64,000 bases of DNA from Chloroflexota bacterium. Lineage in GTDB: Bacteria > Chloroflexota > Chloroflexia > Chloroflexales > Roseiflexaceae. Location: positions 1 to 64,000 of the forward strand of contig JAGWYG010000003.1 of assembly GCA_018969485.1 (NCBI GenBank), written 5' to 3'. The notes beneath the pieces are model-generated. The model did not search any database. It saw only the letters and a list, made by a program, of their open reading frames with translations, and was not told where the DNA came from. Every line of letters starts with the position of its first letter. Position 1 is the stretch's first letter. The position numbers were made by a program, and so were the translations under genes. Shown here one piece after another: positions 1 to 64,000 of this stretch.

Positions 1-178
1 CATCCTCGTCGTCGTCATCATCCTCGTCGTCGTCATCATCCTCGTCGTCGTCATCATCCTCGTCGTCGTCATCATCCTCGTCGTCGTCATCATCCTCGTC
101 GTCGTCATCATCCTCGTCGTCATCATCATCCTCGTCGTCATCATCATCCTCGTCGTCGTCATCATCCTCGTCGTCGTC
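1..178. repeat. 18-bp minisatellite encoding DDDDED
   Basis: About ten tandem copies of CATCCTCGTCGTCGTCAT (plus-strand sense) with a few silent C-to-A changes. Read on the minus strand in the frame of the flanking gene each unit gives Asp-Asp-Asp-Asp-Glu-Asp. The 18-bp unit keeps frame, so copy number can change without disrupting the protein. The array continues beyond the left edge. Confidence 0.9.
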
Positions 179-1057
179 GCCGACAGCGTCACCCGCATCA
201 CCGGCGCCGTCGGCAGCCATAGCAGCATCACCAATGTCAACGACGGCCACAGCGGCGGCAGCATCGTCATCCGCAGCGCTGTCGGCGAGCAACGCCGGCT
301 GATCGTGCCCGATGGCGGGATATGAGGCTGCGGCGGCATCAGCGGCCGGAGCGTCGGGCGCGGCCGATTCCGGCGATGGTGCGGCGTGGTCGGTGGCCGG
401 CTCCGCCAGCGCGGGCAGTTCGAGGCGGCCCAGCATTGCAGCGATGGCCAGCGGGCGGCCAAACACCGCCGACACGCGCTGCGTCAGCGCGTCCAGGTCA
501 TCTTCAGAGAGCCCATCGCGATCGCGCACCAGGGTCAGCAGGTCTCCGAGAGGATGGCGACCAGTCGCGAGCTCGGCGGCGACGTCCCCTTCATCGGCGG
601 CGACGGCATGCGACAACTGCTGGATCTGCTGCAATGCCTGGGCCACCAGCGGGTTTGCGCCGCGCGTGTACTGCAGCGTCTGCGCCCGACCGACCAGCGT
701 CTGCGCCTGGGCGCGGTACACCACGCGGCGCTCGCGCTCCTCGATGGTGCGTGCCAGTTGCACCACATCGTCGAGCGTCTGCGGCACCGTATCGACTGCC
801 ACGCGCTGCGCCCGGGCGCGCGCCAGCACGCGCGCCACCAGCGCGCTGATCATGCCCTCGAGCGTCTCGAGGGCCGTGAGCAGTTCACCGACGACCAGCA
901 GATGCCCGGCACGCAGCCGGGTTGCCGTCGAGTCGCAGGCTGCTGCTGCCGTCACGAGGTGCTCTGCGAACGATTCCGCCTCTTCCGTCAGCCGTCGCTC
1001 GTGTTCATCCACGGCCCGTCTCCCTTCGCCTTCGCCGACATCCACCGATGGAGTCAT
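1..1057 (-). CDS. Acidic-repeat protein, C-terminus cut by window edge
   Basis: An open frame on the minus strand starts at ATG 1057 and runs off the left edge without a stop, giving about 352 visible residues. The first 200 or so residues look helical and rich in Ala, Leu, Glu and Arg. An Ala/Pro/Asp-rich linker follows. The visible tail is a tandem repeat of the hexapeptide DDDDED, about ten copies, encoded by an 18-bp minisatellite. No catalytic motif or signal peptide is visible and I do not recognise the family. A helical head on a polyacidic tail could suit a chaperone-like, histone-like or cation-binding role, but that is only a guess. A TATACT box lies 120 bp upstream. Sense translation stays free of stops through the whole repeat, which supports this frame. 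Confidence 0.7.
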
Positions 1058-1176
1058 GTTCCCCGCGAGGAGTAGTCGCCCTGCGCCAACGGCTGCCGGA
1101 GCTCACGCAGCCGATGGGCCGATGCCGTTTTCGTCACTCTGGGCAGAGGAGGGTTCGGCATTCCGATCCCATGCTG

Positions 1177-1182
1177 AGTATA
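1177..1182 (-). promoter_or_regulatory. -10 box for acidic-repeat gene
   Basis: TATACT on the minus strand, about 120 bp upstream of ATG 1057. The same hexamer precedes many genes in this window. No clear -35 is seen. The 343-bp divergent spacer 1058-1400 holds this box and the one at 1361, and nothing else recognisable. Confidence 0.4.
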
Positions 1183-1360
1183 GAACGCCGATGACCGTTG
1201 TCAAGCTCGGGGCATTCCCGGATATGTACGACGGGGACAACCCGGGCGTCGCCTGTCGGACGGAGCGCGACCGCATCGGGCGGGCGGATGCGTTCCACCA
1301 TGACGACGGCACCCATCGATCCTGGGGAGGGCGCGCCATCATCGCGCTGGCGCGTTGTGC

Positions 1361-1366
1361 TATAGT
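1361..1366 (+). promoter_or_regulatory. -10 box for GH4 operon
   Basis: TATAGT, 34 bp ahead of the ATG at 1401, giving a predicted leader of about 28 nt that contains the AGGAGG ribosome-binding site. No convincing -35 hexamer. Confidence 0.5.
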
Positions 1367-1400
1367 AGCCGCATCTCGCGAGTCACCACGAGGAGGTGTC

Positions 1401-2729
1401 ATGACCCGCATCACGTTCATCGGCGCCGGCAGCCTCGGCTTCACCCGCGGGCTGGTCCGCGATATCTTGACCTTTCCCCGCCTGCGCGACGCGACGCTGG
1501 TGATGATGGACATCGACGCCGAGCGTCTCGAGTTCGCCCGCGCGTCGACCGAGCGCATCATCGCGCTGGCGCAGGCGCCGGCCCGCGTCGAGGCCACGAT
1601 GGACCTGGCCACCGCGCTGGACGGCGCCGACATCGTGATCGTCACGATTCTGGCACACGGCCTGGATGTCTGGCGCCACGACATCGAGATCCCGCGACGC
1701 TACGGCATCGACACCAATATCGGCGACACGCGCGGCCCATCGGGCATCTTTCGCGGCCTGCGCACCATCCCGAAGCTGCTCGAGATCGCCCGCGCGATGG
1801 AGCGGCGCTGCCCCGACGCCACCATGCTCAACTACACCAACCCGATGGTGATGCTGTGCCGGGCGATGCAGCGCGAAACTTCGATCAGGCTGGTCGGCCT
1901 GTGCCACAGCGTCCAGGGCACATCCGAGATGCTGGCGCGCTGGATCGGCGCGCCCTACGACGAGATCACCTTCCTCGCCGCCGGCATCAATCACATGGCC
2001 TGGTTCCTGCGCTTCGACTGGCGCGGGCGCGACGCCATCCCGCTGATCCGCCAGGCGATCCTCGAGCGCCCCGCGATCGCCAACGAGGAGCAGGTGCGCA
2101 ATGAGCTCTTTCTGGCGCTCGACTACTATCCGACCGAGTCGAGCGGGCACCACTCGGAGTACAACTGGTGGTTCCGCAAGCGCCCCGATCTGATCGAGCG
2201 GTACTGCACCCACGGCACCGGCTGGAATCCTGGCGCCTATGCGGCGACCATCCGCTGGTACGAAGCGCGCGAGGGAAGCTGGCGCGACGAGGCGCGCGCC
2301 TGGTTTGCCGCCGAGCGACCGATCGCGCTGGAGCGCGGCCATGAATACGCGGCGTCGATCATCAATGCGCTGCGTGGCGGCGAGCCGTTCGAATTCAATG
2401 GCAATGTCGCCAACACCGGGCTGATCGCCAACCTGCCGGCCGGAGCCTGCGTCGAGGTGCCCGTCTGGGCCAGCCGCCAGGGGCTGCGCCCGGTCCAGGT
2501 CGGGCCGTTGCCGGCTTCGGTCGCGATGATGACCAGCCTGACCGCCCAGCTCGAGGATCTGGCAGTGGAAGGGGCGCTCAGCGGTGATCCACGGGCCGTG
2601 TATCAGGCGATCGCCCACGATCCGCTCAGCGCGGCAGTAGCCTCGCTGGCCGAACTGCGCGCGATGGTCAACGAGCTGTTCGCGGTCAATCGCGAGCATC
2701 TGCCGCAATTCCGCCACTTCAGTGTCTGA
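1401..2729 (+). CDS. melA: GH4 alpha-galactosidase
   Basis: NAD+- and divalent-metal-dependent glycosidase of family GH4 (442 aa, normal length), cytoplasmic, releasing galactose from alpha-galactosides by an oxidation-elimination mechanism. The N-terminal Rossmann motif GAGSLGFT lies at about residues 8-15. The family signature CHSV (about residue 168) is the variant associated with alpha-galactosidases, while alpha-glucosidases carry CHEV and phospho-glycosidases CN[VI]P. A second metal ligand sits in GINHMAW near residue 198. The start is the ATG preceded by AGGAGG at 1391; a longer in-frame extension to 312 is non-coding. It leads a block with two SDR genes and a beta-keto acid cleavage enzyme, which suggests degradation of galactosides or their oxidised derivatives. 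Exact substrate is inferred. Confidence 0.85.
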
Positions 2730-2741
2730 TGGGAGGGGAGC

Positions 2742-3527
2742 ATGAATCTGACGCGTCTGGCCCAACTGTTCGGCCTCGACGGCAAGGTGGCGCTGGTGAC
2801 GGGCGCCAGTGGCGGCATCGGTGCGGCGATCGCCGCGGGCCTGGCGGATGCCGGGGCGCACGTGGCGTTGCATGGCCGCTCGGCCGAGCGCCTGGCCCGG
2901 ACGGCAGCCACGATCGGCGCCGGTGGCGGGCAGTGCTCGCAGCACCTCGCCGACCTCGCCGAGCGCGACGCGCCGGCAGCGCTGGTCGCCGAGGTGGTAG
3001 CGCAGCACGCCCGGCTCGACATCGTCGTGAACTGTGCCGGGCTCAATCGGCGCATGCCGATCGCCGACGTCACCCAGGACGTCTACGACGTCATCATGGA
3101 TGCCAATCTGCGCTCGGCGTACTTCCTCAGCCGCGCGGCGCTCCCCCACCTGATCGCCGCCGGGGGCGGCAAGATCATTCACATCGGCTCGCTCACCTCG
3201 AGCATCGGCCTGGCCAATACCTCCGTCTACGGCATGACCAAGAGCGCGCTGGCGCAGCTGACGCGCACGCAGGCGGTCGAGTGGGCCCAGCATCACATCC
3301 AGGTCAACTGCATCGCTCCGGGCTTCATCCGGACCGATCTCACCGCGTCGCTGTTCGCCGATCCGGCGCGCGCGGCGTGGATCACCAGCCGCATCCCCGG
3401 CCACGAGCCCGGTGTCCCCGAGGATCTCGCCGGTCTCGCCGTGTATCTCGCAGCGCCGGCATCGCGCTACACCACTGGCCAGTTGTTCTTCGTCGACGGC
3501 GGCTTCATGGCGGGCAGCCCCTGGTGA
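2742..3527 (+). CDS. SDR oxidoreductase (gluconate 5-dehydrogenase-like)
   Basis: Classical short-chain dehydrogenase/reductase, 261 aa. It shows the cofactor motif TGASGGIG at residues 20-27, the structural NCAG motif near 100, a catalytic Ser and the YGMTK (YxxxK) pair around 160, and the C-terminal FVDGGF segment typical of sugar- or polyol-acting members. It probably interconverts a sugar acid or polyol and its keto form with NAD(P). It starts 12 bp after the GH4 gene with GGGAGGGGAG as ribosome-binding site, so the two are co-transcribed. The resemblance to gluconate 5-dehydrogenases is at family level only; the substrate is unknown. Confidence 0.85.
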   Translation: MNLTRLAQLFGLDGKVALVTGASGGIGAAIAAGLADAGAHVALHGRSAERLARTAATIGAGGGQCSQHLADLAERDAPAALVAEVVAQHARLDIVVNCAGLNRRMPIADVTQDVYDVIMDANLRSAYFLSRAALPHLIAAGGGKIIHIGSLTSSIGLANTSVYGMTKSALAQLTRTQAVEWAQHHIQVNCIAPGFIRTDLTASLFADPARAAWITSRIPGHEPGVPEDLAGLAVYLAAPASRYTTGQLFFVDGGFMAGSPW

Positions 3528-3616
3528 AACGACCGCCGCGACCGGCGGCCGTCGAGACTGCGAGACCGGCATGCGCCTCGCACAGGTGCTCAAACTCCCC
3601 TCGATGTCGCGCGTGA

Positions 3617-4297
3617 CGCTGGTGCACGTCGCGCAGCCCGAGTGCGAGGTACGCGCGGGGTGTCCGTAGCCGTGCGCTGGCCGCCGAGATTGGCGCCCGT
3701 GGCCGACGCGCGCTGGTGCTGCCGACCGACATGTGCGATGTCGCGGCAGTGCGCCGGATGGTGGCGCAGACCGAAGCGGCATATGGTCGGATCGATGTGC
3801 TGATCAACAACGCCGGGATCTTTCAATCGTGGGCGCAGCCCGAGGACGTGCCGCTCGCCGAGTGGGACCTGGTCTTCGACACTGATCTGAAGAGCGCGTT
3901 CGTGGCGAGCCAGGCGGCGGGGGCGGGCATGCTGGTGCGCGGCTCGGGAGCGATCGTCAACATCGGCTCAATCGCAGGTGTGATAGGATTGGCGCTGACG
4001 ACAGCGTACAGCGCCGCCAAGGCCGGCATGATCGGCATGACGAAGGCGATGGCCGTGGATTGGGCGCCGCGCGGCGTGCGGGTGAACCTGATCGCACCCG
4101 CCTTCATCGCCACGCCCGCCAACCAGGCGCTGCGCGACGACGACACGGCGCGGCGGGCAGTCGAGGCCCAGACGCCGATGGGCCGCTTCGGCACGGTCGA
4201 CGAGATCGCCGCGGCCGCTGTCTTCCTGGCTTCGCGTGCTGCAGCCTACATCACCGGCGAGGTGCTGCTGGTCGATGGCGGCTGGACAGCGCAGTGA
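3617..4297 (+). pseudogene. 5'-truncated SDR gene
   Basis: The frame opens after a TGA at 3614-3616 and encodes the SDR fold only from the second beta-strand onwards: LAAEIGARGRRALVLPTDM, then NNAGIF, a catalytic Ser, YSAAK (YxxxK) and LVDGGW. The N-terminal strand and the TGxxxGxG cofactor loop, roughly 40 residues, are absent, and no frame between 3528 and 3616 restores them. GTG 3716 could start a 193-aa product, but without the glycine loop it could hardly bind NAD(P). It is most likely a decayed partner of the intact SDR upstream, damaged by a deletion of the 5' end. A sequencing or assembly deletion cannot be excluded. Confidence 0.7.
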
Positions 4298-4319
4298 GCG
4301 GCGACGAAAGGGGTGAACG

Positions 4320-5219
4320 GTGACTCTGTCCGACGAGAAGGTGATCATCACCTGTGCCCTGACTGGCGGCATCCATGGCAAGGAGGCCAACCCCAACCTG
4401 CCGGAGCAGCCCGACGAGATCGTGGCGCAGGGCGTGGCGGCATGGCGCGCCGGTGCGGCGATCCTGCATGTGCACGCACGGCGCCCCGACGGCAGCAACA
4501 CGATGGATCGGGTGGTCTACCAGGAGTTGCATGCACGCCTGTGCGCCGAGACGGACGCCGTCGTCCAGTTGACGACCGGCGGCAGCCCGCGATTGTCGGT
4601 CGGCGAGCGGCTGACGACGGTGTTGCTCAACCCCGAGATGGCGTCGCTGAATATGGGCCTGATGAACTTTTTCATCCGCGGCGAGCAGGTATTCTTCAGC
4701 AATCACCGCTCCGACATCCTGCGGTTCGCGCGCGAGATGCAGCGTCGCGGCGTGGTGCCGGAGCTCGAGGTGTACAACATCGCGATGCTCGAGGAGGTCG
4801 AGCATCTGATCGGCACGGGATTGCTGGCGCAGCCATATGTGATCAACCTGGTGCTGCACACGCCGACGCAGGGCGGCCTGCGCGGCACGCCGGCGAACCT
4901 GCTCGAGATGGTGCGCCGCCTGCCGCCCGGCGCGGTGTGCAACGTGTCGTCGATGGGGCGGACACAGCTGCCGCTCACCACGATCGCGCTGGCGATGGGG
5001 CTGAACATCCGCGTGGGCATGGAAGACAACGTGCTGTACCGCCGCGGCGAGCCGCTGCGCGACAACGCCCAGCTGGTCGAGCGGGCGGTACGCATCGCCC
5101 GCGAGCTCCAGCGCGAGCCGGCGACGCCGGCCGAGGCGCGTGCTGCGCTCGGCTTGCGCGGGCGCAGCGCCGGCCAGTTGCCCGCCGCGCTGGTCACTGA
5201 TCCTGCACCGCTGGACTGA
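4320..5219 (+). CDS. Beta-keto acid cleavage enzyme (BKACE, DUF849)
   Basis: TIM-barrel, zinc-dependent enzyme of the BKACE/DUF849 family (299 aa). Members condense a beta-keto acid with acetyl-CoA and split it into acetoacetate and a new CoA ester. Zinc ligands are visible as H50 and H52 in HVHAR and E235 in VGMEDN, matching the His-His-Glu set of the lysine-fermentation enzyme Kce. The start is GTG 4320, spaced from AAAGG in the end of the preceding gene; no better ATG fits. It is the last plus-strand gene of the GH4-SDR block, so the natural substrate may be a 3-oxo sugar acid rather than an amino-acid product. That link is inference. Confidence 0.85.
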   Translation: MTLSDEKVIITCALTGGIHGKEANPNLPEQPDEIVAQGVAAWRAGAAILHVHARRPDGSNTMDRVVYQELHARLCAETDAVVQLTTGGSPRLSVGERLTTVLLNPEMASLNMGLMNFFIRGEQVFFSNHRSDILRFAREMQRRGVVPELEVYNIAMLEEVEHLIGTGLLAQPYVINLVLHTPTQGGLRGTPANLLEMVRRLPPGAVCNVSSMGRTQLPLTTIALAMGLNIRVGMEDNVLYRRGEPLRDNAQLVERAVRIARELQREPATPAEARAALGLRGRSAGQLPAALVTDPAPLD

Positions 5220-5270
5220 GGCCGCATGCCGGGTGGCAGGGTGTGGCCGAGCGCCCCGCCACCCGGTGAC

Positions 5271-6287
5271 TCAGCCCGGATCGACGTCGCGCAGCGCCAC
5301 CGGGCGGCGCTCGTGCCACGAGCGCGCTGCGGCCAGCGCCATCACCACCGGCGCGCGGCCATCGGCGCCGCTCACGGCCGGCGCCGTGCCGCTGCCGAGG
5401 CACTCGACAAACTGGCGCAGCTCGGCGATGTACGCCTCAGTGTAGCGCTCGATGAAGAAATACGGTAACCCGGCCGCATGGCTGCCGTCGGCCGCCAGCC
5501 GCGTCGTGCCGTGCTGCTGCGGATTCGCGACCAGCAGCGCGCCCGCGCTGCCGAGCACCTCGGCGCGCTGGTCGTAGCCGTACACTGCGCGGCGGCTGTT
5601 GTCGATCGCGCCGATCGCCCCCGTCGCGAACTGCAGCGTCACGATGGCGCTGTCGACGTCGCCGAGCGCGCCGATCGCCGGATCAACCAGATTGGCAGCG
5701 CATGCGGCGACGCTGACGACCTCATCGCCCATCAGGAAGCGCGCCATATCGAAATCATGGATCATCATGTCGAGGAACAGCCCGCCGGAGGTGGTGAGGT
5801 AGCTCAGCGGTGGCGGCTGCGGATCGCGGCTGGTGATGCGCAGCACCTCGGGCCGGCCGATCTGCCCCGCCACGATCGACTGGCGCGCCGCGGCGAACCC
5901 CGGGTCGAAGCGCCGCTGGAAACCGATCTGCAACACCACGCCCGCACGCCGGACCGCCGCCAGCGCCGCATCGATGGTCGCCAGGTCGAGGGCGATCGGT
6001 TTCTCGCAGAAGATCGGCTTACCCGCCGCCGCCGCCGCCATGATCAGCGCGGCGTGCGTGTCGGTCGAGCTGCAGATTGCCACCGCATCGACCCGCGGGT
6101 CGGCCAGCAGCGCCTGGTGATCCGGATATGCGGCGACGCCGAGCGCCTGTGCCACCGCCTGTGCCTGGCCGGCGACGACGTCAGTGATGCCGGCCAGTTC
6201 GGCGCCTGCGATCCGCTGTGCCAGATGCGCCGCATGCATGCGCCCGATGCGGCCGGCGCCGATGACGCCGATGCGAATCCCACTCAT
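5271..6287 (-). CDS. iolG: Gfo/Idh/MocA oxidoreductase, inositol 2-dehydrogenase-like
   Basis: 338-aa NAD(P)-dependent oxidoreductase. The Rossmann motif GVIGAGRIG is at the N-terminus, the catalytic CEKPIALD (EKP lysine) near residue 97, and DFDMARFL near 175 is typical of IolG-type inositol 2-dehydrogenases. The start at ATG 6287 is favoured because MSGIRIGVIG begins there and GAGG lies 6-9 nt ahead; an upstream extension adds only low-complexity residues. It converges on the BKACE gene across 51 bp, suggesting one catabolic locus acting on cyclic or sugar polyols. The substrate could be another sugar or inositol; the iolG assignment rests on motif resemblance. Confidence 0.75.
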   Translation of the reverse strand: MSGIRIGVIGAGRIGRMHAAHLAQRIAGAELAGITDVVAGQAQAVAQALGVAAYPDHQALLADPRVDAVAICSSTDTHAALIMAAAAAGKPIFCEKPIALDLATIDAALAAVRRAGVVLQIGFQRRFDPGFAAARQSIVAGQIGRPEVLRITSRDPQPPPLSYLTTSGGLFLDMMIHDFDMARFLMGDEVVSVAACAANLVDPAIGALGDVDSAIVTLQFATGAIGAIDNSRRAVYGYDQRAEVLGSAGALLVANPQQHGTTRLAADGSHAAGLPYFFIERYTEAYIAELRQFVECLGSGTAPAVSGADGRAPVVMALAAARSWHERRPVALRDVDPG

Positions 6288-6339
6288 CGATCCTCGACCT
6301 CGCTCCTGACCGGCCACCGATCGCGGCGCCGGGCACACC

Positions 6340-7524
6340 TCAGCCCCGCGTATGCCCGAGTGCGGCGAATGCGCCCGGCGGCGCGACGCCCTCCAGGCGG
6401 CGATAGCTGTACAACACCAGATCGCGGGCGATCGCGATCACCGGCGCCGCCAGGATGATCCCGACGATGCCGAACAGCGTGCCGGCGATGATGATCACCA
6501 CAGTGAGCACTGCCGGATGAATGTTGATGCTGTCGCCGATGATGCGCGGCACCAGCAGGCTGTTCTCGAGCTGCTGTACGACGACGTACAGCGCCAGCAT
6601 CGCCAGCCCGGTGAGCGGCGAGATCGACAGGCCGATCAGCACCCCGGGAATGGCGCCGATCGTCGGCCCGAGCACCGGCACAAATTCGGTGACACCGGCG
6701 ATGATCGACAGCAGCAGCACGTAGTCGCCGATCGGTGCGCCGCCAGCTTCGATCAGCACCAGCCCCAGGCCGACCGCCAGGCCGACCGAGAGGCACAGGA
6801 TGAGCTGCCCGCGCACGTACGAGCTGAATGCCAGGTCGATGATGCGCCACACGTTCCAGAAATCAGCGCGGGCTGCGGGGTGGATCAATCGATCCAGCGC
6901 AGCCGGCAGGCGCCCCTGGTCGTTGAGGATGTAGAACAGCCAGATCGGCAACGTCAGGAAGCCAAGCAGGAAGGTGATCGAGTCGAGCAGCCGCATGAGG
7001 CTCCCGACGAGGAACGCGCCGAGGCGCTGGGCGTAGGTCGCCAGATTGGCCTGCAGCGCCTCGAGGCCCTGAAACAACGCCTGCTCGATCGGCGCCTTGA
7101 ACTCGGCGGGCACCACCGTGCGGTATTGCTCGAGCAGGGTGTTGGCCGTCGCCCGCAGCTCGGCGATGGTCGGCAGCGCGTTGATGATGCGGATGAGCTG
7201 ATTGGCCAGCAGCGGGACGAGGTAGAGGAACGACGTGATGACCAGCGCGATCCCGACGGCGTAGACCAGCAGGATGGCGAGTGGCCGCGGCATGCGACGC
7301 GCCGCCAGGTTGACGAATGGGGTCAGCAGATAGGCCAGCGCCAAGCCGAGGGCGAAGGGCAGCAGGACGGTGTGTGCCGCCCACAGCAGCGCTGCGATGC
7401 CCATGAGGGTGGCAGCAGCCAGCGACCAGCGCAGCGCCAGCCGGAGCTGCGCGTGGCGGCCGGGCGGCGGAGGCGCCTCGGCGGGCGACGGCTCCTCAGG
7501 ATGTGACGGCGCAGGACTGCTCAT
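6340..7524 (-). CDS. AI-2E/PerM-family membrane transporter
   Basis: 394-aa polytopic protein of the AI-2E exporter (PF01594-type) family. After a Pro/Glu-rich 25-residue N-terminus come about eight membrane segments with a large soluble loop in the middle, and the family-typical stretch GVTEFVPVLGPTIGAIPG near 290. Members export autoinducer-like molecules or act in ion homeostasis; the substrate here is unknown. A TATAAT box at 7532-7537 ends 7 nt before ATG 7524, so the mRNA is probably leaderless and starts at this codon; ATG 7533 overlaps the -10 box and is unlikely. The very long frame extending to 9108 is antisense to pgi and is not real. Confidence 0.8.
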   Translation of the reverse strand: MSSPAPSHPEEPSPAEAPPPPGRHAQLRLALRWSLAAATLMGIAALLWAAHTVLLPFALGLALAYLLTPFVNLAARRMPRPLAILLVYAVGIALVITSFLYLVPLLANQLIRIINALPTIAELRATANTLLEQYRTVVPAEFKAPIEQALFQGLEALQANLATYAQRLGAFLVGSLMRLLDSITFLLGFLTLPIWLFYILNDQGRLPAALDRLIHPAARADFWNVWRIIDLAFSSYVRGQLILCLSVGLAVGLGLVLIEAGGAPIGDYVLLLSIIAGVTEFVPVLGPTIGAIPGVLIGLSISPLTGLAMLALYVVVQQLENSLLVPRIIGDSINIHPAVLTVVIIIAGTLFGIVGIILAAPVIAIARDLVLYSYRRLEGVAPPGAFAALGHTRG

Positions 7525-7531
7525 GTGCAGC

Positions 7532-7537
7532 ATTATA
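7532..7537 (-). promoter_or_regulatory. -10 box, leaderless AI-2E gene
   Basis: Perfect TATAAT on the minus strand ending 7 nt before ATG 7524, so the predicted transcription start coincides with the start codon. No ribosome-binding site is present. Confidence 0.55.
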
Positions 7538-7601
7538 CCAGAAGACCGGCGCGCGTCCCGGGGCAGCGGGCTGCAGTGGTATGGCGCCAGCCATGATCGG
7601 C

Positions 7602-7607
7602 TATACT
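7602..7607 (+). promoter_or_regulatory. -10 box for pgi
   Basis: TATACT preceded by GGC, 46 bp upstream of ATG 7654; the leader would carry AAGGAGGAA. This box lies back to back with the minus-strand box at 7532. Confidence 0.5.
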
Positions 7608-7653
7608 CGGGGGGCACACGCTCGTGCGTGGAGCGGTCAAGGAGGAAGGAACG

Positions 7654-9285
7654 ATGTCTGACGATCCGCGCCAGGCGGCACGACGCGCCGCCTGGGAAGC
7701 ATTGGCGCTGCATCGGCGCCAGAGCGGCGAGCACCATCTGCGGACGCTCTTCGCCGCCGATCCCGGTCGGGCCACGCGCATGACGCTCACCGCAGCCGGG
7801 CTGCGGCTGGATTATTCGAAGCAACGGATCACCGACGAGACGCTCCGCCTGCTGGTCGCGCTGGCTGACGCCAGCGATCTCGCGGCGCAGCGCGATGCCA
7901 TGTTTGCCGGGGCGCCGATCAATCGCACCGAAGGGCGTGCGGTGCTGCATACCGCGCTGCGCCTGCCGCGCGCGCGCACGCTCATCGTCGATGGCGCCGA
8001 CGTCGTCGCCGCCGTCCACGCGGTGCTGGATCGCATGGCCGCGTTCGCCGACGCGGTGCGCGCCGGCCACTGGCGTGGCCACACCGGCCGGCCGATCCGC
8101 GCCGTGGTCAACATCGGCATCGGTGGCTCGGACCTCGGCCCGGCGATGGCCTACCGCGCGCTGCGCCACACCGCGCAGCGCGACCTCACGTTCCGCTTCG
8201 TCGCCAATATCGATGGCAGCGACTTCGCCGAGGCGACCCGCGATCTCGATCCGGCCGAGACGCTGTTCATCGTGGCGTCGAAGACGTTCACCACGCTCGA
8301 GACGATGACCAACGCCCGCACGGCCCGCGCCTGGCTGCTGGCCGCCCTCGGCGACGACGCCGCCGTCGCGCGGCACTTCGTCGCCGTGTCGACCAACGCC
8401 GCCGAGGTGGCGCGGTTCGGCATCGATGTGGCCAACATGTTCGGCTTCTGGGATTGGGTCGGCGGCCGATACTCGCTGGGGTCGGCGATCGGGCTGTCGA
8501 CGATGCTGGCGATCGGTCCGGCGCGCTTTCACGAGCTGCTCGCCGGATTTCATGCGATGGACGAGCACTTCCGGCATGCGCCGCTGCTGCGCAACATGCC
8601 GGTGATCATGGCGCTGCTCACGGTGTGGTACGTCAACTTCTTCGGCGTCGAGACGCTGGCGGTGCTGCCATACGACCAGTACCTCGACCGTGTTCCGGCA
8701 TACCTGCAGCAGCTCACGATGGAGAGTAACGGCAAGGCGACGACGCTCGCCGGCCAGCCGGTCGAGTACCAGACCGGCCCGATCTACTGGGGCGAGCCGG
8801 GCACCAATGGCCAGCACTCGTTCTACCAGCTGATCCATCAGGGCACGCGGCTGATCCCGTGCGATTTCATCGGCTTCTGCCGCTCCCCCAACCCGATCGG
8901 CGATCACCACGATCTGCTGATGGCGAACCTGTTTGCCCAGGCCGAGGCGCTGGCGTTCGGCAAGACGGCCGACGCAGTCCGCGCCGAGGGCGTCGCCGAG
9001 GCGCTGGTGCCGCACCGCAGCTTCCCGGGCAATCGACCGTCGAGCGTCCTGCTCGCAGATCAGCTCGACGCGTTCACGCTGGGCGCGCTGATCGCGCTGT
9101 ACGAGCACAACGTCTTCACCCAGGGGGTGATCTGGCAGATCAATCCGTTCGATCAGTGGGGCGTCGAACTGGGCAAACAGCTGGCGGGGCGCATCGCCGC
9201 CGAGTTGGCCGATCCGGCGCAGGCGTCAGCGCACGATGCCTCGACCAGCGCGCTGATCGCCCACTACCGCGCGCGGCGCGGCTGA
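7654..9285 (+). CDS. pgi: Glucose-6-phosphate isomerase
   Basis: Interconverts glucose 6-phosphate and fructose 6-phosphate in glycolysis and gluconeogenesis, cytoplasmic. The 543-aa product has the long proteobacterial/eukaryotic-type length. Visible active-site elements are GIGGSDLGP (about 154-162), SKTFTT (about 209-214, phosphate binding), the catalytic Glu in ESNGK (about 357), the ring-opening His in GQHSF (about 388) and the C-terminal lysine in ELGKQL (about 508). The start is ATG 7654 after AAGGAGGAA. It stands alone and converges on the solute-binding gene at 9307 with a 21-bp gap. Confidence 0.95.
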
Positions 9286-9306
9286 CGCCGCGCTGCGCAC
9301 GGTCGC

Positions 9307-10356
9307 TCACTCATCGCCACCGACGCGCTGCCACGCGGCGCGCGCCGCAGCGATGCCAGCGCTGTCGAGCGGGAGCTCGCGCACATCTGGCGCACTGCCG
9401 ATGTCGGGCTGCGCCGGCGGCGTGCCATCGGCGCGCCGCAGGCCATGTGCCGCCAGCGCCGCCTGCTGGGCCTCATCGAGCAGGAAGCGGCGAAACGCGG
9501 CCGCCGCCTCGCGCTGCCCGGCGCTGACGGCAGCATCGGTGAGCACCACGAACGGATAGCGATTGACCGCCGTCGGCGCCGGCGTGAAGCTGCGCACCGC
9601 GCCCCAGCGGCTGCTGATCGCCGCCGCACGGCTCAGTGCCGCCTGCTCGGTGAGCAGCACCGCATCGAACCGGCTCGGGCCAAACTGGGCCAGCAGCGTC
9701 TCGAGCGGCGCCACCGCCGGATCCACCGCCTCGGTCGCGGCAGCCACGCCATCGAGCCAGGCATCGTCGCCCGCAGCCAGCAGCGTCGCGACCGCCAGCG
9801 CGCCAGCGTCGTGCCGTGGCGTGGTGATGCCCAGTTTGACCACCCCCCAGCCAGCCTGGCCGCCATATGCCGCCCAGCCGGCCGGATCGACCAGGGCGCG
9901 CTGTAGCGTGGCGAGCAGCGCCTCGCCCGACGTCAGCCCCAGCAACTGCGCCCGCGACTCCCATGCCAGCACCACCATCGGCGAACTCGCCACCGACACG
10001 CCGTCGGCGCCGCTGGCGAGCCAGCCGCCGTGCGCCGGGATCAGCGCGGCCGGCATGGCCTCGCCGTCCGCCAGGCGCGCCTGCATCGCCTGGCCATCGA
10101 GCGGCACCAGCACGATCTCGATCGGCCGGCCGGCTACCGCTGCGCCCCCCGCGGCAAAACGCTGCGCAGCGTCGGTCAGCCAGCCAGTCAGCGCGGCATC
10201 GTGCCAGATCGCGATGCGCACCGGCGCGCGCGCTGCGCCGAGCGGCAGCGGCAGCGGCGCATAGCCGACCCCTCCCACCGCCAGGTAGATCAGCGCCACC
10301 AGCAGGACGATCGCCAGGTAACCGCCGGCGATCAGGCGGGACAGCACGCGCAGCAT
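9307..10356 (-). CDS. Membrane-anchored solute-binding-like protein
   Basis: 349 aa with one N-terminal membrane helix (about residues 5-28) and an extracytoplasmic domain that resembles the type II periplasmic-binding-protein fold: VRIAIWHDAALTGWL near the start and repeated alpha/beta units, ending in a region like that of the upstream vWA protein. It lacks a vWA domain. The start ATG overlaps the upstream stop as ATGA, so translation is probably coupled to the 564-aa vWA gene. No permease or ATPase gene is adjacent, so an ordinary ABC uptake role is doubtful. Ligand unknown; the two proteins may form one surface complex. Confidence 0.6.
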   Translation of the reverse strand: MLRVLSRLIAGGYLAIVLLVALIYLAVGGVGYAPLPLPLGAARAPVRIAIWHDAALTGWLTDAAQRFAAGGAAVAGRPIEIVLVPLDGQAMQARLADGEAMPAALIPAHGGWLASGADGVSVASSPMVVLAWESRAQLLGLTSGEALLATLQRALVDPAGWAAYGGQAGWGVVKLGITTPRHDAGALAVATLLAAGDDAWLDGVAAATEAVDPAVAPLETLLAQFGPSRFDAVLLTEQAALSRAAAISSRWGAVRSFTPAPTAVNRYPFVVLTDAAVSAGQREAAAAFRRFLLDEAQQAALAAHGLRRADGTPPAQPDIGSAPDVRELPLDSAGIAAARAAWQRVGGDE

Positions 10357-12050
10357 CAGAAGTACCGGCTCAGATTCTCGAAGATCTGGCCGATGTCGCC
10401 GGTGTCACCCTGCACCAGCAACGTCCGCGAGAACTCGACGATCTGCTCGAGCGCGGCGATGTCGGCATCGCCGCCGTAAGCCACCGGGAAGATGCTGATG
10501 CCGGACTCATCGAATGCTGCGCGCACCTCGTCGAGCGTCGCGGTGCTGGAGTTGTCCAGCCCGTCGGACAACAGCACGATCGCCCGCATCCGGTCGCCGT
10601 CGGCGGCGGGCGGCAATGCGTCGAGCGTCGCCTTGCCGACCAGCAGCGCATCGTAGAGCGCCGTCTTGCCCGTCGGCTGCAGGCGGTTCACCGCATCGTC
10701 GAGCGCGATGCGATTCTCGCCCAGCGGTGCCGGCACGACATCGACCTGCGACTGGGAGCCGAAGCTCACGAGCCCGACGCGGTCTTCGGGCAGGATGCGC
10801 GCCAGGAAGGTCGCCAGTCCGGCGCGGGCAGTGTCGAGCTTGCCGCCGTCCTCCATCGAGCCCGAGACGTCGATCACCAGCACGATGTCGGCGCGCTTGC
10901 GGTTGACCGCCCAGGTGTTCTTGGCGGCGACCAGCACCTCGGCCGGCGGCACCGGCAGCACGCTCTGGACGCCCTGGGGCTGGACGCCGAACGCCGGGCT
11001 GATCGGCGCGTCGATCGGCACGTCGACGTTCGCTGGCCGGAAACCGGACGCCATCGCCAGTTGCTGGCTCTCGGCGGTCAGCAGGAAGGTGTAGAACTGT
11101 TCGGCTGCCTGGCGCTCGGCAGGCGTGGCGCTCGCCATCATGATGTACGGATTATCGTGCCAGAATGTGCCTTCGGCCGGATAGATCGCCACCAGCGGCG
11201 TCGGCGGATTTTTGTTCTTGTTGAAGTCGATGAGCGTGATCTCTTCCATCGGGAAGGCCGAGATGTAGCTCATGCCGAACTTCCGCATGTTTTCGCTGAA
11301 CACCAGCGTGTTGTAGCCGTAGTGGCGGATACCCTTGCCGAGATCACGGATGAACTGCTGGCTCTCGGGCCGCTCGATGTCGGCGACGGTCAGATCGCGC
11401 TGCTTGCCGGCGGCGGCATAGAATTCGGCCAGCAGCGTCGACAGCGCGGTCGTGCTGATCTCGGGATCGGTGTGCCCCCACGAGAAGCGCCCCCACTCGG
11501 GGTGGCCGTAGCGCCCCCAACCCTCGGGATCATTGATCAACTCGAGCATCTGGCGCCAGCCGATCGGCGTGTCCGGCCAGCCGAGCGCCTCGGCCATCGG
11601 TCGCCACATCGCGATGACGACCGGGGTGAGCACCAGCGGGCGGTTGGAGATGGCGACGTCGGGATTGCCGCCTTCATACTTGAGGACTTCCAGCCAGGTC
11701 GATGCCGAGGGGCTCCAGACGGTGACGTCGAGCTGGCCGTTCTTGATCTCGGTGCGGGCGGCGCCGCTCGAGCGGTTGAGGCCGACGACGCGGACGCGCT
11801 GGCCATCGACGGCAGCGCCACTGGCATTGAACGCCTCGATGCGCTCGGTCAGCCAGCCCTCCTTCTCGGGGCTGTAGGCGATGCTGATCTCGAGCCCGTC
11901 CCCGCTACCCGGCAGCGACGGCAGGCCGCCGCCGGGCGCAGTGCTGTCGGGCGTGTTGCCGGCGATCAGGGCGAGCAGGCCGCACGAACCGCAGCCGAGG
12001 GCGACGATCGCACCGACCACGATGAGCAGCATCCTCGTTTGCGTTGTCAT
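10356..12050 (-). CDS. Solute-binding plus von Willebrand A domain protein
   Basis: 564 aa. An N-terminal hydrophobic segment (about 6-30, containing CGSCG) anchors or exports it. Residues of about 50-370 resemble an extracellular solute-binding domain, and about 385 to the end form a vWA domain with a complete metal-ion-dependent adhesion site: DVSGS near 390, the Thr of PTGKTALYDAL and the Asp of LLSDGLDNS. vWA domains bind protein partners through a divalent metal. The fusion suggests a surface protein that couples ligand capture to a protein contact. It is the first gene of a two-gene operon with the 349-aa protein; the promoter TATACT lies about 95 bp upstream. Function unknown. Confidence 0.75.
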   Translation of the reverse strand: MTTQTRMLLIVVGAIVALGCGSCGLLALIAGNTPDSTAPGGGLPSLPGSGDGLEISIAYSPEKEGWLTERIEAFNASGAAVDGQRVRVVGLNRSSGAARTEIKNGQLDVTVWSPSASTWLEVLKYEGGNPDVAISNRPLVLTPVVIAMWRPMAEALGWPDTPIGWRQMLELINDPEGWGRYGHPEWGRFSWGHTDPEISTTALSTLLAEFYAAAGKQRDLTVADIERPESQQFIRDLGKGIRHYGYNTLVFSENMRKFGMSYISAFPMEEITLIDFNKNKNPPTPLVAIYPAEGTFWHDNPYIMMASATPAERQAAEQFYTFLLTAESQQLAMASGFRPANVDVPIDAPISPAFGVQPQGVQSVLPVPPAEVLVAAKNTWAVNRKRADIVLVIDVSGSMEDGGKLDTARAGLATFLARILPEDRVGLVSFGSQSQVDVVPAPLGENRIALDDAVNRLQPTGKTALYDALLVGKATLDALPPAADGDRMRAIVLLSDGLDNSSTATLDEVRAAFDESGISIFPVAYGGDADIAALEQIVEFSRTLLVQGDTGDIGQIFENLSRYF

Positions 12051-12149
12051 TCGATGCCCCCCGGTGTCCCGGCCGGTGCCACGGCATGCGCTGCCCGGCC
12101 GACAGTCTCACCGCGGCGCGCTGCCGCGGCGAGATCGCGTGTGGCATCC

Positions 12150-12155
12150 AGTATA
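12150..12155 (-). promoter_or_regulatory. -10 box for vWA operon
   Basis: TATACT on the minus strand, 99 bp upstream of ATG 12050. No clear -35. Confidence 0.4.
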
Positions 12156-12235
12156 GCGCATCGGCGGCGGGCGTGGCGGAGCGAATGCGGCACGCCGCGG
12201 GAGGGTGTCCCGCGGCGCCGTGACACAGGACGGCC

Positions 12236-13057
12236 TCAGCGCAGCGCGCCGATCAGCCGCGCGAAGCGCCGCTGCTCCCAGCCATTGAAGAAGTCGGCAT
12301 GCATCGTCAGGGTCGATCCCGACGACAGCGTCAGCGTCGCCGACGCCGCGGGCTGCGGATAGATCACGCGCAGCTCGAGCTGCGGCAGCGCCACCGTCCC
12401 GGCCGGGCAGGTGCCGGCGCTGGCGTAGCTCAGATGGCTCTTGTGGTTGGCCGAGTCGAGGTTGACGCCGTCCCAGCATTCGGGGAACCGGATGGTCGCG
12501 ACCAGGTTCTGCCGGCCGGTGCAGGCCGGCGGCGTGGCGGTGCCGGCGGCGCGCGAGCCGGTGCAGCCCCACGACACGACGCTGGTCGGCTGTGCGGCGG
12601 TGGCGCGCGAATCGCCGGCGATCAGCTTGAGCCCGGCCGGATGCGCCACCACGCGGCCGCGGACCGTCTTGCGATAGGCCACCTCGACGACGATGGGGGT
12701 GACGGCGGTGCCGTTGCTGAGCAGCGTCGGCACCCAGTAGGCCGATCCGTCGGCGCGGTCCGAGCAGGTCGTGGCCGGCGTGGCGCGCAGCGAGGCGGCG
12801 GTGGTGTTCTCGTCGGTGGCGCGGTTGCCGAAGAACTGGTGCATGTGGCTCATGCCGGTGTGTCCGGGCATGACGATCGGATCAACGGCGCCGGTATGCG
12901 ACGGCGCGCAGTCGATGCGCAGCACGCCACCACCGCCGCCGGCGGGTGGGCGTGGCGCGGCCGGCGCCGGCGTACGCGCCGCGCTGGCCGTCGCGGCGAA
13001 GGCCAGGATCCCGATGATGACGGCGACGGCGGCGAGTGCGGACAAGGCACGGGTCAT
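12236..13057 (-). CDS. Secreted DUF1996 protein
   Basis: 273 aa with a Sec signal peptide (basic MTR, hydrophobic 6-22, cleavage near ATASA-AR). The mature part has DUF1996 hallmarks: a His-rich HTGMSHMHQFFGNR near 70, paired cysteines, ECWDGVNLDSANHKSHLSY near 190 and DFFNGWE at the end. DUF1996 is common in fungi and actinobacteria and is usually extracellular; its activity is not established, though the conserved His/Asp residues could bind metal. The ATG start has GGAGAGGAG upstream. An array of 11-bp phased repeats lies 80-130 bp upstream. Confidence 0.8.
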   Translation of the reverse strand: MTRALSALAAVAVIIGILAFAATASAARTPAPAAPRPPAGGGGGVLRIDCAPSHTGAVDPIVMPGHTGMSHMHQFFGNRATDENTTAASLRATPATTCSDRADGSAYWVPTLLSNGTAVTPIVVEVAYRKTVRGRVVAHPAGLKLIAGDSRATAAQPTSVVSWGCTGSRAAGTATPPACTGRQNLVATIRFPECWDGVNLDSANHKSHLSYASAGTCPAGTVALPQLELRVIYPQPAASATLTLSSGSTLTMHADFFNGWEQRRFARLIGALR

Positions 13058-13137
13058 GGCGGTGGCTCCTCTCCGATGGTGAAACCCGGTCGTGCAACAC
13101 AGGGTCGTCTGCTGATGTGATGACAGTCTAGGCGCCG

Positions 13138-13192
13138 GATGTGTGGATGGTGTTCAGATGATGTGAGGTTGGTGTGAATGATGTGATGGAGA
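13138..13192 (-). promoter_or_regulatory. 11-bp phased repeat array, possible operator
   Basis: In the divergent spacer the tetramer TGTG/TGTT recurs at 13140, 13151, 13162 and 13173 (exact 11-bp steps) and again at 13182. Direct repeats with 11-bp period are the typical layout of OmpR/PhoB-family response-regulator sites. The array lies upstream of the DUF1996 gene and upstream of the YfhO gene. The regulator is not in the window. Confidence 0.4.
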
Positions 13193-13319
13193 TGCGGTAG
13201 CACAGCAGACGGGCCGCCCCGCCCCGCGTGGCCGGCGCCCGGCGGCAGCGACGGCCGGCCGGGCGAGTCGTATTAGAATGGCCAGAGCATGTCGACGACC
13301 GATGTATGAGGGAGGCGCA

Positions 13320-15824
13320 GTGGTAGAGCCCGATCGACCGTCCGTGAGCGCAGGCGCACCGGCGCGGCCATGGCGGCCCGCGCGCCATGCGCCGCTGGCC
13401 GTGCTGCTCGGCATCGCGCTGCTGCTGACATGGCGCGCGCTCATTCCCGGCAACGTGCTGCTGCCGCTCGACGTGCTGCTCCACCTGCATCCCTGGCGCT
13501 TCTCCTACGAGCGCGTCGATCTGGCCAACCCGCTGGCCACCGATCCCGTCACCCAGGTGTACCCCCGGCGCGTCCTGGCCAACCAACTGGTACAGCAAGG
13601 CGCCTGGCCGCTGTGGAATCCGGCGGTGCTCACCGGGACGCCGCTGCTGGCCGACGGGCAGCTAGGCTTCTTCTATCCGCCGAGCCTGGTGTTTCTCGTG
13701 CTGCCACTGGAGCATGCCTACGGCTGGTATGCGTTCATCCAGGTGCTGCTCGCCGGCGCGGGGACGTTCCTGTTCGCCCGGCGCATCGGGCTGGGGCGCG
13801 GGGCGGCGACGCTGGCCGGGGTGGCGTACATGCTCAACGGCTATCTGCTGCAATGGCTGCCATTCCCGCACCATACCGGCGCGACGGCGATGCTGCCATG
13901 GGGATTCTGGGCGGTGGAACTGGCGATCGCCGACGGGCGCTGGCGGCGCTGGCCATTCGCCGGGATCGCGCTGGCGCTGCCGCTGCTGAGCCACCTGCAG
14001 GTCGCATTCTACATCTGGCTGTGCCTCGCAGGCTATGTGGGCTGGCGCGCGCTCGGGCTGCGCCGCTGGCGGCCGCTCGCCGGGCTGGCGCTGGCGGTCA
14101 TCGTCGCGCTGGGGCTGGCGGCGCCGCAGCTGCTGCCCTCGCTGCAGCTGTCGTCGCAGGGGCAGCGCGCGGATCTCGGCGTGCAGGCGGGCGACGCGCA
14201 CGAGCAGTTCGTCACGCTGCTGCGCCTGCTGCTGCCGGGTACGGGCGCGGTCGCGCGCACCGGCGCGGCGCCCGCGTGGGGCGCGCAGTGGCTGCAGCCG
14301 TCGGTGCCGTATGCCGGCCTGCTGACGCTGGCGCTGGCGCTGCTGGCGATGCTGCGCTCGCGGCTGCGCACCACCACCTACTTCGGCGTCCTGGCGATCG
14401 CCGCGCTGGCGCTGGCGCTGCGCACGCCGCTGCTCGATACGCTGGCACTGCTCCTGCCACCCTACCGCCAGTTCGAAGACCACACGCGCTGGTTCGTCGT
14501 CTGGGGATTTGCCGCAGCGGTGCTGGCGGGGCTCGGCGCCGAAGCGCTGGGGAGCATGGCGCGGCAGCGCCCGTGGTGGCTGTGGCTGAACCGCGGCATC
14601 ACCGCCGCCGCCGGCGTGCTGGTCGGCGGGTGGGGGCTGTGGCACCTGCAGCTGTTCACGCCGCAGTCGCGCTACGGCGAATACATCACCCTGGTGTATC
14701 GCCAGCCGCTCGCGCCGGCGCTGTGGCTGGGGCTGGCGAGCCTCGCCGCACTGACATCGCTGGCGCTGCTGGCGCGCACCACGCGCCAGGCATACGCCTG
14801 GCTGGCCTGGCCGATCGTGCTGGCCGCCCTCGCCGCCGACCTGCTCTGGAACGGTGGAGCGCATCACAATGCCGTCGCGACGCGGCTCGCCACGCCGACC
14901 GCCGATCTGCGCGCGGCGCTGGGGCAGCCGGGCGGCGACGTCCGGGCCGCACCGCTGCTGCCGCCGACGCGGCAGGTCGATTTTCTGGTGCGCCAGCCGG
15001 GGCCGTTCCGCATCCTCGGCGGCGATCTGGGGGTGCTGCCGCCGAATCTGGCGGCGGCGCTGGGCCTCGAGGATGTCCGCGGCTATGTGTCGCTCTACAC
15101 CGCGCGCTACAACCGGCTGGTGCGCCTGATCGACGGCAAGGATTACCGCCGGACCGGCGAGCGGTTCATGGCGTTCCGCGCCTACTTCACCTCGGCATGG
15201 CACCATCGCCGCCTGCTCGACATGCTGAATGTGCGCTACCTGGTGTTCGCGCCGGGCAGCGAGAATGCCGCGCGCTACCAGCCGCTCGAGCTGGTGCAGC
15301 GCGACGACGAGGGCACGATCTACCGCAACCCCACCGCATTGCCACGCGCCTGGCTGGTGCATCGGGTCGAGGTGGTGCCCGACGATCTGGCACAGCTCGA
15401 GCGCCTGGCGAGCGACGGGTTTGATCCGGCACAGGTCGCGCTGCTGGCCGAGACACCGCCGCCGCTGGCGCCGGCCGCCGCGGCCGAGCCGACGCCGGAC
15501 GTACGCTACGGCCCCAACCGGGTCACCATCGAGGCGCAGCCCGCCAGCGCCGCACTGCTGGTGCTGGCCGACGCCTACGCCGACGACTGGGAGGTGCGTG
15601 TCGACGGGCGACCGGCCCGGCTGTACCGCGCCAACTATGCGTTCCGCGGCGTCTGGCTGCCGGCCGGCCGCCACACGGTCGAGATGTCCTACCAGCCCCG
15701 GGCGTTCACGCTGGGCCTGGTGCTGGCGACGCTCACCCTGCTGGCGCTGGCGGCGTGGTGGTGGCATGGCCGCCGGGCCGATGCCGCGCGGAGCACGGCG
15801 GAGCGCGCGCGGGATCACGCATGA
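13320..15824 (+). CDS. YfhO-type polytopic membrane protein
   Basis: About 834 aa. A first membrane segment follows a short cytoplasmic N-terminus, then the conserved early loop with DPVTQVYPRR and LWNPAVLTGTPLLADGQ, then roughly a dozen helices and a C-terminal soluble beta-rich domain (about 600-800) before a final membrane helix. This architecture matches YfhO and related GT-C-like proteins involved in cell-surface glycosylation, for example of teichoic or other polymers; a lipid-linked sugar would be the donor. The GTG at 13320 is preferred because GGGAGG precedes it; ATG 13302 or 13278 are alternatives. Probably monocistronic; regulation may involve the phased repeats upstream. Confidence 0.7.
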   Translation: MVEPDRPSVSAGAPARPWRPARHAPLAVLLGIALLLTWRALIPGNVLLPLDVLLHLHPWRFSYERVDLANPLATDPVTQVYPRRVLANQLVQQGAWPLWNPAVLTGTPLLADGQLGFFYPPSLVFLVLPLEHAYGWYAFIQVLLAGAGTFLFARRIGLGRGAATLAGVAYMLNGYLLQWLPFPHHTGATAMLPWGFWAVELAIADGRWRRWPFAGIALALPLLSHLQVAFYIWLCLAGYVGWRALGLRRWRPLAGLALAVIVALGLAAPQLLPSLQLSSQGQRADLGVQAGDAHEQFVTLLRLLLPGTGAVARTGAAPAWGAQWLQPSVPYAGLLTLALALLAMLRSRLRTTTYFGVLAIAALALALRTPLLDTLALLLPPYRQFEDHTRWFVVWGFAAAVLAGLGAEALGSMARQRPWWLWLNRGITAAAGVLVGGWGLWHLQLFTPQSRYGEYITLVYRQPLAPALWLGLASLAALTSLALLARTTRQAYAWLAWPIVLAALAADLLWNGGAHHNAVATRLATPTADLRAALGQPGGDVRAAPLLPPTRQVDFLVRQPGPFRILGGDLGVLPPNLAAALGLEDVRGYVSLYTARYNRLVRLIDGKDYRRTGERFMAFRAYFTSAWHHRRLLDMLNVRYLVFAPGSENAARYQPLELVQRDDEGTIYRNPTALPRAWLVHRVEVVPDDLAQLERLASDGFDPAQVALLAETPPPLAPAAAAEPTPDVRYGPNRVTIEAQPASAALLVLADAYADDWEVRVDGRPARLYRANYAFRGVWLPAGRHTVEMSYQPRAFTLGLVLATLTLLALAAWWWHGRRADAARSTAERARDHA

Positions 15825-15876
15825 ACGGGCGCCGTATGCGAGGTGCCGCCGCGGGCCGGGCAGCCCGGTGACACCG

Positions 15877-15918
15877 CACCGGGTGGCGCGGGCGCTCGCC
15901 CGTGCCGGCCACCCGGTG
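15877..15918. terminator. Strong hairpin after YfhO gene
   Basis: CACCGGGTGGC pairs with GGCCACCCGGTG across a centre that is itself self-complementary (GCGGGCG/CGCCCGTGC). There is no T-tract, so it is a candidate factor-assisted terminator or mRNA-end stabiliser rather than a classic intrinsic terminator. Confidence 0.35.
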
Positions 15919-15979
15919 GCCCGACGGCGCATCGCGTGCCCACTGCCCACTTGGCGGCGCATCGCGCGGGCGGGCATGC

Positions 15980-15985
15980 TATACT
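15980..15985 (+). promoter_or_regulatory. -10 box for GNAT-sbcC operon
   Basis: TATACT, 40 bp upstream of ATG 16026. Confidence 0.45.
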
Positions 15986-16025
15986 CTGGTGAGCGACCCA
16001 TGCATGCCGCGCCTGATCGAGCACC

Positions 16026-16844
16026 ATGAGCACGTCTGCCACCGCATCGCTGATCGACCGCATCCAGCAATCGCTGCGCGACACCGCGCGGGCGCATTTC
16101 CGTGCGTGGGATCTCGGCATCGCGACGGTCTACCTGAATCCGCACGATGTCGCGCCGCACCAGAACTACGCCATCCCCAACCACGCCGCACCGGTCGACA
16201 GCCTCGCCCTCGGGCAGGTCGCGGACGCGTTTCGCAGCAGATACCGCCGGCCGCGCTTCGAGTTCATCCGCGAGGCTGCACCGCAGCTACCCGCAGCGCT
16301 CGAGGCGCTCGGCTACGCGCCAGAGCTGCATGCGCCGCTGCTGGTCTGCAGCGCGGCGACGGTCGCACCGCCGGCCGCACCGGCCGAGGTAACGCTCGTC
16401 GGCCATCCGGCCGATGCCGACGACGCGACGCTGCGCACGGTGCTGCAGATCAACGAGGAGGGCTTCGGGGGCGTCGCCGCCGCAGCGTTCTCGGACGATG
16501 ACCTCGAGCGCTGCCGCCTGCTGCTCGGCGCCGGCCGCGCCTGGCTGGGATGCTGGGCCGGCCGCCCGGTCGCGTGCGGGATGTTCAGCGGGCCACGCGA
16601 CGGGCTCTGCGAGCTCGCCGGCATCACGACGCTGCCCGGCTACCGCGGCCGCGGCATCGCCACGGCGCTCACCGCCGCCATGGCACACGACGCGCTGCGC
16701 CTCGGCGCCGATCTGGTCTTCCTGACCGCCGATGACGCCGCCGCGATGCGCATCTACCAGCGCGTCGGGTTCTGTCACTGTGCGACGCTGGTGAGCTATG
16801 GCATGCCAGCCGATCAGCCATGGGCCGCATGGGGAGGGGAGTGA
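16026..16844 (+). CDS. GNAT-family N-acetyltransferase
   Basis: 272 aa. The C-terminal half carries the GNAT acetyl-CoA motif A: LAGITTLPGYRGRGIATAL (R-x-x-G-x-G/A type) near residue 210, then an Asp-rich helix and the motif-B segment MRIYQRVGF near 250. The N-terminal half (about 1-110) is a degenerate second GNAT-like or unrelated alpha/beta domain. Substrate unknown. It is followed after 4 bp by sbcC, and its last codons contain the sbcC ribosome-binding site, so the genes are co-transcribed; whether it acts in DNA repair is unknown. Confidence 0.8.
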   Translation: MSTSATASLIDRIQQSLRDTARAHFRAWDLGIATVYLNPHDVAPHQNYAIPNHAAPVDSLALGQVADAFRSRYRRPRFEFIREAAPQLPAALEALGYAPELHAPLLVCSAATVAPPAAPAEVTLVGHPADADDATLRTVLQINEEGFGGVAAAAFSDDDLERCRLLLGAGRAWLGCWAGRPVACGMFSGPRDGLCELAGITTLPGYRGRGIATALTAAMAHDALRLGADLVFLTADDAAAMRIYQRVGFCHCATLVSYGMPADQPWAAWGGE

Positions 16845-16848
16845 CCGC

Positions 16849-19800
16849 ATGGTACCCGAGTGCCTGATCGTGCGCAATTTCATGTGCTACCGCGAGGGCG
16901 TGCCACCGCTCGACCTGCGCGGCATCAGCATCGCATGTCTGGCCGGCAACAATGGTGCGGGTAAATCGGCGCTGCTCGACGCGATCACCTGGGCGCTGTG
17001 GGGCGAGACGCGGCTGCGGGGCGACAAGGATGTGCTGGCGCTCGGTGCCGTCGAGGTGATGGTTGAGCTGATCTTCAGCGTCGCCGGCCAGCGCTACCGG
17101 GTCATCCGGCGGCACATGAGCGCCGGCCGTGGCAAGAGCAGCATCAGTCCGCTCGAGTTTCAGGTCGAATCCGAACTGGGCTGGCGCACGCTGACCGGTG
17201 CGACGAAGACGGCGACGCAGCAGGCGATCACGGCGACGCTGCGCATGACGCACGATCTGTTCAGTCATTCGGCATTCCTGCGCCAGGGGCGCGCCGATGC
17301 CTTCACCAGCAGCACGCCGAACGCACGCAAGACGATCCTGGGGGAAATCCTTGGGCTCGCCGACTACGACGCCTACGAGTCGCGTGCCAAGGCGCACGTC
17401 GTGCGCCTCGAGGCCGGGATTCAGGCCCACGAGGGCCGGCTGGCGGTGCTGGCGGGGATTGCGGCGCAGCGCGACCAGCATGCGGCCCTGGTCGAGGCGG
17501 CGACGGCGCGCCGCGACGAGGCCGAGCAGCGCCTGGCGCAGCTGCGGAACGACCTCGAGGACGCCCAGGAGGCGGTGCGCACCCTCGAAGGCGCGCGACA
17601 GCGGCTGGGCGGGCTGCAGGCAGACCTCGAGCGGCTGCAGCGCGAGCGGATCCAGCGCATCGGCGAACTGGAGCAGACGCAGCAGCGCATCGCCGGCTGG
17701 TCGGCGCTGCTGGCGCGCCGTGCCGGGATCGGCGCGGGCGTGCTGCAGCTGCAGGCGGCGATTGCCGAGCACGGCCGTCTCGAGGCGGTGCGCGAGCGCT
17801 ACGAGCAGCTGCGGGTGGCCGTCGACGCCAAGCGGCGCGACGTGCTGCTGGAGCAGCACGACCACGCAACTGCCGTGGTGCGGCTCGAGGAGCGGCTGGC
17901 GCAGCTACGCGAGCGCGCCGCACGTGCGCCACACCTGCGCCACGAGATCGCCGAGCTGCAGGCGCGCCTCGAGCCGCTGCGCGCGCTGGATGGCCAGCGC
18001 GAGCAGCTGCGCGCCCAGCGCGGCGTGCTGCAGCAGCAGCGCGCCGACCATCACCGGCTCGAGCTGCGGCGCGCCGAACTGCGGCATGCCATCGACGCGC
18101 GCTCCCAGATGCTGCATGCCGAGCGTGATGCATTGCTGCAGCGGATCCACCAGGCCGAGGAGCGCCTGCGCGGCGAGACGGCGCTGGAGCACGCCGAACG
18201 CGCCGCCGGCGATGCCATCGCACGCGGCCAGGAGCACGTCCAGCAGCAGGCCGCGGTGCGCGCGGCGCTCGAACGCCTGGCCAGCGAGCGCGGCGAGCTC
18301 GACGCGCACCAGACGCGGATCAAGCACGAGGGCGAGGAGGCGCGCGCCCGGCGTCAGGCGCTCGAAGCGGCGCCCGCCGGCCAGGTGCCGATCTGCCCGC
18401 ACTGTGGGATGCCGCTCGACGAAGCCAACCGGCTCCGGCTGCTGGCCGGGTACGACGACGCGCTGGCCCGCCTGCGCACCACCTACGTCGAGCTGCGCGA
18501 CGCCCGCCAGCAGCTCGACGCCGCGCAGCAGGAACAGCAGGCCCGGCTGCGCGCCATCGAGCAGCAGGCCGAAGAGCTCAACCGCCGCCGCACCGAGCTC
18601 GCCCAGATCCGGCAGGCGCGGCACGAGCTCGGCGAGCTGCGCGCCCAGCTCGACCAGCGCGAGCGCCTGCGGCTGGCCGAGATCGACGGGCTGCTGTCGC
18701 GCCGCGAGTTCGAACAGTCGGCGCGCAGCGAGCTGATCACCATCGAAGCGCGGATCGGCGAACGCGGCAGCATCGCAGCCCTCGACCAGGCGCTGCAGCG
18801 CATCGACGACGATCTCGAGCGCATCGACGCGGCCATCGCCGCGCGCAGCGCCCTGGCGCTCGCGCTGCAGGCCCGCGAGGCAGCCCTGCACGAGATCAGC
18901 AGCAACGACCCGGCACTGTTCGAGGTCGAATGTGATCTCGACGCGCGCCGGCGCGCCTGGGATCTCGGGCAGGTGGCGGCAGCACCGCGCGCCGCGCTGA
19001 TCGATCTCGAGCACCAGCTGGCACCGCTCGCCGACGTGCCGCTCCTGCTCGCCGCCGCCCGCAGCGCCATGCACCAGCTGGCACACTGGGCCGAGGAGGC
19101 GCGCCAGCTCAGCGAAGCCGAGGGAGCGCTGGCGCGCGACCAGCCGCGGGTCCAGTCCCAGCGCGATGCGCTCGCCCACCTCGATGCCGAGCTCGCCGCG
19201 ATCGAGGCCCACCTGACGCAGCTGCGCCAGACGAGCCACACGCTGCGCGACATGCCGGCCCGGCGCGATGCGCTCATCCGGGACGTGCAGCGCTGCAGCG
19301 ACGATCTGGCCGTCTGGCAGCGCGACGTCGGCGAACATCGCGCCAGGCTGACTGCCAGCGAGACGGCCGCCGTCGACCACGCCACCGCCCTGCGCGAACA
19401 GGCGGAGCTCGCCCTGCGACGTCAGCGATTCCAGACGCTGGTGCGCGCGTTCGGCAAGAAGGGCATCCAGGCGATGCTCATCGACCGTGCGCTGCCCGAG
19501 ATCGAGACCGAGGCGAATGCGCTGCTGCGCACGATGAGCGACAATCAGCTCCAGGTTCAGTTCGCCACCCAACACACCGGCGCCAATGATCAGGTGATCG
19601 AATCGCTCGACATCAAGATCTCGGATCAGATGGGCACGCGCGACTACGCCGCCTACAGCGGCGGCGAGGCCTTCCGCATCGACTTCGCGATCCGCATCGC
19701 GCTGTCGAAGCTGCTGGCGCGCCGCGCCGGCGCGCACCTCGAGACGCTGTTCATCGACGAGGGCTTCGGCTCGCAGGACGCCCAGGGACGTGACCGGCTG

Positions 19801-19938
19801 ATCGAGGCGATCACGTCGGTGCAGCACGAGTTCCGTCGCATCCTCGTCGTCACCCACATCCAGGAGCTGCGCGACATGTTCCCCGTGCATATCGAGATCA
19901 CCAAGACCGCCGAGGGGAGCCGATGGCAGATCGTCTGA
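16849..19938 (+). CDS. sbcC: SbcC/Rad50-like ATPase
   Basis: 1029-aa SMC-type ATPase of the SbcCD (Mre11-Rad50) nuclease that processes DNA ends and hairpins. Walker A is GNNGAGKSAL (about 31-40). Long coiled coils, very rich in Arg, Glu, Gln and Leu, flank a zinc hook CPHCG at about residue 516. The C-terminal head has the ABC signature YSGGEAFRIDFA (about 935) and Walker B plus D-loop LFIDEGFGSQD (about 967-977). Length and order fit the family. The start is ATG 16849 after GGGGAGGGGAG. The nuclease partner sbcD is not in this window, which is unusual because the two are often adjacent. Its 3' end overlaps the next gene by 16 bp. Confidence 0.9.
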   Translation: MVPECLIVRNFMCYREGVPPLDLRGISIACLAGNNGAGKSALLDAITWALWGETRLRGDKDVLALGAVEVMVELIFSVAGQRYRVIRRHMSAGRGKSSISPLEFQVESELGWRTLTGATKTATQQAITATLRMTHDLFSHSAFLRQGRADAFTSSTPNARKTILGEILGLADYDAYESRAKAHVVRLEAGIQAHEGRLAVLAGIAAQRDQHAALVEAATARRDEAEQRLAQLRNDLEDAQEAVRTLEGARQRLGGLQADLERLQRERIQRIGELEQTQQRIAGWSALLARRAGIGAGVLQLQAAIAEHGRLEAVRERYEQLRVAVDAKRRDVLLEQHDHATAVVRLEERLAQLRERAARAPHLRHEIAELQARLEPLRALDGQREQLRAQRGVLQQQRADHHRLELRRAELRHAIDARSQMLHAERDALLQRIHQAEERLRGETALEHAERAAGDAIARGQEHVQQQAAVRAALERLASERGELDAHQTRIKHEGEEARARRQALEAAPAGQVPICPHCGMPLDEANRLRLLAGYDDALARLRTTYVELRDARQQLDAAQQEQQARLRAIEQQAEELNRRRTELAQIRQARHELGELRAQLDQRERLRLAEIDGLLSRREFEQSARSELITIEARIGERGSIAALDQALQRIDDDLERIDAAIAARSALALALQAREAALHEISSNDPALFEVECDLDARRRAWDLGQVAAAPRAALIDLEHQLAPLADVPLLLAAARSAMHQLAHWAEEARQLSEAEGALARDQPRVQSQRDALAHLDAELAAIEAHLTQLRQTSHTLRDMPARRDALIRDVQRCSDDLAVWQRDVGEHRARLTASETAAVDHATALREQAELALRRQRFQTLVRAFGKKGIQAMLIDRALPEIETEANALLRTMSDNQLQVQFATQHTGANDQVIESLDIKISDQMGTRDYAAYSGGEAFRIDFAIRIALSKLLARRAGAHLETLFIDEGFGSQDAQGRDRLIEAITSVQHEFRRILVVTHIQELRDMFPVHIEITKTAEGSRWQIV

Positions 19939-20720
19939 ACGGTGGCTGGCCGGCGTTCGCGGCGCTGCCGGCCGGCCGCTTCATGATGGGAACTGCCGAG
20001 CGGCAGCTGAGCACGCTGGCGCGCCACTACGGCGGCACGCGCGAGTCGTATCGCGAAGAGGCGCCACAGCATGCCGTCGCCGTCGCCGGCTGCGCGATCG
20101 CGACCACGCCGGTCACGATGCACTGGTATGCCCGGTTCGTCGCCGACACCGGCAGCGCTGCCCCCGCCGGGTGGTCGGGCGGTATGCCGCCAGCCGGCCG
20201 TGCGCTGCACCCGGTCGTCGATGTGACCTGGCACGACGCCCGCGCGTTCTGCGACTGGCTCACGCCGCAGCTCGCCGCGTGGCCGGCATGGCACGGCTGG
20301 CACGCGCGCCTGCCGACCGAGGCCGAATGGGAGTACGCCGCGCGCGGCACGGATGGCCGGCAGTTTCCCTGGGGCGATGCGTGGCGGCCCGACGCCGCCA
20401 ACACGCGCGAGACCGGCCTGGCGCTGACCACGCCGGTGGGCAGTTGGCCGGCTGGCGCCAGCCCGGCGGGGTGTCTCGATATGGCGGGCAACGTCTGGGA
20501 ATGGACCCACACGCTCGACCGCGGCTATCCGTACCGTGCCGCGGATGGCCGCGAGGATCCGGCGGCCGCCGGCCGGCGCATCGCCCGCGGCGGGTGTTAC
20601 GCCAATCCCCACGGCTATGCGCGCTGTGCCTGCCGCTTCCGGCTGGCGCCGACGGTGCGCAACGCATTCCTGGGGTTCCGCGTCGTGCTGGCGGCGCAGC
20701 GCGCCGATCAGGCCGCCTGA
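19923..20720 (+). CDS. SUMF1/FGE-fold protein lacking catalytic cysteines
   Basis: 265 aa with the formylglycine-generating-enzyme (C-lectin-like) fold: PAGRFMMGT at the start, LPTEAEWEYAARG near 135, DMAGNVWEWT near 185 and FLGFRVV at the end. In true FGE two cysteines follow the RGGS motif; the matching segment here, RGGCYANPHGYARCACRFR, has Asn and Ala at those positions when aligned on the GG and Arg residues. It is therefore unlikely to be a sulfatase-activating enzyme and is better seen as a binding or ergothioneine/EgtB-like relative. No signal peptide, so cytoplasmic. It starts inside sbcC (16-bp overlap, ribosome site GAGGGGAG), implying translational coupling. Confidence 0.8.
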   Translation: MADRLNGGWPAFAALPAGRFMMGTAERQLSTLARHYGGTRESYREEAPQHAVAVAGCAIATTPVTMHWYARFVADTGSAAPAGWSGGMPPAGRALHPVVDVTWHDARAFCDWLTPQLAAWPAWHGWHARLPTEAEWEYAARGTDGRQFPWGDAWRPDAANTRETGLALTTPVGSWPAGASPAGCLDMAGNVWEWTHTLDRGYPYRAADGREDPAAAGRRIARGGCYANPHGYARCACRFRLAPTVRNAFLGFRVVLAAQRADQAA

Positions 20721-20793
20721 GTGGGCGCGGCCACGCAGGGTGCGCGTCCGTCGATCGTACTCCGGCACGTGCCGGACGAACAGATGAGGAATC

Positions 20794-21978
20794 GTGACAA
20801 CAGTCATCCTGGCCGAGGGCAAGGAACGGCCCGTGCAGCAGCGCCATCCATGGATCTTCTCGGGCGCGATCGCACGCGTGGCCGGCTATGTCGGCCGTGG
20901 CGACGTCGTCGATGTCCAGGCCGCCGACGGCACCTGGCTGGCGCGCGGCACCTGGAGCAGCGGCTCGCAGATCCGCGTGCGGCTGTTCAGCTGGGACGAA
21001 GCCGAATTGCTCGACGAGGCGCTCTTCCGCCGGCGCATCGCGCGGGCGATCGACCACCGCGCGCGCAGCGGCTTCGACCGGCGCGATGGCGCCTGCCGCC
21101 TGGTCTATGCCGAGGCGGACGGGCTGCCGGGGCTGATCGTCGATCGCTACGCCGACTACCTGGTGCTGCAACTGCTGACCCAGGGCATCGCCGCGCGCGC
21201 CGGCATGATCGTCGACATCCTCGACGACCTGCTGCGGCCGGCCGGCATCTACGAACGCGGCGACGCCGAAGCCCGCGTGAAGGAAGGCCTGCCGCAGGAG
21301 TCCGTGCTGCACCGTGGCACGATGCCGCCTGTCGGGCTCGAGGTCGTCGACGACGACCGGTCGTATCAGGTCGATCCTGTCGGAGGGCAGAAGACCGGCG
21401 CGTATCTCGATCAGGTACGCAACCACCGGCGGGTGGCCAGTTACTGCGGCGACGCCGACGTCCTCGATGCCTTCTGCTACACTGGTGGCTTCAGCCTCGC
21501 TGCCGCAGCCGTGGCTCGCAGCGTGCTGGCGATCGACGCCAGCGACACCGCGCTGTCGGCATTGCAGCGCCAGGCCGCGCGCCGGTCGGCCGGCTGTGCC
21601 ATCGACTGCGTGGCTGGCGATGTCTTTCGCGAACTGCGCCGGCTGCGCTACGAAGAGCGCCAGTTCGACGTCGTCATCCTCGATCCGCCCAAGTTCGCCC
21701 ACAGCGCTGGCCAACTCGAACGCGCCACGCGTGGCTATAAAGACATCAACCTGATCGCGATGCAGCTGCTGCGGCCCGGCGGCGTGCTGGCCACCTGCTC
21801 GTGCTCCGGGCTGGTCAGCGCCGAGCTGTTCCAGAAGGTCGTCTTCGGCGCCGCCGTCGACGCCCGCCGCGATGTCCAGATCGTCGAGCGCCTGACCCAG
21901 GCGCCCGATCATCCCGTCCTGCTGACCTTCCCCGAGAGCGAATACCTCAAGGGCCTGGTCTGCCGCGTCTGGTCGTGA
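20794..21978 (+). CDS. rlmI: 23S rRNA (cytosine-C5) methyltransferase RlmI-like
   Basis: 394 aa SAM-dependent RNA methyltransferase. An N-terminal PUA domain (about 1-75, HPWIFSGAI) precedes the RlmI-type central region with GQKTGAYLDQ, the SAM-binding DAFCYTGGFS (about 225-234), the catalytic-loop VVILDPPKFA (about 293-302) and the cysteine motif ATCSCSG near 330. It is predicted to methylate a cytosine in 23S rRNA (position 1962 in Escherichia coli). The start is GTG 20794 following TGAGGA. Closely followed by the LON-domain gene and DUF503 gene on the same strand, likely one transcript. Confidence 0.85.
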   Translation: MTTVILAEGKERPVQQRHPWIFSGAIARVAGYVGRGDVVDVQAADGTWLARGTWSSGSQIRVRLFSWDEAELLDEALFRRRIARAIDHRARSGFDRRDGACRLVYAEADGLPGLIVDRYADYLVLQLLTQGIAARAGMIVDILDDLLRPAGIYERGDAEARVKEGLPQESVLHRGTMPPVGLEVVDDDRSYQVDPVGGQKTGAYLDQVRNHRRVASYCGDADVLDAFCYTGGFSLAAAAVARSVLAIDASDTALSALQRQAARRSAGCAIDCVAGDVFRELRRLRYEERQFDVVILDPPKFAHSAGQLERATRGYKDINLIAMQLLRPGGVLATCSCSGLVSAELFQKVVFGAAVDARRDVQIVERLTQAPDHPVLLTFPESEYLKGLVCRVWS

Positions 21979-21988
21979 GGTGTCGAAC

Positions 21989-22648
21989 GTGGATCTGCAA
22001 CATCTGCCGCTGTTCCCCCTCGATATGGTGCTGTTCCCCGGGGCGCCGCTGGCCCTGCATATCTTCGAGCCTCGCTACCGGACGATGATCGGCGACTGCC
22101 TGGATCAGCAGACCGGCTTCGGCGTCGTGCTGCGCACCGTCCCGGCAGGCCATGCGGCCGTCACCGTGGCGGCCGGGGGATTCGACCAGATCTGTGCCGT
22201 GGGGACGACCGTGCGCATCCACGACAGCGTGCGGCTCCAGGATGGCCGCTACTACCTGCAGTCGAGTGGGGTGCAGCGCTTCCGCATCGGCGCAATCATG
22301 AGCGACACACCATATCTGATCGCGCGCGCCGAGGCGTACGGCGCGGTCCACCCGCCGCCCGAGCGCGCCGCACAGCTGCGGCTGCGGCGCGCACTGCTGC
22401 AGTACTGGCGGGCGCTCCAGGCGGCGACTGGCCAGCCAGTCGAGACGATGGAGCTCGACGATGGGCCGGGGCTCGTCGATGGGCTGGCGCATGCGCTGCA
22501 GGTGAGCCTGGCGCAGAAGCAGCGCTGGCTGGAGTCCGCACCCACGGCCCGGATCATCGAGATGATCGCCCGGCTGCGCGCCGAGCAGGCGCTGCTGCCG
22601 CCGACGCATCCCGCCGGCACCTACCCGCACCCATGGGCCTGGAACTGA
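21989..22648 (+). CDS. LON substrate-binding-domain protein
   Basis: 219 aa stand-alone LON N-terminal domain (PF02190-type): LPLFPLDMVLFPGAPLALHIFEPRYR-like opening (here split over residues 5-30), a beta-rich middle and a helical C-terminus. It lacks the AAA and Ser-Lys protease domains of Lon, so it is not a protease by itself; such proteins may bind unfolded substrates. GTG 21989 is chosen as start because GTGAGG lies 8 nt ahead; GTG 21980 overlaps that site. It is 10 bp behind rlmI and 3 bp ahead of the DUF503 gene. Confidence 0.8.
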   Translation: MDLQHLPLFPLDMVLFPGAPLALHIFEPRYRTMIGDCLDQQTGFGVVLRTVPAGHAAVTVAAGGFDQICAVGTTVRIHDSVRLQDGRYYLQSSGVQRFRIGAIMSDTPYLIARAEAYGAVHPPPERAAQLRLRRALLQYWRALQAATGQPVETMELDDGPGLVDGLAHALQVSLAQKQRWLESAPTARIIEMIARLRAEQALLPPTHPAGTYPHPWAWN

Positions 22649-22651
22649 GCG

Positions 22652-22936
22652 ATGATCACCGCGACCTGCCTGCTCTCGCTGTATCTCCCCGGCGTCCGCT
22701 CGCTCAAGGAGAAACGCAGCAGCATCACGTCGCTGCGCGAACGGGCGCGCCGGCGCTTCAATATCTCGATCGCCGAAGTCGATGCCCACGACCTGCACGC
22801 CCGCTGCGTCCTCGGCATCGCGTGTGTCGCACGCACCGGCGACCACGCGCGCCAGCAGGTCGAAGCGCTGCTGGCATGGATCGAGACTGAGCGCCCCGAT
22901 CTGACGATCCTCGATGCCGACGTCGAGTTGCTGTGA
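22652..22936 (+). CDS. DUF503 family protein
   Basis: 94 aa, matching the compact ferredoxin-like DUF503 family: an opening beta-strand, the conserved SLKEKRSSITSLRERARRRF helix (residues 17-36), then FNISIAEVD and a C-terminal helix. Function is not established; members often lie beside ribosome-associated genes such as rbfA or infB, which suits a translation-related role next to rlmI. ATG 22652 starts 3 bp after the LON-domain stop. Confidence 0.85.
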   Translation: MITATCLLSLYLPGVRSLKEKRSSITSLRERARRRFNISIAEVDAHDLHARCVLGIACVARTGDHARQQVEALLAWIETERPDLTILDADVELL

Positions 22937-22958
22937 GCCGGCGCCGCCGCCCGTCCCG

Positions 22959-23642
22959 TCAGACCGGCATGCGCCGGAACGCTTCGGCGGCAACCAGCCC
23001 ATGCTCGCGGCCCAGGTCGTTCGCGCGCTGGCGCACGCGCTGCTCCCATCCGGTGGCGCGATCAAGCTGGGTGTGATGCTCACGCAGCGCCGCGATCTTG
23101 TGCTCAAGCGTCGCGCTGATGTCCTCGACGTGATCCGGCTGCTCGGCGCCCCACAGGTACAGCGCCTCCGGCCGCCAGACGGCGACGCCGACCTGGCCCA
23201 GACCCGGCAGGAACAGGTGGTCGCGCGCCGAGACCATCCCGTCGATGACGGCAAATCCGATGGCACGATGATCGGGGTGGAACATATACTGCTTCCACGG
23301 ATCGTGGGTGAAGACCCGATGCGGCCGCAGCATGCGCAGATACAGCGCCATCTCGAGGCGCAGCGCCGGCGTCGCGTCGATCTCGCCGTCGTTGTATCGC
23401 AGGAAGATCACCCGCGCGCCGCCGATCGCCGCGGCGGCAGCCAGTTGCTCGGCCTCGCGCTGCGCCGCGAGCGCGTACGGCGAGAGCGCTGGATCGTGGC
23501 TCCCCTTGTTGCCATTGGTGCCGATGATGTAGGTGACGTCCCAGCCCTCGGTGATCAGGCGGGCGACCGTGCCGCCCGCGCCGAACTCGTTGTCGTCGGG
23601 ATGGGCACCGATCACCAGCGCGCGCCGCGGTTCGTCTGTCAT
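22959..23642 (-). CDS. LmbE/PIG-L family deacetylase
   Basis: 227 aa. Zinc-dependent N-deacetylase fold of the LmbE/PIG-L family: AHPDDNEFG (His-Pro-Asp-Asp, residues 14-22) and HPDHRAIG near 120 supply the His/Asp metal ligands, with a typical GTNGNKG loop. Substrates in the family are N-acetylglucosaminyl conjugates, including thiol cofactors such as mycothiol or bacillithiol precursors. The start ATG 23642 has GGAGG about 10 nt ahead. It converges on the DUF503 gene with 22 bp between, and lies just downstream of the tRNA gene. Substrate not determinable from sequence. Confidence 0.85.
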   Translation of the reverse strand: MTDEPRRALVIGAHPDDNEFGAGGTVARLITEGWDVTYIIGTNGNKGSHDPALSPYALAAQREAEQLAAAAAIGGARVIFLRYNDGEIDATPALRLEMALYLRMLRPHRVFTHDPWKQYMFHPDHRAIGFAVIDGMVSARDHLFLPGLGQVGVAVWRPEALYLWGAEQPDHVEDISATLEHKIAALREHHTQLDRATGWEQRVRQRANDLGREHGLVAAEAFRRMPV

Positions 23643-23709
23643 CGGGGTCTCGCCTCCGTCGCGTCGTTCGGATGCCAACGCCGAGGCCCGGCCGAAGCCG
23701 GGCCCCCTG

Positions 23710-23785
<76 letters not shown>

Positions 23786-23795
23786 ACGGTGGCGA

Positions 23796-23824
23796 ATAGT
23801 AGCACACCCCGATCAAGCTGTCAA
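23796..23824 (-). promoter_or_regulatory. tRNA promoter
   Basis: On the minus strand TTGACA (23824-23819) and TACTAT (23801-23796) are 17 bp apart, with the predicted start a few bases before the tRNA 5' end at 23785. A textbook sigma-70-like promoter. Confidence 0.7.
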
Positions 23825-23827
23825 CCA

Positions 23828-23857
23828 TTGGACAAACACGACGTTCACTGGTACACT
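23828..23857 (+). promoter_or_regulatory. Promoter of binding-lipoprotein gene
   Basis: TTGGAC (23828-23833) and TACACT (23852-23857) 18 bp apart, about 28 bp upstream of ATG 23886. It is back to back with the tRNA promoter. Confidence 0.5.
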
Positions 23858-23885
23858 CAATGTGCTGATCATGCTGTGAGACGCC

Positions 23886-25703
23886 ATGGACCGACGCACT
23901 CAGCCCCACACGGCCCGCCTGCTCCTGTTCGCGCTCGTCGTGCCGCTCATCGTGGCCTGCGCCATCGAGGGTGGCGTCGCGCCAGCCGATGGCAGCGCGA
24001 CGGCGACGCCAGCCGGCGCACTGGTGCTGCCCACCAGCGCCGCAGTCGCCGAGCAGATCGCCGCGCGCGAGGACACGTGGATCATCGCCCTCGGCGAGCG
24101 CCCGACCAGCGCCTTCCCCTACCCCGCGACGGCCGGCGACCGGCGGGTCTCGGCGCCACTGGTCGAACTGCTGTTTCCCTCGCCGGTGCTGCCATTTTCG
24201 TACAACTACACCACCACCGGCGTACTCGACCGCATCCCATCGTTCGAGAACGGCGACGTCGAGATCCGCGACGCCAGCGTCTACCTCGATGCCGCCGGGA
24301 ACATCACCACCACCGTCACCGAGGTGATCACCGACGTCGAGCAGCTCGCCGTCACCTATCACTGGAACGAGGCCCTGAGCTGGTCCGACGGCACGCCAGT
24401 CACCGCCGACGACTCGGTCTTCGCCTACGAGGTGTCGCGCGAGGCCCCACAGAGCACCGAGATGCGCGAACTGCTGACCCAGGTGGTCACCTACGAGAAG
24501 GTCGATGACCATACCACGCGGGCGCTGCTGCAGCCGGACTACTTCGGCCCGACCTATTTCCGGACGTTCTGGACGCCGCTGCCGCGGCATCTGCTGAGCG
24601 GCATCGAGCCGGCCGACATTCCCACCAGCGACTACGCCCGTTCGCCGGTCGGGTACGGGCCGTACATGCTCGAAGGCCTCAGTGGCGACGAGATCCGGCT
24701 GGTGCGTAACCCATACTACTTCGGTACGCCGCCCGCGGCGTCGCGGCTGGTGCTGAAGGTCCTTGGCGGCATCGATGTCATGCGCGCCAACCTGCAGAAC
24801 GGCAACCTCGACCTCGGCGTCACCGACCGCATTCCCGTCGAGGAGTTCGCCATCCTCGACCGCGATGCCAGCGAGGGCCGGCAGGTGCTCTACACACTGA
24901 CGCCCGTCTGGGAGCACATCGACTTCAACCTCGATCTGCCGGTGCTGCAGGACATCCGCATCCGGCGGGCGATCGCCCACGGCATCAACCGCCAGGCGAT
25001 GATCGACGCGGTCTATGCCGGGCGCGTGCCGATCCTCGAGAGTTGGGTGCTGCCGGGCAACGACGAGGCGGTCGATCCCGAGCAACTGACGCGCTATCCC
25101 TACAACCCCGATGAAGCGCGCCGCCTGCTCGACGAGACGGGCTACGTGCTGGCAGAGGGCCAGACGGTGCGCGCGTCGCCCGAGGGCGAGACGCTCAACT
25201 TCCAGCTGCTGCTGCCCGAGGGCAGCCCGCTCCGCCAGCGGGTCGCCGAGCTGTTCGTCGCCGATATGGCAGCGATCGGCATCGATATCGTGCTGACCGA
25301 GGTGCCGTCATCGGAGCTGTTCTCGGCCGATGGGCCGATGTCGTTCCGCCAGTTCGATCTGGTGCTGTTCGGCTGGATCGCCGATACCGAGCCGGGTGGC
25401 CTGCTGCTGTGGAGCTGTGGTGCGGTGCCGAGCGAGGGGAACAACTGGATCGGCGACAACTATGCCGGCTGGTGTTTCCGCGACGCCGATCGGGCGATGC
25501 GCGAGGCGGATTCGACGCCGGACCCGGCAGTGCGTCGCACGGCGTATCTGCTGCAGCAGCAGCTCTGGACGCAGGAAGTGCCGGCGATTCCGCTGTTTCA
25601 ACGCCTGTCGCTGACCTACGCGGCTGGCGGGATCGTCGGGCTGCAGCCGGATCCGTTCGCGCCGATCACGTGGAATGTCGCGTCCTGGCGCCGCCAGCGC
25701 TGA
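23886..25703 (+). CDS. ABC transporter family 5 substrate-binding lipoprotein
   Basis: 605 aa. A signal peptide ending in a lipobox-like PLIVAC (Cys25) predicts a membrane-anchored lipoprotein. The rest matches the SBP_bac_5 (DppA/OppA) fold: LSWSDGTPVTADDSVFAYE near 160, YGPYML near 255, RIRRAIAHGINRQAMID near 360 and a C-terminal PLFQRLSLTYA. It captures peptides or similar solutes for an ABC importer. The permease and ATPase genes are not adjacent, so it is an orphan binding protein. ATG 23886 lies just after its promoter; no strong ribosome site. A repeat element follows immediately. Confidence 0.85.
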   Translation: MDRRTQPHTARLLLFALVVPLIVACAIEGGVAPADGSATATPAGALVLPTSAAVAEQIAAREDTWIIALGERPTSAFPYPATAGDRRVSAPLVELLFPSPVLPFSYNYTTTGVLDRIPSFENGDVEIRDASVYLDAAGNITTTVTEVITDVEQLAVTYHWNEALSWSDGTPVTADDSVFAYEVSREAPQSTEMRELLTQVVTYEKVDDHTTRALLQPDYFGPTYFRTFWTPLPRHLLSGIEPADIPTSDYARSPVGYGPYMLEGLSGDEIRLVRNPYYFGTPPAASRLVLKVLGGIDVMRANLQNGNLDLGVTDRIPVEEFAILDRDASEGRQVLYTLTPVWEHIDFNLDLPVLQDIRIRRAIAHGINRQAMIDAVYAGRVPILESWVLPGNDEAVDPEQLTRYPYNPDEARRLLDETGYVLAEGQTVRASPEGETLNFQLLLPEGSPLRQRVAELFVADMAAIGIDIVLTEVPSSELFSADGPMSFRQFDLVLFGWIADTEPGGLLLWSCGAVPSEGNNWIGDNYAGWCFRDADRAMREADSTPDPAVRRTAYLLQQQLWTQEVPAIPLFQRLSLTYAAGGIVGLQPDPFAPITWNVASWRRQR

Positions 25704-25752
25704 TGCGCCGGCCGCCCGGCGCTCTCCTGCACCCCGGACTGCCCGGCGTGTT

Positions 25753-25850
25753 CGGGGGTAGGGTTTGTCCCAGGCACATAAGACACGCCATTCTGATGCG
25801 GCAAGCGCACGTCCAGACGTTGCGGGATGTCCGGCCCGCAAGTGGGACAC
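25753..25850 (+). repeat. Dispersed hairpin element, copy C (incomplete)
   Basis: It begins with CGGGGGTAGGG and contains the family core TGATGCGGCAAGCGCACG followed by TCCAGACGTTGCGGGATG and TCCGGCC, as in the copies at 40227, 40419 and 53272. The right half differs after TCCGGCC and the right terminal repeat is missing. It sits in the 349-bp gap between the binding lipoprotein and gltX. Confidence 0.7.
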
Positions 25851-25873
25851 CCCTCGGCTCCATCGCAGCAAAG

Positions 25874-25979
25874 CCCGCCCTGCGCGGGCGATGGTGGCAG
25901 GCCGCGTCGGCGGCCCTGGCCCCGGCGGCCGCGCCCTTCGGGGCGACGGCCCCGCCCTGCGCGGGCGATGGTGGCAGGC
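25874..25979. repeat. 29-bp direct repeat pair with hairpin
   Basis: Two identical 29-bp units at 25874-25902 and 25951-25979, 77 bp apart, each beginning CCCGCCCTGCGCGGGC and ending ATGGTGGCAGGC. The first part folds as GCCCGC/GCGGGC in the first copy. They lie directly upstream of the gltX promoter. Function unknown. Confidence 0.7.
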
Positions 25980-25994
25980 GGTATGCCGCCATGC

Positions 25995-26000
25995 TATACT
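25995..26000 (+). promoter_or_regulatory. -10 box for gltX
   Basis: TATACT, 52 bp ahead of ATG 26053. Confidence 0.5.
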
Positions 26001-26052
26001 GGCGCGTCCGCCGGTCGGCGACCAGGAATCCTGCAATCATCGTAGAGGGATC

Positions 26053-27558
26053 ATGAGCGGCTCAGTCCGGGTGCGTTTCGCGCCAAGCCCGACGGGGTAT
26101 CTGCATATCGGCGGGGTGCGTACCGCGCTGTTCAACTGGCTCTTCGCCCGGCATCACGGCGGCACGTTCATCCTGCGCATCGAGGACACCGACGAGAAGC
26201 GCTCGGTCACCGGTGCCGCCGATGACCTGATGTCGTCGCTGCGCTGGGTCGGCATCACGTGGGACGAAGGCCCCGACATCGGCGGGCCGCACGGCCCCTA
26301 CGTCCAGTCGGAGCGCCATGCAGCAGGGATCTACCGCCCGTTCGTCGAACGCCTGCTGGCCAGCGGCCATGCCTACAAGTCGTTCGTCAGCGAGGACGAG
26401 CTCAGCCAGGCGCGCGCGCAGGCCGACGCCGAGCGCCGCCCGTTCCGCTACCGCGGCCCCGAGCGCGACTGGACTGCCGAGCAGGTGGCGGCCCGCGAGG
26501 CGACCGGCGCACCCTACACGGTGCGGCTCAAGGTACCGCTCGAGGGGCGGACGCGCTTTCATGATCTGGTGCGGGGTGGCGATGGCATCGAGATCGATCA
26601 CACGAACCTGTACGACATCGTGCTGCTGAAGTCGAGCGGCATGCCGGTCTATCACCTGGCACACCTGGTCGATGATCACCTGATGCAGGTGACGCATGTC
26701 CTGCGCAGCGACGAGTGGGTGCCGAGCACGCCATACCACGTGCTGCTGTACCAGGCGTTCGGCTGGCGGCCGCCGGTCTTCGCGCATCTGCCGCCGATCC
26801 TGCGGCAGGACGGCCGTGGCAAGCTGTCGAAGCGCTTCGACGATGTCGCGGCGAACCGCTTCTGGGAGCGCGGCTACCTGCCCGACGCGATGTTCAATTA
26901 CCTGGCGCTGCAGGGCTGGAGCTACGACGACCACACCGAGATCATGACGCGCGACGAGGTCGTCGCGCGCTTCGGCATCGAGCGGGTCCAGCCGTCGCCG
27001 GCGCGCTGGAATCCGGACAAACTGCTCGACATGAACGGGATCTACATCCGTGCGCTGGCGCCTGCGGCGCTGATCGCGGCGATCACGCCGTTTCTGGTGC
27101 ATGCCGGCTTGCTGGAGGACCCGCCGACGGCGGAGCAGCAGGCGCTGCTGCTGCTGGTGGCGCCCCTCATCCACGAGCGCCTCAAGGAGCTCGGCGAGGC
27201 GCCGGGGCTGCTCGAGTTCTTCATGCGCGAGGTGGCGCCCCACGGCAGCGACGCGCCGCTCACCTACGATCCGCAGCAACTGATCCCCAGGAAGCTTGAT
27301 GCAGCGACGACCGCGGCGGCCCTGGCGGCGGTCGGGGCGCGGCTGGCGACCCTCGACACCTGGTCGGTGGCGGCGCTGGAGGAGGCGCTGCGCGGGCTGT
27401 GCGCGACGCTGGACCTGAAGCCCGGCCCGCTGTTCGGCATGGTGCGCGTGGCGGTCACCGGGCGTACGGTCGCTCCGCCGCTGTTCGAGACGCTGGCGGC
27501 ACTTGGGCGTGAGCGCACGCTGTCGCGGGTGGCGGCGGCGCATGCGGCGCTGGCCTGA
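26053..27558 (+). CDS. gltX: Glutamyl-tRNA synthetase
   Basis: 501-aa class I aminoacyl-tRNA synthetase charging tRNA-Glu (and possibly tRNA-Gln, if the amidotransferase route is used). The HIGH-like motif is in FAPSPTGYLHIGGVRTALFN (about 9-28), the KMSKS-like motif is KLSKRF at about residue 257, and the C-terminal anticodon-binding helical region is present. The length is normal. ATG 26053 is preferred because the conserved N-terminus starts there and GAGGGA precedes it; the upstream in-frame stretch covers repeats and the promoter. Probably monocistronic. Confidence 0.95.
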   Translation: MSGSVRVRFAPSPTGYLHIGGVRTALFNWLFARHHGGTFILRIEDTDEKRSVTGAADDLMSSLRWVGITWDEGPDIGGPHGPYVQSERHAAGIYRPFVERLLASGHAYKSFVSEDELSQARAQADAERRPFRYRGPERDWTAEQVAAREATGAPYTVRLKVPLEGRTRFHDLVRGGDGIEIDHTNLYDIVLLKSSGMPVYHLAHLVDDHLMQVTHVLRSDEWVPSTPYHVLLYQAFGWRPPVFAHLPPILRQDGRGKLSKRFDDVAANRFWERGYLPDAMFNYLALQGWSYDDHTEIMTRDEVVARFGIERVQPSPARWNPDKLLDMNGIYIRALAPAALIAAITPFLVHAGLLEDPPTAEQQALLLLVAPLIHERLKELGEAPGLLEFFMREVAPHGSDAPLTYDPQQLIPRKLDAATTAAALAAVGARLATLDTWSVAALEEALRGLCATLDLKPGPLFGMVRVAVTGRTVAPPLFETLAALGRERTLSRVAAAHAALA

Positions 27559-27571
27559 TGGCGCACAGCCG

Positions 27572-28852
27572 TCACGCCTGCGCGCCCGGCGCGTGCCGCA
27601 GTTGCACGAGCGCCTCGCGGGCGGCGCGCACACCGCTCACCAGCGCACCGTGGACGGTGGATGGATCGTCGTCGGTGACCGTCGCCTCGCCGGCGAACAG
27701 CAGCGGCCCGAGCGGCGCCGCGATGATCGCCCGCGACCCGGCTGCGCCGACTGGCACCGAGCTATAGCCACCGCGCGCCCAGGGATCGGCGGCCCAGTCG
27801 ACGACGCGCCAGTCGCGCAGGCTGCGGCGCACGATGGGGCCGTAGGTGGCGCCGAGCGCGCGCAGGCCGCCCTCGAGGACCGCGTCGGCGCCACCGGCGC
27901 GCAGTCGCTCGGCGATGTCCGCCGTGGCGAATCCGGTGAGCAGCGGCAGCTCGCGGCGGATGACCCACCACACCATCAGCGGCCGGTCGGCGGTGAGGAA
28001 CGTCATGCCGCGGTCCCAGAACGGCTCGGCGAAGCGCAGCAGCAGCTTGAGCGCCGGCCGCATCGCCAGGCGCCCCAGCGCGGCGCGCCGGGCCGGCGGC
28101 AGGTCGGGCGTGAAGGTGATCTGCCGCGCCTGGAGCAGCGCCAGCGGCACGCTGACCACCGCGACGCGCGCCTGCAGCACGCCGTCGGGCACATCGGCCG
28201 CGACGCCGTCGGCGTCCCAGCGCAGCGCCGTCACCGGCCGGCCATGATGGATGGTCAACCCGTCGGCCAGCCGGGCCAGCACCCGGTCGTAGCCGTCGCG
28301 AATGCGAAAATCGCCGCCCGCCGACCCGGCCGGCGCCTCGCGCAGCTCCCGCGCCAGCTCGTGCATGCTGAGCTGGTCGGGGGTGTTGCACCAGGCATAC
28401 GCGATGCGTGCGGCGACCAGATGCTGCGCCAGCGGCGAGTACCCCTCGTGCCGCAGCCAGTCGGCCAGCGAGCACTCGGCGCCGGCATACGCGGCGATCG
28501 CCTGCTCGACCTGCATGGCCCGCGCCAGATCGCGGCGGGCGCGGAAGATCCACGAGCTCGCCACGCGGCCCGCACCCAGCGCCACCCGCCGGCCGTCCCA
28601 GCGGCGCCACGGCAGCGCCGCGCCACCGCTGCGCCGCAGCCATTCCCAGGTCGCCACGCCGGCGCCATGGATGAACTCGGCGCCGCGCTCGACCGGCACC
28701 GACGCAAAGTCGTGATCGGTCCAGACCCGACCGCCGCTGCGCTCGCGGGCTTCGAGCACGGCGACGCGCAGGCCGGCGTCGTGGAGCGTGCGCGCCGCCG
28801 CCAGGCCGGCTGCGCCGGCACCGATCACCAGGACGTCATGGGGCTGTGTCAT
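27572..28852 (-). CDS. Flavin-containing amine oxidase
   Basis: 426-aa FAD enzyme of the monoamine/polyamine oxidase superfamily. The dinucleotide motif VIGAGAAGLAAARTL with the downstream RSGGRVWT marks the N-terminus, and the C-terminal FAD motif LLFAGEATVTDD then STVHGALVSGVRAA is complete. It oxidises an amine to an imine with O2; substrate unknown. ATG 28852 follows a GGTGGTG ribosome site; an in-frame ATG at 28876 lies 9 nt after a TATACT box and could be a leaderless start. It converges on gltX with 13 bp between. Cytoplasmic, no signal peptide. Confidence 0.85.
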   Translation of the reverse strand: MTQPHDVLVIGAGAAGLAAARTLHDAGLRVAVLEARERSGGRVWTDHDFASVPVERGAEFIHGAGVATWEWLRRSGGAALPWRRWDGRRVALGAGRVASSWIFRARRDLARAMQVEQAIAAYAGAECSLADWLRHEGYSPLAQHLVAARIAYAWCNTPDQLSMHELARELREAPAGSAGGDFRIRDGYDRVLARLADGLTIHHGRPVTALRWDADGVAADVPDGVLQARVAVVSVPLALLQARQITFTPDLPPARRAALGRLAMRPALKLLLRFAEPFWDRGMTFLTADRPLMVWWVIRRELPLLTGFATADIAERLRAGGADAVLEGGLRALGATYGPIVRRSLRDWRVVDWAADPWARGGYSSVPVGAAGSRAIIAAPLGPLLFAGEATVTDDDPSTVHGALVSGVRAAREALVQLRHAPGAQA

Positions 28853-28885
28853 CGCGGCACCACCAATCATGGGCATCACGATCCG

Positions 28886-28891
28886 AGTATA
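28886..28891 (-). promoter_or_regulatory. -10 box for amine oxidase gene
   Basis: TATACT on the minus strand, 9 nt before an in-frame ATG (28876) and 33 nt before the preferred ATG (28852). Confidence 0.5.
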
Positions 28892-28969
28892 GCATGCGGA
28901 GCCGGCGCACGGCCCGGCGTGCCGCGCACACCGCGGCAATCGGGCGGGGCGCGGCCACACCGGATCGGG

Positions 28970-28975
28970 TATACT
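28970..28975 (+). promoter_or_regulatory. -10 box for lipoate ligase operon
   Basis: TATACT, 75 bp upstream of ATG 29051, divergent from the amine oxidase promoter. Confidence 0.45.
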
Positions 28976-29050
28976 GCGCTGGGCGGGCTGGCCGGCGCGG
29001 CCCGTGACCGTCGCCGGCAGAACGGCCGACGATGAGAATGGACGCACACC

Positions 29051-29350
29051 ATGAATCGTCTCCACGGCGAATATAAACAGCCCGGCGGCAAGCTCGTCGT
29101 CGTCGATCTGCTGGTGATCGATGGCCGCCTGTGCCAGGTTCAGCTGAGCGGAGATTTCTTCCTGGCGCCCGATGAGGCGCTCGGCTGGCTGACCGACGCG
29201 CTCGAGGCCCAGCCGGCCGATCTGGCGCTGGAGTCGCTGGCGGCGCTGCTCGCCGCCGCCGCCGCCGACGCCGAGCTGCTCGGCGTGTCGCCGCACGGCA
29301 TCGCCACGGCGGTGTGCCGGGCCATCGCCGCCGGAGCGCCCGATGCATGA
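29051..29350 (+). CDS. lplB: Lipoate-protein ligase accessory subunit (C-terminal domain)
   Basis: 99 aa resembling the small C-terminal domain of lipoate-protein ligase A as a separate chain: GEYKQPGGKLVVVDLLVIDG, LCQVQLSGDFFLAPDE, then helices. In archaea such as Thermoplasma the separate LplB is needed together with LplA for lipoyl-adenylate formation. Here it precedes the catalytic subunit and overlaps it by 8 bp (29343-29350), so the two are surely translated together. Assigned by motif and neighbourhood; the symbol follows the archaeal usage. Confidence 0.75.
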   Translation: MNRLHGEYKQPGGKLVVVDLLVIDGRLCQVQLSGDFFLAPDEALGWLTDALEAQPADLALESLAALLAAAAADAELLGVSPHGIATAVCRAIAAGAPDA

Positions 29351-30122
29351 CGCCGAGCGCTGGCGCCAGTGGCCCTGGCAGGTGATTCACGACACCCCGC
29401 GCCCACCGCTGCTGCAGATGGCCCTCGACGAGGCGTTGCTGGCCGCCGTCGCCGCCGGACGACGCCCGGCGCTGCTGCGGCTGTGGGAGTGGTCGGCGCC
29501 GGCCGTGGTGATCGGCCGGTTCCAGTCGCTGCGCAACGAGGTCGATGCCGCGGCGGCGGCGCGCCATGGCATCACGGTGGTACGGCGCATCACCGGCGGC
29601 GGCGCGATGTTCATCGAGCCGGGCAACACCATCACCTACTCGCTGATCGCGCCGGACCGGCTGGTGCGCGGCATGAGCGCCGGCGAGTCGTATGCCTTCC
29701 TCGACGCGTGGGTGCTCGCCGCGCTCGCTGCGCTCGGCGTGGTCGCATGGTATCAGCCGATCAACGACATCACGTCGGCGGCCGGCAAGATCGGCGGCGC
29801 CGCGCAGACGCGCCGCGCGGGCGCGGTATTGCATCACGTGACGATGGCCTACGACATCGATGCGGCCCGGATGCTCGAGGTGCTGCGCATCGGCCGCGAG
29901 AAGCTGAGCGACAAGGGGACAGCCAGCGCAGCCCGTCGCGTCGATCCGCTGCGGCGACAGACGGGCCTGACGCGCGGGCAGGTGATGGCGCAGCTGGCAG
30001 CGGGCTTTGTCGGCACCACCGACGCGACGCCGGCGACGCTCGGGCCGGCCGATCTCGCCGCCGCCGAAGCGCTGGTGGCCAGCAAGTTTGCCACGCCCGA
30101 ATGGCTCGCCACGCTGCCGTGA
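29343..30122 (+). CDS. lplA: Lipoate-protein ligase A, catalytic subunit
   Basis: 259 aa of the BirA/LplA/LipB fold. Visible motifs are LWEWSAPAVVIGRFQ, the lipoyl-binding RRITGGGAMFIEPGN near 80-95 and the catalytic-lysine segment SAAGKIGGAAQ near 145. It attaches lipoate via lipoyl-AMP to E2 and GcvH proteins. It lacks the fused C-terminal domain of bacterial LplA, which is supplied by the preceding 99-aa gene. It could alternatively be an octanoyltransferase (LipM-like), but the adjacent accessory subunit favours ligase activity. Confidence 0.85.
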   Translation: MHDAERWRQWPWQVIHDTPRPPLLQMALDEALLAAVAAGRRPALLRLWEWSAPAVVIGRFQSLRNEVDAAAAARHGITVVRRITGGGAMFIEPGNTITYSLIAPDRLVRGMSAGESYAFLDAWVLAALAALGVVAWYQPINDITSAAGKIGGAAQTRRAGAVLHHVTMAYDIDAARMLEVLRIGREKLSDKGTASAARRVDPLRRQTGLTRGQVMAQLAAGFVGTTDATPATLGPADLAAAEALVASKFATPEWLATLP

Positions 30123-30182
30123 GCCGCGCAGGCGCACGCTCCATCGGCCCGGCGTGCGCCGCGAGCGCAATGAGGAGGAACG

Positions 30183-30977
30183 ATGCCCATCCGTCTGGTC
30201 GCCATCGATCTCGATGGCACCCTGCTCGACCGCGAGTACCGCATCAGCCCGGCAAACCGCGCGGCGATCGATGCGTGCCGCCAGGCCGGCGCCCATGTGC
30301 TCATCGCCACCGGGCGCATGTTTGCGTCGGTCGAGCGCTATACCCGCGAGCTGGGCTTCGATGACTGGCAGATCACCGCAAATGGCGCGGTGCTGGCCCA
30401 TCCACGCAGCGGCGAACTGCAGGTGCGTCGACGCATGACGCCCCACGAGCTCCGCACGGTGATCACCGTCCTGGCCCGACACGCCGCACCATACCTGGTG
30501 TTCTCACCGTCGCGCATCGCCACCGAGCATGGCAACCCGCTGGCCAACAGCCTGTCGCACTACGGCGAGCCACCCTCGCTGCTGCACAGCCGCGACGAAC
30601 TGATAGCGCTGCCCGACGTGGTGAAGGTCCTCACGTTCGCGCCGGCGGGCGCCGCCGATGCGACGCTCGGCGATGCCCTGCGCGCGACGGTCGACGTCAT
30701 CCGCACCGGCGCCGACTTCCTCGAGTTCCTGCCGCATGGGGTCGGCAAGGGTGCGGCGCTGGCCGATCTGATGCAGCGCTACGGCGTGCCGGGCGATGAG
30801 GTGCTGGCGATCGGCGACAATGAAAACGACCTGAGCATGTTCGCCGTGGCCGGCATGAGCGTGGCGATGGCGAATGCCGCGGCGCCCATCCGCGCCAACG
30901 CCCGCGCGGTGACCGCGTCCGTCGACCACGATGGCGTGGCGCTGGCGCTGCGGCGCTACGTCCTCGGCGAGGCCTGA
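30183..30977 (+). CDS. Cof-type HAD phosphatase
   Basis: 264-aa HAD hydrolase of the Cof/YbiV subfamily with C2 cap. Motif I is AIDLDGTLLD (about 8-17), motif II IATGR near 44, motif III lysine in HGVGKGAALADL near 185-195, and motif IV IGDNENDLSMF near 215. Such enzymes dephosphorylate sugar phosphates or cofactors with broad specificity. ATG 30183 follows GAGGAGGAA. It converges on the glycosyltransferase gene with 16 bp between. Substrate unknown. Confidence 0.85.
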   Translation: MPIRLVAIDLDGTLLDREYRISPANRAAIDACRQAGAHVLIATGRMFASVERYTRELGFDDWQITANGAVLAHPRSGELQVRRRMTPHELRTVITVLARHAAPYLVFSPSRIATEHGNPLANSLSHYGEPPSLLHSRDELIALPDVVKVLTFAPAGAADATLGDALRATVDVIRTGADFLEFLPHGVGKGAALADLMQRYGVPGDEVLAIGDNENDLSMFAVAGMSVAMANAAAPIRANARAVTASVDHDGVALALRRYVLGEA

Positions 30978-30993
30978 GCCGGGTGGCTGTCCG

Positions 30994-32127
30994 TCACTGG
31001 CGCGCGGCCGGCATCGGCCGGGGCGGCGCATCGCGCATCGCCGCATACACCTCGGCGGTCGCCCGGGCGATCGCGCGCTGGGTATAGTGCGCCAGCACCC
31101 GCGCCCGCCCGCGCTGCGCCAACTCGGCGGCCAGCGCCGGCGTGGCGGCGAGCCGCTGCAGCGCCGCCGCGAGCTCGGCCGGCGCGCCCTCGGCGACGAT
31201 CACCCCGGCGTCGTCGATCACCCGCGGAATCTCGCCCGACGACGTGCCGATCACCGGAATGCCACAGCTCATCGCCTCGATGATCACCCGGCCGAATTGC
31301 TCCTTCCAGCCGCTGGTCGTGCGTGATGGTACGACCAGCACATCGCAGCGGTGGTAGATCTCGGGCATCGCCGCCGACGGCACGCCGGCCTGGAACGTGA
31401 CGCGCGCCGCGACGCCGGCAGCCTGCGCCGCCTGCTGCAGCGCCGCACGTTCGACGCCGTCGCCGACGATCAGCAGGTGACAGTGATCGGGCAGCAGTGC
31501 CAGGGCGGCGATCAGGTCGGCGACGCCCTTCTCGGCGACGAGCCGGCCGACGTAGCCGATGGTGAACTGCGCGCGCGGCTGGTGCGGGCGCGGCGCGAAG
31601 CGCGCCGGATCGACGCCGAACTGCGGGATGATCGCGAGCGGCCCACGGTAGCCGTGGCTGCGGATGAGCGCCGCTGCCTCGTGGTTGCCGGCGATGCCGT
31701 GCGCGGCCATGCCGAACACGGCGCGCTCGAACCAGCCGAAGGGCGGCGGATACCAGCGGGCAATGTTGGCCCAGTTGAAGAAACAGCACCGTGCGCCGGC
31801 GGCCCGGCCGTGATACATCGCGTGCGCCGTGGCGGCGTTGAAGGCCTCTTCGTCGATGTGGGCGATGTCCGGCCGCAGCGCGCGCAGGACGCGGCCGATG
31901 GTCGGGTAATAGTGCAGATGATGCCGGCCGTTCAGGCGGATCGGCAGCACCTGGATCTGGTAATGGTCGCTGTGGCGCAGCTCGAGGCGCTGTTCGCCGA
32001 CGCGCGGCTCGCGCCATGCCGGCGGCACCAGCACGATCAACTCGATGCCGGGGAGCGCCGCAAGCTCGACGCACTTCTGGTGATAGGCCGCATGCACCAG
32101 CGCCTTCGACAGCATCACGACGCGCAT
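30994..32127 (-). CDS. GT4 glycosyltransferase
   Basis: 377-aa retaining glycosyltransferase of the GT-B fold. N-terminal acceptor domain begins [10 protein letters not shown]; the second domain has IGYVGRLVAEKGV near 205 and the nucleotide-sugar EX7E segment EQFGRVIIEAMSCG near 300. It adds a sugar to a surface glycan or lipid; donor and acceptor unknown. ATG 32127 with AGGAG upstream overlaps by 13 bp the end of the upstream GT4 gene, so both are translated as a pair and probably act successively. A longer frame to 32955 is antisense noise. Confidence 0.85.
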   Translation of the reverse strand: MRVVMLSKALVHAAYHQKCVELAALPGIELIVLVPPAWREPRVGEQRLELRHSDHYQIQVLPIRLNGRHHLHYYPTIGRVLRALRPDIAHIDEEAFNAATAHAMYHGRAAGARCCFFNWANIARWYPPPFGWFERAVFGMAAHGIAGNHEAAALIRSHGYRGPLAIIPQFGVDPARFAPRPHQPRAQFTIGYVGRLVAEKGVADLIAALALLPDHCHLLIVGDGVERAALQQAAQAAGVAARVTFQAGVPSAAMPEIYHRCDVLVVPSRTTSGWKEQFGRVIIEAMSCGIPVIGTSSGEIPRVIDDAGVIVAEGAPAELAAALQRLAATPALAAELAQRGRARVLAHYTQRAIARATAEVYAAMRDAPPRPMPAARQ

Positions 32128-33245
32128 CGCAGCTCCTGATAGATCGCGAGCGTCTGCTGCGCGGTGCGGCGGTAGTCGAACTGCGCCGCCCGCTGCCGGC
32201 CGCGGCGGCCGAGGTCGACGCGCAGCGCCGCATCGCCGGCCAGCCGCGCCAGCGCCGCCGCCCAGGCGGCCACGTCGCCCGCCGGCGCGATCAGCGCCGC
32301 ATCGCCGACCACCTCGCGCAGGCTGGCCGCATCGGAGACCAGGCACGCGGCGCCACAGGCCAGCGCCTCGAGCGGTGGCAGCCCGAAGCCCTCGTAGCGC
32401 GACGGATAGGCGCAGATCGTCGCGGCGCTGTAGAACAGCGCATTCTCCGCATCGCTCACCGCGACGCGCCGGATGTGACGGGCCACGCCGCTCGCGGCGA
32501 TCAGGTCGTCGAGCGGGGCGAACAGCCCGCCGCCGCGCCCCGGCGGCCCGCCGGCCAGCACGAGATCGAGGTCGTGCGCGCCGCTGCGGCGCCCCTGGGC
32601 GAATGCCGCGATCAGCGTATCGACGCTCTTGCGCTGGTCGTAGCCGCCGACGTAGTAGATGAATGGCCGCTCGATGCCATGGCTCCGCGCCAGTTGCGCG
32701 GCAGCATCGGCGATCGGGTGGTAGTGTGGCGCGGCCGCCAGCAGCGTCGTGCTGACGCACCCGGCCGGCAGGCGCAGCGTCAGGAGGATGTCGCGCCGCG
32801 ATGCCTCGGAGATCGCGATCACCCGGCGCACGCGCGGCGCGGCGGCAGCGACCAGGCGCAGGTAGGCCCGCACCCTGAGGCTGCGGCGGTACGCGGCAAA
32901 GCGCAGCGGGATGACGTCGAGGATGGTGGTGACGCACGGCACGGTGCTGTGCCACGGCGGCGCGAAGTATGGCACGTGCAGCAGATCAGCCCCCGCATTG
33001 CGCGCCAGCCGCGGCACGGCGACCTGCTCGAACCACACCTTGGCCAGCCCCGCCGGCAGCGCCGGCAGCCGGGCGGGCACGTGCCCGATCGCTGCGGGCA
33101 CCGGCACGCCGCCGGCGTCGGGCGTGATCAGGGTCAGGCGCAGCCCGGGCGCAACGTGGCGCAGCCCATCGAGCAGGCCGCGCAGGTATTGCCCGCTGCC
33201 GACGCGCGGCTCGCCCCAGAACATGCCGTTGATCGCGATGTGCAC
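32115..33245 (-). CDS. GT4 glycosyltransferase (mannosyltransferase-like)
   Basis: 376-aa GT-B glycosyltransferase. [11 protein letters not shown] is the N-terminal glycine loop, [13 protein letters not shown] near 210 and [17 protein letters not shown] near 290 (EX7E motif) form the donor site. It resembles polysaccharide mannosyltransferases. The start is GTG 33245 (VHIAINGMF) with GAGGGAG ahead; the upstream in-frame extension is not conserved-looking. First gene of a two-gene operon; divergent from fabZ. Confidence 0.85.
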
Positions 33246-33301
33246 GCCGCCGCTCCCTCGCTGTGCTTGCCGCCGCCGTTGCGATACGCCGCCGCCAGTG
33301 C

Positions 33302-33307
33302 TACTAT
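33302..33307 (+). promoter_or_regulatory. Possible -10 box for fabZ
   Basis: TACTAT, 53 bp ahead of the TTG start. Weak, no -35 found. Confidence 0.25.
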
Positions 33308-33360
33308 GCGCGACGTTGGTCAGAGCGTCAAGCGGCGGCGATGCCGCGAGGAGTGTCCCA

Positions 33361-33792
33361 TTGTTGACGATCGACGAGATCATGGCGATCATCCCGCACC
33401 GTCCACCGTTTCTGCTGATCGATCAGATCCTCGAGCTCGAGCCCGGCCGCCGCGCCGTGGCGCGCAAGCTCGTCAGCGGCGACGAACCCCACTTCGCCGG
33501 GCATTTTCCCGGCTACCCGATCATGCCGGGCGTGCTGATCATCGAGGCCATGGCGCAGACCGGCGCGGTGGCGGCGCTGGCGCTGCCCGAGCACCGCGGC
33601 AGGCTGGCATTCTTCGCCGGCATCGATCGGGCACGCTTCCGCCGCCAGGTCGTGCCGGGCGATGTCCTGCAGCTCGAGACGACGTTCGAGCGCATGCGCG
33701 GCACAATCGGCAAAGCCAGCGCCCGCGCCCATGTGGGCGACGAACTGGCCTGCGAGGCAGAGCTACTGTTTGGCTTCGGCGACGCCCGCTGA
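33361..33792 (+). CDS. fabZ: 3-hydroxyacyl-ACP dehydratase FabZ
   Basis: 143-aa hot-dog-fold dehydratase of fatty-acid elongation, removing water from beta-hydroxyacyl-ACP. The N-terminal [15 protein letters not shown] and the catalytic-His segment [11 protein letters not shown] (His48) are intact, with the conserved Glu in VLIIEAMAQ. The start is TTG 33361: it gives the usual N-terminus and has GAGGAG 8 nt before; no in-frame ATG fits unless translation begins at 33382, which would cut the conserved beginning. Standalone; converges on the ABC1 gene with 10 bp between. Confidence 0.9.
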
Positions 33793-33802
33793 GGCCTGTG
33801 GC

Positions 33803-35524
33803 TCAGGTGCGCCCGCGCCGCAGGCTGAGCCAGGCTGCCAGCCCCGCCGCCAGCCAGCACAGCCGCGCCTCGTCGACCGCGCCGCCGAGCTGCAGCGCCA
33901 CGCCGCCGAGCAGCGCGGCCGCCGCGATGACCGCCCCCGCCAGGCGGTTGGTGGCACGCTCGACGCGTCGAACGTGCCGCTCCAGTTCGCGCGTCTCGAT
34001 GACGACCCGCAGGTCGCCGCGCTGCGCGGTGGCGTAGAACTGATCCATCCGCCGTGGCAGCGCCAGCAGCGCCCGCGTCAGATCACCCGCCTCGTCGCGC
34101 AGCGTCGCCAGCCAGTCCTGGCCCTCGGCCGCCGCCAGATCGCGGGCGAAGGGCCGAATCCCATCGAACAGGTTGATCTCCGGATCCAGGCCGGTGACGA
34201 TGCCGCTCACCAGGCTGACCGAGCGCCCCAGGTAGATCAGGTCCTGCGGGATCTGGAACGGCAGGTCGCGGATCAGGTCCTCGGTCTCGGCGAAGATCCG
34301 CTCGACATCGACGGTGCCGAGCTCGCGCTGGTTGCGATCGTAGGTGTGCTGCAGCACCAGCTCGACCGCCCGGACGATCTGCCGGCGATCGGCGCCGGGC
34401 AGGATCATGCGCATGCGCTCGAGCACCGCGACGATCCGCTCGGCGTCATTGGCGGCGACCGCCACCATGCCGCTGCGGATGATCTCGATGGTGCGCCGCG
34501 GCAGGTGGCCGACCATGCCGCAGTCGAGCAGCATGATGGTGAACGGCGTCGCCACGCCGGCTTGCCGCGCCGCGTCGGGGCGGACGAACAGGTTGCCGGG
34601 GTGTGGATCGGCATGGAAAAAGCCGTCGATGAAGATCTGCTGCAGGAATGCCCGGTAGAGCCGGGCAGCCACCATGCGCCGCTCGATCCCGGCCGCCTCG
34701 AGCGCCGCGTAGTCGTTCAGCTTGATGCCGCCGACGCGCTCCATCACCAGCACGCGGCGGGTCGACAGGTCGACGTAGGGTTCGGGCACGTAGACGCCCG
34801 CATCGGCGGGCAGATTGGCGCGGAACTGCAGCGCGTGGCGCGCCTCGGCGGTGTAGTCGAGTTCCTCGCGCAACACCCGCGCGAATTCGTCGAACAACTG
34901 GTCGAGATTGGCGCGCCGCCGCAGCCGCGGATAGTTGCGCACGACCTTCACCGCCCACTGCAGCGCGCGCAGGTCGACATCGACGATCTCGTCGATCCGC
35001 GGCCGCTGCACCTTGACGGCGACATCGCGCCCGTCGTGCAGCCGGGCGAAGTACACCTGCCCCAGCGACGCCGCCGCCACAGGCGCGGCGTCCCACGCGG
35101 CAAACAGCGCATCGGGCGTCTGGCCGGTCTCGTCGACGATCGTGCGCATCACCAGCGCGAGCGGCGCAGCCGGCACCTCGTCCTGCAGGTCGGCGAGCTC
35201 GTCGGTGATCACCGCCGGCAGGATGTCGGCGCGCGCGCTGAGGAACTGGCCGAGCTTGATCAGCACGCCGCCGAGCGCCAGCGCGATATGGCGGAATTCG
35301 CGCGCGATCGCGCCGTAGCGCCGCAGTGCGCTGCGCCGCGCGTACCAGCGCGTCAGGCGAATGCCGGAGAGCACGATGTCGAACCAGAAGACGTGCGCGA
35401 TGACCCCGGCGAGAAACCAGGAGAGGCGCAGGAAGCGCCGGCGCGGCCGAATTGACGGGATGTCGCGTGCGACGGTCAACGTGCCGGCTGATGGCGTGTC
35501 ACGCGCTTGAGTGATAGGTTTCAC
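33803..35524 (-). CDS. ABC1/UbiB-family kinase-like protein
   Basis: 573 aa. Atypical kinase fold of the ABC1/UbiB/ADCK family: KLGQFLSARADILP (KxGQ) near 110, the Ala-rich nucleotide loop AAASLGQVYFARL near 165, VAVKVQRP with the ATP lysine, ELDYTAEA, catalytic FHADPHPGNLF near 320 and LLDCGMVG in place of DFG. Two C-terminal membrane helices follow (about 520-570). Members support quinone or isoprenoid-lipid metabolism. The start is GTG 35524: a TATACT box ends 6 nt before it, so the mRNA is probably leaderless; the longer frame upstream contains the promoter. Confidence 0.85.
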   Translation of the reverse strand: MKPITQARDTPSAGTLTVARDIPSIRPRRRFLRLSWFLAGVIAHVFWFDIVLSGIRLTRWYARRSALRRYGAIAREFRHIALALGGVLIKLGQFLSARADILPAVITDELADLQDEVPAAPLALVMRTIVDETGQTPDALFAAWDAAPVAAASLGQVYFARLHDGRDVAVKVQRPRIDEIVDVDLRALQWAVKVVRNYPRLRRRANLDQLFDEFARVLREELDYTAEARHALQFRANLPADAGVYVPEPYVDLSTRRVLVMERVGGIKLNDYAALEAAGIERRMVAARLYRAFLQQIFIDGFFHADPHPGNLFVRPDAARQAGVATPFTIMLLDCGMVGHLPRRTIEIIRSGMVAVAANDAERIVAVLERMRMILPGADRRQIVRAVELVLQHTYDRNQRELGTVDVERIFAETEDLIRDLPFQIPQDLIYLGRSVSLVSGIVTGLDPEINLFDGIRPFARDLAAAEGQDWLATLRDEAGDLTRALLALPRRMDQFYATAQRGDLRVVIETRELERHVRRVERATNRLAGAVIAAAALLGGVALQLGGAVDEARLCWLAAGLAAWLSLRRGRT

Positions 35525-35530
35525 GAACAC

Positions 35531-35536
35531 AGTATA
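35531..35536 (-). promoter_or_regulatory. -10 box, leaderless ABC1 gene
   Basis: TATACT on the minus strand, 6 nt before GTG 35524. Confidence 0.55.
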
Positions 35537-35604
35537 CACCGGGGCCGGGCGATCTGCCGGCACATCGGCCGCACGCTGCCCGGAAACGCACGATGCTTCC
35601 GTGC

Positions 35605-35610
35605 TATACT
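35605..35610 (+). promoter_or_regulatory. -10 box for FmdB/UGPase/AAA operon
   Basis: TATACT, 36 bp before ATG 35647; the leader includes GGGGGA as weak ribosome-binding site. Confidence 0.5.
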
Positions 35611-35646
35611 GGTCCGTAGCAACAATCGAGCTTCCGGGGGACTCGC

Positions 35647-35886
35647 ATGCCATGCTATGAATACACCTGTCGCGAATGCCGGCACACCCACGAGCGGCTG
35701 CGCAGCGCGGCGCAGCGCGAGGCGCCGGCCACCTGCCCGCGCTGTGGTGCACCGGCAACCGTGCGCCTGTCGCTGGTCGCCTGGCAGCCGGGCGGTGCCG
35801 GCAGCATCGCGCTCAGCGCCACGGCGGCCAGCGGCGGCTGCTGTGGCGGCGCCTGCGGCTGCCATGCCGGCGGCCGCCATGACTGA
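35647..35886 (+). CDS. FmdB-type zinc-ribbon protein
   Basis: 79 aa. The N-terminal putative regulatory zinc ribbon of the FmdB family has CYEYTCRECRHTHE with CxxC and a second CPRCG pair at about 36-40, then a low-complexity tail with a second cysteine cluster (GGCCGGACGCHAGG). The name comes from a formamidase regulator in methylotrophs, but most members are uncharacterised small zinc proteins. The stop codon lies inside the UGPase gene (8-bp overlap), so they are translationally coupled. Confidence 0.8.
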   Translation: MPCYEYTCRECRHTHERLRSAAQREAPATCPRCGAPATVRLSLVAWQPGGAGSIALSATAASGGCCGGACGCHAGGRHD

Positions 35887-37285
35887 GCCCGAGGCCGCGC
35901 GACGCGCGCGCATCGCGGCGCTGATGCGCCAGGCCGGGCTCGGCGAGCGGGTCATCGCCCAGTTCGACGCAGCCTACACCGACCTGTGCCACGGTGCCGA
36001 CGGCCTGATCCCCGAATCGGCCATCGAGCCCGTCGCGGGCCTCACCGCACACGCCGAGCTCGCGCGCCACCGGGCGGCCGGCGCAGCGCTGGCCGGCCGC
36101 GTCGCCCAACTCAAGCTCAACGGCGGCCTCGGCACCAGCATGGGCCTCGACGGGCCGAAGTCGCTCCTCGAGGCGCGCGCATCGCTGAGCTTCCTCGAGG
36201 TCGCGCTGCGTCAGCACAACGCCTACGCCGCCGCCCACCACACCGCGCCGGCGCTGGCGCTGCTCAACAGCTTCAGCACCGACGCCGACACCCGCGCCGC
36301 GCTCGCACGCAGCGACGCCGGGCGGCGCGCAGCGCCAACGCTGCTGCTGCAGACCATGGCGCCGAAGATCCGCTGCGACACGCTCGAGCCGGTCGAATGG
36401 CCCGACGACCCCGCGCTCGCCTGGTGCCCGCCCGGCCACGGCGAAGTCTTCCTGGTGCTGGCCGTCTCGGGGTGGCTCGACCGGTTGATCGACGGGGGCT
36501 ACCGCTACCTGATGCTCTCGAACATCGACAACCTCGGCGCCACGATCGATCCCGCCATCGTCGGGTACATGGCCGACCAGCAGATCCCGTTCCTGATGGA
36601 GGTCGCCCGGCGCACCGAACAAGACCGCAAAGGCGGCCATCTGGCGCGCGGCCGCGACGGCGGCCTGCTGCTGCGCGAAGTCGCCCAATGCCCGGCCGAC
36701 GACCTGGCCACCTTCCAGGACATCGCCCGGCACCGCTACTTCAACACCAACACGATCTGGGTCGACCTGATCGCCGTCCGCGACGTGCTGGCGCGGCACG
36801 GCGGCGTCCTCAGGCTGCCGCTGATCCGCAACCGCAAGACCGTCGACCCGCGGCGCGCCGATTCGCCGGCGGTGTACCAGCTTGAGACGGCGATGGGCGC
36901 GGCGATCGCGCAGTTCCCGGGTGCCACCGCCGTCGTCGTCGACCGCGAACGGTTCGTGCCGGTCAAGGTGTGCGCCGATCTGCTGGCGCTCCGCTCGGAT
37001 CGCTACGCGCTCGATGCCGCAGGGCACCTGGTGGTTCATTCGGCAGCGCCGATCAGCATCACGCTCGATCCGCGCTACTACCAGCAGATCGACGCCTTCG
37101 ACCAGCGCTTCGCCGGCGGCGCGCCGTCGCTCATCGCCTGCCACCGGCTCACCGTCGAGGGCGATGTCTGGTTCGATGCGCCGGTGACCTGCCGGGGCGA
37201 TGTCACCATCCGCAACCGCGGCGCGACGGCGGTGCATCTGACCGACCACCACAGCTGGCACGACAGCGTCGTCGAGCTCGGCTGA
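35879..37285 (+). CDS. UDPGP-type UTP-glucose-1-phosphate uridylyltransferase
   Basis: 468-aa nucleotidyltransferase of the eukaryotic-type UDPGP family (not the bacterial GalU family). The signature LNGGLGTSMGLDGPKSLLEA (about 80-99) is intact, and MLSNIDNLGATID near 210 and an Arg/Lys-rich FVPVKVCADLLALRSD near 360 are characteristic. It makes UDP-glucose (or a related UDP-sugar) from UTP and the sugar 1-phosphate, feeding the glycosyltransferases encoded nearby. ATG 35879 overlaps the FmdB stop. It is the second gene of the operon that ends in the AAA-domain gene. Confidence 0.85.
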   Translation: MTEPEAARRARIAALMRQAGLGERVIAQFDAAYTDLCHGADGLIPESAIEPVAGLTAHAELARHRAAGAALAGRVAQLKLNGGLGTSMGLDGPKSLLEARASLSFLEVALRQHNAYAAAHHTAPALALLNSFSTDADTRAALARSDAGRRAAPTLLLQTMAPKIRCDTLEPVEWPDDPALAWCPPGHGEVFLVLAVSGWLDRLIDGGYRYLMLSNIDNLGATIDPAIVGYMADQQIPFLMEVARRTEQDRKGGHLARGRDGGLLLREVAQCPADDLATFQDIARHRYFNTNTIWVDLIAVRDVLARHGGVLRLPLIRNRKTVDPRRADSPAVYQLETAMGAAIAQFPGATAVVVDRERFVPVKVCADLLALRSDRYALDAAGHLVVHSAAPISITLDPRYYQQIDAFDQRFAGGAPSLIACHRLTVEGDVWFDAPVTCRGDVTIRNRGATAVHLTDHHSWHDSVVELG

Positions 37286-37301
37286 GCCACAGGAGGCCGC
37301 C

Positions 37302-38420
37302 ATGCAATGGAGCATGGACCCCGCCGGCGCGGTCGCTACCGGCGCCGATGACGACGCGGCGCGGCCGCTGATGGCGCCACCGCTCGCGGCGCCGGGCGCC
37401 GTGATGCGCGATGCGCTGGACGACGATCCGGTCGAGCAGCACCTGATCGACCGCGTGGTCGGCGTGTTCCACGACGCCGGCTACGCCGTCGATCGCGCCG
37501 AGATCGTCGGCTATTACGTCTCGCTGAAGACCAATCCGTTCGTCCTGCTGGCCGGGCCGCAGGGCACTGGCAAGCGCGATTTCGTGTCGCTCTTCGCCGA
37601 GGGGCTGCTGGGTGCCGGCAGCGCACAGTTGGTACGCATCGCCAGCGGCGGCGCCTGGCTCGATGCGACCGGGCATGATCAGTTCTATCGCGCGTTCGTC
37701 GGGCGGTTCACCTCGCTGCAGTTCGTCGATACGCTGCGCGAGGCCGCCGAGCCGCGCTGCCGCAGCCGGCTGTACCTGGTCGCCTTCGATGCGCTGCGCC
37801 CCGAAGAGTTCACCTCGTTCTTCACCACGCTGCTGGCGGTCGATGATGCCGGCCGCATGCTGCTGACCATCCCGGGCGCGGGCACCGTCGGCGCCATCAC
37901 CCTGCCCGAGAACGTCCTGCTCACCGCGACGATCGACACCGCCGCCTATTCGCCCGCGCTGACCCGCGAGGTCGCGCGGCATGCGGCGCTGATCGCGTTC
38001 CGCGAGCCGCGCCGTGCGGCGCCGAATCGCCGGGCGGCGCTGCCCCCGCCGCCCGGCTACCAGTGGTCGTGGCGACATGCGACCATCCGCGATCCGGTGC
38101 GGGCTCGGGCGCGGCTGGCGGCTGTGCTGGGCGCCGAACAGCTGACGCGGCTGCACTGCTCGCCGGGCCTGGCCCGGCTGCTCTGGCAGGGCGGCATCGT
38201 GCTGGGCGGTGCGGCGCTGACGGGCATCACGCTGCACGTCGCCAACAGCTTCGATCGCCGCGGCCGTGGCCTGTACGATCCGGGCGATCCACTGCGCAAT
38301 GCCCAGCAGGCCTACGACGCCCAGGTGATCCAGCGGGTGCTGTGGCGGACGCGCCATGTGGTCGAGCCGGAGCTGCGCGCGGCGATCGCCGCCTGGCCGG
38401 CCGCACACGGCGGGACATAG
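37302..38420 (+). CDS. McrB-like AAA protein with degenerate ATPase motifs
   Basis: 372 aa. A P-loop LLAGPQGTGKRD (about 82-92) in a context like the McrB/MoxR AAA family, with a later LPENVLLTATIDT resembling the sensor-1 strand. The Thr/Ser that normally follows the P-loop lysine is Arg, and the Walker-B strand YLVAFDAL lacks the Asp-Glu pair, so ATP hydrolysis is doubtful although binding is possible. The first 60 residues and the last 110 look unrelated to known domains. No McrC-type nuclease or restriction partner is adjacent. It starts 16 bp behind the UGPase gene and probably ends the operon. Function unknown. Confidence 0.6.
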   Translation: MQWSMDPAGAVATGADDDAARPLMAPPLAAPGAVMRDALDDDPVEQHLIDRVVGVFHDAGYAVDRAEIVGYYVSLKTNPFVLLAGPQGTGKRDFVSLFAEGLLGAGSAQLVRIASGGAWLDATGHDQFYRAFVGRFTSLQFVDTLREAAEPRCRSRLYLVAFDALRPEEFTSFFTTLLAVDDAGRMLLTIPGAGTVGAITLPENVLLTATIDTAAYSPALTREVARHAALIAFREPRRAAPNRRAALPPPPGYQWSWRHATIRDPVRARARLAAVLGAEQLTRLHCSPGLARLLWQGGIVLGGAALTGITLHVANSFDRRGRGLYDPGDPLRNAQQAYDAQVIQRVLWRTRHVVEPELRAAIAAWPAAHGGT

Positions 38421-38774
38421 GCGCGCATGGCGACGCGCGCGCCCGGCATGGCGGCCGGGGGCGCACGGTGGATTGCGCGTTCGGGTTGCGGGCCAGCGGC
38501 CCGCGCGCCCACGCTGCCGGGAACGCGCGCCTCCGGACCGCACGCAGGCCGCCACGCCACGCCCATGCACCACCCCGCGCACCCCCACCCCGCCTGGCGC
38601 CACGCAGCCGGGGGCGCTGCGCCCCCCGGCACCCCCCCGCCCCAGCCCCAGCCCCGCACCACTGCGCCACCACCCGGCACTGCCACCACCACGCCCGCTC
38701 CCCGCACCCCACGCCCCGTCCCAGAGGCCAGAGCGCGGGCGCGCCTACGGCGTCGCCCGCCAGAGGCCAGAAAT
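38421..38774. other. Non-coding spacer with G-quadruplex candidate
   Basis: 354 bp, extremely C-rich on the plus strand with no convincing gene. On the minus strand 38655-38622 carries five runs of four to seven G separated by one to four bases, a potential G-quadruplex immediately downstream of the SUMF1-fold gene. Near its right end GGCCAGAGCGCG and GCCAGAGGCCAG form short direct repeats. Confidence 0.5.
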
Positions 38775-39911
38775 TCAGGGCCCGGGGGAGACAACGCGAA
38801 AGCCCACGAAGTTGACGCCGAAGTCGAAGACGCCCTCGATCCGCGCGCCACACACCACATCGCCCGCATTGCTGCTGAACGCGCACCCGCGCAGGATGTA
38901 ACGCCCATCATCGCCATCGTCCGCCTCGACCCACTCCCATACGTTGCCCGCCATGTCCAGCGCGCCGTACGGGCTGGCACCCGCCGGATAGCTGCCCACC
39001 GACGTCGTGTCACCGACGTCATTGTCACTCGTGTCGCCGTCCTGCGCCGGATCATAGAAGTTCGCCAGCCGCCCGTCCGGCGCCGCCTCGCCCCACGGAT
39101 ACGTCCGCCCGTCGTCGCCCTGGCACGCCCGCATCCACTCCGCCTCCGTCGGCAGCCGCCCGCCCGCCCATGCCGCGTACGCCCGCGCCTGCTCGCGCGT
39201 CACCCACACCGCCGGATGCTCCGCATACGCCGCATCCCCATAGCGCGACACCCAGTACTTCTCGGGATACCCGCTCTCGCGCAACGAAGCAGCAACACCC
39301 TCAGGCACCACCGGCACCGTGCAAGCCCCGGCCGCCACGCACTGCGCATACTGCGCGTTGGTCACCTCGGTCCGCCCGATGCGGAACGCCGCCACCCCAG
39401 CGCCCGCCGGCACGTCCACCAGCCCCTCCAGCACCCCCACCGCCGTCGCCGTCGGCGCCGCCTCCGGCACTTCTGCCATCCCCTCGCCCCCCTGCTCCGC
39501 CCGCGCCCGCGCCACCTCCCGCGCCAGCACCAGCGGGATCACCTGCTCCCCCGCCGTCGCGCTGCACCGCAGCACCGCCCGCTCGCGCCAGTCGCAGTCG
39601 AACACGACCTCCGCCACGCCTGTCAATAGCTCCGCGCTCGCATTCGTGTCCAGCCGCAGCAGGATGCGTTCTGCGCTCACGCTGTAGCGCGCCGCCTGCA
39701 CCTGCCCGCTCCCCTGCGTGATGATCAGCTCGCCATTCGGCAGCAGCTCCCATGCCGTCCCGTTCGCGTCGTACCACACCCCAAGCTGCGCGCCACCCGC
39801 CGGTTCGGCGCTGCCGCCCGGCCGCAGCCACACCAGCGCCGCAATCACGCCCACTGCGAACACGAGCATCACGCCGAGGACACCGGTAATCACCAGCAAC
39901 GTACGATTCAT
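38775..39911 (-). CDS. Membrane-anchored SUMF1-fold protein 1
   Basis: 378 aa. One N-terminal membrane helix (about 4-27), a beta-rich domain (about 45-150) of unknown type, an Ala/Glu-rich linker, and a C-terminal formylglycine-enzyme-fold domain (about 165-378): FRIGRTEVTNAQYAQCV, GGRLPTEAEWMRACQ, MAGNVWEWVE and VGFRVVSPGP. The residues equivalent to the FGE cysteines are not conserved, so an oxidase role is unlikely; the C-lectin-like fold may bind a surface ligand. ATG 39911 follows GGAAGAG. The domain is nearly the same as in the gene at 40872 and in the remnant at 41716, so the three arose by duplication. Confidence 0.8.
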   Translation of the reverse strand: MNRTLLVITGVLGVMLVFAVGVIAALVWLRPGGSAEPAGGAQLGVWYDANGTAWELLPNGELIITQGSGQVQAARYSVSAERILLRLDTNASAELLTGVAEVVFDCDWRERAVLRCSATAGEQVIPLVLAREVARARAEQGGEGMAEVPEAAPTATAVGVLEGLVDVPAGAGVAAFRIGRTEVTNAQYAQCVAAGACTVPVVPEGVAASLRESGYPEKYWVSRYGDAAYAEHPAVWVTREQARAYAAWAGGRLPTEAEWMRACQGDDGRTYPWGEAAPDGRLANFYDPAQDGDTSDNDVGDTTSVGSYPAGASPYGALDMAGNVWEWVEADDGDDGRYILRGCAFSSNAGDVVCGARIEGVFDFGVNFVGFRVVSPGP

Positions 39912-39974
39912 TACTCTTCCACTTCTCTCTCCCACTTTTCAATAGTTGCAGGCTCAATCGATGCGCTGCTATGC

Positions 39975-39980
39975 ATCATA
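39975..39980 (-). promoter_or_regulatory. -10 box for SUMF1-fold gene 1
   Basis: TATGAT on the minus strand, 63 bp upstream of ATG 39911. Confidence 0.35.
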
Positions 39981-40041
39981 CCACAGCAGACCTGCGATGA
40001 TCGTCGTCAGCGCAAGCTGTACACATGTCTCGGTATAGCAC

Positions 40042-40047
40042 TATAAT
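40042..40047 (+). promoter_or_regulatory. TATAAT box in the repeat spacer
   Basis: A perfect TATAAT on the plus strand pointing into the gene-free stretch that holds the hairpin repeats. No gene follows on this strand for 6 kb, so it is either chance or the promoter of an unannotated RNA. Confidence 0.25.
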
Positions 40048-40226
40048 GCTCGACCAGCGCGCGCGTCATCGCGACAACCGCCACCGAGCATGCCGATGGA
40101 TGTCGCTTTGCCGGCATCACATGCCTGTGATGCGCCGACATTGATTCAGGCGCAGACAGGGGTATCCATGGCTGGTGGACCGTGGGATGCGGACCGAAGA
40201 TCTGCGCAACCGGGATGGCGGCCTTT

Positions 40227-40375
40227 CGGGGGCAGGTTGTTGCATAGGAGCGTAGGATGAGGCATTCTGATGCGGCAAGCGCACGTCCAGGCGTTGCGGG
40301 ATGTGTCCGGCCAGAGCCCGGGCACCAGGCGCCGCCGCGGACCAGGCTCGCCGCGCTATCCCAACACCCCCGAAC
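40227..40375 (+). repeat. Dispersed hairpin element, copy A
   Basis: Starts CGGGGGCAGGTTGTTG and ends CAACACCCCCG, which are largely inverted copies. It contains the core TGATGCGGCAAGCGCACG, then TCCAGGCGTTGCGGGATG, and near the right end CGCTATCCCAACA, which pairs with the GTTGCGGGAT part. The copy is about 149 bp and stands 43 bp before copy B in the same orientation. Confidence 0.8.
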
Positions 40376-40418
40376 GTGGATCGCCCCAGCGTGCGGGCGC
40401 ACAGGATGATCCCCATCC

Positions 40419-40571
40419 CGGGGGTAGGTGTTTTCAGAGAGGCACAGGATAAGATCTGCTGATGCGGCAAGCGCACGTCCAGGCGTTGCGGGATGTCCGG
40501 CCAGGGCCCGGGCACCAGGCGCCGCCGCAGGCCAGGCTCGCCGCGCCATCCCAGCAACCTACCTACCCCCG
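40419..40571 (+). repeat. Dispersed hairpin element, copy B (complete)
   Basis: 153 bp bounded by perfect 11-bp inverted ends CGGGGGTAGGT and ACCTACCCCCG. Inside, GTTGCGGGATG and CATCCCAGCAAC form a second inverted pair around a G+C-rich loop. The core sequence is shared with copies A, C and D. No transposase is encoded. Best reference copy of the family in this window. Confidence 0.85.
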
Positions 40572-40871
40572 AAAGGGGATGGCGGCTGGGCACGTGCGCT
40601 GCGGGATGCGGGCCTGCGCGCCGTGAGATGCGGGCCAGAGGCCCGTGCACCCGGGATGGCGACCGGGATGCGATGGCAGCCAGTGGGCGAGCGCTGCGCC
40701 CATCCGGGCAGCGGCGGCGCACGCACCTGGCCCTCTGCCGCGATCCACGGGAGCGGGACAAAGGCGAGGCCCGCACCGCCGGGCCATCGCAGCCACCCAG
40801 CGGTCGGGGAGCTCAGCTACCGGTGCCACCACACCGCCGGGGGCGCTGCGTCCATGCCGCCTGCCCGAGCG
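40572..40871. other. Spacer without recognisable gene
   Basis: G+C-rich spacer with several short GCGGGATGCGGGCC- and CGGGATG-type repeats that look like worn pieces of the neighbouring hairpin elements. No convincing frame, promoter or RNA. Confidence 0.4.
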
Positions 40872-41645
40872 TCAGGGCCCGGGGGAGACAACCCGAAACC
40901 CCACGCTGAGGTTGGCGCCGACGCCGTCGTTCTCGAACCGCGCGCCACACATCACAGAGTCCGCATTGGGGCTGAACGCGCCCCCGCGCACGACAAAGTT
41001 GCCGTCGCCCACCCACTCCCACACGTTGCCCGCCATGTCCAGCGCGCCGTACGGACTGGCCCCCGCCGGATAGCTGCCCACCGCCGTCGTACCATCGCCC
41101 AAGTCCTGGCGAAACGCAAAGTTCGCCAGCCGCTCGTCCGGCGCCGCCTCGCCCCACGGATACATCCGCCCGTCGTCGCCCTGGCACGCCCGCGTCCATT
41201 CCGTGTCCGTCGGCAGCCGCCCGCCCGCCCAGGCGGCATACTCGCGTGCCTGCTCGCGCGTCACGCACGCCACCGGATGCTCGGCATACGCCGCATTGCT
41301 GTAGTTGCAACCATCGAACGTCTCCGGCACTGTGCAGGCGCCCGCCGCGACACACTGCGCGTACTGCGCGTTGGTCACCTCGGTGCGCCCGATGCGGAAT
41401 GCCGCCACGCCGTCGCCGGCCGGTACGGCCATGTATTCAGCTCCGACGCGATCGGTGAACACCGCCGCCTCTGGCTCTGGCATCGCAGTCGGCTCTGGCA
41501 TCGCAGTCGGCTCTGGCATCGCAGCTGGCGATGCCACCGGTGCATCGTCAGGAACGGTGTCTGGCGCACCACACATCGTGAGGAGCACACCTGCAAGGAC
41601 GCTGGCCATCACCAGCAGTGCGGGTGGACGTCGAGGTGCCATCAT
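40872..41645 (-). CDS. SUMF1-fold protein 2, probable lipoprotein
   Basis: 257 aa. An N-terminal hydrophobic segment ends in LLTMC-GAP, a weak lipobox, so surface anchoring is likely. A linker with three MPEPTA-type hexapeptides follows, then one FGE-fold domain almost identical in motif content to that of SUMF1 protein 1 (FRIGRTEVTNAQYAQCV, AWAGGRLPTDTEWTRACQ, MAGNVWEWVGDG, VGFRVVSPGP). It lacks the beta-rich middle domain of protein 1. ATG 41645 (Met-Met start) has AAGGAAG 7 nt ahead. Catalytic FGE cysteines are absent. Likely ligand-binding surface protein; function unknown. Confidence 0.8.
   Translation of the reverse strand: MMAPRRPPALLVMASVLAGVLLTMCGAPDTVPDDAPVASPAAMPEPTAMPEPTAMPEPEAAVFTDRVGAEYMAVPAGDGVAAFRIGRTEVTNAQYAQCVAAGACTVPETFDGCNYSNAAYAEHPVACVTREQAREYAAWAGGRLPTDTEWTRACQGDDGRMYPWGEAAPDERLANFAFRQDLGDGTTAVGSYPAGASPYGALDMAGNVWEWVGDGNFVVRGGAFSPNADSVMCGARFENDGVGANLSVGFRVVSPGP
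41473..41524. repeat. 18-bp tandem repeat coding MPEPTA
   Basis: Nearly three copies of GGCTCTGGCATCGCAGTC inside the SUMF1 gene 2 linker. In-frame, so copy number can vary the linker length. Confidence 0.85.
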
Positions 41646-41715
41646 GATCGACTTCCTTTCTGCATGAGCGCAATGCCCTCTGGCCCATCTCCGCAGCCTG
41701 CCGGAGTCCAGGGCG

Positions 41716-42030
41716 TCAGGACCCGGGAGAGGCGACCTGAAACCCCACCAACCGTAGCCGCGGTCGGAGTCGTCCCCATCCTGTACGACGCGCGCCACAC
41801 GAACCGTAGCGCAGGTGGACGCGCCCCGCGCGCAGATGCCGTCGGCCCATTTCGCCACGGTGTGCCGGCCATGTCGATCGCGCCGTACGGATTGGCGCCG
41901 CCGGGTAGCCGCCCACCGGCGCTGCGCCTCCCAGCGCATGGTTCCGGTCGCCGTTCATCCGCGTCGCGTCGGGCGGCTGGCTGCCCCGCGTCCGCTGCGC
42001 CTCCGTCGGCGGCGCGCGGGATGTGGCGTA
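41716..42030 (-). pseudogene. Decayed SUMF1-fold gene 3
   Basis: On the minus strand fragments of the same FGE-fold domain appear in different frames: APPTEAQRTRGSQ (compare LPTEAEWTRACQ), LPGGANPYGAIDMAGTPW (compare YPAGASPYGALDMAGNVWEW) and LVGFQVASPGS before a stop (compare SVGFRVVSPGP). At least one frameshift and the loss of the 5' two thirds make it non-functional. It lies between SUMF1 gene 2 and the GH35 gene, next to the intact paralogues. Confidence 0.8.
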
Positions 42031-44175
42031 TCAGTGCCAGGCGCACACGCGCACCGTCTCCGGCGCGGCATCAGTCTCCTCGAACAGCACGAGGGTGTTC
42101 TCGTCGGCGAGCCATTCAGCCGGTAGGTGATAGTAGCGCTGCGTCGGTTCGCCGACGCCGCGGTCGATGATCGCCGTCGCCAGCCAGGCATCGCTCGTGC
42201 CGGTGGCGGCGATCAGCCAGTAGCGCCCGATCAGCCGCCCGTTCAGCCACGCCAGGCCTTTGCCCATGCCGGCCAGATCGAGCGCCAGCGGCGCATCATC
42301 GCCGGGGCGGCTGAACTGCGCGCGCCACCAGCGCAAGGGCCGGGCGGCGTCCGGCGCACGCCAGCCTGCCGCGTCCGCGCCGGCGGTAACCGCCGTGCGC
42401 TCGCCCGCGAGGCCGGGCCACATCGTCCAGGGTCCGGCAAGCTGGCGCGCATTCCACAACACCGGCCGCCACAGCCCCTTGGCTTCGCCGGCCATATTCT
42501 GGAAGCCGATCTGCCAGTCGCCCTTGACCATGCCGACGGCACAGCACAGGATGTCGAGGCGATGCGCGCCGGCGGGCAGCGTGAGCGGGAAGCGCAGCAC
42601 GAAGGTGTCATCGCCATCGTAGGTGAACATCGCATCGTAGCGCTTGCGCACCTCGCCGGCGAAGGCCGCCAGGTCGCCATCGGTGCGCATGCGGTTCTCG
42701 AGCAGCAGCGCCGGGCCGTTCGCCACACACACGCCATCGATGAAGCAATACACGAGATCGGCCGCGCCACCGAGCACCAGCGTCCCGGCGCCGGCTTCGT
42801 CGTCCGCGATCGTGAGCGTGGTGCTGTACCAGCAGTAGTCGCTGCGATCATGCGTCAGACGCAGTTGCTCGATCGGCTGGTCGGCCCGATGCGCCCCGTC
42901 GGCGGCGCGCTCGGCGGGCCACGGTTCGTCGCGGCACGCAAACGCCAGGTACGGGCCAGCCGGCTGCATCGCCCGGCTGATGCGGTCGCCCGGCGCCACG
43001 ACCGCGGTGTCGAACGCCAGCGCCCCGTCGGCGATGATCAGCACAGCGCGGGGTGCGACCAGCACGCTGCGGCCGGCGTGCTGCCACTCGCGCGCGGTCG
43101 TGCGGTCATCATTGCAGACGAACTCCAGCGTGTGGCCGGCGTGGGCGTAGCGATACCCGACCAGGCCGCCGCCGAGCGGCGTGGCGACGGCGCGCCCGGC
43201 GCCGAGCAGCGTCGCCGCGTGGCGCAGCAGCACCCGGTGCAGCGCCGCCGCATGGCGCGACTTCGTCGTCTCGAGGCCGTACTCGTCGAGCGGCGCATCG
43301 TAGTCGTAGCTGGTAGTCTGCAGGTACATCGACTCGCGGCCAAAGTTGGTGCCGCCGTGCCACATGTAGTAATTCACCCCGGTGCCGCCGGCGGCGATGA
43401 AGCGTGCCACGCCGTAGGCCACGTTCTCGGCGGCGCGGGTGTGATGCGGATACCCCCACAGGTCGTACCAGCCCGGCCAGTTCTCGGTCCACAGCGATGG
43501 CTGGTCGGGATGCGTCGCGTGATGATCATCGATCATCTCGTGACCATAGAACCCGTTGATCGTCTCGATCGCGCCGGGCATGCCGCCGACGCACATCACC
43601 CACGGCACGCCCACCTCGAGCGTGCGGCCGAGCTCGATGGCCCATCCCAGGTAGCGCTGGCCGGTCTCGCCGTAGGTCGGTGCGATCAGGCCATACTCGT
43701 TCTCGATCTGCGCCAGGATGATCGGCCCGCCGTTCCCGGCGAACAACGGATCGAGGTATGCGCACAGCCAGCGCACCCAGCGCTCCATCTCGGCCATGAA
43801 CGGCGCATTGATCGTGCGGAACTGAATGTCCGGAATGTCGCGCAGCCAGGCAGGAAAGCCGCCGAAGTTGATCTCGGCACAGATGTAGGGGCCGATGCGC
43901 AGGATGACGTGCATGCCCTGGCGCTGCGCCTCGCGGCAGAACGCCACGAGATCGAGCCGGTCGCTGAAATCGTAGACGCCGCGCTCGGCCTCGTGCAGGT
44001 TCCAGAAGACGTATGTCTCGATGGTGTTGAGGCCGGCCTCGCGGCTGCGGCGGATCAGCCCGGGCCACATCGCCGGCGTGCTGCGCGGGTAGTGGATCGC
44101 GCCACTGAGCAGGAGCGTGCGCTCCCCGTCGATCAGCAACGCGCGGCGGTCATATCCGATCTGCTTCTCTGTCAT
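42031..44175 (-). CDS. GH35 beta-galactosidase
   Basis: 714 aa glycoside hydrolase family 35, hydrolysing terminal beta-galactosides. The TIM barrel begins with LLSGAIHYPRSTPAMWPGLI and WNLHE; the acid/base Glu is in AQIENEYG (about 160) and the nucleophile Glu in LWTENWPGW (about 235), followed by YYMWHGGTNFG. C-terminal jelly-roll domains (about 390-714) are present. No signal peptide, so probably cytoplasmic, acting on imported oligosaccharides. ATG 44175 follows a weak GAGGGAT site, with a TATAAT promoter about 70 bp upstream. Single gene; the neighbouring SUMF1 remnant abuts its 3' end. Confidence 0.9.
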   Translation of the reverse strand: MTEKQIGYDRRALLIDGERTLLLSGAIHYPRSTPAMWPGLIRRSREAGLNTIETYVFWNLHEAERGVYDFSDRLDLVAFCREAQRQGMHVILRIGPYICAEINFGGFPAWLRDIPDIQFRTINAPFMAEMERWVRWLCAYLDPLFAGNGGPIILAQIENEYGLIAPTYGETGQRYLGWAIELGRTLEVGVPWVMCVGGMPGAIETINGFYGHEMIDDHHATHPDQPSLWTENWPGWYDLWGYPHHTRAAENVAYGVARFIAAGGTGVNYYMWHGGTNFGRESMYLQTTSYDYDAPLDEYGLETTKSRHAAALHRVLLRHAATLLGAGRAVATPLGGGLVGYRYAHAGHTLEFVCNDDRTTAREWQHAGRSVLVAPRAVLIIADGALAFDTAVVAPGDRISRAMQPAGPYLAFACRDEPWPAERAADGAHRADQPIEQLRLTHDRSDYCWYSTTLTIADDEAGAGTLVLGGAADLVYCFIDGVCVANGPALLLENRMRTDGDLAAFAGEVRKRYDAMFTYDGDDTFVLRFPLTLPAGAHRLDILCCAVGMVKGDWQIGFQNMAGEAKGLWRPVLWNARQLAGPWTMWPGLAGERTAVTAGADAAGWRAPDAARPLRWWRAQFSRPGDDAPLALDLAGMGKGLAWLNGRLIGRYWLIAATGTSDAWLATAIIDRGVGEPTQRYYHLPAEWLADENTLVLFEETDAAPETVRVCAWH

Positions 44176-44242
44176 CGCCAGGCATCCCTCTCTGCACCGT
44201 GCGGCACTGCACCACAGCTCCGGCCCGACCGGCCGCCCACCG

Positions 44243-44248
44243 ATTATA
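44243..44248 (-). promoter_or_regulatory. -10 box for GH35 gene
   Basis: TATAAT on the minus strand, 67 bp upstream of ATG 44175; the same bases read TATACT on the plus strand, but no plus-strand gene follows. Confidence 0.5.
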
Positions 44249-44311
44249 CTGCAGGCGGTGGGTGCGTCGGGGCGCGCGTGCCCGTGGCTGCCGGCGCGTC
44301 GGCCCGGCCGC

Positions 44312-44746
44312 TCAGCGGCGCAGCAGCAGCACGATGCCGGTGGTGATCAGCACGACCGGCAGCAACATCTCCAGCCGGATGCCCAGCTCGCGGGCCAGAA
44401 ACGCGCTGCCAACGCCCAGCAGGGCGATGCCGATCCAGCTGACGCGCGACCCTGCGGAGGGGGCGCTGCGGTCGAACGGGGGAACGCTGGCAGGGTCAAG
44501 CTGGATCGTGGCGCCGGTCACGGGCGGGGGTGTGGCGCTGCGCACCGCCGCCTCGCCGGCGGCATCGGGGGCCGGCATCACGATCCAGAGCAATGGGTAG
44601 AGCAGCAGCCCGATGCCGGTGCTGATGGTCACCAGGATGAACACCAGCCGGATGATCACCGGATCGACGCGCAGATAGATGGCAATCCCGCCGCAGACAC
44701 CTGCGAGCATCCGCTCCGTCTGGCTTCGCCGGAGTCGCTGTTCCAT
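44312..44746 (-). CDS. PspC-domain membrane protein
   Basis: 144 aa. The N-terminal PspC domain is clear: RLRRSQTERMLAGVCGGIAIYLRVDPVIIRLVF then a membrane helix; two more helices occupy the C-terminal half (about 98-142). PspC proteins sense or buffer envelope stress with PspA-type partners; none is nearby. ATG 44746 follows GAGAGGGA. The first 31 bp upstream and an internal segment around 44559-44589 are near-copies, so a small duplication occurred here. Confidence 0.85.
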   Translation of the reverse strand: MEQRLRRSQTERMLAGVCGGIAIYLRVDPVIIRLVFILVTISTGIGLLLYPLLWIVMPAPDAAGEAAVRSATPPPVTGATIQLDPASVPPFDRSAPSAGSRVSWIGIALLGVGSAFLARELGIRLEMLLPVVLITTGIVLLLRR

Positions 44747-44933
44747 GGTGGTCCCTCTCGTCATGTCGCTGGCTGCATCAGGGGCTGGCATCACGATTCA
44801 GCGCAGATGATGCCCCTGCCAGTCCCCATCGTCCGGGCGTCATGTCCGGGCGCCCGCTCAGCGGCTACGACGCGAGCGCGCCGGGAATTGTTGCGACACG
44901 CCGGCATCGCTGGCGCGCGGGCCAGGAGCAGCG

Positions 44934-45226
44934 TCACACGAAGCCACGAAGACACGAAGGGGGACGGTCTCACACGAAGCCACGAAGCCACGAAGGGCCG
45001 GGCGTACGGCTCACACGAAGCCACGAAGCCACGAAGGGCCGGGAGTACGGCTCACACGAAGACACGAAGCCACGAAGGGCCGGAAGACGGGAGACGGGCG
45101 TACGGCTCACACGAAGACACGAAGCCACGAAGGGCCAGGAGTACGGCTCACACGAAGGCACGAAGCCACGAAGGACCGGAAGACGGGCGTACGGCTCACA
45201 CGAAGCCACGAAGGCACGAGGGGGCG
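44934..45226. repeat. Tandem array of 36-55 bp CACGAAG repeats
   Basis: Seven units starting TCACACGAAG at 44934, 44970, 45011, 45052, 45107, 45148 and 45196. Each carries two or three CACGAAG heptads separated by single bases or GC, then a variable GGGCCGG-(A/G)GTACGGC tail. Common step 41 bp. The 543-bp gap 44747-45289 otherwise holds nothing recognisable. The steps and tails are irregular and there is no cas gene, so this is not CRISPR. The array lies in the downstream region of rodA. Confidence 0.85.
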
Positions 45227-45289
45227 AGAGGCGGGGGGGTGGGTGTCACACGGACGCACGCCGGCGGCGTAATCGACGCGAACCGGCGC

Positions 45290-46393
45290 TCAGAACACGA
45301 TGCGTGCGCGGCGCAGTGCGATGCTCTGCAGCAGCCCGATCGCCGCGAGCGAGGTGAGGGTGAAGCTACCGCCATACGAGACAAAGGGCAATGGGATTCC
45401 GGTGATCGGCATAATGCTCATGTTCATGCCGACGTGAACGAACACATGGCAGATGAACATCGCCGCGACCCCGGTGGCAATCAGCCGGCCGAACACATCG
45501 CGGGCCTCGGCGCCGATGCTGAGCGCCTGCCAGATCAGCGCCAGCTGGAAGATCAGCAGCAGCGTCGCGCCGGCAAACCCAAGCTCCTCGCCGGTCACGG
45601 CAAAGATGAAATCGGAGTACTGGACCGGCAGGTAGTTGCCCTGACTGAGGATACCGCGCGTCCATCCCTGGCCGAACATGCCGCCGGAGCCGATGGCGGT
45701 GAGCGCCTGGATGATGTTCCAGGCCCCCTCCTTGAGATCGGGATCGAACCGCAGCGGATCGATGAAGATCAGCAGCCGGGTGCGCTGGTAGTCCTGCAGA
45801 ATCTCGTTCCAGCCATACCAGCCGACCGGGATGGCGGCGAGCGCGAGGATCAGCAGGTGCCACCAGCGTGACCGTGCATTCCAGGCCATCAGCAGCCAGA
45901 TCGATGACAGCACCATGGCGGTGCCGAAGTCGGGCTGGATGAAGACCAGCAGCGTCGGGACGCCGGCGAGGATGAGGCTCAGCAGGAAGATGCGCCACGT
46001 GCCGGCGTCGCGCTCGGCGCGCGCCCAGAACGCGGCGAGCGCCACGATCACCAGGATCTTGGCCGGCTCGGAGGGCTGAAAGGTGCGGATGCCGAAATCG
46101 AGCCAGCTCTGCGCGCCGGAGCTGACCTGGCCGATGGCGAGGACGACGCCGAGCGCGAGCAGGGTGGCCAGGTAGAGTGGCAGGACCCAGGCCTCGAACG
46201 CGTGGTAATCGAGCACCGTCAGCAGCACCATCACGATCGCGCCGACGATGATGTTGACGATGTGTCGCGAGAAGTAGCCCTGGGTGTACGGCACATTCGC
46301 GGTCGCGCTGTAGACCATCGCCAGGCTGAAGGCGATCAGCACGATGACACAACCGAACAACGTATAATTGAATGAGCGCCATGACCGTATCAT
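45290..46393 (-). CDS. rodA: RodA/FtsW-family peptidoglycan polymerase
   Basis: 367-aa SEDS protein with about ten membrane helices. It polymerises lipid II glycan strands with a class B penicillin-binding protein for cell elongation. The RodA-type features PSEPAKI (about 115), FIQPDFGTAMV (about 150) and the periplasmic GSGGMFGQGW followed by HTDFIFA-like YSDFIFAVTGEELGF are intact, as is the terminal GIPLPFVSYGGS. The start is ATG 46393 because TATACT ends 6 nt ahead, so the mRNA is probably leaderless. Divergent from the ABC gene with only 38 bp between start codons. Confidence 0.9.
   Translation of the reverse strand: MIRSWRSFNYTLFGCVIVLIAFSLAMVYSATANVPYTQGYFSRHIVNIIVGAIVMVLLTVLDYHAFEAWVLPLYLATLLALGVVLAIGQVSSGAQSWLDFGIRTFQPSEPAKILVIVALAAFWARAERDAGTWRIFLLSLILAGVPTLLVFIQPDFGTAMVLSSIWLLMAWNARSRWWHLLILALAAIPVGWYGWNEILQDYQRTRLLIFIDPLRFDPDLKEGAWNIIQALTAIGSGGMFGQGWTRGILSQGNYLPVQYSDFIFAVTGEELGFAGATLLLIFQLALIWQALSIGAEARDVFGRLIATGVAAMFICHVFVHVGMNMSIMPITGIPLPFVSYGGSFTLTSLAAIGLLQSIALRRARIVF
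46363..46368 (+). promoter_or_regulatory. -10 box for ABC exporter gene, inside rodA
   Basis: TATAAT on the plus strand lying within the first codons of the opposite rodA gene; predicted start near 46375, leaving a 57-nt leader with AAGGAG before GTG 46432. An ATG at 46372 in the same frame might serve a leaderless form. Confidence 0.45.
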
Positions 46394-46399
46394 GCCAGG

Positions 46400-46405
46400 A
46401 GTATA
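46400..46405 (-). promoter_or_regulatory. -10 box, leaderless rodA
   Basis: TATACT on the minus strand, 6 nt before ATG 46393; the two divergent transcripts overlap in this 38-bp interval. Confidence 0.55.
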
Positions 46406-46431
46406 CCACAACGGCGTCAGAAGGAGTCCCC

Positions 46432-48198
46432 GTGCCGCACCCCGCCCATGAGCCCGATGTCGTCCGTCGCCTGTATCAGCTGACGGTCCCCTACCGCCGT
46501 ACCATCGCCCTCGGGCTGGTGTGCATGGTGCTCTCGGTGGCAGCCGAGCTCTACCCGCCGCTGGTCTGGCAGCAGGTCGTCGATGTCGGCCTGGCGCGCG
46601 GCGACTGGACGTTCATCGGCTGGCAGATCGTGCTGCTGCTGGTGATCTTCGCACTCGGCCAGGTGGTCTCGGCGATCCGCGGTGTGCTGCTCGAGCGCGC
46701 CGGCCAGCAACTCTCGCTGGACATGCGGCTGCGGCTCTACGACAAGCTGCAGCGCCAGTCGGCGGGCTATTACACCCACCGCCGCACCGGCGACCTGCTG
46801 GCGCGCCTGGCGTCGGATGTCGAGAGCATCCAGGACGTGCTGGTTCGTGGCACCGACTCGGTGCTCGCCAACGGGCTGCGCCTGATCGGCGTGGCGGCAA
46901 TCTTCATCGTGCTGCAACCGACGCTCGGGCTGCTCACGATCACGCCGATGGTCGCCGTCGGCGCCCTGCTGTGGCGTTACAACCGGCGTGTCCGGCCGAT
47001 CTACCGCGCGGCCCGCGAGCGCCTCGGCGAGCTGACGGCCCGGCTGTCGGACAACCTGCACGGCATGCGTGTGATCCAGGCGTTTGCCCAGGAGCGCCGC
47101 GAGAGCGCCGCGATTCGTGCGCTCGGCACCGAGCTGTATCACGAGCAGGTGCAGGCGGTGATGGTGCGCAATCGTGTCTTTCCGGTGATCCGCTGGATCG
47201 CCAATCTGGGGAACGTGATCATGCTGGCGGGCGGCGTCTGGTTCATCGCCCTGGGCCAGTTCACGCTGGGCGGCCTGCTGGCCTATCGTGGCTACGGGCG
47301 CTACTTCTACGGCCCGGTCGACGATCTGGTCGGCATCAACGATCTGATCCAGCGGGCGGCGGCGGCGGGCCGCCGGGTGTTCGAAGTGCTCGATGCCCCC
47401 GAGCCGCTGACCGACGCGGCCGATGCGCAGCCGCTGGCGCAGCCGGTCCGTGGCGCGATCACGTTCGATGGCGTGCGCTTCGGCTACGATCCGCACCACC
47501 CGGTGCTGCACGATGTGACGCTGGCGATCGCTCCGGGCGAACGGGTCGCCATTCTGGGACCGTCGGGCGTCGGCAAGTCGACGCTGCTGGCACTGGTGGC
47601 GCGGCTGTACGATCCCGACGCCGGCGGCGTGCGCCTCGACGGCGTCGATCTGCGCCAGGTGCAGCTCGCCGGCCTGCGGGCCCACATCGGCCAAGTGCAG
47701 CAGGAAACCTACCTGTTCAATGCGTCGGTGCTCGAAAACCTGCGCTACGGCCGGCCCGATGCAACCCGCGAGCAGGTCGAGGCGGCGGCGCGCGCGGCGA
47801 ACGCCGCCGGCTTCATCGAGGCGCTGCCGCGCGGCTACGAGACGATCGTCGGCGAGCGCGGCGTCAAGCTGTCGGGCGGCCAGAAGCAGCGCATCGCGGT
47901 GGCGCGGGCATTTCTGGCCGATACGCCGATCCTGCTGCTCGATGAGCCCACCAGCGCGGTCGAGCCCGAGTCCGAGGCGCTGATCATCGAGGGCATCGAG
48001 CGGCTGATGGCCGGCCGCACGACGCTGGTGGTGTCGCACCGCCTGTCGCTGGCGCGCAGCGCCGACCGGGTGGTGGTGGTGGTCGATGGACGCATCGCCG
48101 AGTCGGGCCGGCCGGCGGAGTTGCTGGCACGCCCCACGAGCCACTTCGCCGCGATGGTCCGCGCCGACTCGGCATTCGCCACGTCGTTGATGTCCTGA
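46432..48198 (+). CDS. ABC exporter, fused membrane and ATPase domains
   Basis: 588-aa half-transporter of the MsbA/multidrug type. Six membrane helices (about 15-290) are followed by a nucleotide-binding domain with Walker A GPSGVGKST (about 375-385), Q-loop, signature LSGGQKQRIA (about 480), Walker B ILLLDEPTS (about 500) and a His switch. It exports lipids or hydrophobic compounds as a dimer. The start is GTG 46432, with AAGGAG 5 nt ahead. Monocistronic; substrate unknown. Confidence 0.9.
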   Translation: MPHPAHEPDVVRRLYQLTVPYRRTIALGLVCMVLSVAAELYPPLVWQQVVDVGLARGDWTFIGWQIVLLLVIFALGQVVSAIRGVLLERAGQQLSLDMRLRLYDKLQRQSAGYYTHRRTGDLLARLASDVESIQDVLVRGTDSVLANGLRLIGVAAIFIVLQPTLGLLTITPMVAVGALLWRYNRRVRPIYRAARERLGELTARLSDNLHGMRVIQAFAQERRESAAIRALGTELYHEQVQAVMVRNRVFPVIRWIANLGNVIMLAGGVWFIALGQFTLGGLLAYRGYGRYFYGPVDDLVGINDLIQRAAAAGRRVFEVLDAPEPLTDAADAQPLAQPVRGAITFDGVRFGYDPHHPVLHDVTLAIAPGERVAILGPSGVGKSTLLALVARLYDPDAGGVRLDGVDLRQVQLAGLRAHIGQVQQETYLFNASVLENLRYGRPDATREQVEAAARAANAAGFIEALPRGYETIVGERGVKLSGGQKQRIAVARAFLADTPILLLDEPTSAVEPESEALIIEGIERLMAGRTTLVVSHRLSLARSADRVVVVVDGRIAESGRPAELLARPTSHFAAMVRADSAFATSLMS

Positions 48199-48447
48199 GC
48201 CTGCGCCGGGCGCCATGATGGCAGGCCTGGCACGCCGTGCGGTGCGGCGCCTCGTCGCGGCGCCGTCGGCGCCCGTGCCTCCCGCGGCCGACGCCGGAGG
48301 GGGCGTGCGCGGACGCCCACGGGTGCCGCGCTCCCGCGCGGCGCGGGAACGGCACCAAGGGTGCGGCGTGCTCCGCCACCGCGTGGCATGCTCCCGCGAC
48401 GCCGCCGCGCGCAGCGCAGCACGCCGCGGCCCGGCGCCGGGCCGGCT
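48199..48447. other. Convergent spacer, no gene seen
   Basis: 249 bp of G+C-rich sequence between two converging genes, with GCGGCGCG-type inverted repeats but no clear terminator or frame with coding character. Confidence 0.4.
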
Positions 48448-49464
48448 TCAGGCGAAGGCGATCAGCGCCTTGATCACCCCGGCAGCGGGATTGGTCCAGC
48501 GGGCGAAGTGCCCGATCGCCTCGACGGGGCTGGCCACGACCGATGTCCATGGCCGGACATCGATGGCGCCCTGCTCGAGCGCGCGCAGCACGGTGGCGAA
48601 ATCGGCCGCGGTGGCGTTGCGGCTGGCCAGCAGTGTCAGTTCGCGGCGATGAAACTCGGGATCGTGAACGCTGATGTCGGCCTGGACCAGGCCGACGAAG
48701 ACCAGCCGCCCGGCGTGGGCCGGATAGCCGAGCGCACGCGTCATCGACGCGGCGTTGCCGGTGGCATCGAACACCACGGTGGGCGGCTCGTCGCCGGCCC
48801 AGCGCCGCAGCTGCGCCGCGACGTCACCCCGGCCGTCGAGGGCGTCGGCGAAGCCGATCTGCGCGGCAAACGCCAGACGGTGGTCGCTGATGTCCATCAG
48901 CCGCACCTCTGCCCCGGCCAGGCGAGCGGCACTGGCAGTCCCCAGGCCGATCGGGCCGGCGCCGATCACCAGCGCGCGTTCGCCTGGCGTGATTCCGGCG
49001 CGACGCACCGCGTGCGCGCCGATGGCGAGCATCTCGACGAATGCCAGCTGATCGTAGTCGAGGCTGTCCGAACGATGCAGCAGCGCCGCCGGCATGAGCA
49101 CCTCATCACGCATGCCGCCATCGGTATGGACGCCCAGGGTACGCAGCGTGGTGCAGCAGTTGGTCGCGCCGCGACGGCACGCGCTGCAACTGCCGCAGTG
49201 CAGGTAGGGCTGGATGCAACAACGATCGCCGGGACGCAGCGCCGTCACGCCGGCGCCGGGCTCGAGCACCTCGACGCCCAGTTCGTGACCGAGGACGCGC
49301 GGATAGCTGAAGAACGGCTGTCGCCCGGCGAAGGCGTGCAGATCGGTACCACAGACCCCGACGCGATGCACGCGCACGCGCACCATGCCGGCTGGCGGTT
49401 CGCCCGGGGCTGCCTCATCGCCGAGGTGCAGCGCGCCCGGCGCGGTGAGCGTGAGCGTACGCAT
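48448..49464 (-). CDS. Zinc-dependent alcohol dehydrogenase
   Basis: 338-aa medium-chain dehydrogenase (sorbitol/threonine dehydrogenase-like). Catalytic zinc: Cys in VGVCGTDLHAF (about 38) and the His-Glu of GHELG near 60. The structural-zinc lobe has CGSCSACRRGATNC (about 93-106). The Rossmann motif GAGPIGLG is near 170. It oxidises a sugar or polyol alcohol; the short N-terminus and lack of a substrate motif leave the substrate open. ATG 49464 follows AAAGGA. It lies 31 bp behind lysA on the same strand and may be co-transcribed. Confidence 0.85.
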   Translation of the reverse strand: MRTLTLTAPGALHLGDEAAPGEPPAGMVRVRVHRVGVCGTDLHAFAGRQPFFSYPRVLGHELGVEVLEPGAGVTALRPGDRCCIQPYLHCGSCSACRRGATNCCTTLRTLGVHTDGGMRDEVLMPAALLHRSDSLDYDQLAFVEMLAIGAHAVRRAGITPGERALVIGAGPIGLGTASAARLAGAEVRLMDISDHRLAFAAQIGFADALDGRGDVAAQLRRWAGDEPPTVVFDATGNAASMTRALGYPAHAGRLVFVGLVQADISVHDPEFHRRELTLLASRNATAADFATVLRALEQGAIDVRPWTSVVASPVEAIGHFARWTNPAAGVIKALIAFA

Positions 49465-49495
49465 GAGCCAGATCCTTTCGTGCGGCCCGCCATCG

Positions 49496-50827
49496 TCACG
49501 CCGGCACAACCGGCACGTCGCGCGCGAGCATGTCCTCGATCGTCTCGCGGCGCTGCAGCAGCCGGACACCATCGCGGCGCAGCAGCAGGGCCGGCGGCCG
49601 CGGCACCCAGTTGTAGTTGCTCGCCATGCTCAGCGTGTAGGCCCCCGCGCTGGCCAGCGCGACGACATCGCCGATGGCGGCGCGGGGCAGCGGAATGCCA
49701 TGGATGAGCACGTCGCCGGATTCGCAGTAGCGCCCGGCCAGGTGGACGGTCTCGTCGGCCGGGGCGTCGGGCTGCGCTGCCAGCACCGCATGGTACTGCG
49801 CGCCGTATAGTGCGGGCCGGATGTTGTCGCCCATGCCGCCATCCAGGTGCAGATAGCGCGCCGCATCGCTGCCGGCCGGCAGCGGCTTGCTGGCGATCAC
49901 GCGATACAGGGCCACCCCGGCGCGGGCGATGATCGAACGCCCCGGCTCGATCACCAGCCGCAGCGGCGCGAAGCCATGCCGCCGGCAACCATCGCGCAGG
50001 GCCGTGCCCAGCGCCGCGGCATACGCCTCGATCGACAGCGGCGCCTGCCCGCCGGCCGTCGGCACGCCCAGCCCGCCACCGATGTTGATCTCGTCGATGA
50101 CGATCTGGTGCGCGTCGCGCAGCCGCACGGCACATGCCAGCAGCACCTCGATCGCGGCGGCGAACGGGGCAGCGCTGAAGATCTGCGAGCCGAGATGCGC
50201 ATGCAGCGCCGTCAGCACCATCCCGTCGGCGGCGGCCAACGCGCGGGCCGCCGCGTCGAGCGCCGCCAGCGGCAGGCCAAACTTGGCGCTGGCATGGCCG
50301 GTCTGGATGTGGTGATGGGTCTCGGCGGCGACCTCGGGCGTCAGGCGCAGCGCCACCGGCTGCGGCCGCTGCCGGCCGGCGACGAGCGGCACGAGGCGCT
50401 GCAGCGCATCGAGGCTATCGATGACGATCTGGCCGATGCCCGCCGCCAGCGCCAGCCGCACCTCGTCGGTCGGCGTGGCATTGCCGTGCAGATGGATCAT
50501 CGCCGGATCGGCGCCGGCGCGCAGTGCGACCGCGAGCTCGCCCGCGGAGACGACATCGAGGCCCAGGCCTTCGGCAGCGATCAGGCGTGCGAGGCCGGTC
50601 GCCAGCCAGGCTTTGCCAGCATAGTGTACGCGGCTGGCGCCCGGCGCGTGGGTGGCCAGCGCGGCGCGATAGCGCCGGCAGGTATCGCGGATGGTCGCAT
50701 CATCGAACACATACGCCGGCGTGCCGTAGGCGTCCGCGAGCGCCACCAGGTCGTGACCGGCGACCGTCAGGCTGCCACTGGCCGTTCGCCCGGTGCCGAG
50801 TGGCCAGAGATCTGCTGTTTCCACCAC
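49496..50827 (-). CDS. lysA: Diaminopimelate decarboxylase
   Basis: 443-aa PLP-dependent fold III decarboxylase making L-lysine from meso-diaminopimelate. Visible are the PLP lysine in HYAGKAW (K72), HAHLGSQIF near 210, the PLP-phosphate GGGLGVP near 255 and the dimer-active-site cysteine of YCESGDVLI near 365. The start is GTG 50827, with AAGGAG 6 nt ahead; ATG 50848 lies before that ribosome site and is less likely. It precedes the Zn-dehydrogenase gene on the same strand. No other lysine-pathway gene is close. Confidence 0.9.
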   Translation of the reverse strand: MVETADLWPLGTGRTASGSLTVAGHDLVALADAYGTPAYVFDDATIRDTCRRYRAALATHAPGASRVHYAGKAWLATGLARLIAAEGLGLDVVSAGELAVALRAGADPAMIHLHGNATPTDEVRLALAAGIGQIVIDSLDALQRLVPLVAGRQRPQPVALRLTPEVAAETHHHIQTGHASAKFGLPLAALDAAARALAAADGMVLTALHAHLGSQIFSAAPFAAAIEVLLACAVRLRDAHQIVIDEINIGGGLGVPTAGGQAPLSIEAYAAALGTALRDGCRRHGFAPLRLVIEPGRSIIARAGVALYRVIASKPLPAGSDAARYLHLDGGMGDNIRPALYGAQYHAVLAAQPDAPADETVHLAGRYCESGDVLIHGIPLPRAAIGDVVALASAGAYTLSMASNYNWVPRPPALLLRRDGVRLLQRRETIEDMLARDVPVVPA

Positions 50828-50861
50828 TGTCGGCTCCTTGCCCATGCCGCGTGCCGTCACC

Positions 50862-50867
50862 AGCATA
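50862..50867 (-). promoter_or_regulatory. -10 box for lysA
   Basis: TATGCT on the minus strand, about 35 bp before the preferred GTG start. Confidence 0.35.
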
Positions 50868-50923
50868 CCACGGCGCGCCGGCGCCACCGCCGGCGTGGCG
50901 GCATCACCCGGGCCACAGCCCGC

Positions 50924-52399
50924 TCACTCCGGCGGCCCGGCCGGCGCGGCGCTGAAGGTGCGCCGCACGATCTCGAGCGCCCCGGCATCGAGCAGGAACA
51001 ACACCCGGTCGCCGGCGGCGAACACCGTACCGCCGCCAGGCACCAGTCCGTCACCGTTCCGCGTGATCAGCACCACCAGCGCGCCGCGCGGCAGGCCTAG
51101 CTCGACCAGCGCCCGGCCGACGGCCGGCGCGTGCGGCGCCACGGTGACCTCGGCCAGGCGGCTCGCCAGCCCGACCTGGGGCACGAACTCCTGTGGAAAG
51201 CGCATCTCGCCACCGCCGGGCCGGTTGACGCCGAGCCACTGCGCCACCGCCGCGATGCTGGTGCCCTGCACCAGCACCGACGCCAGCACGATGAAGAAGA
51301 CCAGGTTGAAGATCGTGCCGGCGCTTGGAATCCCCGCCAGCAATGGAAACGTCGCCAGAATGATCGGCACGGCCCCGCGCAGCCCCGCCCAGGCGACCAT
51401 CAGCCGCGCTGCCAGGCTGAATCGGCTGCGCGCGAGCGCGATGACGACGCTGAGCGGACGGGAGACGAACATCAGGAACAGCGCGACCAGCAGGCCGTCG
51501 GATGCGACGGGCGCTAGCTGCGATGGGAACACCAGCAGCCCCAGCATGAGGAACATCGCGATCTGCATCAGCCAGGCGAGGCCGTCACAGAAGCGCAGCA
51601 GGCTGCGCTTGTGCACGATGTCGGTATTGCCGATGACGATGCCCGCCACATACACCGCGAGAAACCCGTTGCCGCCCAGCAGCGCCGTTCCACTGAATGT
51701 GAGCAGCATGATGCCGAGCGCCAGCGCCGGGTACAGCCCCTCGAGATTGAGACGCACGCGGTTGATGGTGACGCCGGCCAGCCGCCCCATCGCCAACCCG
51801 GCGGCGGCGCCGATCGACATCTGCAGCACGAACGCCGGAATCAGCTGCCACAACGCCCGATCAGGCGCTTGCAGGATTCCCGTCAGGCCGATCGTCAGAA
51901 AGATCGCGATCGGGTCGTTGCTGCCCGACTCCAGCTCGATCAACGCCTCAAGCCCCTCGTGCAGATTCACCTCGCGCGTCCGCATCACCGAAAACACCGC
52001 CGCAGCGTCGGTCGAGGAGATGATCGCGCCGAGCAGCAGGCCTTCGAGCGGAGCAAACCCCAGCGCCAGCGTGGCGAACGCGCCGACCAGCAGTGCGCTC
52101 AGGCTGACGCCCACATTGGCCAGCGCCAGCCCGCGCCACACCACCGGCCGGAACGCGGTCCAGTCTGAATCGAGGCCACCGGAGAACAGGATGACCATCA
52201 GCGCCACCGAACCGAACGCCTGTGCGATGCCGGCGTCGTCGAAGTGGATGCCGCCCGGGCCTTCGGAGCCGGCCAGCATGCCGATGCCGATGAACAGCAG
52301 CAGCGCCGGCACGCCGAGACGGAATGAGGCACGGCTCGCGGCGACGCTGACGAGCAGCAGGGCCGCGATGACCAGCATCGGCCACTCGATGCTCAGCAT
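50924..52399 (-). CDS. CPA1 potassium/sodium-proton antiporter with TrkA_C domain
   Basis: 491-aa cation/proton antiporter of the CvrA/NhaP2 type. About 12-13 membrane helices; ion-site helices show SSTDAAAVFSV (about 126-136) and ELESGSNDPIAI (about 150-161). A cytoplasmic TrkA_C-type regulatory domain is at about 400-475 (VGRALVELGLPRGALVVLITRNG), where it can bind nucleotides or sense ion state. It exports K+ or Na+ in exchange for H+. ATG 52399 follows GGGAGG. Single gene. Confidence 0.9.
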   Translation of the reverse strand: MLSIEWPMLVIAALLLVSVAASRASFRLGVPALLLFIGIGMLAGSEGPGGIHFDDAGIAQAFGSVALMVILFSGGLDSDWTAFRPVVWRGLALANVGVSLSALLVGAFATLALGFAPLEGLLLGAIISSTDAAAVFSVMRTREVNLHEGLEALIELESGSNDPIAIFLTIGLTGILQAPDRALWQLIPAFVLQMSIGAAAGLAMGRLAGVTINRVRLNLEGLYPALALGIMLLTFSGTALLGGNGFLAVYVAGIVIGNTDIVHKRSLLRFCDGLAWLMQIAMFLMLGLLVFPSQLAPVASDGLLVALFLMFVSRPLSVVIALARSRFSLAARLMVAWAGLRGAVPIILATFPLLAGIPSAGTIFNLVFFIVLASVLVQGTSIAAVAQWLGVNRPGGGEMRFPQEFVPQVGLASRLAEVTVAPHAPAVGRALVELGLPRGALVVLITRNGDGLVPGGGTVFAAGDRVLFLLDAGALEIVRRTFSAAPAGPPE

Positions 52400-52584
52400 C
52401 GTCGAACCTCCCTGGTGAAGCGCGCGGTTCGTGACGCGCCGACATGACGGACGCCCCGTCGGGCGGCTGAATGCCGCGGCGCTGGTCCGCCGGGCCGGGG
52501 ATGCATCCGGCGCGCCGCGCCGGATGACGCAGGCTGCCCCCGTGTCGTGGCAGCCCGGTCATCGCCTGCGGTGACGGCAGGCGA

Positions 52585-53103
52585 TCAGTCGGCGAGCGCT
52601 GCCAGGGCGCCGAGCGCCGCGTCGTAATCGGGCTCGCGCCCGGCGACCGGCACATATTCGGCGTGGCGCACCACGCCCGCAGCATCGACGACGAACACCG
52701 CGCGGCTCTCCCAGCGCAGCTCCTTGACGTGGGTGCCATACGCATCGCCGAAGCTCATGTCGCGGTGATCCGACAGCACGGTCAGGTTGGTGATGCCCTC
52801 GGCGCCGCACCAGCGACCCTGGGCGAACGGCAAGTCGGCGCTCACCGTGATGAATGCGATCCGGTCACCCCAGGCCCCGGCCGCCTCGCTGAACCGCCGC
52901 GTCTGCGTGCTGCACACGCCAGTGTCCAGCGACGGCACCACGCTGATCAGCCATGGCTTGCCGGCAAATGCGCTGCTCGAGACCGTCGTGTTGCCCGCCT
53001 TGACCAGCGTGAACGCTGGCGCGGTGTCGCCCGGGGCAAGCTGCGGCCCGATCAGCGTCTTCGGTCCCCAGAAATCAAAGGCGTTCTCGCGTTCGATCGC
53101 CAT
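52585..53103 (-). CDS. tpx: Thiol peroxidase Tpx
   Basis: 172-aa atypical 2-Cys peroxiredoxin that reduces hydrogen and alkyl peroxides with thioredoxin. The peroxidatic Cys64 is in SLDTGVCSTQTRRF and the resolving Cys99 in AQGRWCGAEG, as in Tpx. AVFVVDAAG and the C-terminal dimer contacts are present. ATG 53103 has AAGGAGG ahead; an in-frame extension upstream overlaps the ribosome site. A strong consensus-like promoter lies 40 bp upstream. Single gene; the high-quality promoter suits a constitutive oxidative-stress enzyme. Confidence 0.95.
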   Translation of the reverse strand: MAIERENAFDFWGPKTLIGPQLAPGDTAPAFTLVKAGNTTVSSSAFAGKPWLISVVPSLDTGVCSTQTRRFSEAAGAWGDRIAFITVSADLPFAQGRWCGAEGITNLTVLSDHRDMSFGDAYGTHVKELRWESRAVFVVDAAGVVRHAEYVPVAGREPDYDAALGALAALAD

Positions 53104-53141
53104 CGGTGATCCTCCTTCGTCGCTACTCGTGGTTCCGTTCA

Positions 53142-53170
53142 ATTGTAGGGAGTTGTCCGGGGGCTGTCAA
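53142..53170 (-). promoter_or_regulatory. tpx promoter
   Basis: On the minus strand TTGACA (53170-53165) and TACAAT (53147-53142) separated by 17 bp, with the predicted start near 53135 and a 30-nt leader. One of three promoters in the window with a consensus TTGACA -35. Confidence 0.75.
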
Positions 53171-53271
53171 TGAACCGGGGCCAGCACGCATGGCTATGTC
53201 AACGTTCTTGAAGCCCTGCCCCCGAGCCCCAGCAGAGGTGATGTTGACGTGGCCCCCGACCGTCAGCCCCC

Positions 53272-53380
53272 AATGCGGCAAGAGCACGTCTGGGCGTTTC
53301 GGGATGTCTGACCGGGAGGCTCGAGACGCCAGGCGCCGCAGTTGGCGAAGCGCGCCGCGTGATCTCAGCATCCCCGAACG
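53272..53380 (+). repeat. Dispersed hairpin element, copy D (worn)
   Basis: Carries a degenerate core AATGCGGCAAGAGCACG, then GGGCGTTTCGGGATG, ACGCCAGGCGCCGC and CAGCATCCCCGAACG. Similar in order to copies A and B but with many changes; the left end is not clear. It lies between tpx and mtnA, just before the mtnA promoter, in the same plus orientation as the other copies. Confidence 0.65.
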
Positions 53381-53495
53381 CCCAATCTCCTGCGGGAGCT
53401 CACATGAACCCCGAGGAGTGAGGCTCTGCGGCTCCGGCACCGCGGGCAGCGGCCCGGCAAGCCTGCACGATGACATGAGCGCCAGCTTCCCGTGG

Positions 53496-53501
53496 TATAC
53501 T
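53496..53501 (+). promoter_or_regulatory. -10 box, leaderless mtnA
   Basis: TATACT, 8 nt before ATG 53510. No ribosome-binding site precedes the start, so transcription and translation start nearly together. Confidence 0.55.
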
Positions 53502-53509
53502 GCATTGCT

Positions 53510-54544
53510 ATGGCCGAACTGTTCCGCCCCTTCTGGTGGCACGACAACGCGTTGCATCTGATCGACCAGCGGGTGCTGCCGCATCGCGAGCACGTCGTCG
53601 CGTGCCGCAGCGTCGACGATGTCGCTGCGGCCATCCGCAGCATGCAGGTGCGTGGCGCACCGGCGATCGGCTGCACCGCGGCATATGGCATGCTCATCGC
53701 GGCGCAGCAGGCATTCGCGGCGGGCGTCCGGCCGCACGCCGCGCTGGCAGCGGCGCAGGCCCAGCTTGACGCCACGCGGCCGACGGCGGTGAACCTGATG
53801 TGGGCGACCGCCCGCATGCGGCAGGCTGCAGCGCAGCTTGATGGCGCCGAGCTCATCGAGCGACTGCACGCCGAAGCCGACGCCATCACCGCCGAAGATC
53901 TCGCCATGTGCCGCGCCATCGGCCAGCACGGCGTCGCGCTCATCCCGCCACGCGGGCACGTCCTCACCCACTGCAATGCCGGCGGCCTGGCGACTGCCGG
54001 CTACGGCACCGCGCTGGCGCCCATCCGCACCGCCCACGAGCATGGCCGCCCCGTGCACGTCTACGTCGACGAGACGCGCCCATTCCTCCAGGGTGCGCGC
54101 CTCACCGCCTGGGAGCTGCAGCGGCTCGGCATCAGCCTCACGCTGATCACCGACAGCATGGCGGCCGTCATGATGCAGCAGGGTGCCGTCGACTGCGTCA
54201 TCGTCGGCGCCGACCGGATCGTCGCCAATGGCGATGTCGCCAACAAGATCGGCACCTACGGCCTCGCGGTCCTCGCCCGGGCACACGACATCCCGTTTTA
54301 CGTCGCGGCCCCGTCATCGACCATCGATCTGGCGCGGTCGGGCGGCGAGCAGATCCCGATCGAGCAGCGCGATCCCGCCGAAGTGACGATGTGTGGCGGA
54401 GTCGCCGTCGCACCGTCGGGCGTGGCGGTCGCCAATCCGGCGTTCGACGTCACCCCGGCACGGCTCGTCAGCGCCATCATCACCGAGCGTGGTGTCATCA
54501 CCGCGCCGTATCACGAGGCATTACCACGACATGGCGGGCACTGA
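53510..54544 (+). CDS. mtnA: S-methyl-5-thioribose-1-phosphate isomerase
   Basis: 344-aa isomerase of the methionine salvage pathway: converts methylthioribose 1-phosphate to methylthioribulose 1-phosphate. Active-site Cys155 (LTHCNAGGLATAG) and Asp235 (VGADRIVANGD) are intact, with the dimer-type eIF2B-like fold and RGAPAIG at the start. A TATACT box ends 8 nt ahead of the ATG; no ribosome site, so likely leaderless. First gene of the SAM-recycling block, and the gene following is only 67 bp away. Confidence 0.95.
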   Translation: MAELFRPFWWHDNALHLIDQRVLPHREHVVACRSVDDVAAAIRSMQVRGAPAIGCTAAYGMLIAAQQAFAAGVRPHAALAAAQAQLDATRPTAVNLMWATARMRQAAAQLDGAELIERLHAEADAITAEDLAMCRAIGQHGVALIPPRGHVLTHCNAGGLATAGYGTALAPIRTAHEHGRPVHVYVDETRPFLQGARLTAWELQRLGISLTLITDSMAAVMMQQGAVDCVIVGADRIVANGDVANKIGTYGLAVLARAHDIPFYVAAPSSTIDLARSGGEQIPIEQRDPAEVTMCGGVAVAPSGVAVANPAFDVTPARLVSAIITERGVITAPYHEALPRHGGH

Positions 54545-54611
54545 GCCCGCCCAACCGTCCATCGCACGGCCAGATCGTGCCCGCACGATGGAGATGGAGA
54601 AGGAGAACTGC

Positions 54612-55580
54612 GTGCGCATCGTCGTCACTGGCTCGCTGGCCTATGACTACATCATGAACTTTCCCGGGTATTTCAAGGATCACATCCTGCCCGACCGCGT
54701 GCATATGCTCTCGGTGAGCTTCCTCGTCGACTCGATGCGACGGATGCGCGGTGGTGTCGCCGGCAACATCGCCTACAACCTGGCGCTGCTCGGTGATCAC
54801 CCACTGGTCTTCGCGACGGCCGGGCATGATTTTGGCGAGTATCGCGCCTGGTTATCCAATCATGGTGTCGATGTCAGCGGTATCCAGGTGATCGACCATG
54901 AGTTCACGTCGTCGTGCTTCTTCAATACCGATCAGGCCAACAATCAGATCGTGGCATTCTACGCCGGCGCTGCGTCCCATGCACGCCATCTGTCGCTGGC
55001 CGACATCGGTCTCACCCACAACGATCTGGTGATCATCTCGCCGACCGATCCCGAAGCGATGTCGCGCCATGCCGAGGAATGCCATGCGATGGGCATTCCG
55101 TTCGTCTTCGATCCCGGCAAGCAGACGCCACGCCTGACCGGCGAGCAGATCATACGCGGCTTGCGTGGCGCACATGTCCTGGTCGGCAACGACTACGAGT
55201 TCGCCATGATGGCGCAGCAGACCGGGCTGAGCGAACAGGAGCTCATCGAGTCGACGCCGCTCACCGTGATCACCCGCGGTGCGCAAGGCTCGACGATCTC
55301 GGTCGCCGCGACCGATGGGACGCGCAGCACCATCGAGGTGCCGATCGCACCCGTGCGCGAAGTGCTCGACCCGACCGGTGCCGGCGATGCCTATCTGGCC
55401 GGGCTGGTCTTCGGCATCGCCCGCCGCCTGCCGCTCGATGTCACCGGTCGTGTCGCGGCATTGGCGGCGACCTATGCCATCGAGCAGTATGGCTGCCAGG
55501 AACACCGATACACCCCAGACGAGTTCGAGGCGCGCTATCGCGCCGTGTTTGGCGCCGACGTGGCGCTGTCGGCCCGCTGA
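54612..55580 (+). CDS. PfkB-family kinase, probable adenosine kinase
   Basis: 322-aa ribokinase-fold kinase. GSLAYDYIMNF at the N-terminus, GGVAGNIAYNLALLG near 60, and the C-terminal anion-hole motif LDPTGAGDAYLAGLVFG (Asp/Gly/Ala/Gly/Asp at about 252-258) are intact. In this block, between mtnA and ahcY, phosphorylating adenosine released from S-adenosylhomocysteine is the likely role. The start is GTG 54612 with GGAGAAGGAG ahead; ATG 54588 would extend it by 8 residues. Adenosine specificity is inferred from context, not from a residue signature. Confidence 0.75.
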   Translation: MRIVVTGSLAYDYIMNFPGYFKDHILPDRVHMLSVSFLVDSMRRMRGGVAGNIAYNLALLGDHPLVFATAGHDFGEYRAWLSNHGVDVSGIQVIDHEFTSSCFFNTDQANNQIVAFYAGAASHARHLSLADIGLTHNDLVIISPTDPEAMSRHAEECHAMGIPFVFDPGKQTPRLTGEQIIRGLRGAHVLVGNDYEFAMMAQQTGLSEQELIESTPLTVITRGAQGSTISVAATDGTRSTIEVPIAPVREVLDPTGAGDAYLAGLVFGIARRLPLDVTGRVAALAATYAIEQYGCQEHRYTPDEFEARYRAVFGADVALSAR

Positions 55581-55651
55581 CCGGACGCCGGATGCGGTCG
55601 GGCTGCTGGCTTGTCGTAGGCTGATTGAGTTGCGATCAGAGGAGTGAGTGA

Positions 55652-56920
<1,269 letters not shown>

Positions 56921-57001
56921 GTGTCATCGCCGGCGCACCGGGCTGCGCCGGCGGCGGTCGATGAGGTCTGGGTTCACTCATCAGAGATGGGAGCTGGTGC
57001 G

Positions 57002-58216
<1,215 letters not shown>

Positions 58217-58275
58217 GCTCGCGTCGGCGGGGTGCACCGGACAGAATCATGCGCCGGTGCACCGCCTGCGCGCCA

Positions 58276-58374
58276 CGTCTCACCGCTGGTGCGGGCCGCT
58301 TCCTGCCGGCTGGACGATGCCTGCGCACAGGTGCCATCACTGCCGATCACACCCGGCAGTCACGCGGGGTGGAG
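58276..58374 (+). repeat. Duplicated leader, copy 1
   Basis: The segment between metK and the small membrane gene is similar to 59915-60016 ahead of the DUF2085 gene: shared blocks CTCACCG(C/A)TGGTGCGGGC, CAGGT(G/A)CCATCA(C/T)TGCCG and CGGGGTGGAG. The segment appears to be part of an older duplication of the DUF2085 locus. Confidence 0.6.
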
Positions 58375-58405
58375 ATCTGGGGGTGCGCACGATGGTGCAG
58401 GATCC

Positions 58406-58825
58406 ATGACCACTCCCTCACCCGGCCCGGTATGGGTCAACCGCGAGACGCTGTTCATGCTGGCGTTCGCGCTGATGCTGACGCACGAGCTTGATGCGGT
58501 GGCGCGGCTTGAATGGCGGGTGCTGCCGCTGACGTCATGGATGCCGGATGACGTGGGCTTCCGTGCGTTCGTGGCGGCGCATGTGCCGATGGTGATCGCC
58601 ATCCTGCACTGGGCGTTTCGTGCCGGGGTATCGGCGGGAGAACGGCTGCGGTTCTGGTTCTGCCTGTTCTGCGTCGTGCATGTCGGGCTGCACTGGCTGT
58701 TCCGGGATCATCCGGAGTACCGGTTCAACACCCCGTTCTCGAATGCGCTGATCTGGGGGTGCGGTGCGGCGGGTCTTGCGTGGCTAGTTGCCACGATCGC
58801 TACACGGCGGACGCCTGCATCCTGA
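58406..58825 (+). CDS. Small four-helix membrane protein (DUF6713-like)
   Basis: 139 aa. Four hydrophobic segments (about 15-33, 48-70, 76-96, 108-130) with the conserved opening LMLTHELDAVARLEWRVLP. The pattern resembles DUF6713-type membrane proteins of unknown function; the His-Glu in the first helix is the only polar signature. ATG 58406 follows CAGGAT as a weak ribosome site. It sits between a leader copy and a piece of a DUF2085 gene, as though inserted into an older duplicate. Function unknown. Confidence 0.6.
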   Translation: MTTPSPGPVWVNRETLFMLAFALMLTHELDAVARLEWRVLPLTSWMPDDVGFRAFVAAHVPMVIAILHWAFRAGVSAGERLRFWFCLFCVVHVGLHWLFRDHPEYRFNTPFSNALIWGCGAAGLAWLVATIATRRTPAS

Positions 58826-58876
58826 ACGAACCGAGACTCCGGTCGCGCCCCGCCGATCAGATGCTCGTGCCGGTAC

Positions 58877-58978
58877 GTCGGCCTGCTCCTGACGCTGGTG
58901 GGGCTCGGCGCCGCAATAGCCTGCGACGGCTTCAATTTGCTGCTGCGCGATCCTGGCCTGCCTCACCAGTATCAGCCA
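58877..58978 (+). pseudogene. Fragment of DUF2085 gene
   Basis: This stretch is about 85% like 60315-60416 and still reads GLLLTLVGLGAAIACDGFNL then LLRDPGLPHQYQP, as against GLLLTLVGLGAAMAFDGFNS and LLRDLGLPHAYQP in the intact DUF2085 protein. It is a remnant of a duplicated copy, flanked by no start or stop of its own. Confidence 0.75.
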
Positions 58979-59023
58979 GCGCGGAGCGGGCAGAACGCCA
59001 TGATTGCGTCTCTCGTGTCGTGC

Positions 59024-59029
59024 TATACT
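59024..59029 (+). promoter_or_regulatory. -10 box for methyltransferase gene
   Basis: TATACT, 47 bp before ATG 59077. Confidence 0.45.
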
Positions 59030-59076
59030 CGCGTTACGGCTTGACCACGCATGACAGCGATAGAAATGGTGCATGT

Positions 59077-59856
59077 ATGCTCACGCGGGCACGAGTGGCG
59101 TTTGGTTCACCTGATGGCGCGCGGCGTGCCGTTGATTTTGTCATCGCTGCACTGCTGTTTCGCGTATCACCCGGCATCCGGCGGCGGCTGTTCAGCGGCG
59201 CGCGGCACGAATGCCCGATCTGCGGCGCGCACCTGGCACGATTTGTGGTGCTGCATCGGCCATTCTTGCACTGGTGCCCGGTATGCCGCTCACTACAGCG
59301 TCACCGTCTCATCTGGCTGTTGCTGCAACGGCGCGTCCTTGCCAACCATTCGCCCGAGCGTGTGCTGCATTTCGCGCCGGAGGCATCATTGGTGGCAGCG
59401 TTTCGACGCCTTCCCGGCGTCACGTATGTCACGACCGATCGGTATCAGACCGATAGTGCCGTCCGCGCGGATATTGTGCATATTCCTCATCAGGATGCCG
59501 TGTTTGACGTTGTGCTCTGTAGCCATGTGCTGGAACATATCCCCGCCGATCAGGCGGCCATGCGCGAATTACGGCGCGTGTTGCGCCCGGGCGGTGTTGC
59601 CATTATTCTGACGCCCGTGTGGCATAAGCCAACGTATGAAGATGCCGCAATCGTCGATCCACTGGAACGTGAACGCCACTTTGGCCAGCATGACCATGTC
59701 CGCTGGTATGGGCTTGACATTCGCGAGCGCCTTACCGGCGCGGATTTCGCCGTTGATACCGTACGAATCGCTCATCTTGCGACCGATGCGGAGATCATAC
59801 GGTTCGGCCTGGATGCGAACGATATCATCTTTGTGTGCACCGTGCCCCAGCAATGA
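59077..59856 (+). CDS. Zinc-ribbon class I methyltransferase
   Basis: 259-aa SAM-dependent methyltransferase with an N-terminal zinc ribbon: CPICG (about 47-51) and CPVC (about 68-71). The SAM-fold part has VTYVTTDRY near 120, FDVVLCSHVLEHIPAD near 150 (motif with the HVLEH sequence) and LRRVLRPGGVAIIL near 175. Such proteins often methylate sugars or lipids in surface-glycan loci. The codon use is visibly more A+T-rich than in its neighbours (for example GAA, ATT, GTT, CAT), which suggests recent acquisition. ATG 59077 has no strong ribosome site; the leader is about 40 nt. Substrate unknown. Confidence 0.75.
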   Translation: MLTRARVAFGSPDGARRAVDFVIAALLFRVSPGIRRRLFSGARHECPICGAHLARFVVLHRPFLHWCPVCRSLQRHRLIWLLLQRRVLANHSPERVLHFAPEASLVAAFRRLPGVTYVTTDRYQTDSAVRADIVHIPHQDAVFDVVLCSHVLEHIPADQAAMRELRRVLRPGGVAIILTPVWHKPTYEDAAIVDPLERERHFGQHDHVRWYGLDIRERLTGADFAVDTVRIAHLATDAEIIRFGLDANDIIFVCTVPQQ

Positions 59857-59914
59857 CATACCGACGCTGATGCGCGACGGCGTCCCCGCAAGCTGCATCG
59901 CGCCGCCGCGCGCG

Positions 59915-60016
59915 TCACGCCTCACCGATGGTGCGGGCAATCGCCCGCCCGCCATGCTATACTAGGTGCAGGTACCATCATTGCCGGCCGCACCCGGCGG
60001 CCGGTCGGGGTGGAGG
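59915..60016 (+). repeat. Duplicated leader, copy 2, with -10 box
   Basis: Similar to 58276-58374 over three blocks. It includes the TATACT box at 59958-59963, about 55 bp ahead of the DUF2085 ATG; copy 1 has lost the equivalent box. Confidence 0.6.
59958..59963 (+). promoter_or_regulatory. -10 box for DUF2085 gene
   Basis: TATACT inside the duplicated leader, 57 bp upstream of ATG 60021. Confidence 0.45.
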
Positions 60017-60020
60017 GATG

Positions 60021-60833
60021 ATGCGCGCGCTGCATTTCGGCCATGTTCGCGCCCTGCTCGCGACACCATGGCACTCGACGTTCATCGGTCTTGCGCTGGG
60101 CATCGGCGCAGGGCTGCTGCTGTGGCCCGGCATCGCGCTCGAGTGGAAGCTCTACGCGGCGGTACACGGCGTCTGCGGCCAGGTGCACAACGTCGAACTT
60201 GGCGGTTTCCAGCTGCCCTTATGTGCCCGCAATACCGGCATCTATGGCAGCGTCGGCCTCACCGTGCTCTATCTCTGGCTCGCCGGCCGCAGTCGTGCCA
60301 CCGCCCTGCCGCACATCGGCCTGCTCCTGACGCTGGTGGGGCTCGGCGCTGCGATGGCCTTCGACGGCTTCAATTCGCTGCTGCGCGATCTTGGCCTGCC
60401 TCACGCGTATCAACCATGGAATCCGCTGCGAACCCTCACCGGCATCGGCGCGGGCGTCGGCCTCGGCGCCGTGATGGTCTGGATATTCAACCAGACGCTG
60501 CGCGCCGATCCCGACGAGACGCAACCGGTCATGCGCTGGCGCGATCTCGCCGTGACGCTCGGGCTCGGCCTGCTGATGGTCGCGATGATGTACCGCGACG
60601 TTGCCATCGGTTTCTGGCCGATCGCGATCATTGCCTGGAGCGGTCTGGTCGGCGTGCTGTTCAGCATCATGACCATCATGACGGGGCTGGCGCTGGGATA
60701 CGAACGGCGTATCTCGCGCCTGGCGCAGCTCGCACGCCCGGCGACCATCGCGCTGGTGATGACCGGGGTGTTGCTCGCTGCGATGGCGGCGTTGCGATTC
60801 GCCATCGATCCGGCGGATGCCGCACTGCAGTGA
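60021..60833 (+). CDS. DUF2085 membrane protein
   Basis: 270 aa with about seven membrane helices. The DUF2085 signature CGQVHNVELGGFQLPLCARN then TGIYGS is at about residues 52-77, with two cysteines likely on one membrane side. Function unestablished. Two adjacent ATGs (60018, 60021); the second is preferred because GGAGG at 60012-60016 would be too close to the first. A piece of an older duplicate lies at 58877-58978. Confidence 0.8.
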   Translation: MRALHFGHVRALLATPWHSTFIGLALGIGAGLLLWPGIALEWKLYAAVHGVCGQVHNVELGGFQLPLCARNTGIYGSVGLTVLYLWLAGRSRATALPHIGLLLTLVGLGAAMAFDGFNSLLRDLGLPHAYQPWNPLRTLTGIGAGVGLGAVMVWIFNQTLRADPDETQPVMRWRDLAVTLGLGLLMVAMMYRDVAIGFWPIAIIAWSGLVGVLFSIMTIMTGLALGYERRISRLAQLARPATIALVMTGVLLAAMAALRFAIDPADAALQ

Positions 60834-60996
60834 ATGGGCCCGCCGGCGGTGCGATCGAGCCGGCGCGGCTGCCCCGCACGCGCGCCCGTGCCATGCGCGG
60901 ATGCGGCTGGTGCGGGTGCGTACGCCTCCCCGGGCTGCGGGTAGCCCCGCGCCACTCCCGCTGCGCGCGGGCCGGCGGCATCCCGCCTGATGCTGC

Positions 60997-61025
60997 TTGA
61001 CAACCGAGAACACATGTTCTATAGT
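60997..61025 (+). promoter_or_regulatory. DUF1801 promoter with SOS-type operator
   Basis: TTGACA (60997-61002) and TATAGT (61020-61025) with a 17-bp spacer. The spacer includes GAAC-ACAT-GTTC at 61008-61019, a perfect GAAC-N4-GTTC palindrome of the LexA type used by Gram-positive and green non-sulfur bacteria. A repressor there would block RNA polymerase. Confidence 0.65.
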
Positions 61026-61060
61026 TGTGGCAGTCGCCGCGTTGTATCGCCGAGGATGCG

Positions 61061-61510
61061 ATGAGCCCCACCCGAGACGACGGATTCAGCGCCCAGGAAC
61101 GAGCCGCCATGCGCGAGGCCGCCCGGGAGCGCAAGGCACACGCCAGGGCAGCCCACCAGCGCGAGGTTGGTGAGGCTGATGTGCAGGCCAGGATCGCCGA
61201 GATGGGCGATGGTGACCGACGGCTGGCCGAACATGTGCATCGCGTCGTGACGACGCATGCGCCCGAGCTATGGCCGAGGACGTGGTATGGCATGCCGGCA
61301 TACGCCAGCAACGGCAAGGTGCTGTGCTTTTTCCAGAGCGCGCAGAAGTTTGAATCGCGCTATTGCACCGTGGGATTCACCGATACGGCGCACCTTGATG
61401 ATGGCGCGCTGTGGCCGACATCGTTCGCCGTGACCGATTGGAATGACGTGGTTGAGGCACGGCTGGTGGCGCTGGTCCAGCAGGCGATCCGGCAGGGCGC
61501 GGCGCGCTGA
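61061..61510 (+). CDS. DUF1801 family protein
   Basis: 149 aa, YdhG-like alpha/beta protein. The N-terminal 50 residues are a charged helix (AAREAARERKAHARAAH-like composition), followed by the DUF1801 core WYGMPAYASNGKVLCFF, the SRYCTVGFTDTAHLDDGALW segment (about 105-124) and a helical end. Function is not established. ATG 61061 follows GAGGAT. Its promoter has an SOS-type operator in the spacer, so it may be damage-inducible. The last 100 bp of the gene are duplicated right downstream. Confidence 0.75.
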   Translation: MSPTRDDGFSAQERAAMREAARERKAHARAAHQREVGEADVQARIAEMGDGDRRLAEHVHRVVTTHAPELWPRTWYGMPAYASNGKVLCFFQSAQKFESRYCTVGFTDTAHLDDGALWPTSFAVTDWNDVVEARLVALVQQAIRQGAAR

Positions 61511-61665
61511 GGGCGCGCGTGCGGCGAACCCTGGCAGTCGTGGCCGACATCGTTCGCCGTGACCGATTGGCATGGCGTGGTCGGGCGCGGCTGGTGGCGC
61601 TGGTCCAGCCGGCGATCCGGCAGGGCGCGGCGCGCTGAGGGCGCGCGTGCGGCGAACCCTGGCAG
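61411..61665 (+). repeat. Tandem duplication of DUF1801 3' end
   Basis: Unit 61411-61537 (last 33 codons, stop and 27 bp) is repeated at 61540-61665 with a handful of substitutions and small changes. Only the first unit is part of the intact gene; the second is an orphan tail with no start. The rest of the gap to 61851 holds nothing recognisable. Confidence 0.8.
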
Positions 61666-61851
61666 CGCGCAACTCGTGGCCGACGCGGCCCTGCCGCACC
61701 CCGCCCCGAGCAGTGCATGCCCCGACGCGTGAGCGCGCGGCGCACCGCGTGTCGGGCGGTGCGGTTGCAGGGAGCACGCACGGCGACACAGCCACAGACA
61801 GGTGACCCGGGGTGGGGGCCACCCAGCCCGAGCCACGCGCCAGGCAGCGCC

Positions 61852-62289
61852 TCAGATGTAGTACATCGCCTCCTGGCTGAGCTGGCGCTTGCGCTGGCAC
61901 AGATCATCCAGGGTCATCTGCGCGAAGCAGTCATGCAGCGCATGCCGTGCGCTCACGATGACGCCACGGACGATCTCGCGATCGACCAGATCACAGCTCT
62001 GGATGTCGCGACTCGTATCGATCGGCAGCAGCGGCCCTTCCAGCGCACTGATCGCATTGAGCAGCGTGATCTGTGCCGGCGGGCGCGCCAGGCGATGGCC
62101 ACCCTGCGGCCCGCGCACGCTCTCGATCAAGCCGGCACGCCGCAGCAGGATCAGGATCTGGTTCAGGTAATTCTCGTCGATACCCTGGCGCAGGTGGATC
62201 TCGCGGCTCGGGATCAGCCCGATCCCGTGATGCTGTGCAAGATCGAGCAGCGCCCGCAGACCATATTCACCCTTACTCGAGATGCGCAT
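61852..62289 (-). CDS. Rrf2-family transcriptional regulator
   Basis: 145 aa. Winged helix-turn-helix: KGEYGLRALLDLA, the recognition helix DENYLNQILILLRRAGLI and wing VRGPQGGHRLARP (about 58-70), then a helical dimerisation region. Its cysteines are at 99, 121 and 131, not the closely spaced triad of IscR, so a [2Fe-2S]-IscR function is unlikely; it may be CymR- or NsrR-like. ATG 62289 follows GGGAG. It is 77 bp behind pnp on the same strand. Target genes unknown. Confidence 0.85.
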   Translation of the reverse strand: MRISSKGEYGLRALLDLAQHHGIGLIPSREIHLRQGIDENYLNQILILLRRAGLIESVRGPQGGHRLARPPAQITLLNAISALEGPLLPIDTSRDIQSCDLVDREIVRGVIVSARHALHDCFAQMTLDDLCQRKRQLSQEAMYYI

Positions 62290-62366
62290 CGTCGGGCTCC
62301 CGGGTCATCAACTGCCACACCGGGGCACAGGGCGCAGCACCGCCCAATGTGCCCCGGCGCGACCGA

Positions 62367-64000
62367 TCACAGTCGTCGGCGCGGTCGATCGCCACGATCG
62401 CCGTCCGTCCGCGGCCGGGTGCCACGCCCCGCGCCCGCCGCCAGGCGATCATCAGCCGTCTCGCCAGTGATCACGGCCCGACGCGACAGGCTGACCTTAC
62501 CGGTTCCGGGCTCGATGGCAATCACCATCACATTGATCTCCTGGCCCAGTTGCACCACGTCTTCGACATTCTCGACGCGATGCTCATCGAGCTCGGAGAT
62601 ATGAACCATACCGTCCTTGCCCGGCAGCAGGTTCACGAACGCGCCGAACGGCATGATGCGGACAACCTTGCCGGAGAACAGTTCGCCGACCTTGATCTCG
62701 CGCGTGAGCGCCTCGATCTGCTGCACCGCCCGCCGCGCCGAGTCGCCGTTGGCAGTCGCGACGAACACCCGGCCGTCGTCCTCCACGTCGATCTGCGCGC
62801 CGGTCGCATCGATGATGCCGCGGATGTTCTTGCCGCCCGGGCCGATCAACGCGCCGATCTTGTCGGGGCTGATCTGCAGCGTCACGATCCGCGGCGCGTA
62901 CTGCGACGGCTCGACGCGTGCCGCGCCGATCACCGCGTCCATCTTGTCGAGGATGAACAGGCGGCCGCGGCGCGCCTGCGCAAACGCTGCGCGCATGATG
63001 TCGTAGGTGATCCCGGTCGTCTTGATATCCATCTGCAGGCCGGTGATCCCCTCGCGCGTGCCGGCGACCTTGAAGTCCATGTCGCCGAGATGATCCTCGA
63101 TGCCCTGGATGTCCGTCAGGACCTGCCACGCGCCATCGGCGCCGGTGATCAGGCCCATCGCCACGCCGGCGACCGGCCGGCTGATCGGCACGCCGGCGTC
63201 CATCAGCGCGAGGCTCGAGCCGCACACCGATGCCATCGACGACGAACCATTGGACGACAGCGTCTCCGAGACCAGGCGCATCGTGTAGGGGAAGCGGTCG
63301 CGCGGCGGCAGCACGGCCAGCAGCGAGCGCTCGGCCAGCGCCCCGTGGCCGATGTCGCGGCGGCGCGGCCCGCTGAGCCGCTTGACCTCGCCGGTCGAGA
63401 ACGGGGCGAAGTTGTAGTGATGGATGTAGCGCTTGCTGGTCTCGAGGCCAAGGTCATCGAGCCGCTGCTCATCGCCCGGCGCACCCAGCGTCGCCACGGT
63501 GAGGACCTGGGTCTGGCCGCGGGTGAACAGACCGCTGCCGTGGACGCGCGGCAACACGCCGACATCGACGGCGATCGGCCGAATCTCCTCCGGGGTCCGG
63601 CCATCAACGCGCGTGCCGTTACCCAAGATCGCCGAGCGGACTTCCTCGTACACCAGGTTCTCGAAGACCTCGCCGACCGCCTTGCGCCGTGCCGGCAGCT
63701 CTTCCTCGGGCTCGTCGGCGGTGAAGTGCCGCAACACATCAGCCTTGACATCCTCGGTGGCATCCTGGCGTGACGTCTTGTTGGGATTGTTGATCGCGTC
63801 GCGCAGGCGCGTGCCCAGGTATGCAACGACCGACTGCTCGAGCGAGCGGTCCATTGCTGGCGGGGTGAAGGTGCGCTTCGGCCGGCCGGCCCGGGCAGCC
63901 AGTTGCTGCTGGAGCTCGCAGAGCCGCCGTGCGACGCCATGCCCCATGATCACTGCGTCGAGCAACTCGTCTTCGGTGAGCTCGTGTGCGCCGGCCTCGA
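62367..64000 (-). CDS. pnp: Polyribonucleotide nucleotidyltransferase, N-terminus off window
   Basis: Phosphorolytic 3'-5' exoribonuclease of RNA decay. The window has about 544 codons: the helical linker after the first RNase PH domain, the second RNase PH domain with SGPRRRDIGHGAL, RFPYTMRLVSETLSSNGSSS and GDMDFKVAGT, then a KH domain (GPGGKNIRG), an S1 domain (GKVVRIMPFGAFVNL...GKDGMVHISEL) and a short basic tail rich in Arg/Asp/Gly. The start and first RNase PH domain lie beyond 64000. All conserved regions visible are intact. Followed after 77 bp by the Rrf2 gene. Confidence 0.95.
   Translation of the reverse strand, partial: EAGAHELTEDELLDAVIMGHGVARRLCELQQQLAARAGRPKRTFTPPAMDRSLEQSVVAYLGTRLRDAINNPNKTSRQDATEDVKADVLRHFTADEPEEELPARRKAVGEVFENLVYEEVRSAILGNGTRVDGRTPEEIRPIAVDVGVLPRVHGSGLFTRGQTQVLTVATLGAPGDEQRLDDLGLETSKRYIHHYNFAPFSTGEVKRLSGPRRRDIGHGALAERSLLAVLPPRDRFPYTMRLVSETLSSNGSSSMASVCGSSLALMDAGVPISRPVAGVAMGLITGADGAWQVLTDIQGIEDHLGDMDFKVAGTREGITGLQMDIKTTGITYDIMRAAFAQARRGRLFILDKMDAVIGAARVEPSQYAPRIVTLQISPDKIGALIGPGGKNIRGIIDATGAQIDVEDDGRVFVATANGDSARRAVQQIEALTREIKVGELFSGKVVRIMPFGAFVNLLPGKDGMVHISELDEHRVENVEDVVQLGQEINVMVIAIEPGTGKVSLSRRAVITGETADDRLAAGAGRGTRPRTDGDRGDRPRRRL

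Follow-up and report, generated by a model that had tools for sequence, protein, structure and literature searches.

What is a sequence of about 150 bp that lies in several intergenic places within one stretch of bacterial DNA, and that is predicted to fold into a long hairpin? We examined this question in the window (the whole analysed stretch, 64,000 nucleotides in length, from a Chloroflexota bacterium of the Roseiflexaceae), in its genome and in related genomes. Our answer, in which we have high confidence, is that the element is a non-autonomous MITE that arose by internal deletion from an IS4-family insertion sequence (IS) of Chloroflexales. We base this reading on terminal inverted repeats, target-site duplications, copies throughout the genome (at least 73), the corresponding site in a congener and homology to the ends of a parental IS. 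A sequence-only reading of the same DNA had offered a MITE, a REP-like element or a structured RNA, and these observations favour the first of its options.

Copies in the window and in the genome

Four copies are found in the window in a common orientation, all assigned to the minus strand. With up to three mismatches allowed, chance would yield 0.56 occurrences of the core in the window, and four occurrences were never reached in 100 shuffles. The four copies in one orientation that had been reported are thereby confirmed, and their intergenic placement holds for all four when coding-like open reading frames and Pfam domains are considered. Not all of them are complete, as only two of the reported copies (40224-40374 and 40419-40571) extend over the whole element and the other two are truncated. 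The most complete copy in the window (copy 2) spans 40414-40575, which is the interval 40419-40571 of the earlier reading plus terminal bases, and its nhmmer score of 140 bits is the best of all copies. Copy 1 (40224-40374, 129 bits) is oriented by alignment to a related IS (L259) and to two relics (L193 and L256); its left end on the plus strand is the right end of the IS, the sense of the parent IS lies on its minus strand, and its right end on the plus strand has a short form (ATCCCAACACCCCCGAACG). The third copy (25751-25879; 77 bits, model positions 2-127 of 154) is missing the right end of the plus strand and, as judged from Pfam, has a solute-binding protein gene on one side and a glutamyl/glutaminyl-tRNA synthetase-type gene on the other. 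The fourth (53270-53378; 73 bits, model positions 44-153 of 154) is missing the left end of the plus strand and is flanked, by the same analysis, by a redoxin gene and an IF-2B-family gene.

Other repeats are also present in the window. A dispersed repeat with many copies in the genome (25835-25975, with GCCCGCCCTGCGCGGGCGATGG) adjoins the third MITE copy, and a tandem array of its ~115-bp units is present elsewhere (G003:C1:1340959-1342364). At about 44850-45350 on the plus strand, open reading frame translations with runs such as HTKPRRHEG correspond to tandem DNA repeats of the CACGAAG type.

A search of the core against the full genome and its relatives, which had been proposed as a check, revealed at least 73 distinct copies, 47 of them near full length (~150 bp), with a summed length of 9.7 kb and all within the own genome, a 4.0-Mb draft MAG of 247 contigs. 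These were collected by DNA, sequence-profile and pattern searches followed by profile-HMM re-scoring with a threshold of at least 30 bits, and the count is a lower bound, as only so many candidates were scored and several copies are situated at contig ends. Because the median pairwise identity in an alignment of 44 copies is 73% (5-95% range 66-80%), we regard the copies as old. Among 60 genomes (the own genome, one congener and further members of the family and order), no credible copy was found outside the own genome. The relatives gave only weak matches that were short or lacked the ends, and one locus (L111 in G037) has one similar end and a core that does not match. Furthermore, the core was not found in plasmids or viral contigs, its exact pattern had no match in a collection of GTDB contigs that may omit the own genome, and no earlier description of the element was found in a library of open-access papers. 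Two outcomes that would have weighed against a mobile element, namely that only the four copies exist or that the inverted ends are not conserved in others, were not observed.

Six of the copies (L046, L153, L154, L156, L195 and L201, on contigs C133, C71, C72, C83, C128 and C151) form one supported clade (100/99). Flanking repeats on both sides are shared by most members of this subfamily, whose spread thus seems to have been that of a larger repeat containing them.

Element ends and insertion sites

The terminal inverted repeats are 15-19 bp in length, with the consensus ends CGTTCGGGGGYAGGTTGTT and AACAACCTACCCCCGAACG, and the outermost ends of the pair formed by copies 1 and 2 match at 94% across 16 bp (40222-40237 and 40561-40576). 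Inverted ends had been noticed earlier and are real, although the 11 bp then assigned to them was too short. An inner inverted pair, GTTGCGGGATG and CATCCCAGCAAC, is likewise present as described, but the helix it might form is backed by almost no covariation, and its two halves come from different regions of the parent IS.

Target-site duplications, which had been recommended as a check, were found by flank comparison at the level of MITE arrays and measure 10-12 bp. When each copy was assessed individually, the excess of direct repeats was modest (p 0.009). This per-copy signal is weak because several copies sit in same-orientation arrays of two or three. With arrays treated as units, the mean flank match was 5.84 compared to 4.19 for shuffled pairs, a difference not equalled in any of 50,000 permutations, and nine arrays had a flank score of at least 9 where 0.25 were expected. 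The flank score penalizes transitions less, and does so equally for real and shuffled pairs. Examples include GGGATGGCGGC at the window dimer, GCCCGGATGCC at a dimer on contig C111 and GGCGACGATCC at a monomer on contig C75, and paired duplications differ chiefly by transitions, in line with old insertions. No convincing duplication is seen at about 20 of the 37 arrays; old copies would be expected to behave in this way, and so would truncated or recombined ones.

The window dimer falls in the best-scoring class of this array-level comparison. Its duplication (GGGATGGCGGC) occupies 40212-40222 on the left and 40576-40586 on the right. This 11-bp duplication and the outer inverted repeat delimit a whole inserted unit of about 353 bp (40223-40575) that consists of copy 1, a spacer and copy 2.

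The congener (G001) has no element at this locus and has one FGE-type gene compared to two in the window. Synteny is evident at 37534-38439 (88%), at the FGE-sulfatase gene (38687-39925, 77%) and at a GH35 beta-galactosidase gene (42013-42981, 88%), and the intergenic alignment extends up to the duplication (CCGGGATGGCGG / CCGAGGTGGCGG), with CCGAGGTGGCGG in the congener at the position of the left duplication. This intergenic alignment is weak, with a score of 263 when 355 bases are removed at the duplication versus 248 when the element is kept; the former is the best among the tested removal positions, and some others, including one 100 bases off, give 260. As judged from this alignment, the stretch in the congener is consistent with an empty site, short of proof. 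The orthologue of the gene upstream of the copy at 25751 matches at 87% in the congener, where the ~165 bases past its stop codon to the contig end carry no copy.

The FGE-sulfatase (SUMF1-type) genes of the window are neighbours on the minus strand (38775-39935 and 40872-41939), and a cluster of FGE-related sequences is present on contig C424 of the congener. FGE-sulfatase-type domains can be targets of diversity-generating retroelements.

Descent from an IS4-family insertion sequence

A transposase with matching terminal repeats, another feature proposed for examination, does exist in related Chloroflexales, but none was found in intact form in the own genome. A pattern search of relatives revealed that the terminal repeat is multi-copy in several other Chloroflexales, where it often lies 50-80 bases from a contig end, as would be the case for a collapsed IS. 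Chloroflexales IS4-family elements with the same terminal repeats measure 1.3-1.6 kb. For example, an element of 1.59 kb in G050 (L248:485-2090) has both ends and an open frame of 467 codons, whose product is a transposase of the IS4 type (NCBIfam NF033591, E 2.4e-19; Pfam DDE_Tnp_1 weak). A protein search of 150 relatives identified an intact transposase of 421 residues in a Chloroflexales MAG (L259; NF033591, E 4.2e-16). For both elements NF033591 is the sole NCBIfam match, at 59-70 bits against a curated cut-off of 152. The IS4 family is marked by a single ORF, by the motifs D(60-110)D(100-150)E and Y(2)R(3)E(6)K, and by duplications of about 10 bp (8-13) (PMC2266710). Both transposases have D(62)D(103)E, and Y(2)R(3)E(6)K is present as YGWRGWCEQSFTSTK in L259 and with D replacing Y in L248. 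A target duplication is not clear at either locus. Shorter elements with the same ends include one of 170 bp with an exact 12-bp duplication (CTACTGCCGCAC) in G006, a genome of the same family as that of the window, and one of 690 bp in G056. A group of Chloroflexales IS4-family elements with its own end sequence is thus documented.

The MITE consensus can be read on the minus strand as a condensed version of such an element. It proceeds from the left IS end (TTCGGGGGTAGGTTGTTGG..GGCGAGCCTGGC, as in L259) through a junction to codons for RRLAPEPWPDIPQRLDVRLPHQ and on to the right end. The counterparts of RRLAPEPWPDIPQRLDVRLPHQ are PRRLVPEPWPAIPR in L259 and PRQLVPEPWPITPPPRAR in L248; in copy 2, consensus translation and alignment to transposase C-termini place this remnant of the last ~22 transposase codons at 40460-40527 on the minus strand. 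The consensus gives a DNA alignment to L259 that has no break between PEPWP and the right terminal repeat (94 columns, 70%, E 7.8e-5), and its score of 77 is 8 sd above that of shuffled sequences (mean 32, sd 5.4). The consensus also aligns, separately, to the left end of L259. At the DNA level, even the nearest intact relative shares only ~70% identity with the consensus. In the own genome, relics on contigs C70 (L193) and C147 (L256) have the core joined to preceding transposase sequence (..IQGQVLPMPRCLTPEPWPGIPR..), and the L193 alignment scores 113 versus 40 for shuffles (sd 6.5, 11 sd above). Because these relics join core and transposase, we conclude that the parent IS once existed in this lineage, and we infer that it was functional.

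No intact parental IS was found in the own MAG, where relics alone are present. Two PF01609 matches in this genome were ruled out as the parent, as they are without MITE-type ends, and a remnant on contig C52 was also rejected in that it represents a different IS4-like group, whose ends resemble CAGGTGTAGGGTTTT. This degraded element (L253:1391-2240) occurs in relatives as well (L266, L267 and L281).

The G050 element additionally contains five copies of a 28-nt repeat (ACTCCGCCCCCACGCGCGCGGGATCACC) with an exact 61-bp period (L248:1742-2022, on contig C80). The 33-nt stretches between the repeats all differ, and the array, which overlaps the 3′ end of the transposase gene, looks like a small type I-E CRISPR array within an insertion sequence. 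Another copy of this same IS (L252) has one 28-nt repeat, and L250 has one diverged repeat. An exact search of viral contigs with the 28-nt repeat, and with 22-24-nt portions of three out of its four spacers, found no match.

Of the IS, the MITE thus keeps only the left end (about 45 bp), the last ~22 transposase codons and the right end, which add up to ~150 bp with no gene. We propose that a full-length copy supplied the IS4-family DDE transposase in trans, which would have bound the terminal repeats and moved the short element, with target duplications of 10-12 bp remaining at the sites of insertion. The core common to all copies would then be the leftover between the two ends.

RNA, REP and coding explanations

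A rival reading is that the element is a dispersed structured RNA gene or a cis-regulatory RNA; a structured RNA had been among the options of the sequence-only reading. Folding of the consensus predicts a long hairpin for both strands (-78 and -81 kcal/mol), but inverted ends alone would produce this, and it follows here from those ends and the GC-rich sequence. For 44 copies with ~73% identity, the consensus energy is -7.4 kcal/mol and the covariation term -0.35; compensatory change is seen in 2 of 15 pairs. There is no Rfam match at the locus, and target duplications and IS homology account for both the inverted ends and the core. We therefore consider an RNA function highly improbable, and this frequent ~150-bp repeat, which gains a name and a mechanism, can be dropped from the list of candidate RNAs.

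The REP-like option, in which a REP/BIME-type palindrome is mobilized by a RAYT (Y1 HuH) transposase, fares no better and merits very little credence. Although the element is intergenic, palindromic, GC-rich and clustered, and its spacer repeat looks REP-like, it is a unit of ~150 bp with true terminal inverted repeats of IS4 type, duplications of 10-12 bp and homology to a DDE transposase gene. It is extremely unlikely that the core encodes a conserved small protein. The consensus is open across most of its length in some frames, but third-position variability is not raised in the old transposase frame and several copies carry frameshifting indels. An apparent codon period of three was lost in a permutation test on the old transposase segment (p 0.09). 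Integron attC sites were also rejected as an explanation, given that the element ends with GTT on the left and AAC on the right, which is the reverse of the orientation of attC ends.

Possible insertion as dimers and trimers

MITE arrays hold two or three copies in direct orientation, separated by a hairpin-repeat spacer, and a single target duplication bounds the whole unit. In the window, the spacer at 40375-40413 (CGTGGATCGCCCCAGCGTGCGGGCGC..GGATGATCCCCA) is another dispersed repeat of the hairpin type. This GC-rich hairpin repeat occurs in at least 30 places in the genome, mostly adjoining the element, and a similar one borders the 690-bp relative in G056; hairpins of this kind may be favoured as insertion targets. 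Among the 47 near-full copies, the spacer repeat is located after 12 and before 14, and on both sides of only 2. The right end is 4-5 bases shorter in 7 of the 10 copies preceding a spacer and in 4 of the 24 others (Fisher p 0.005; measurable ends only, with 13 copies unmeasurable), a pattern that hints at a weakened inner end and at use of the outer ends.

Tentatively, and recognizing that the proposal is rather doubtful, we suggest that the MITE moves as composite dimers and trimers that use their outermost ends, have weakened inner ends and carry a REP-like hairpin as a spacer. If true, the arrays would constitute a gene-less composite transposon, and small repeats could spread other repeats. 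A competing explanation, whose probability we place somewhat short of even, is that one copy was inserted and later duplicated in place with a spacer, in which case the outer duplication dates from the first insertion. Such an origin concerns the arrays only and is compatible with the MITE reading. A tree of 61 copies gives a mixed picture. Neighbouring copies are mutual nearest relatives on contigs C111 (98/93), C208 (100/99) and C52 (99/96), as duplication in place would predict, although local similarity could also stem from gene conversion. However, first copies from separate loci form two joint groupings, each a pair (81/80 and 96/91), and the two window copies do not have each other as closest kin. 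Duplication in place is also at odds with the same kind of spacer repeat between the copies of different dimers, and with the tendency, which underlies the Fisher comparison, of first copies to have a short inner right end and of last copies to have a long one.

Comparison with known systems

In this Chloroflexales genome, the element constitutes a new family of MITEs that originated from an IS4-family IS, and its kind is itself ordinary. The dimers and trimer inserted as units are the less usual aspect and are worth a further look. The element resembles other bacterial MITEs formed by internal IS deletion in that it is short, gene-less, intergenic and present in high copy number, keeps the IS ends and is associated with target duplications. 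It differs from them by retaining some transposase C-terminal codons and by its insertion as dimers and trimers with a foreign hairpin spacer. The parent represented by L259 agrees with the IS4 family (PMC2266710) in its single ORF, D(62)D(103)E and Y(2)R(3)E(6)K motifs, length of 1.3-1.6 kb and duplications of about one helix turn. In contrast, its ends, (C/G)TTTCGGGGGTAGGT, do not fit any listed subgroup end signature well, the NCBIfam scores are under the cut-off, the own genome is without an intact copy, and the Y of YREK is D in G050.

Two other systems offer partial parallels. REP and BIME sequences (PMC3733652) are likewise dispersed intergenic palindromes that cluster with other repeats, whereas REPs are 20-40 bp in length and the element described here is ~150 bp with IS4 ends and target duplications. 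The BrickBuilt MITE of Porphyromonas gingivalis (PMC4596501) is similarly intergenic and species-limited, and has internal repetition between leader and tail ends. However, BrickBuilt repeats a 23-nt minisatellite without spacers, whereas here the repeated unit is a whole MITE together with a spacer of ~40-110 bp.
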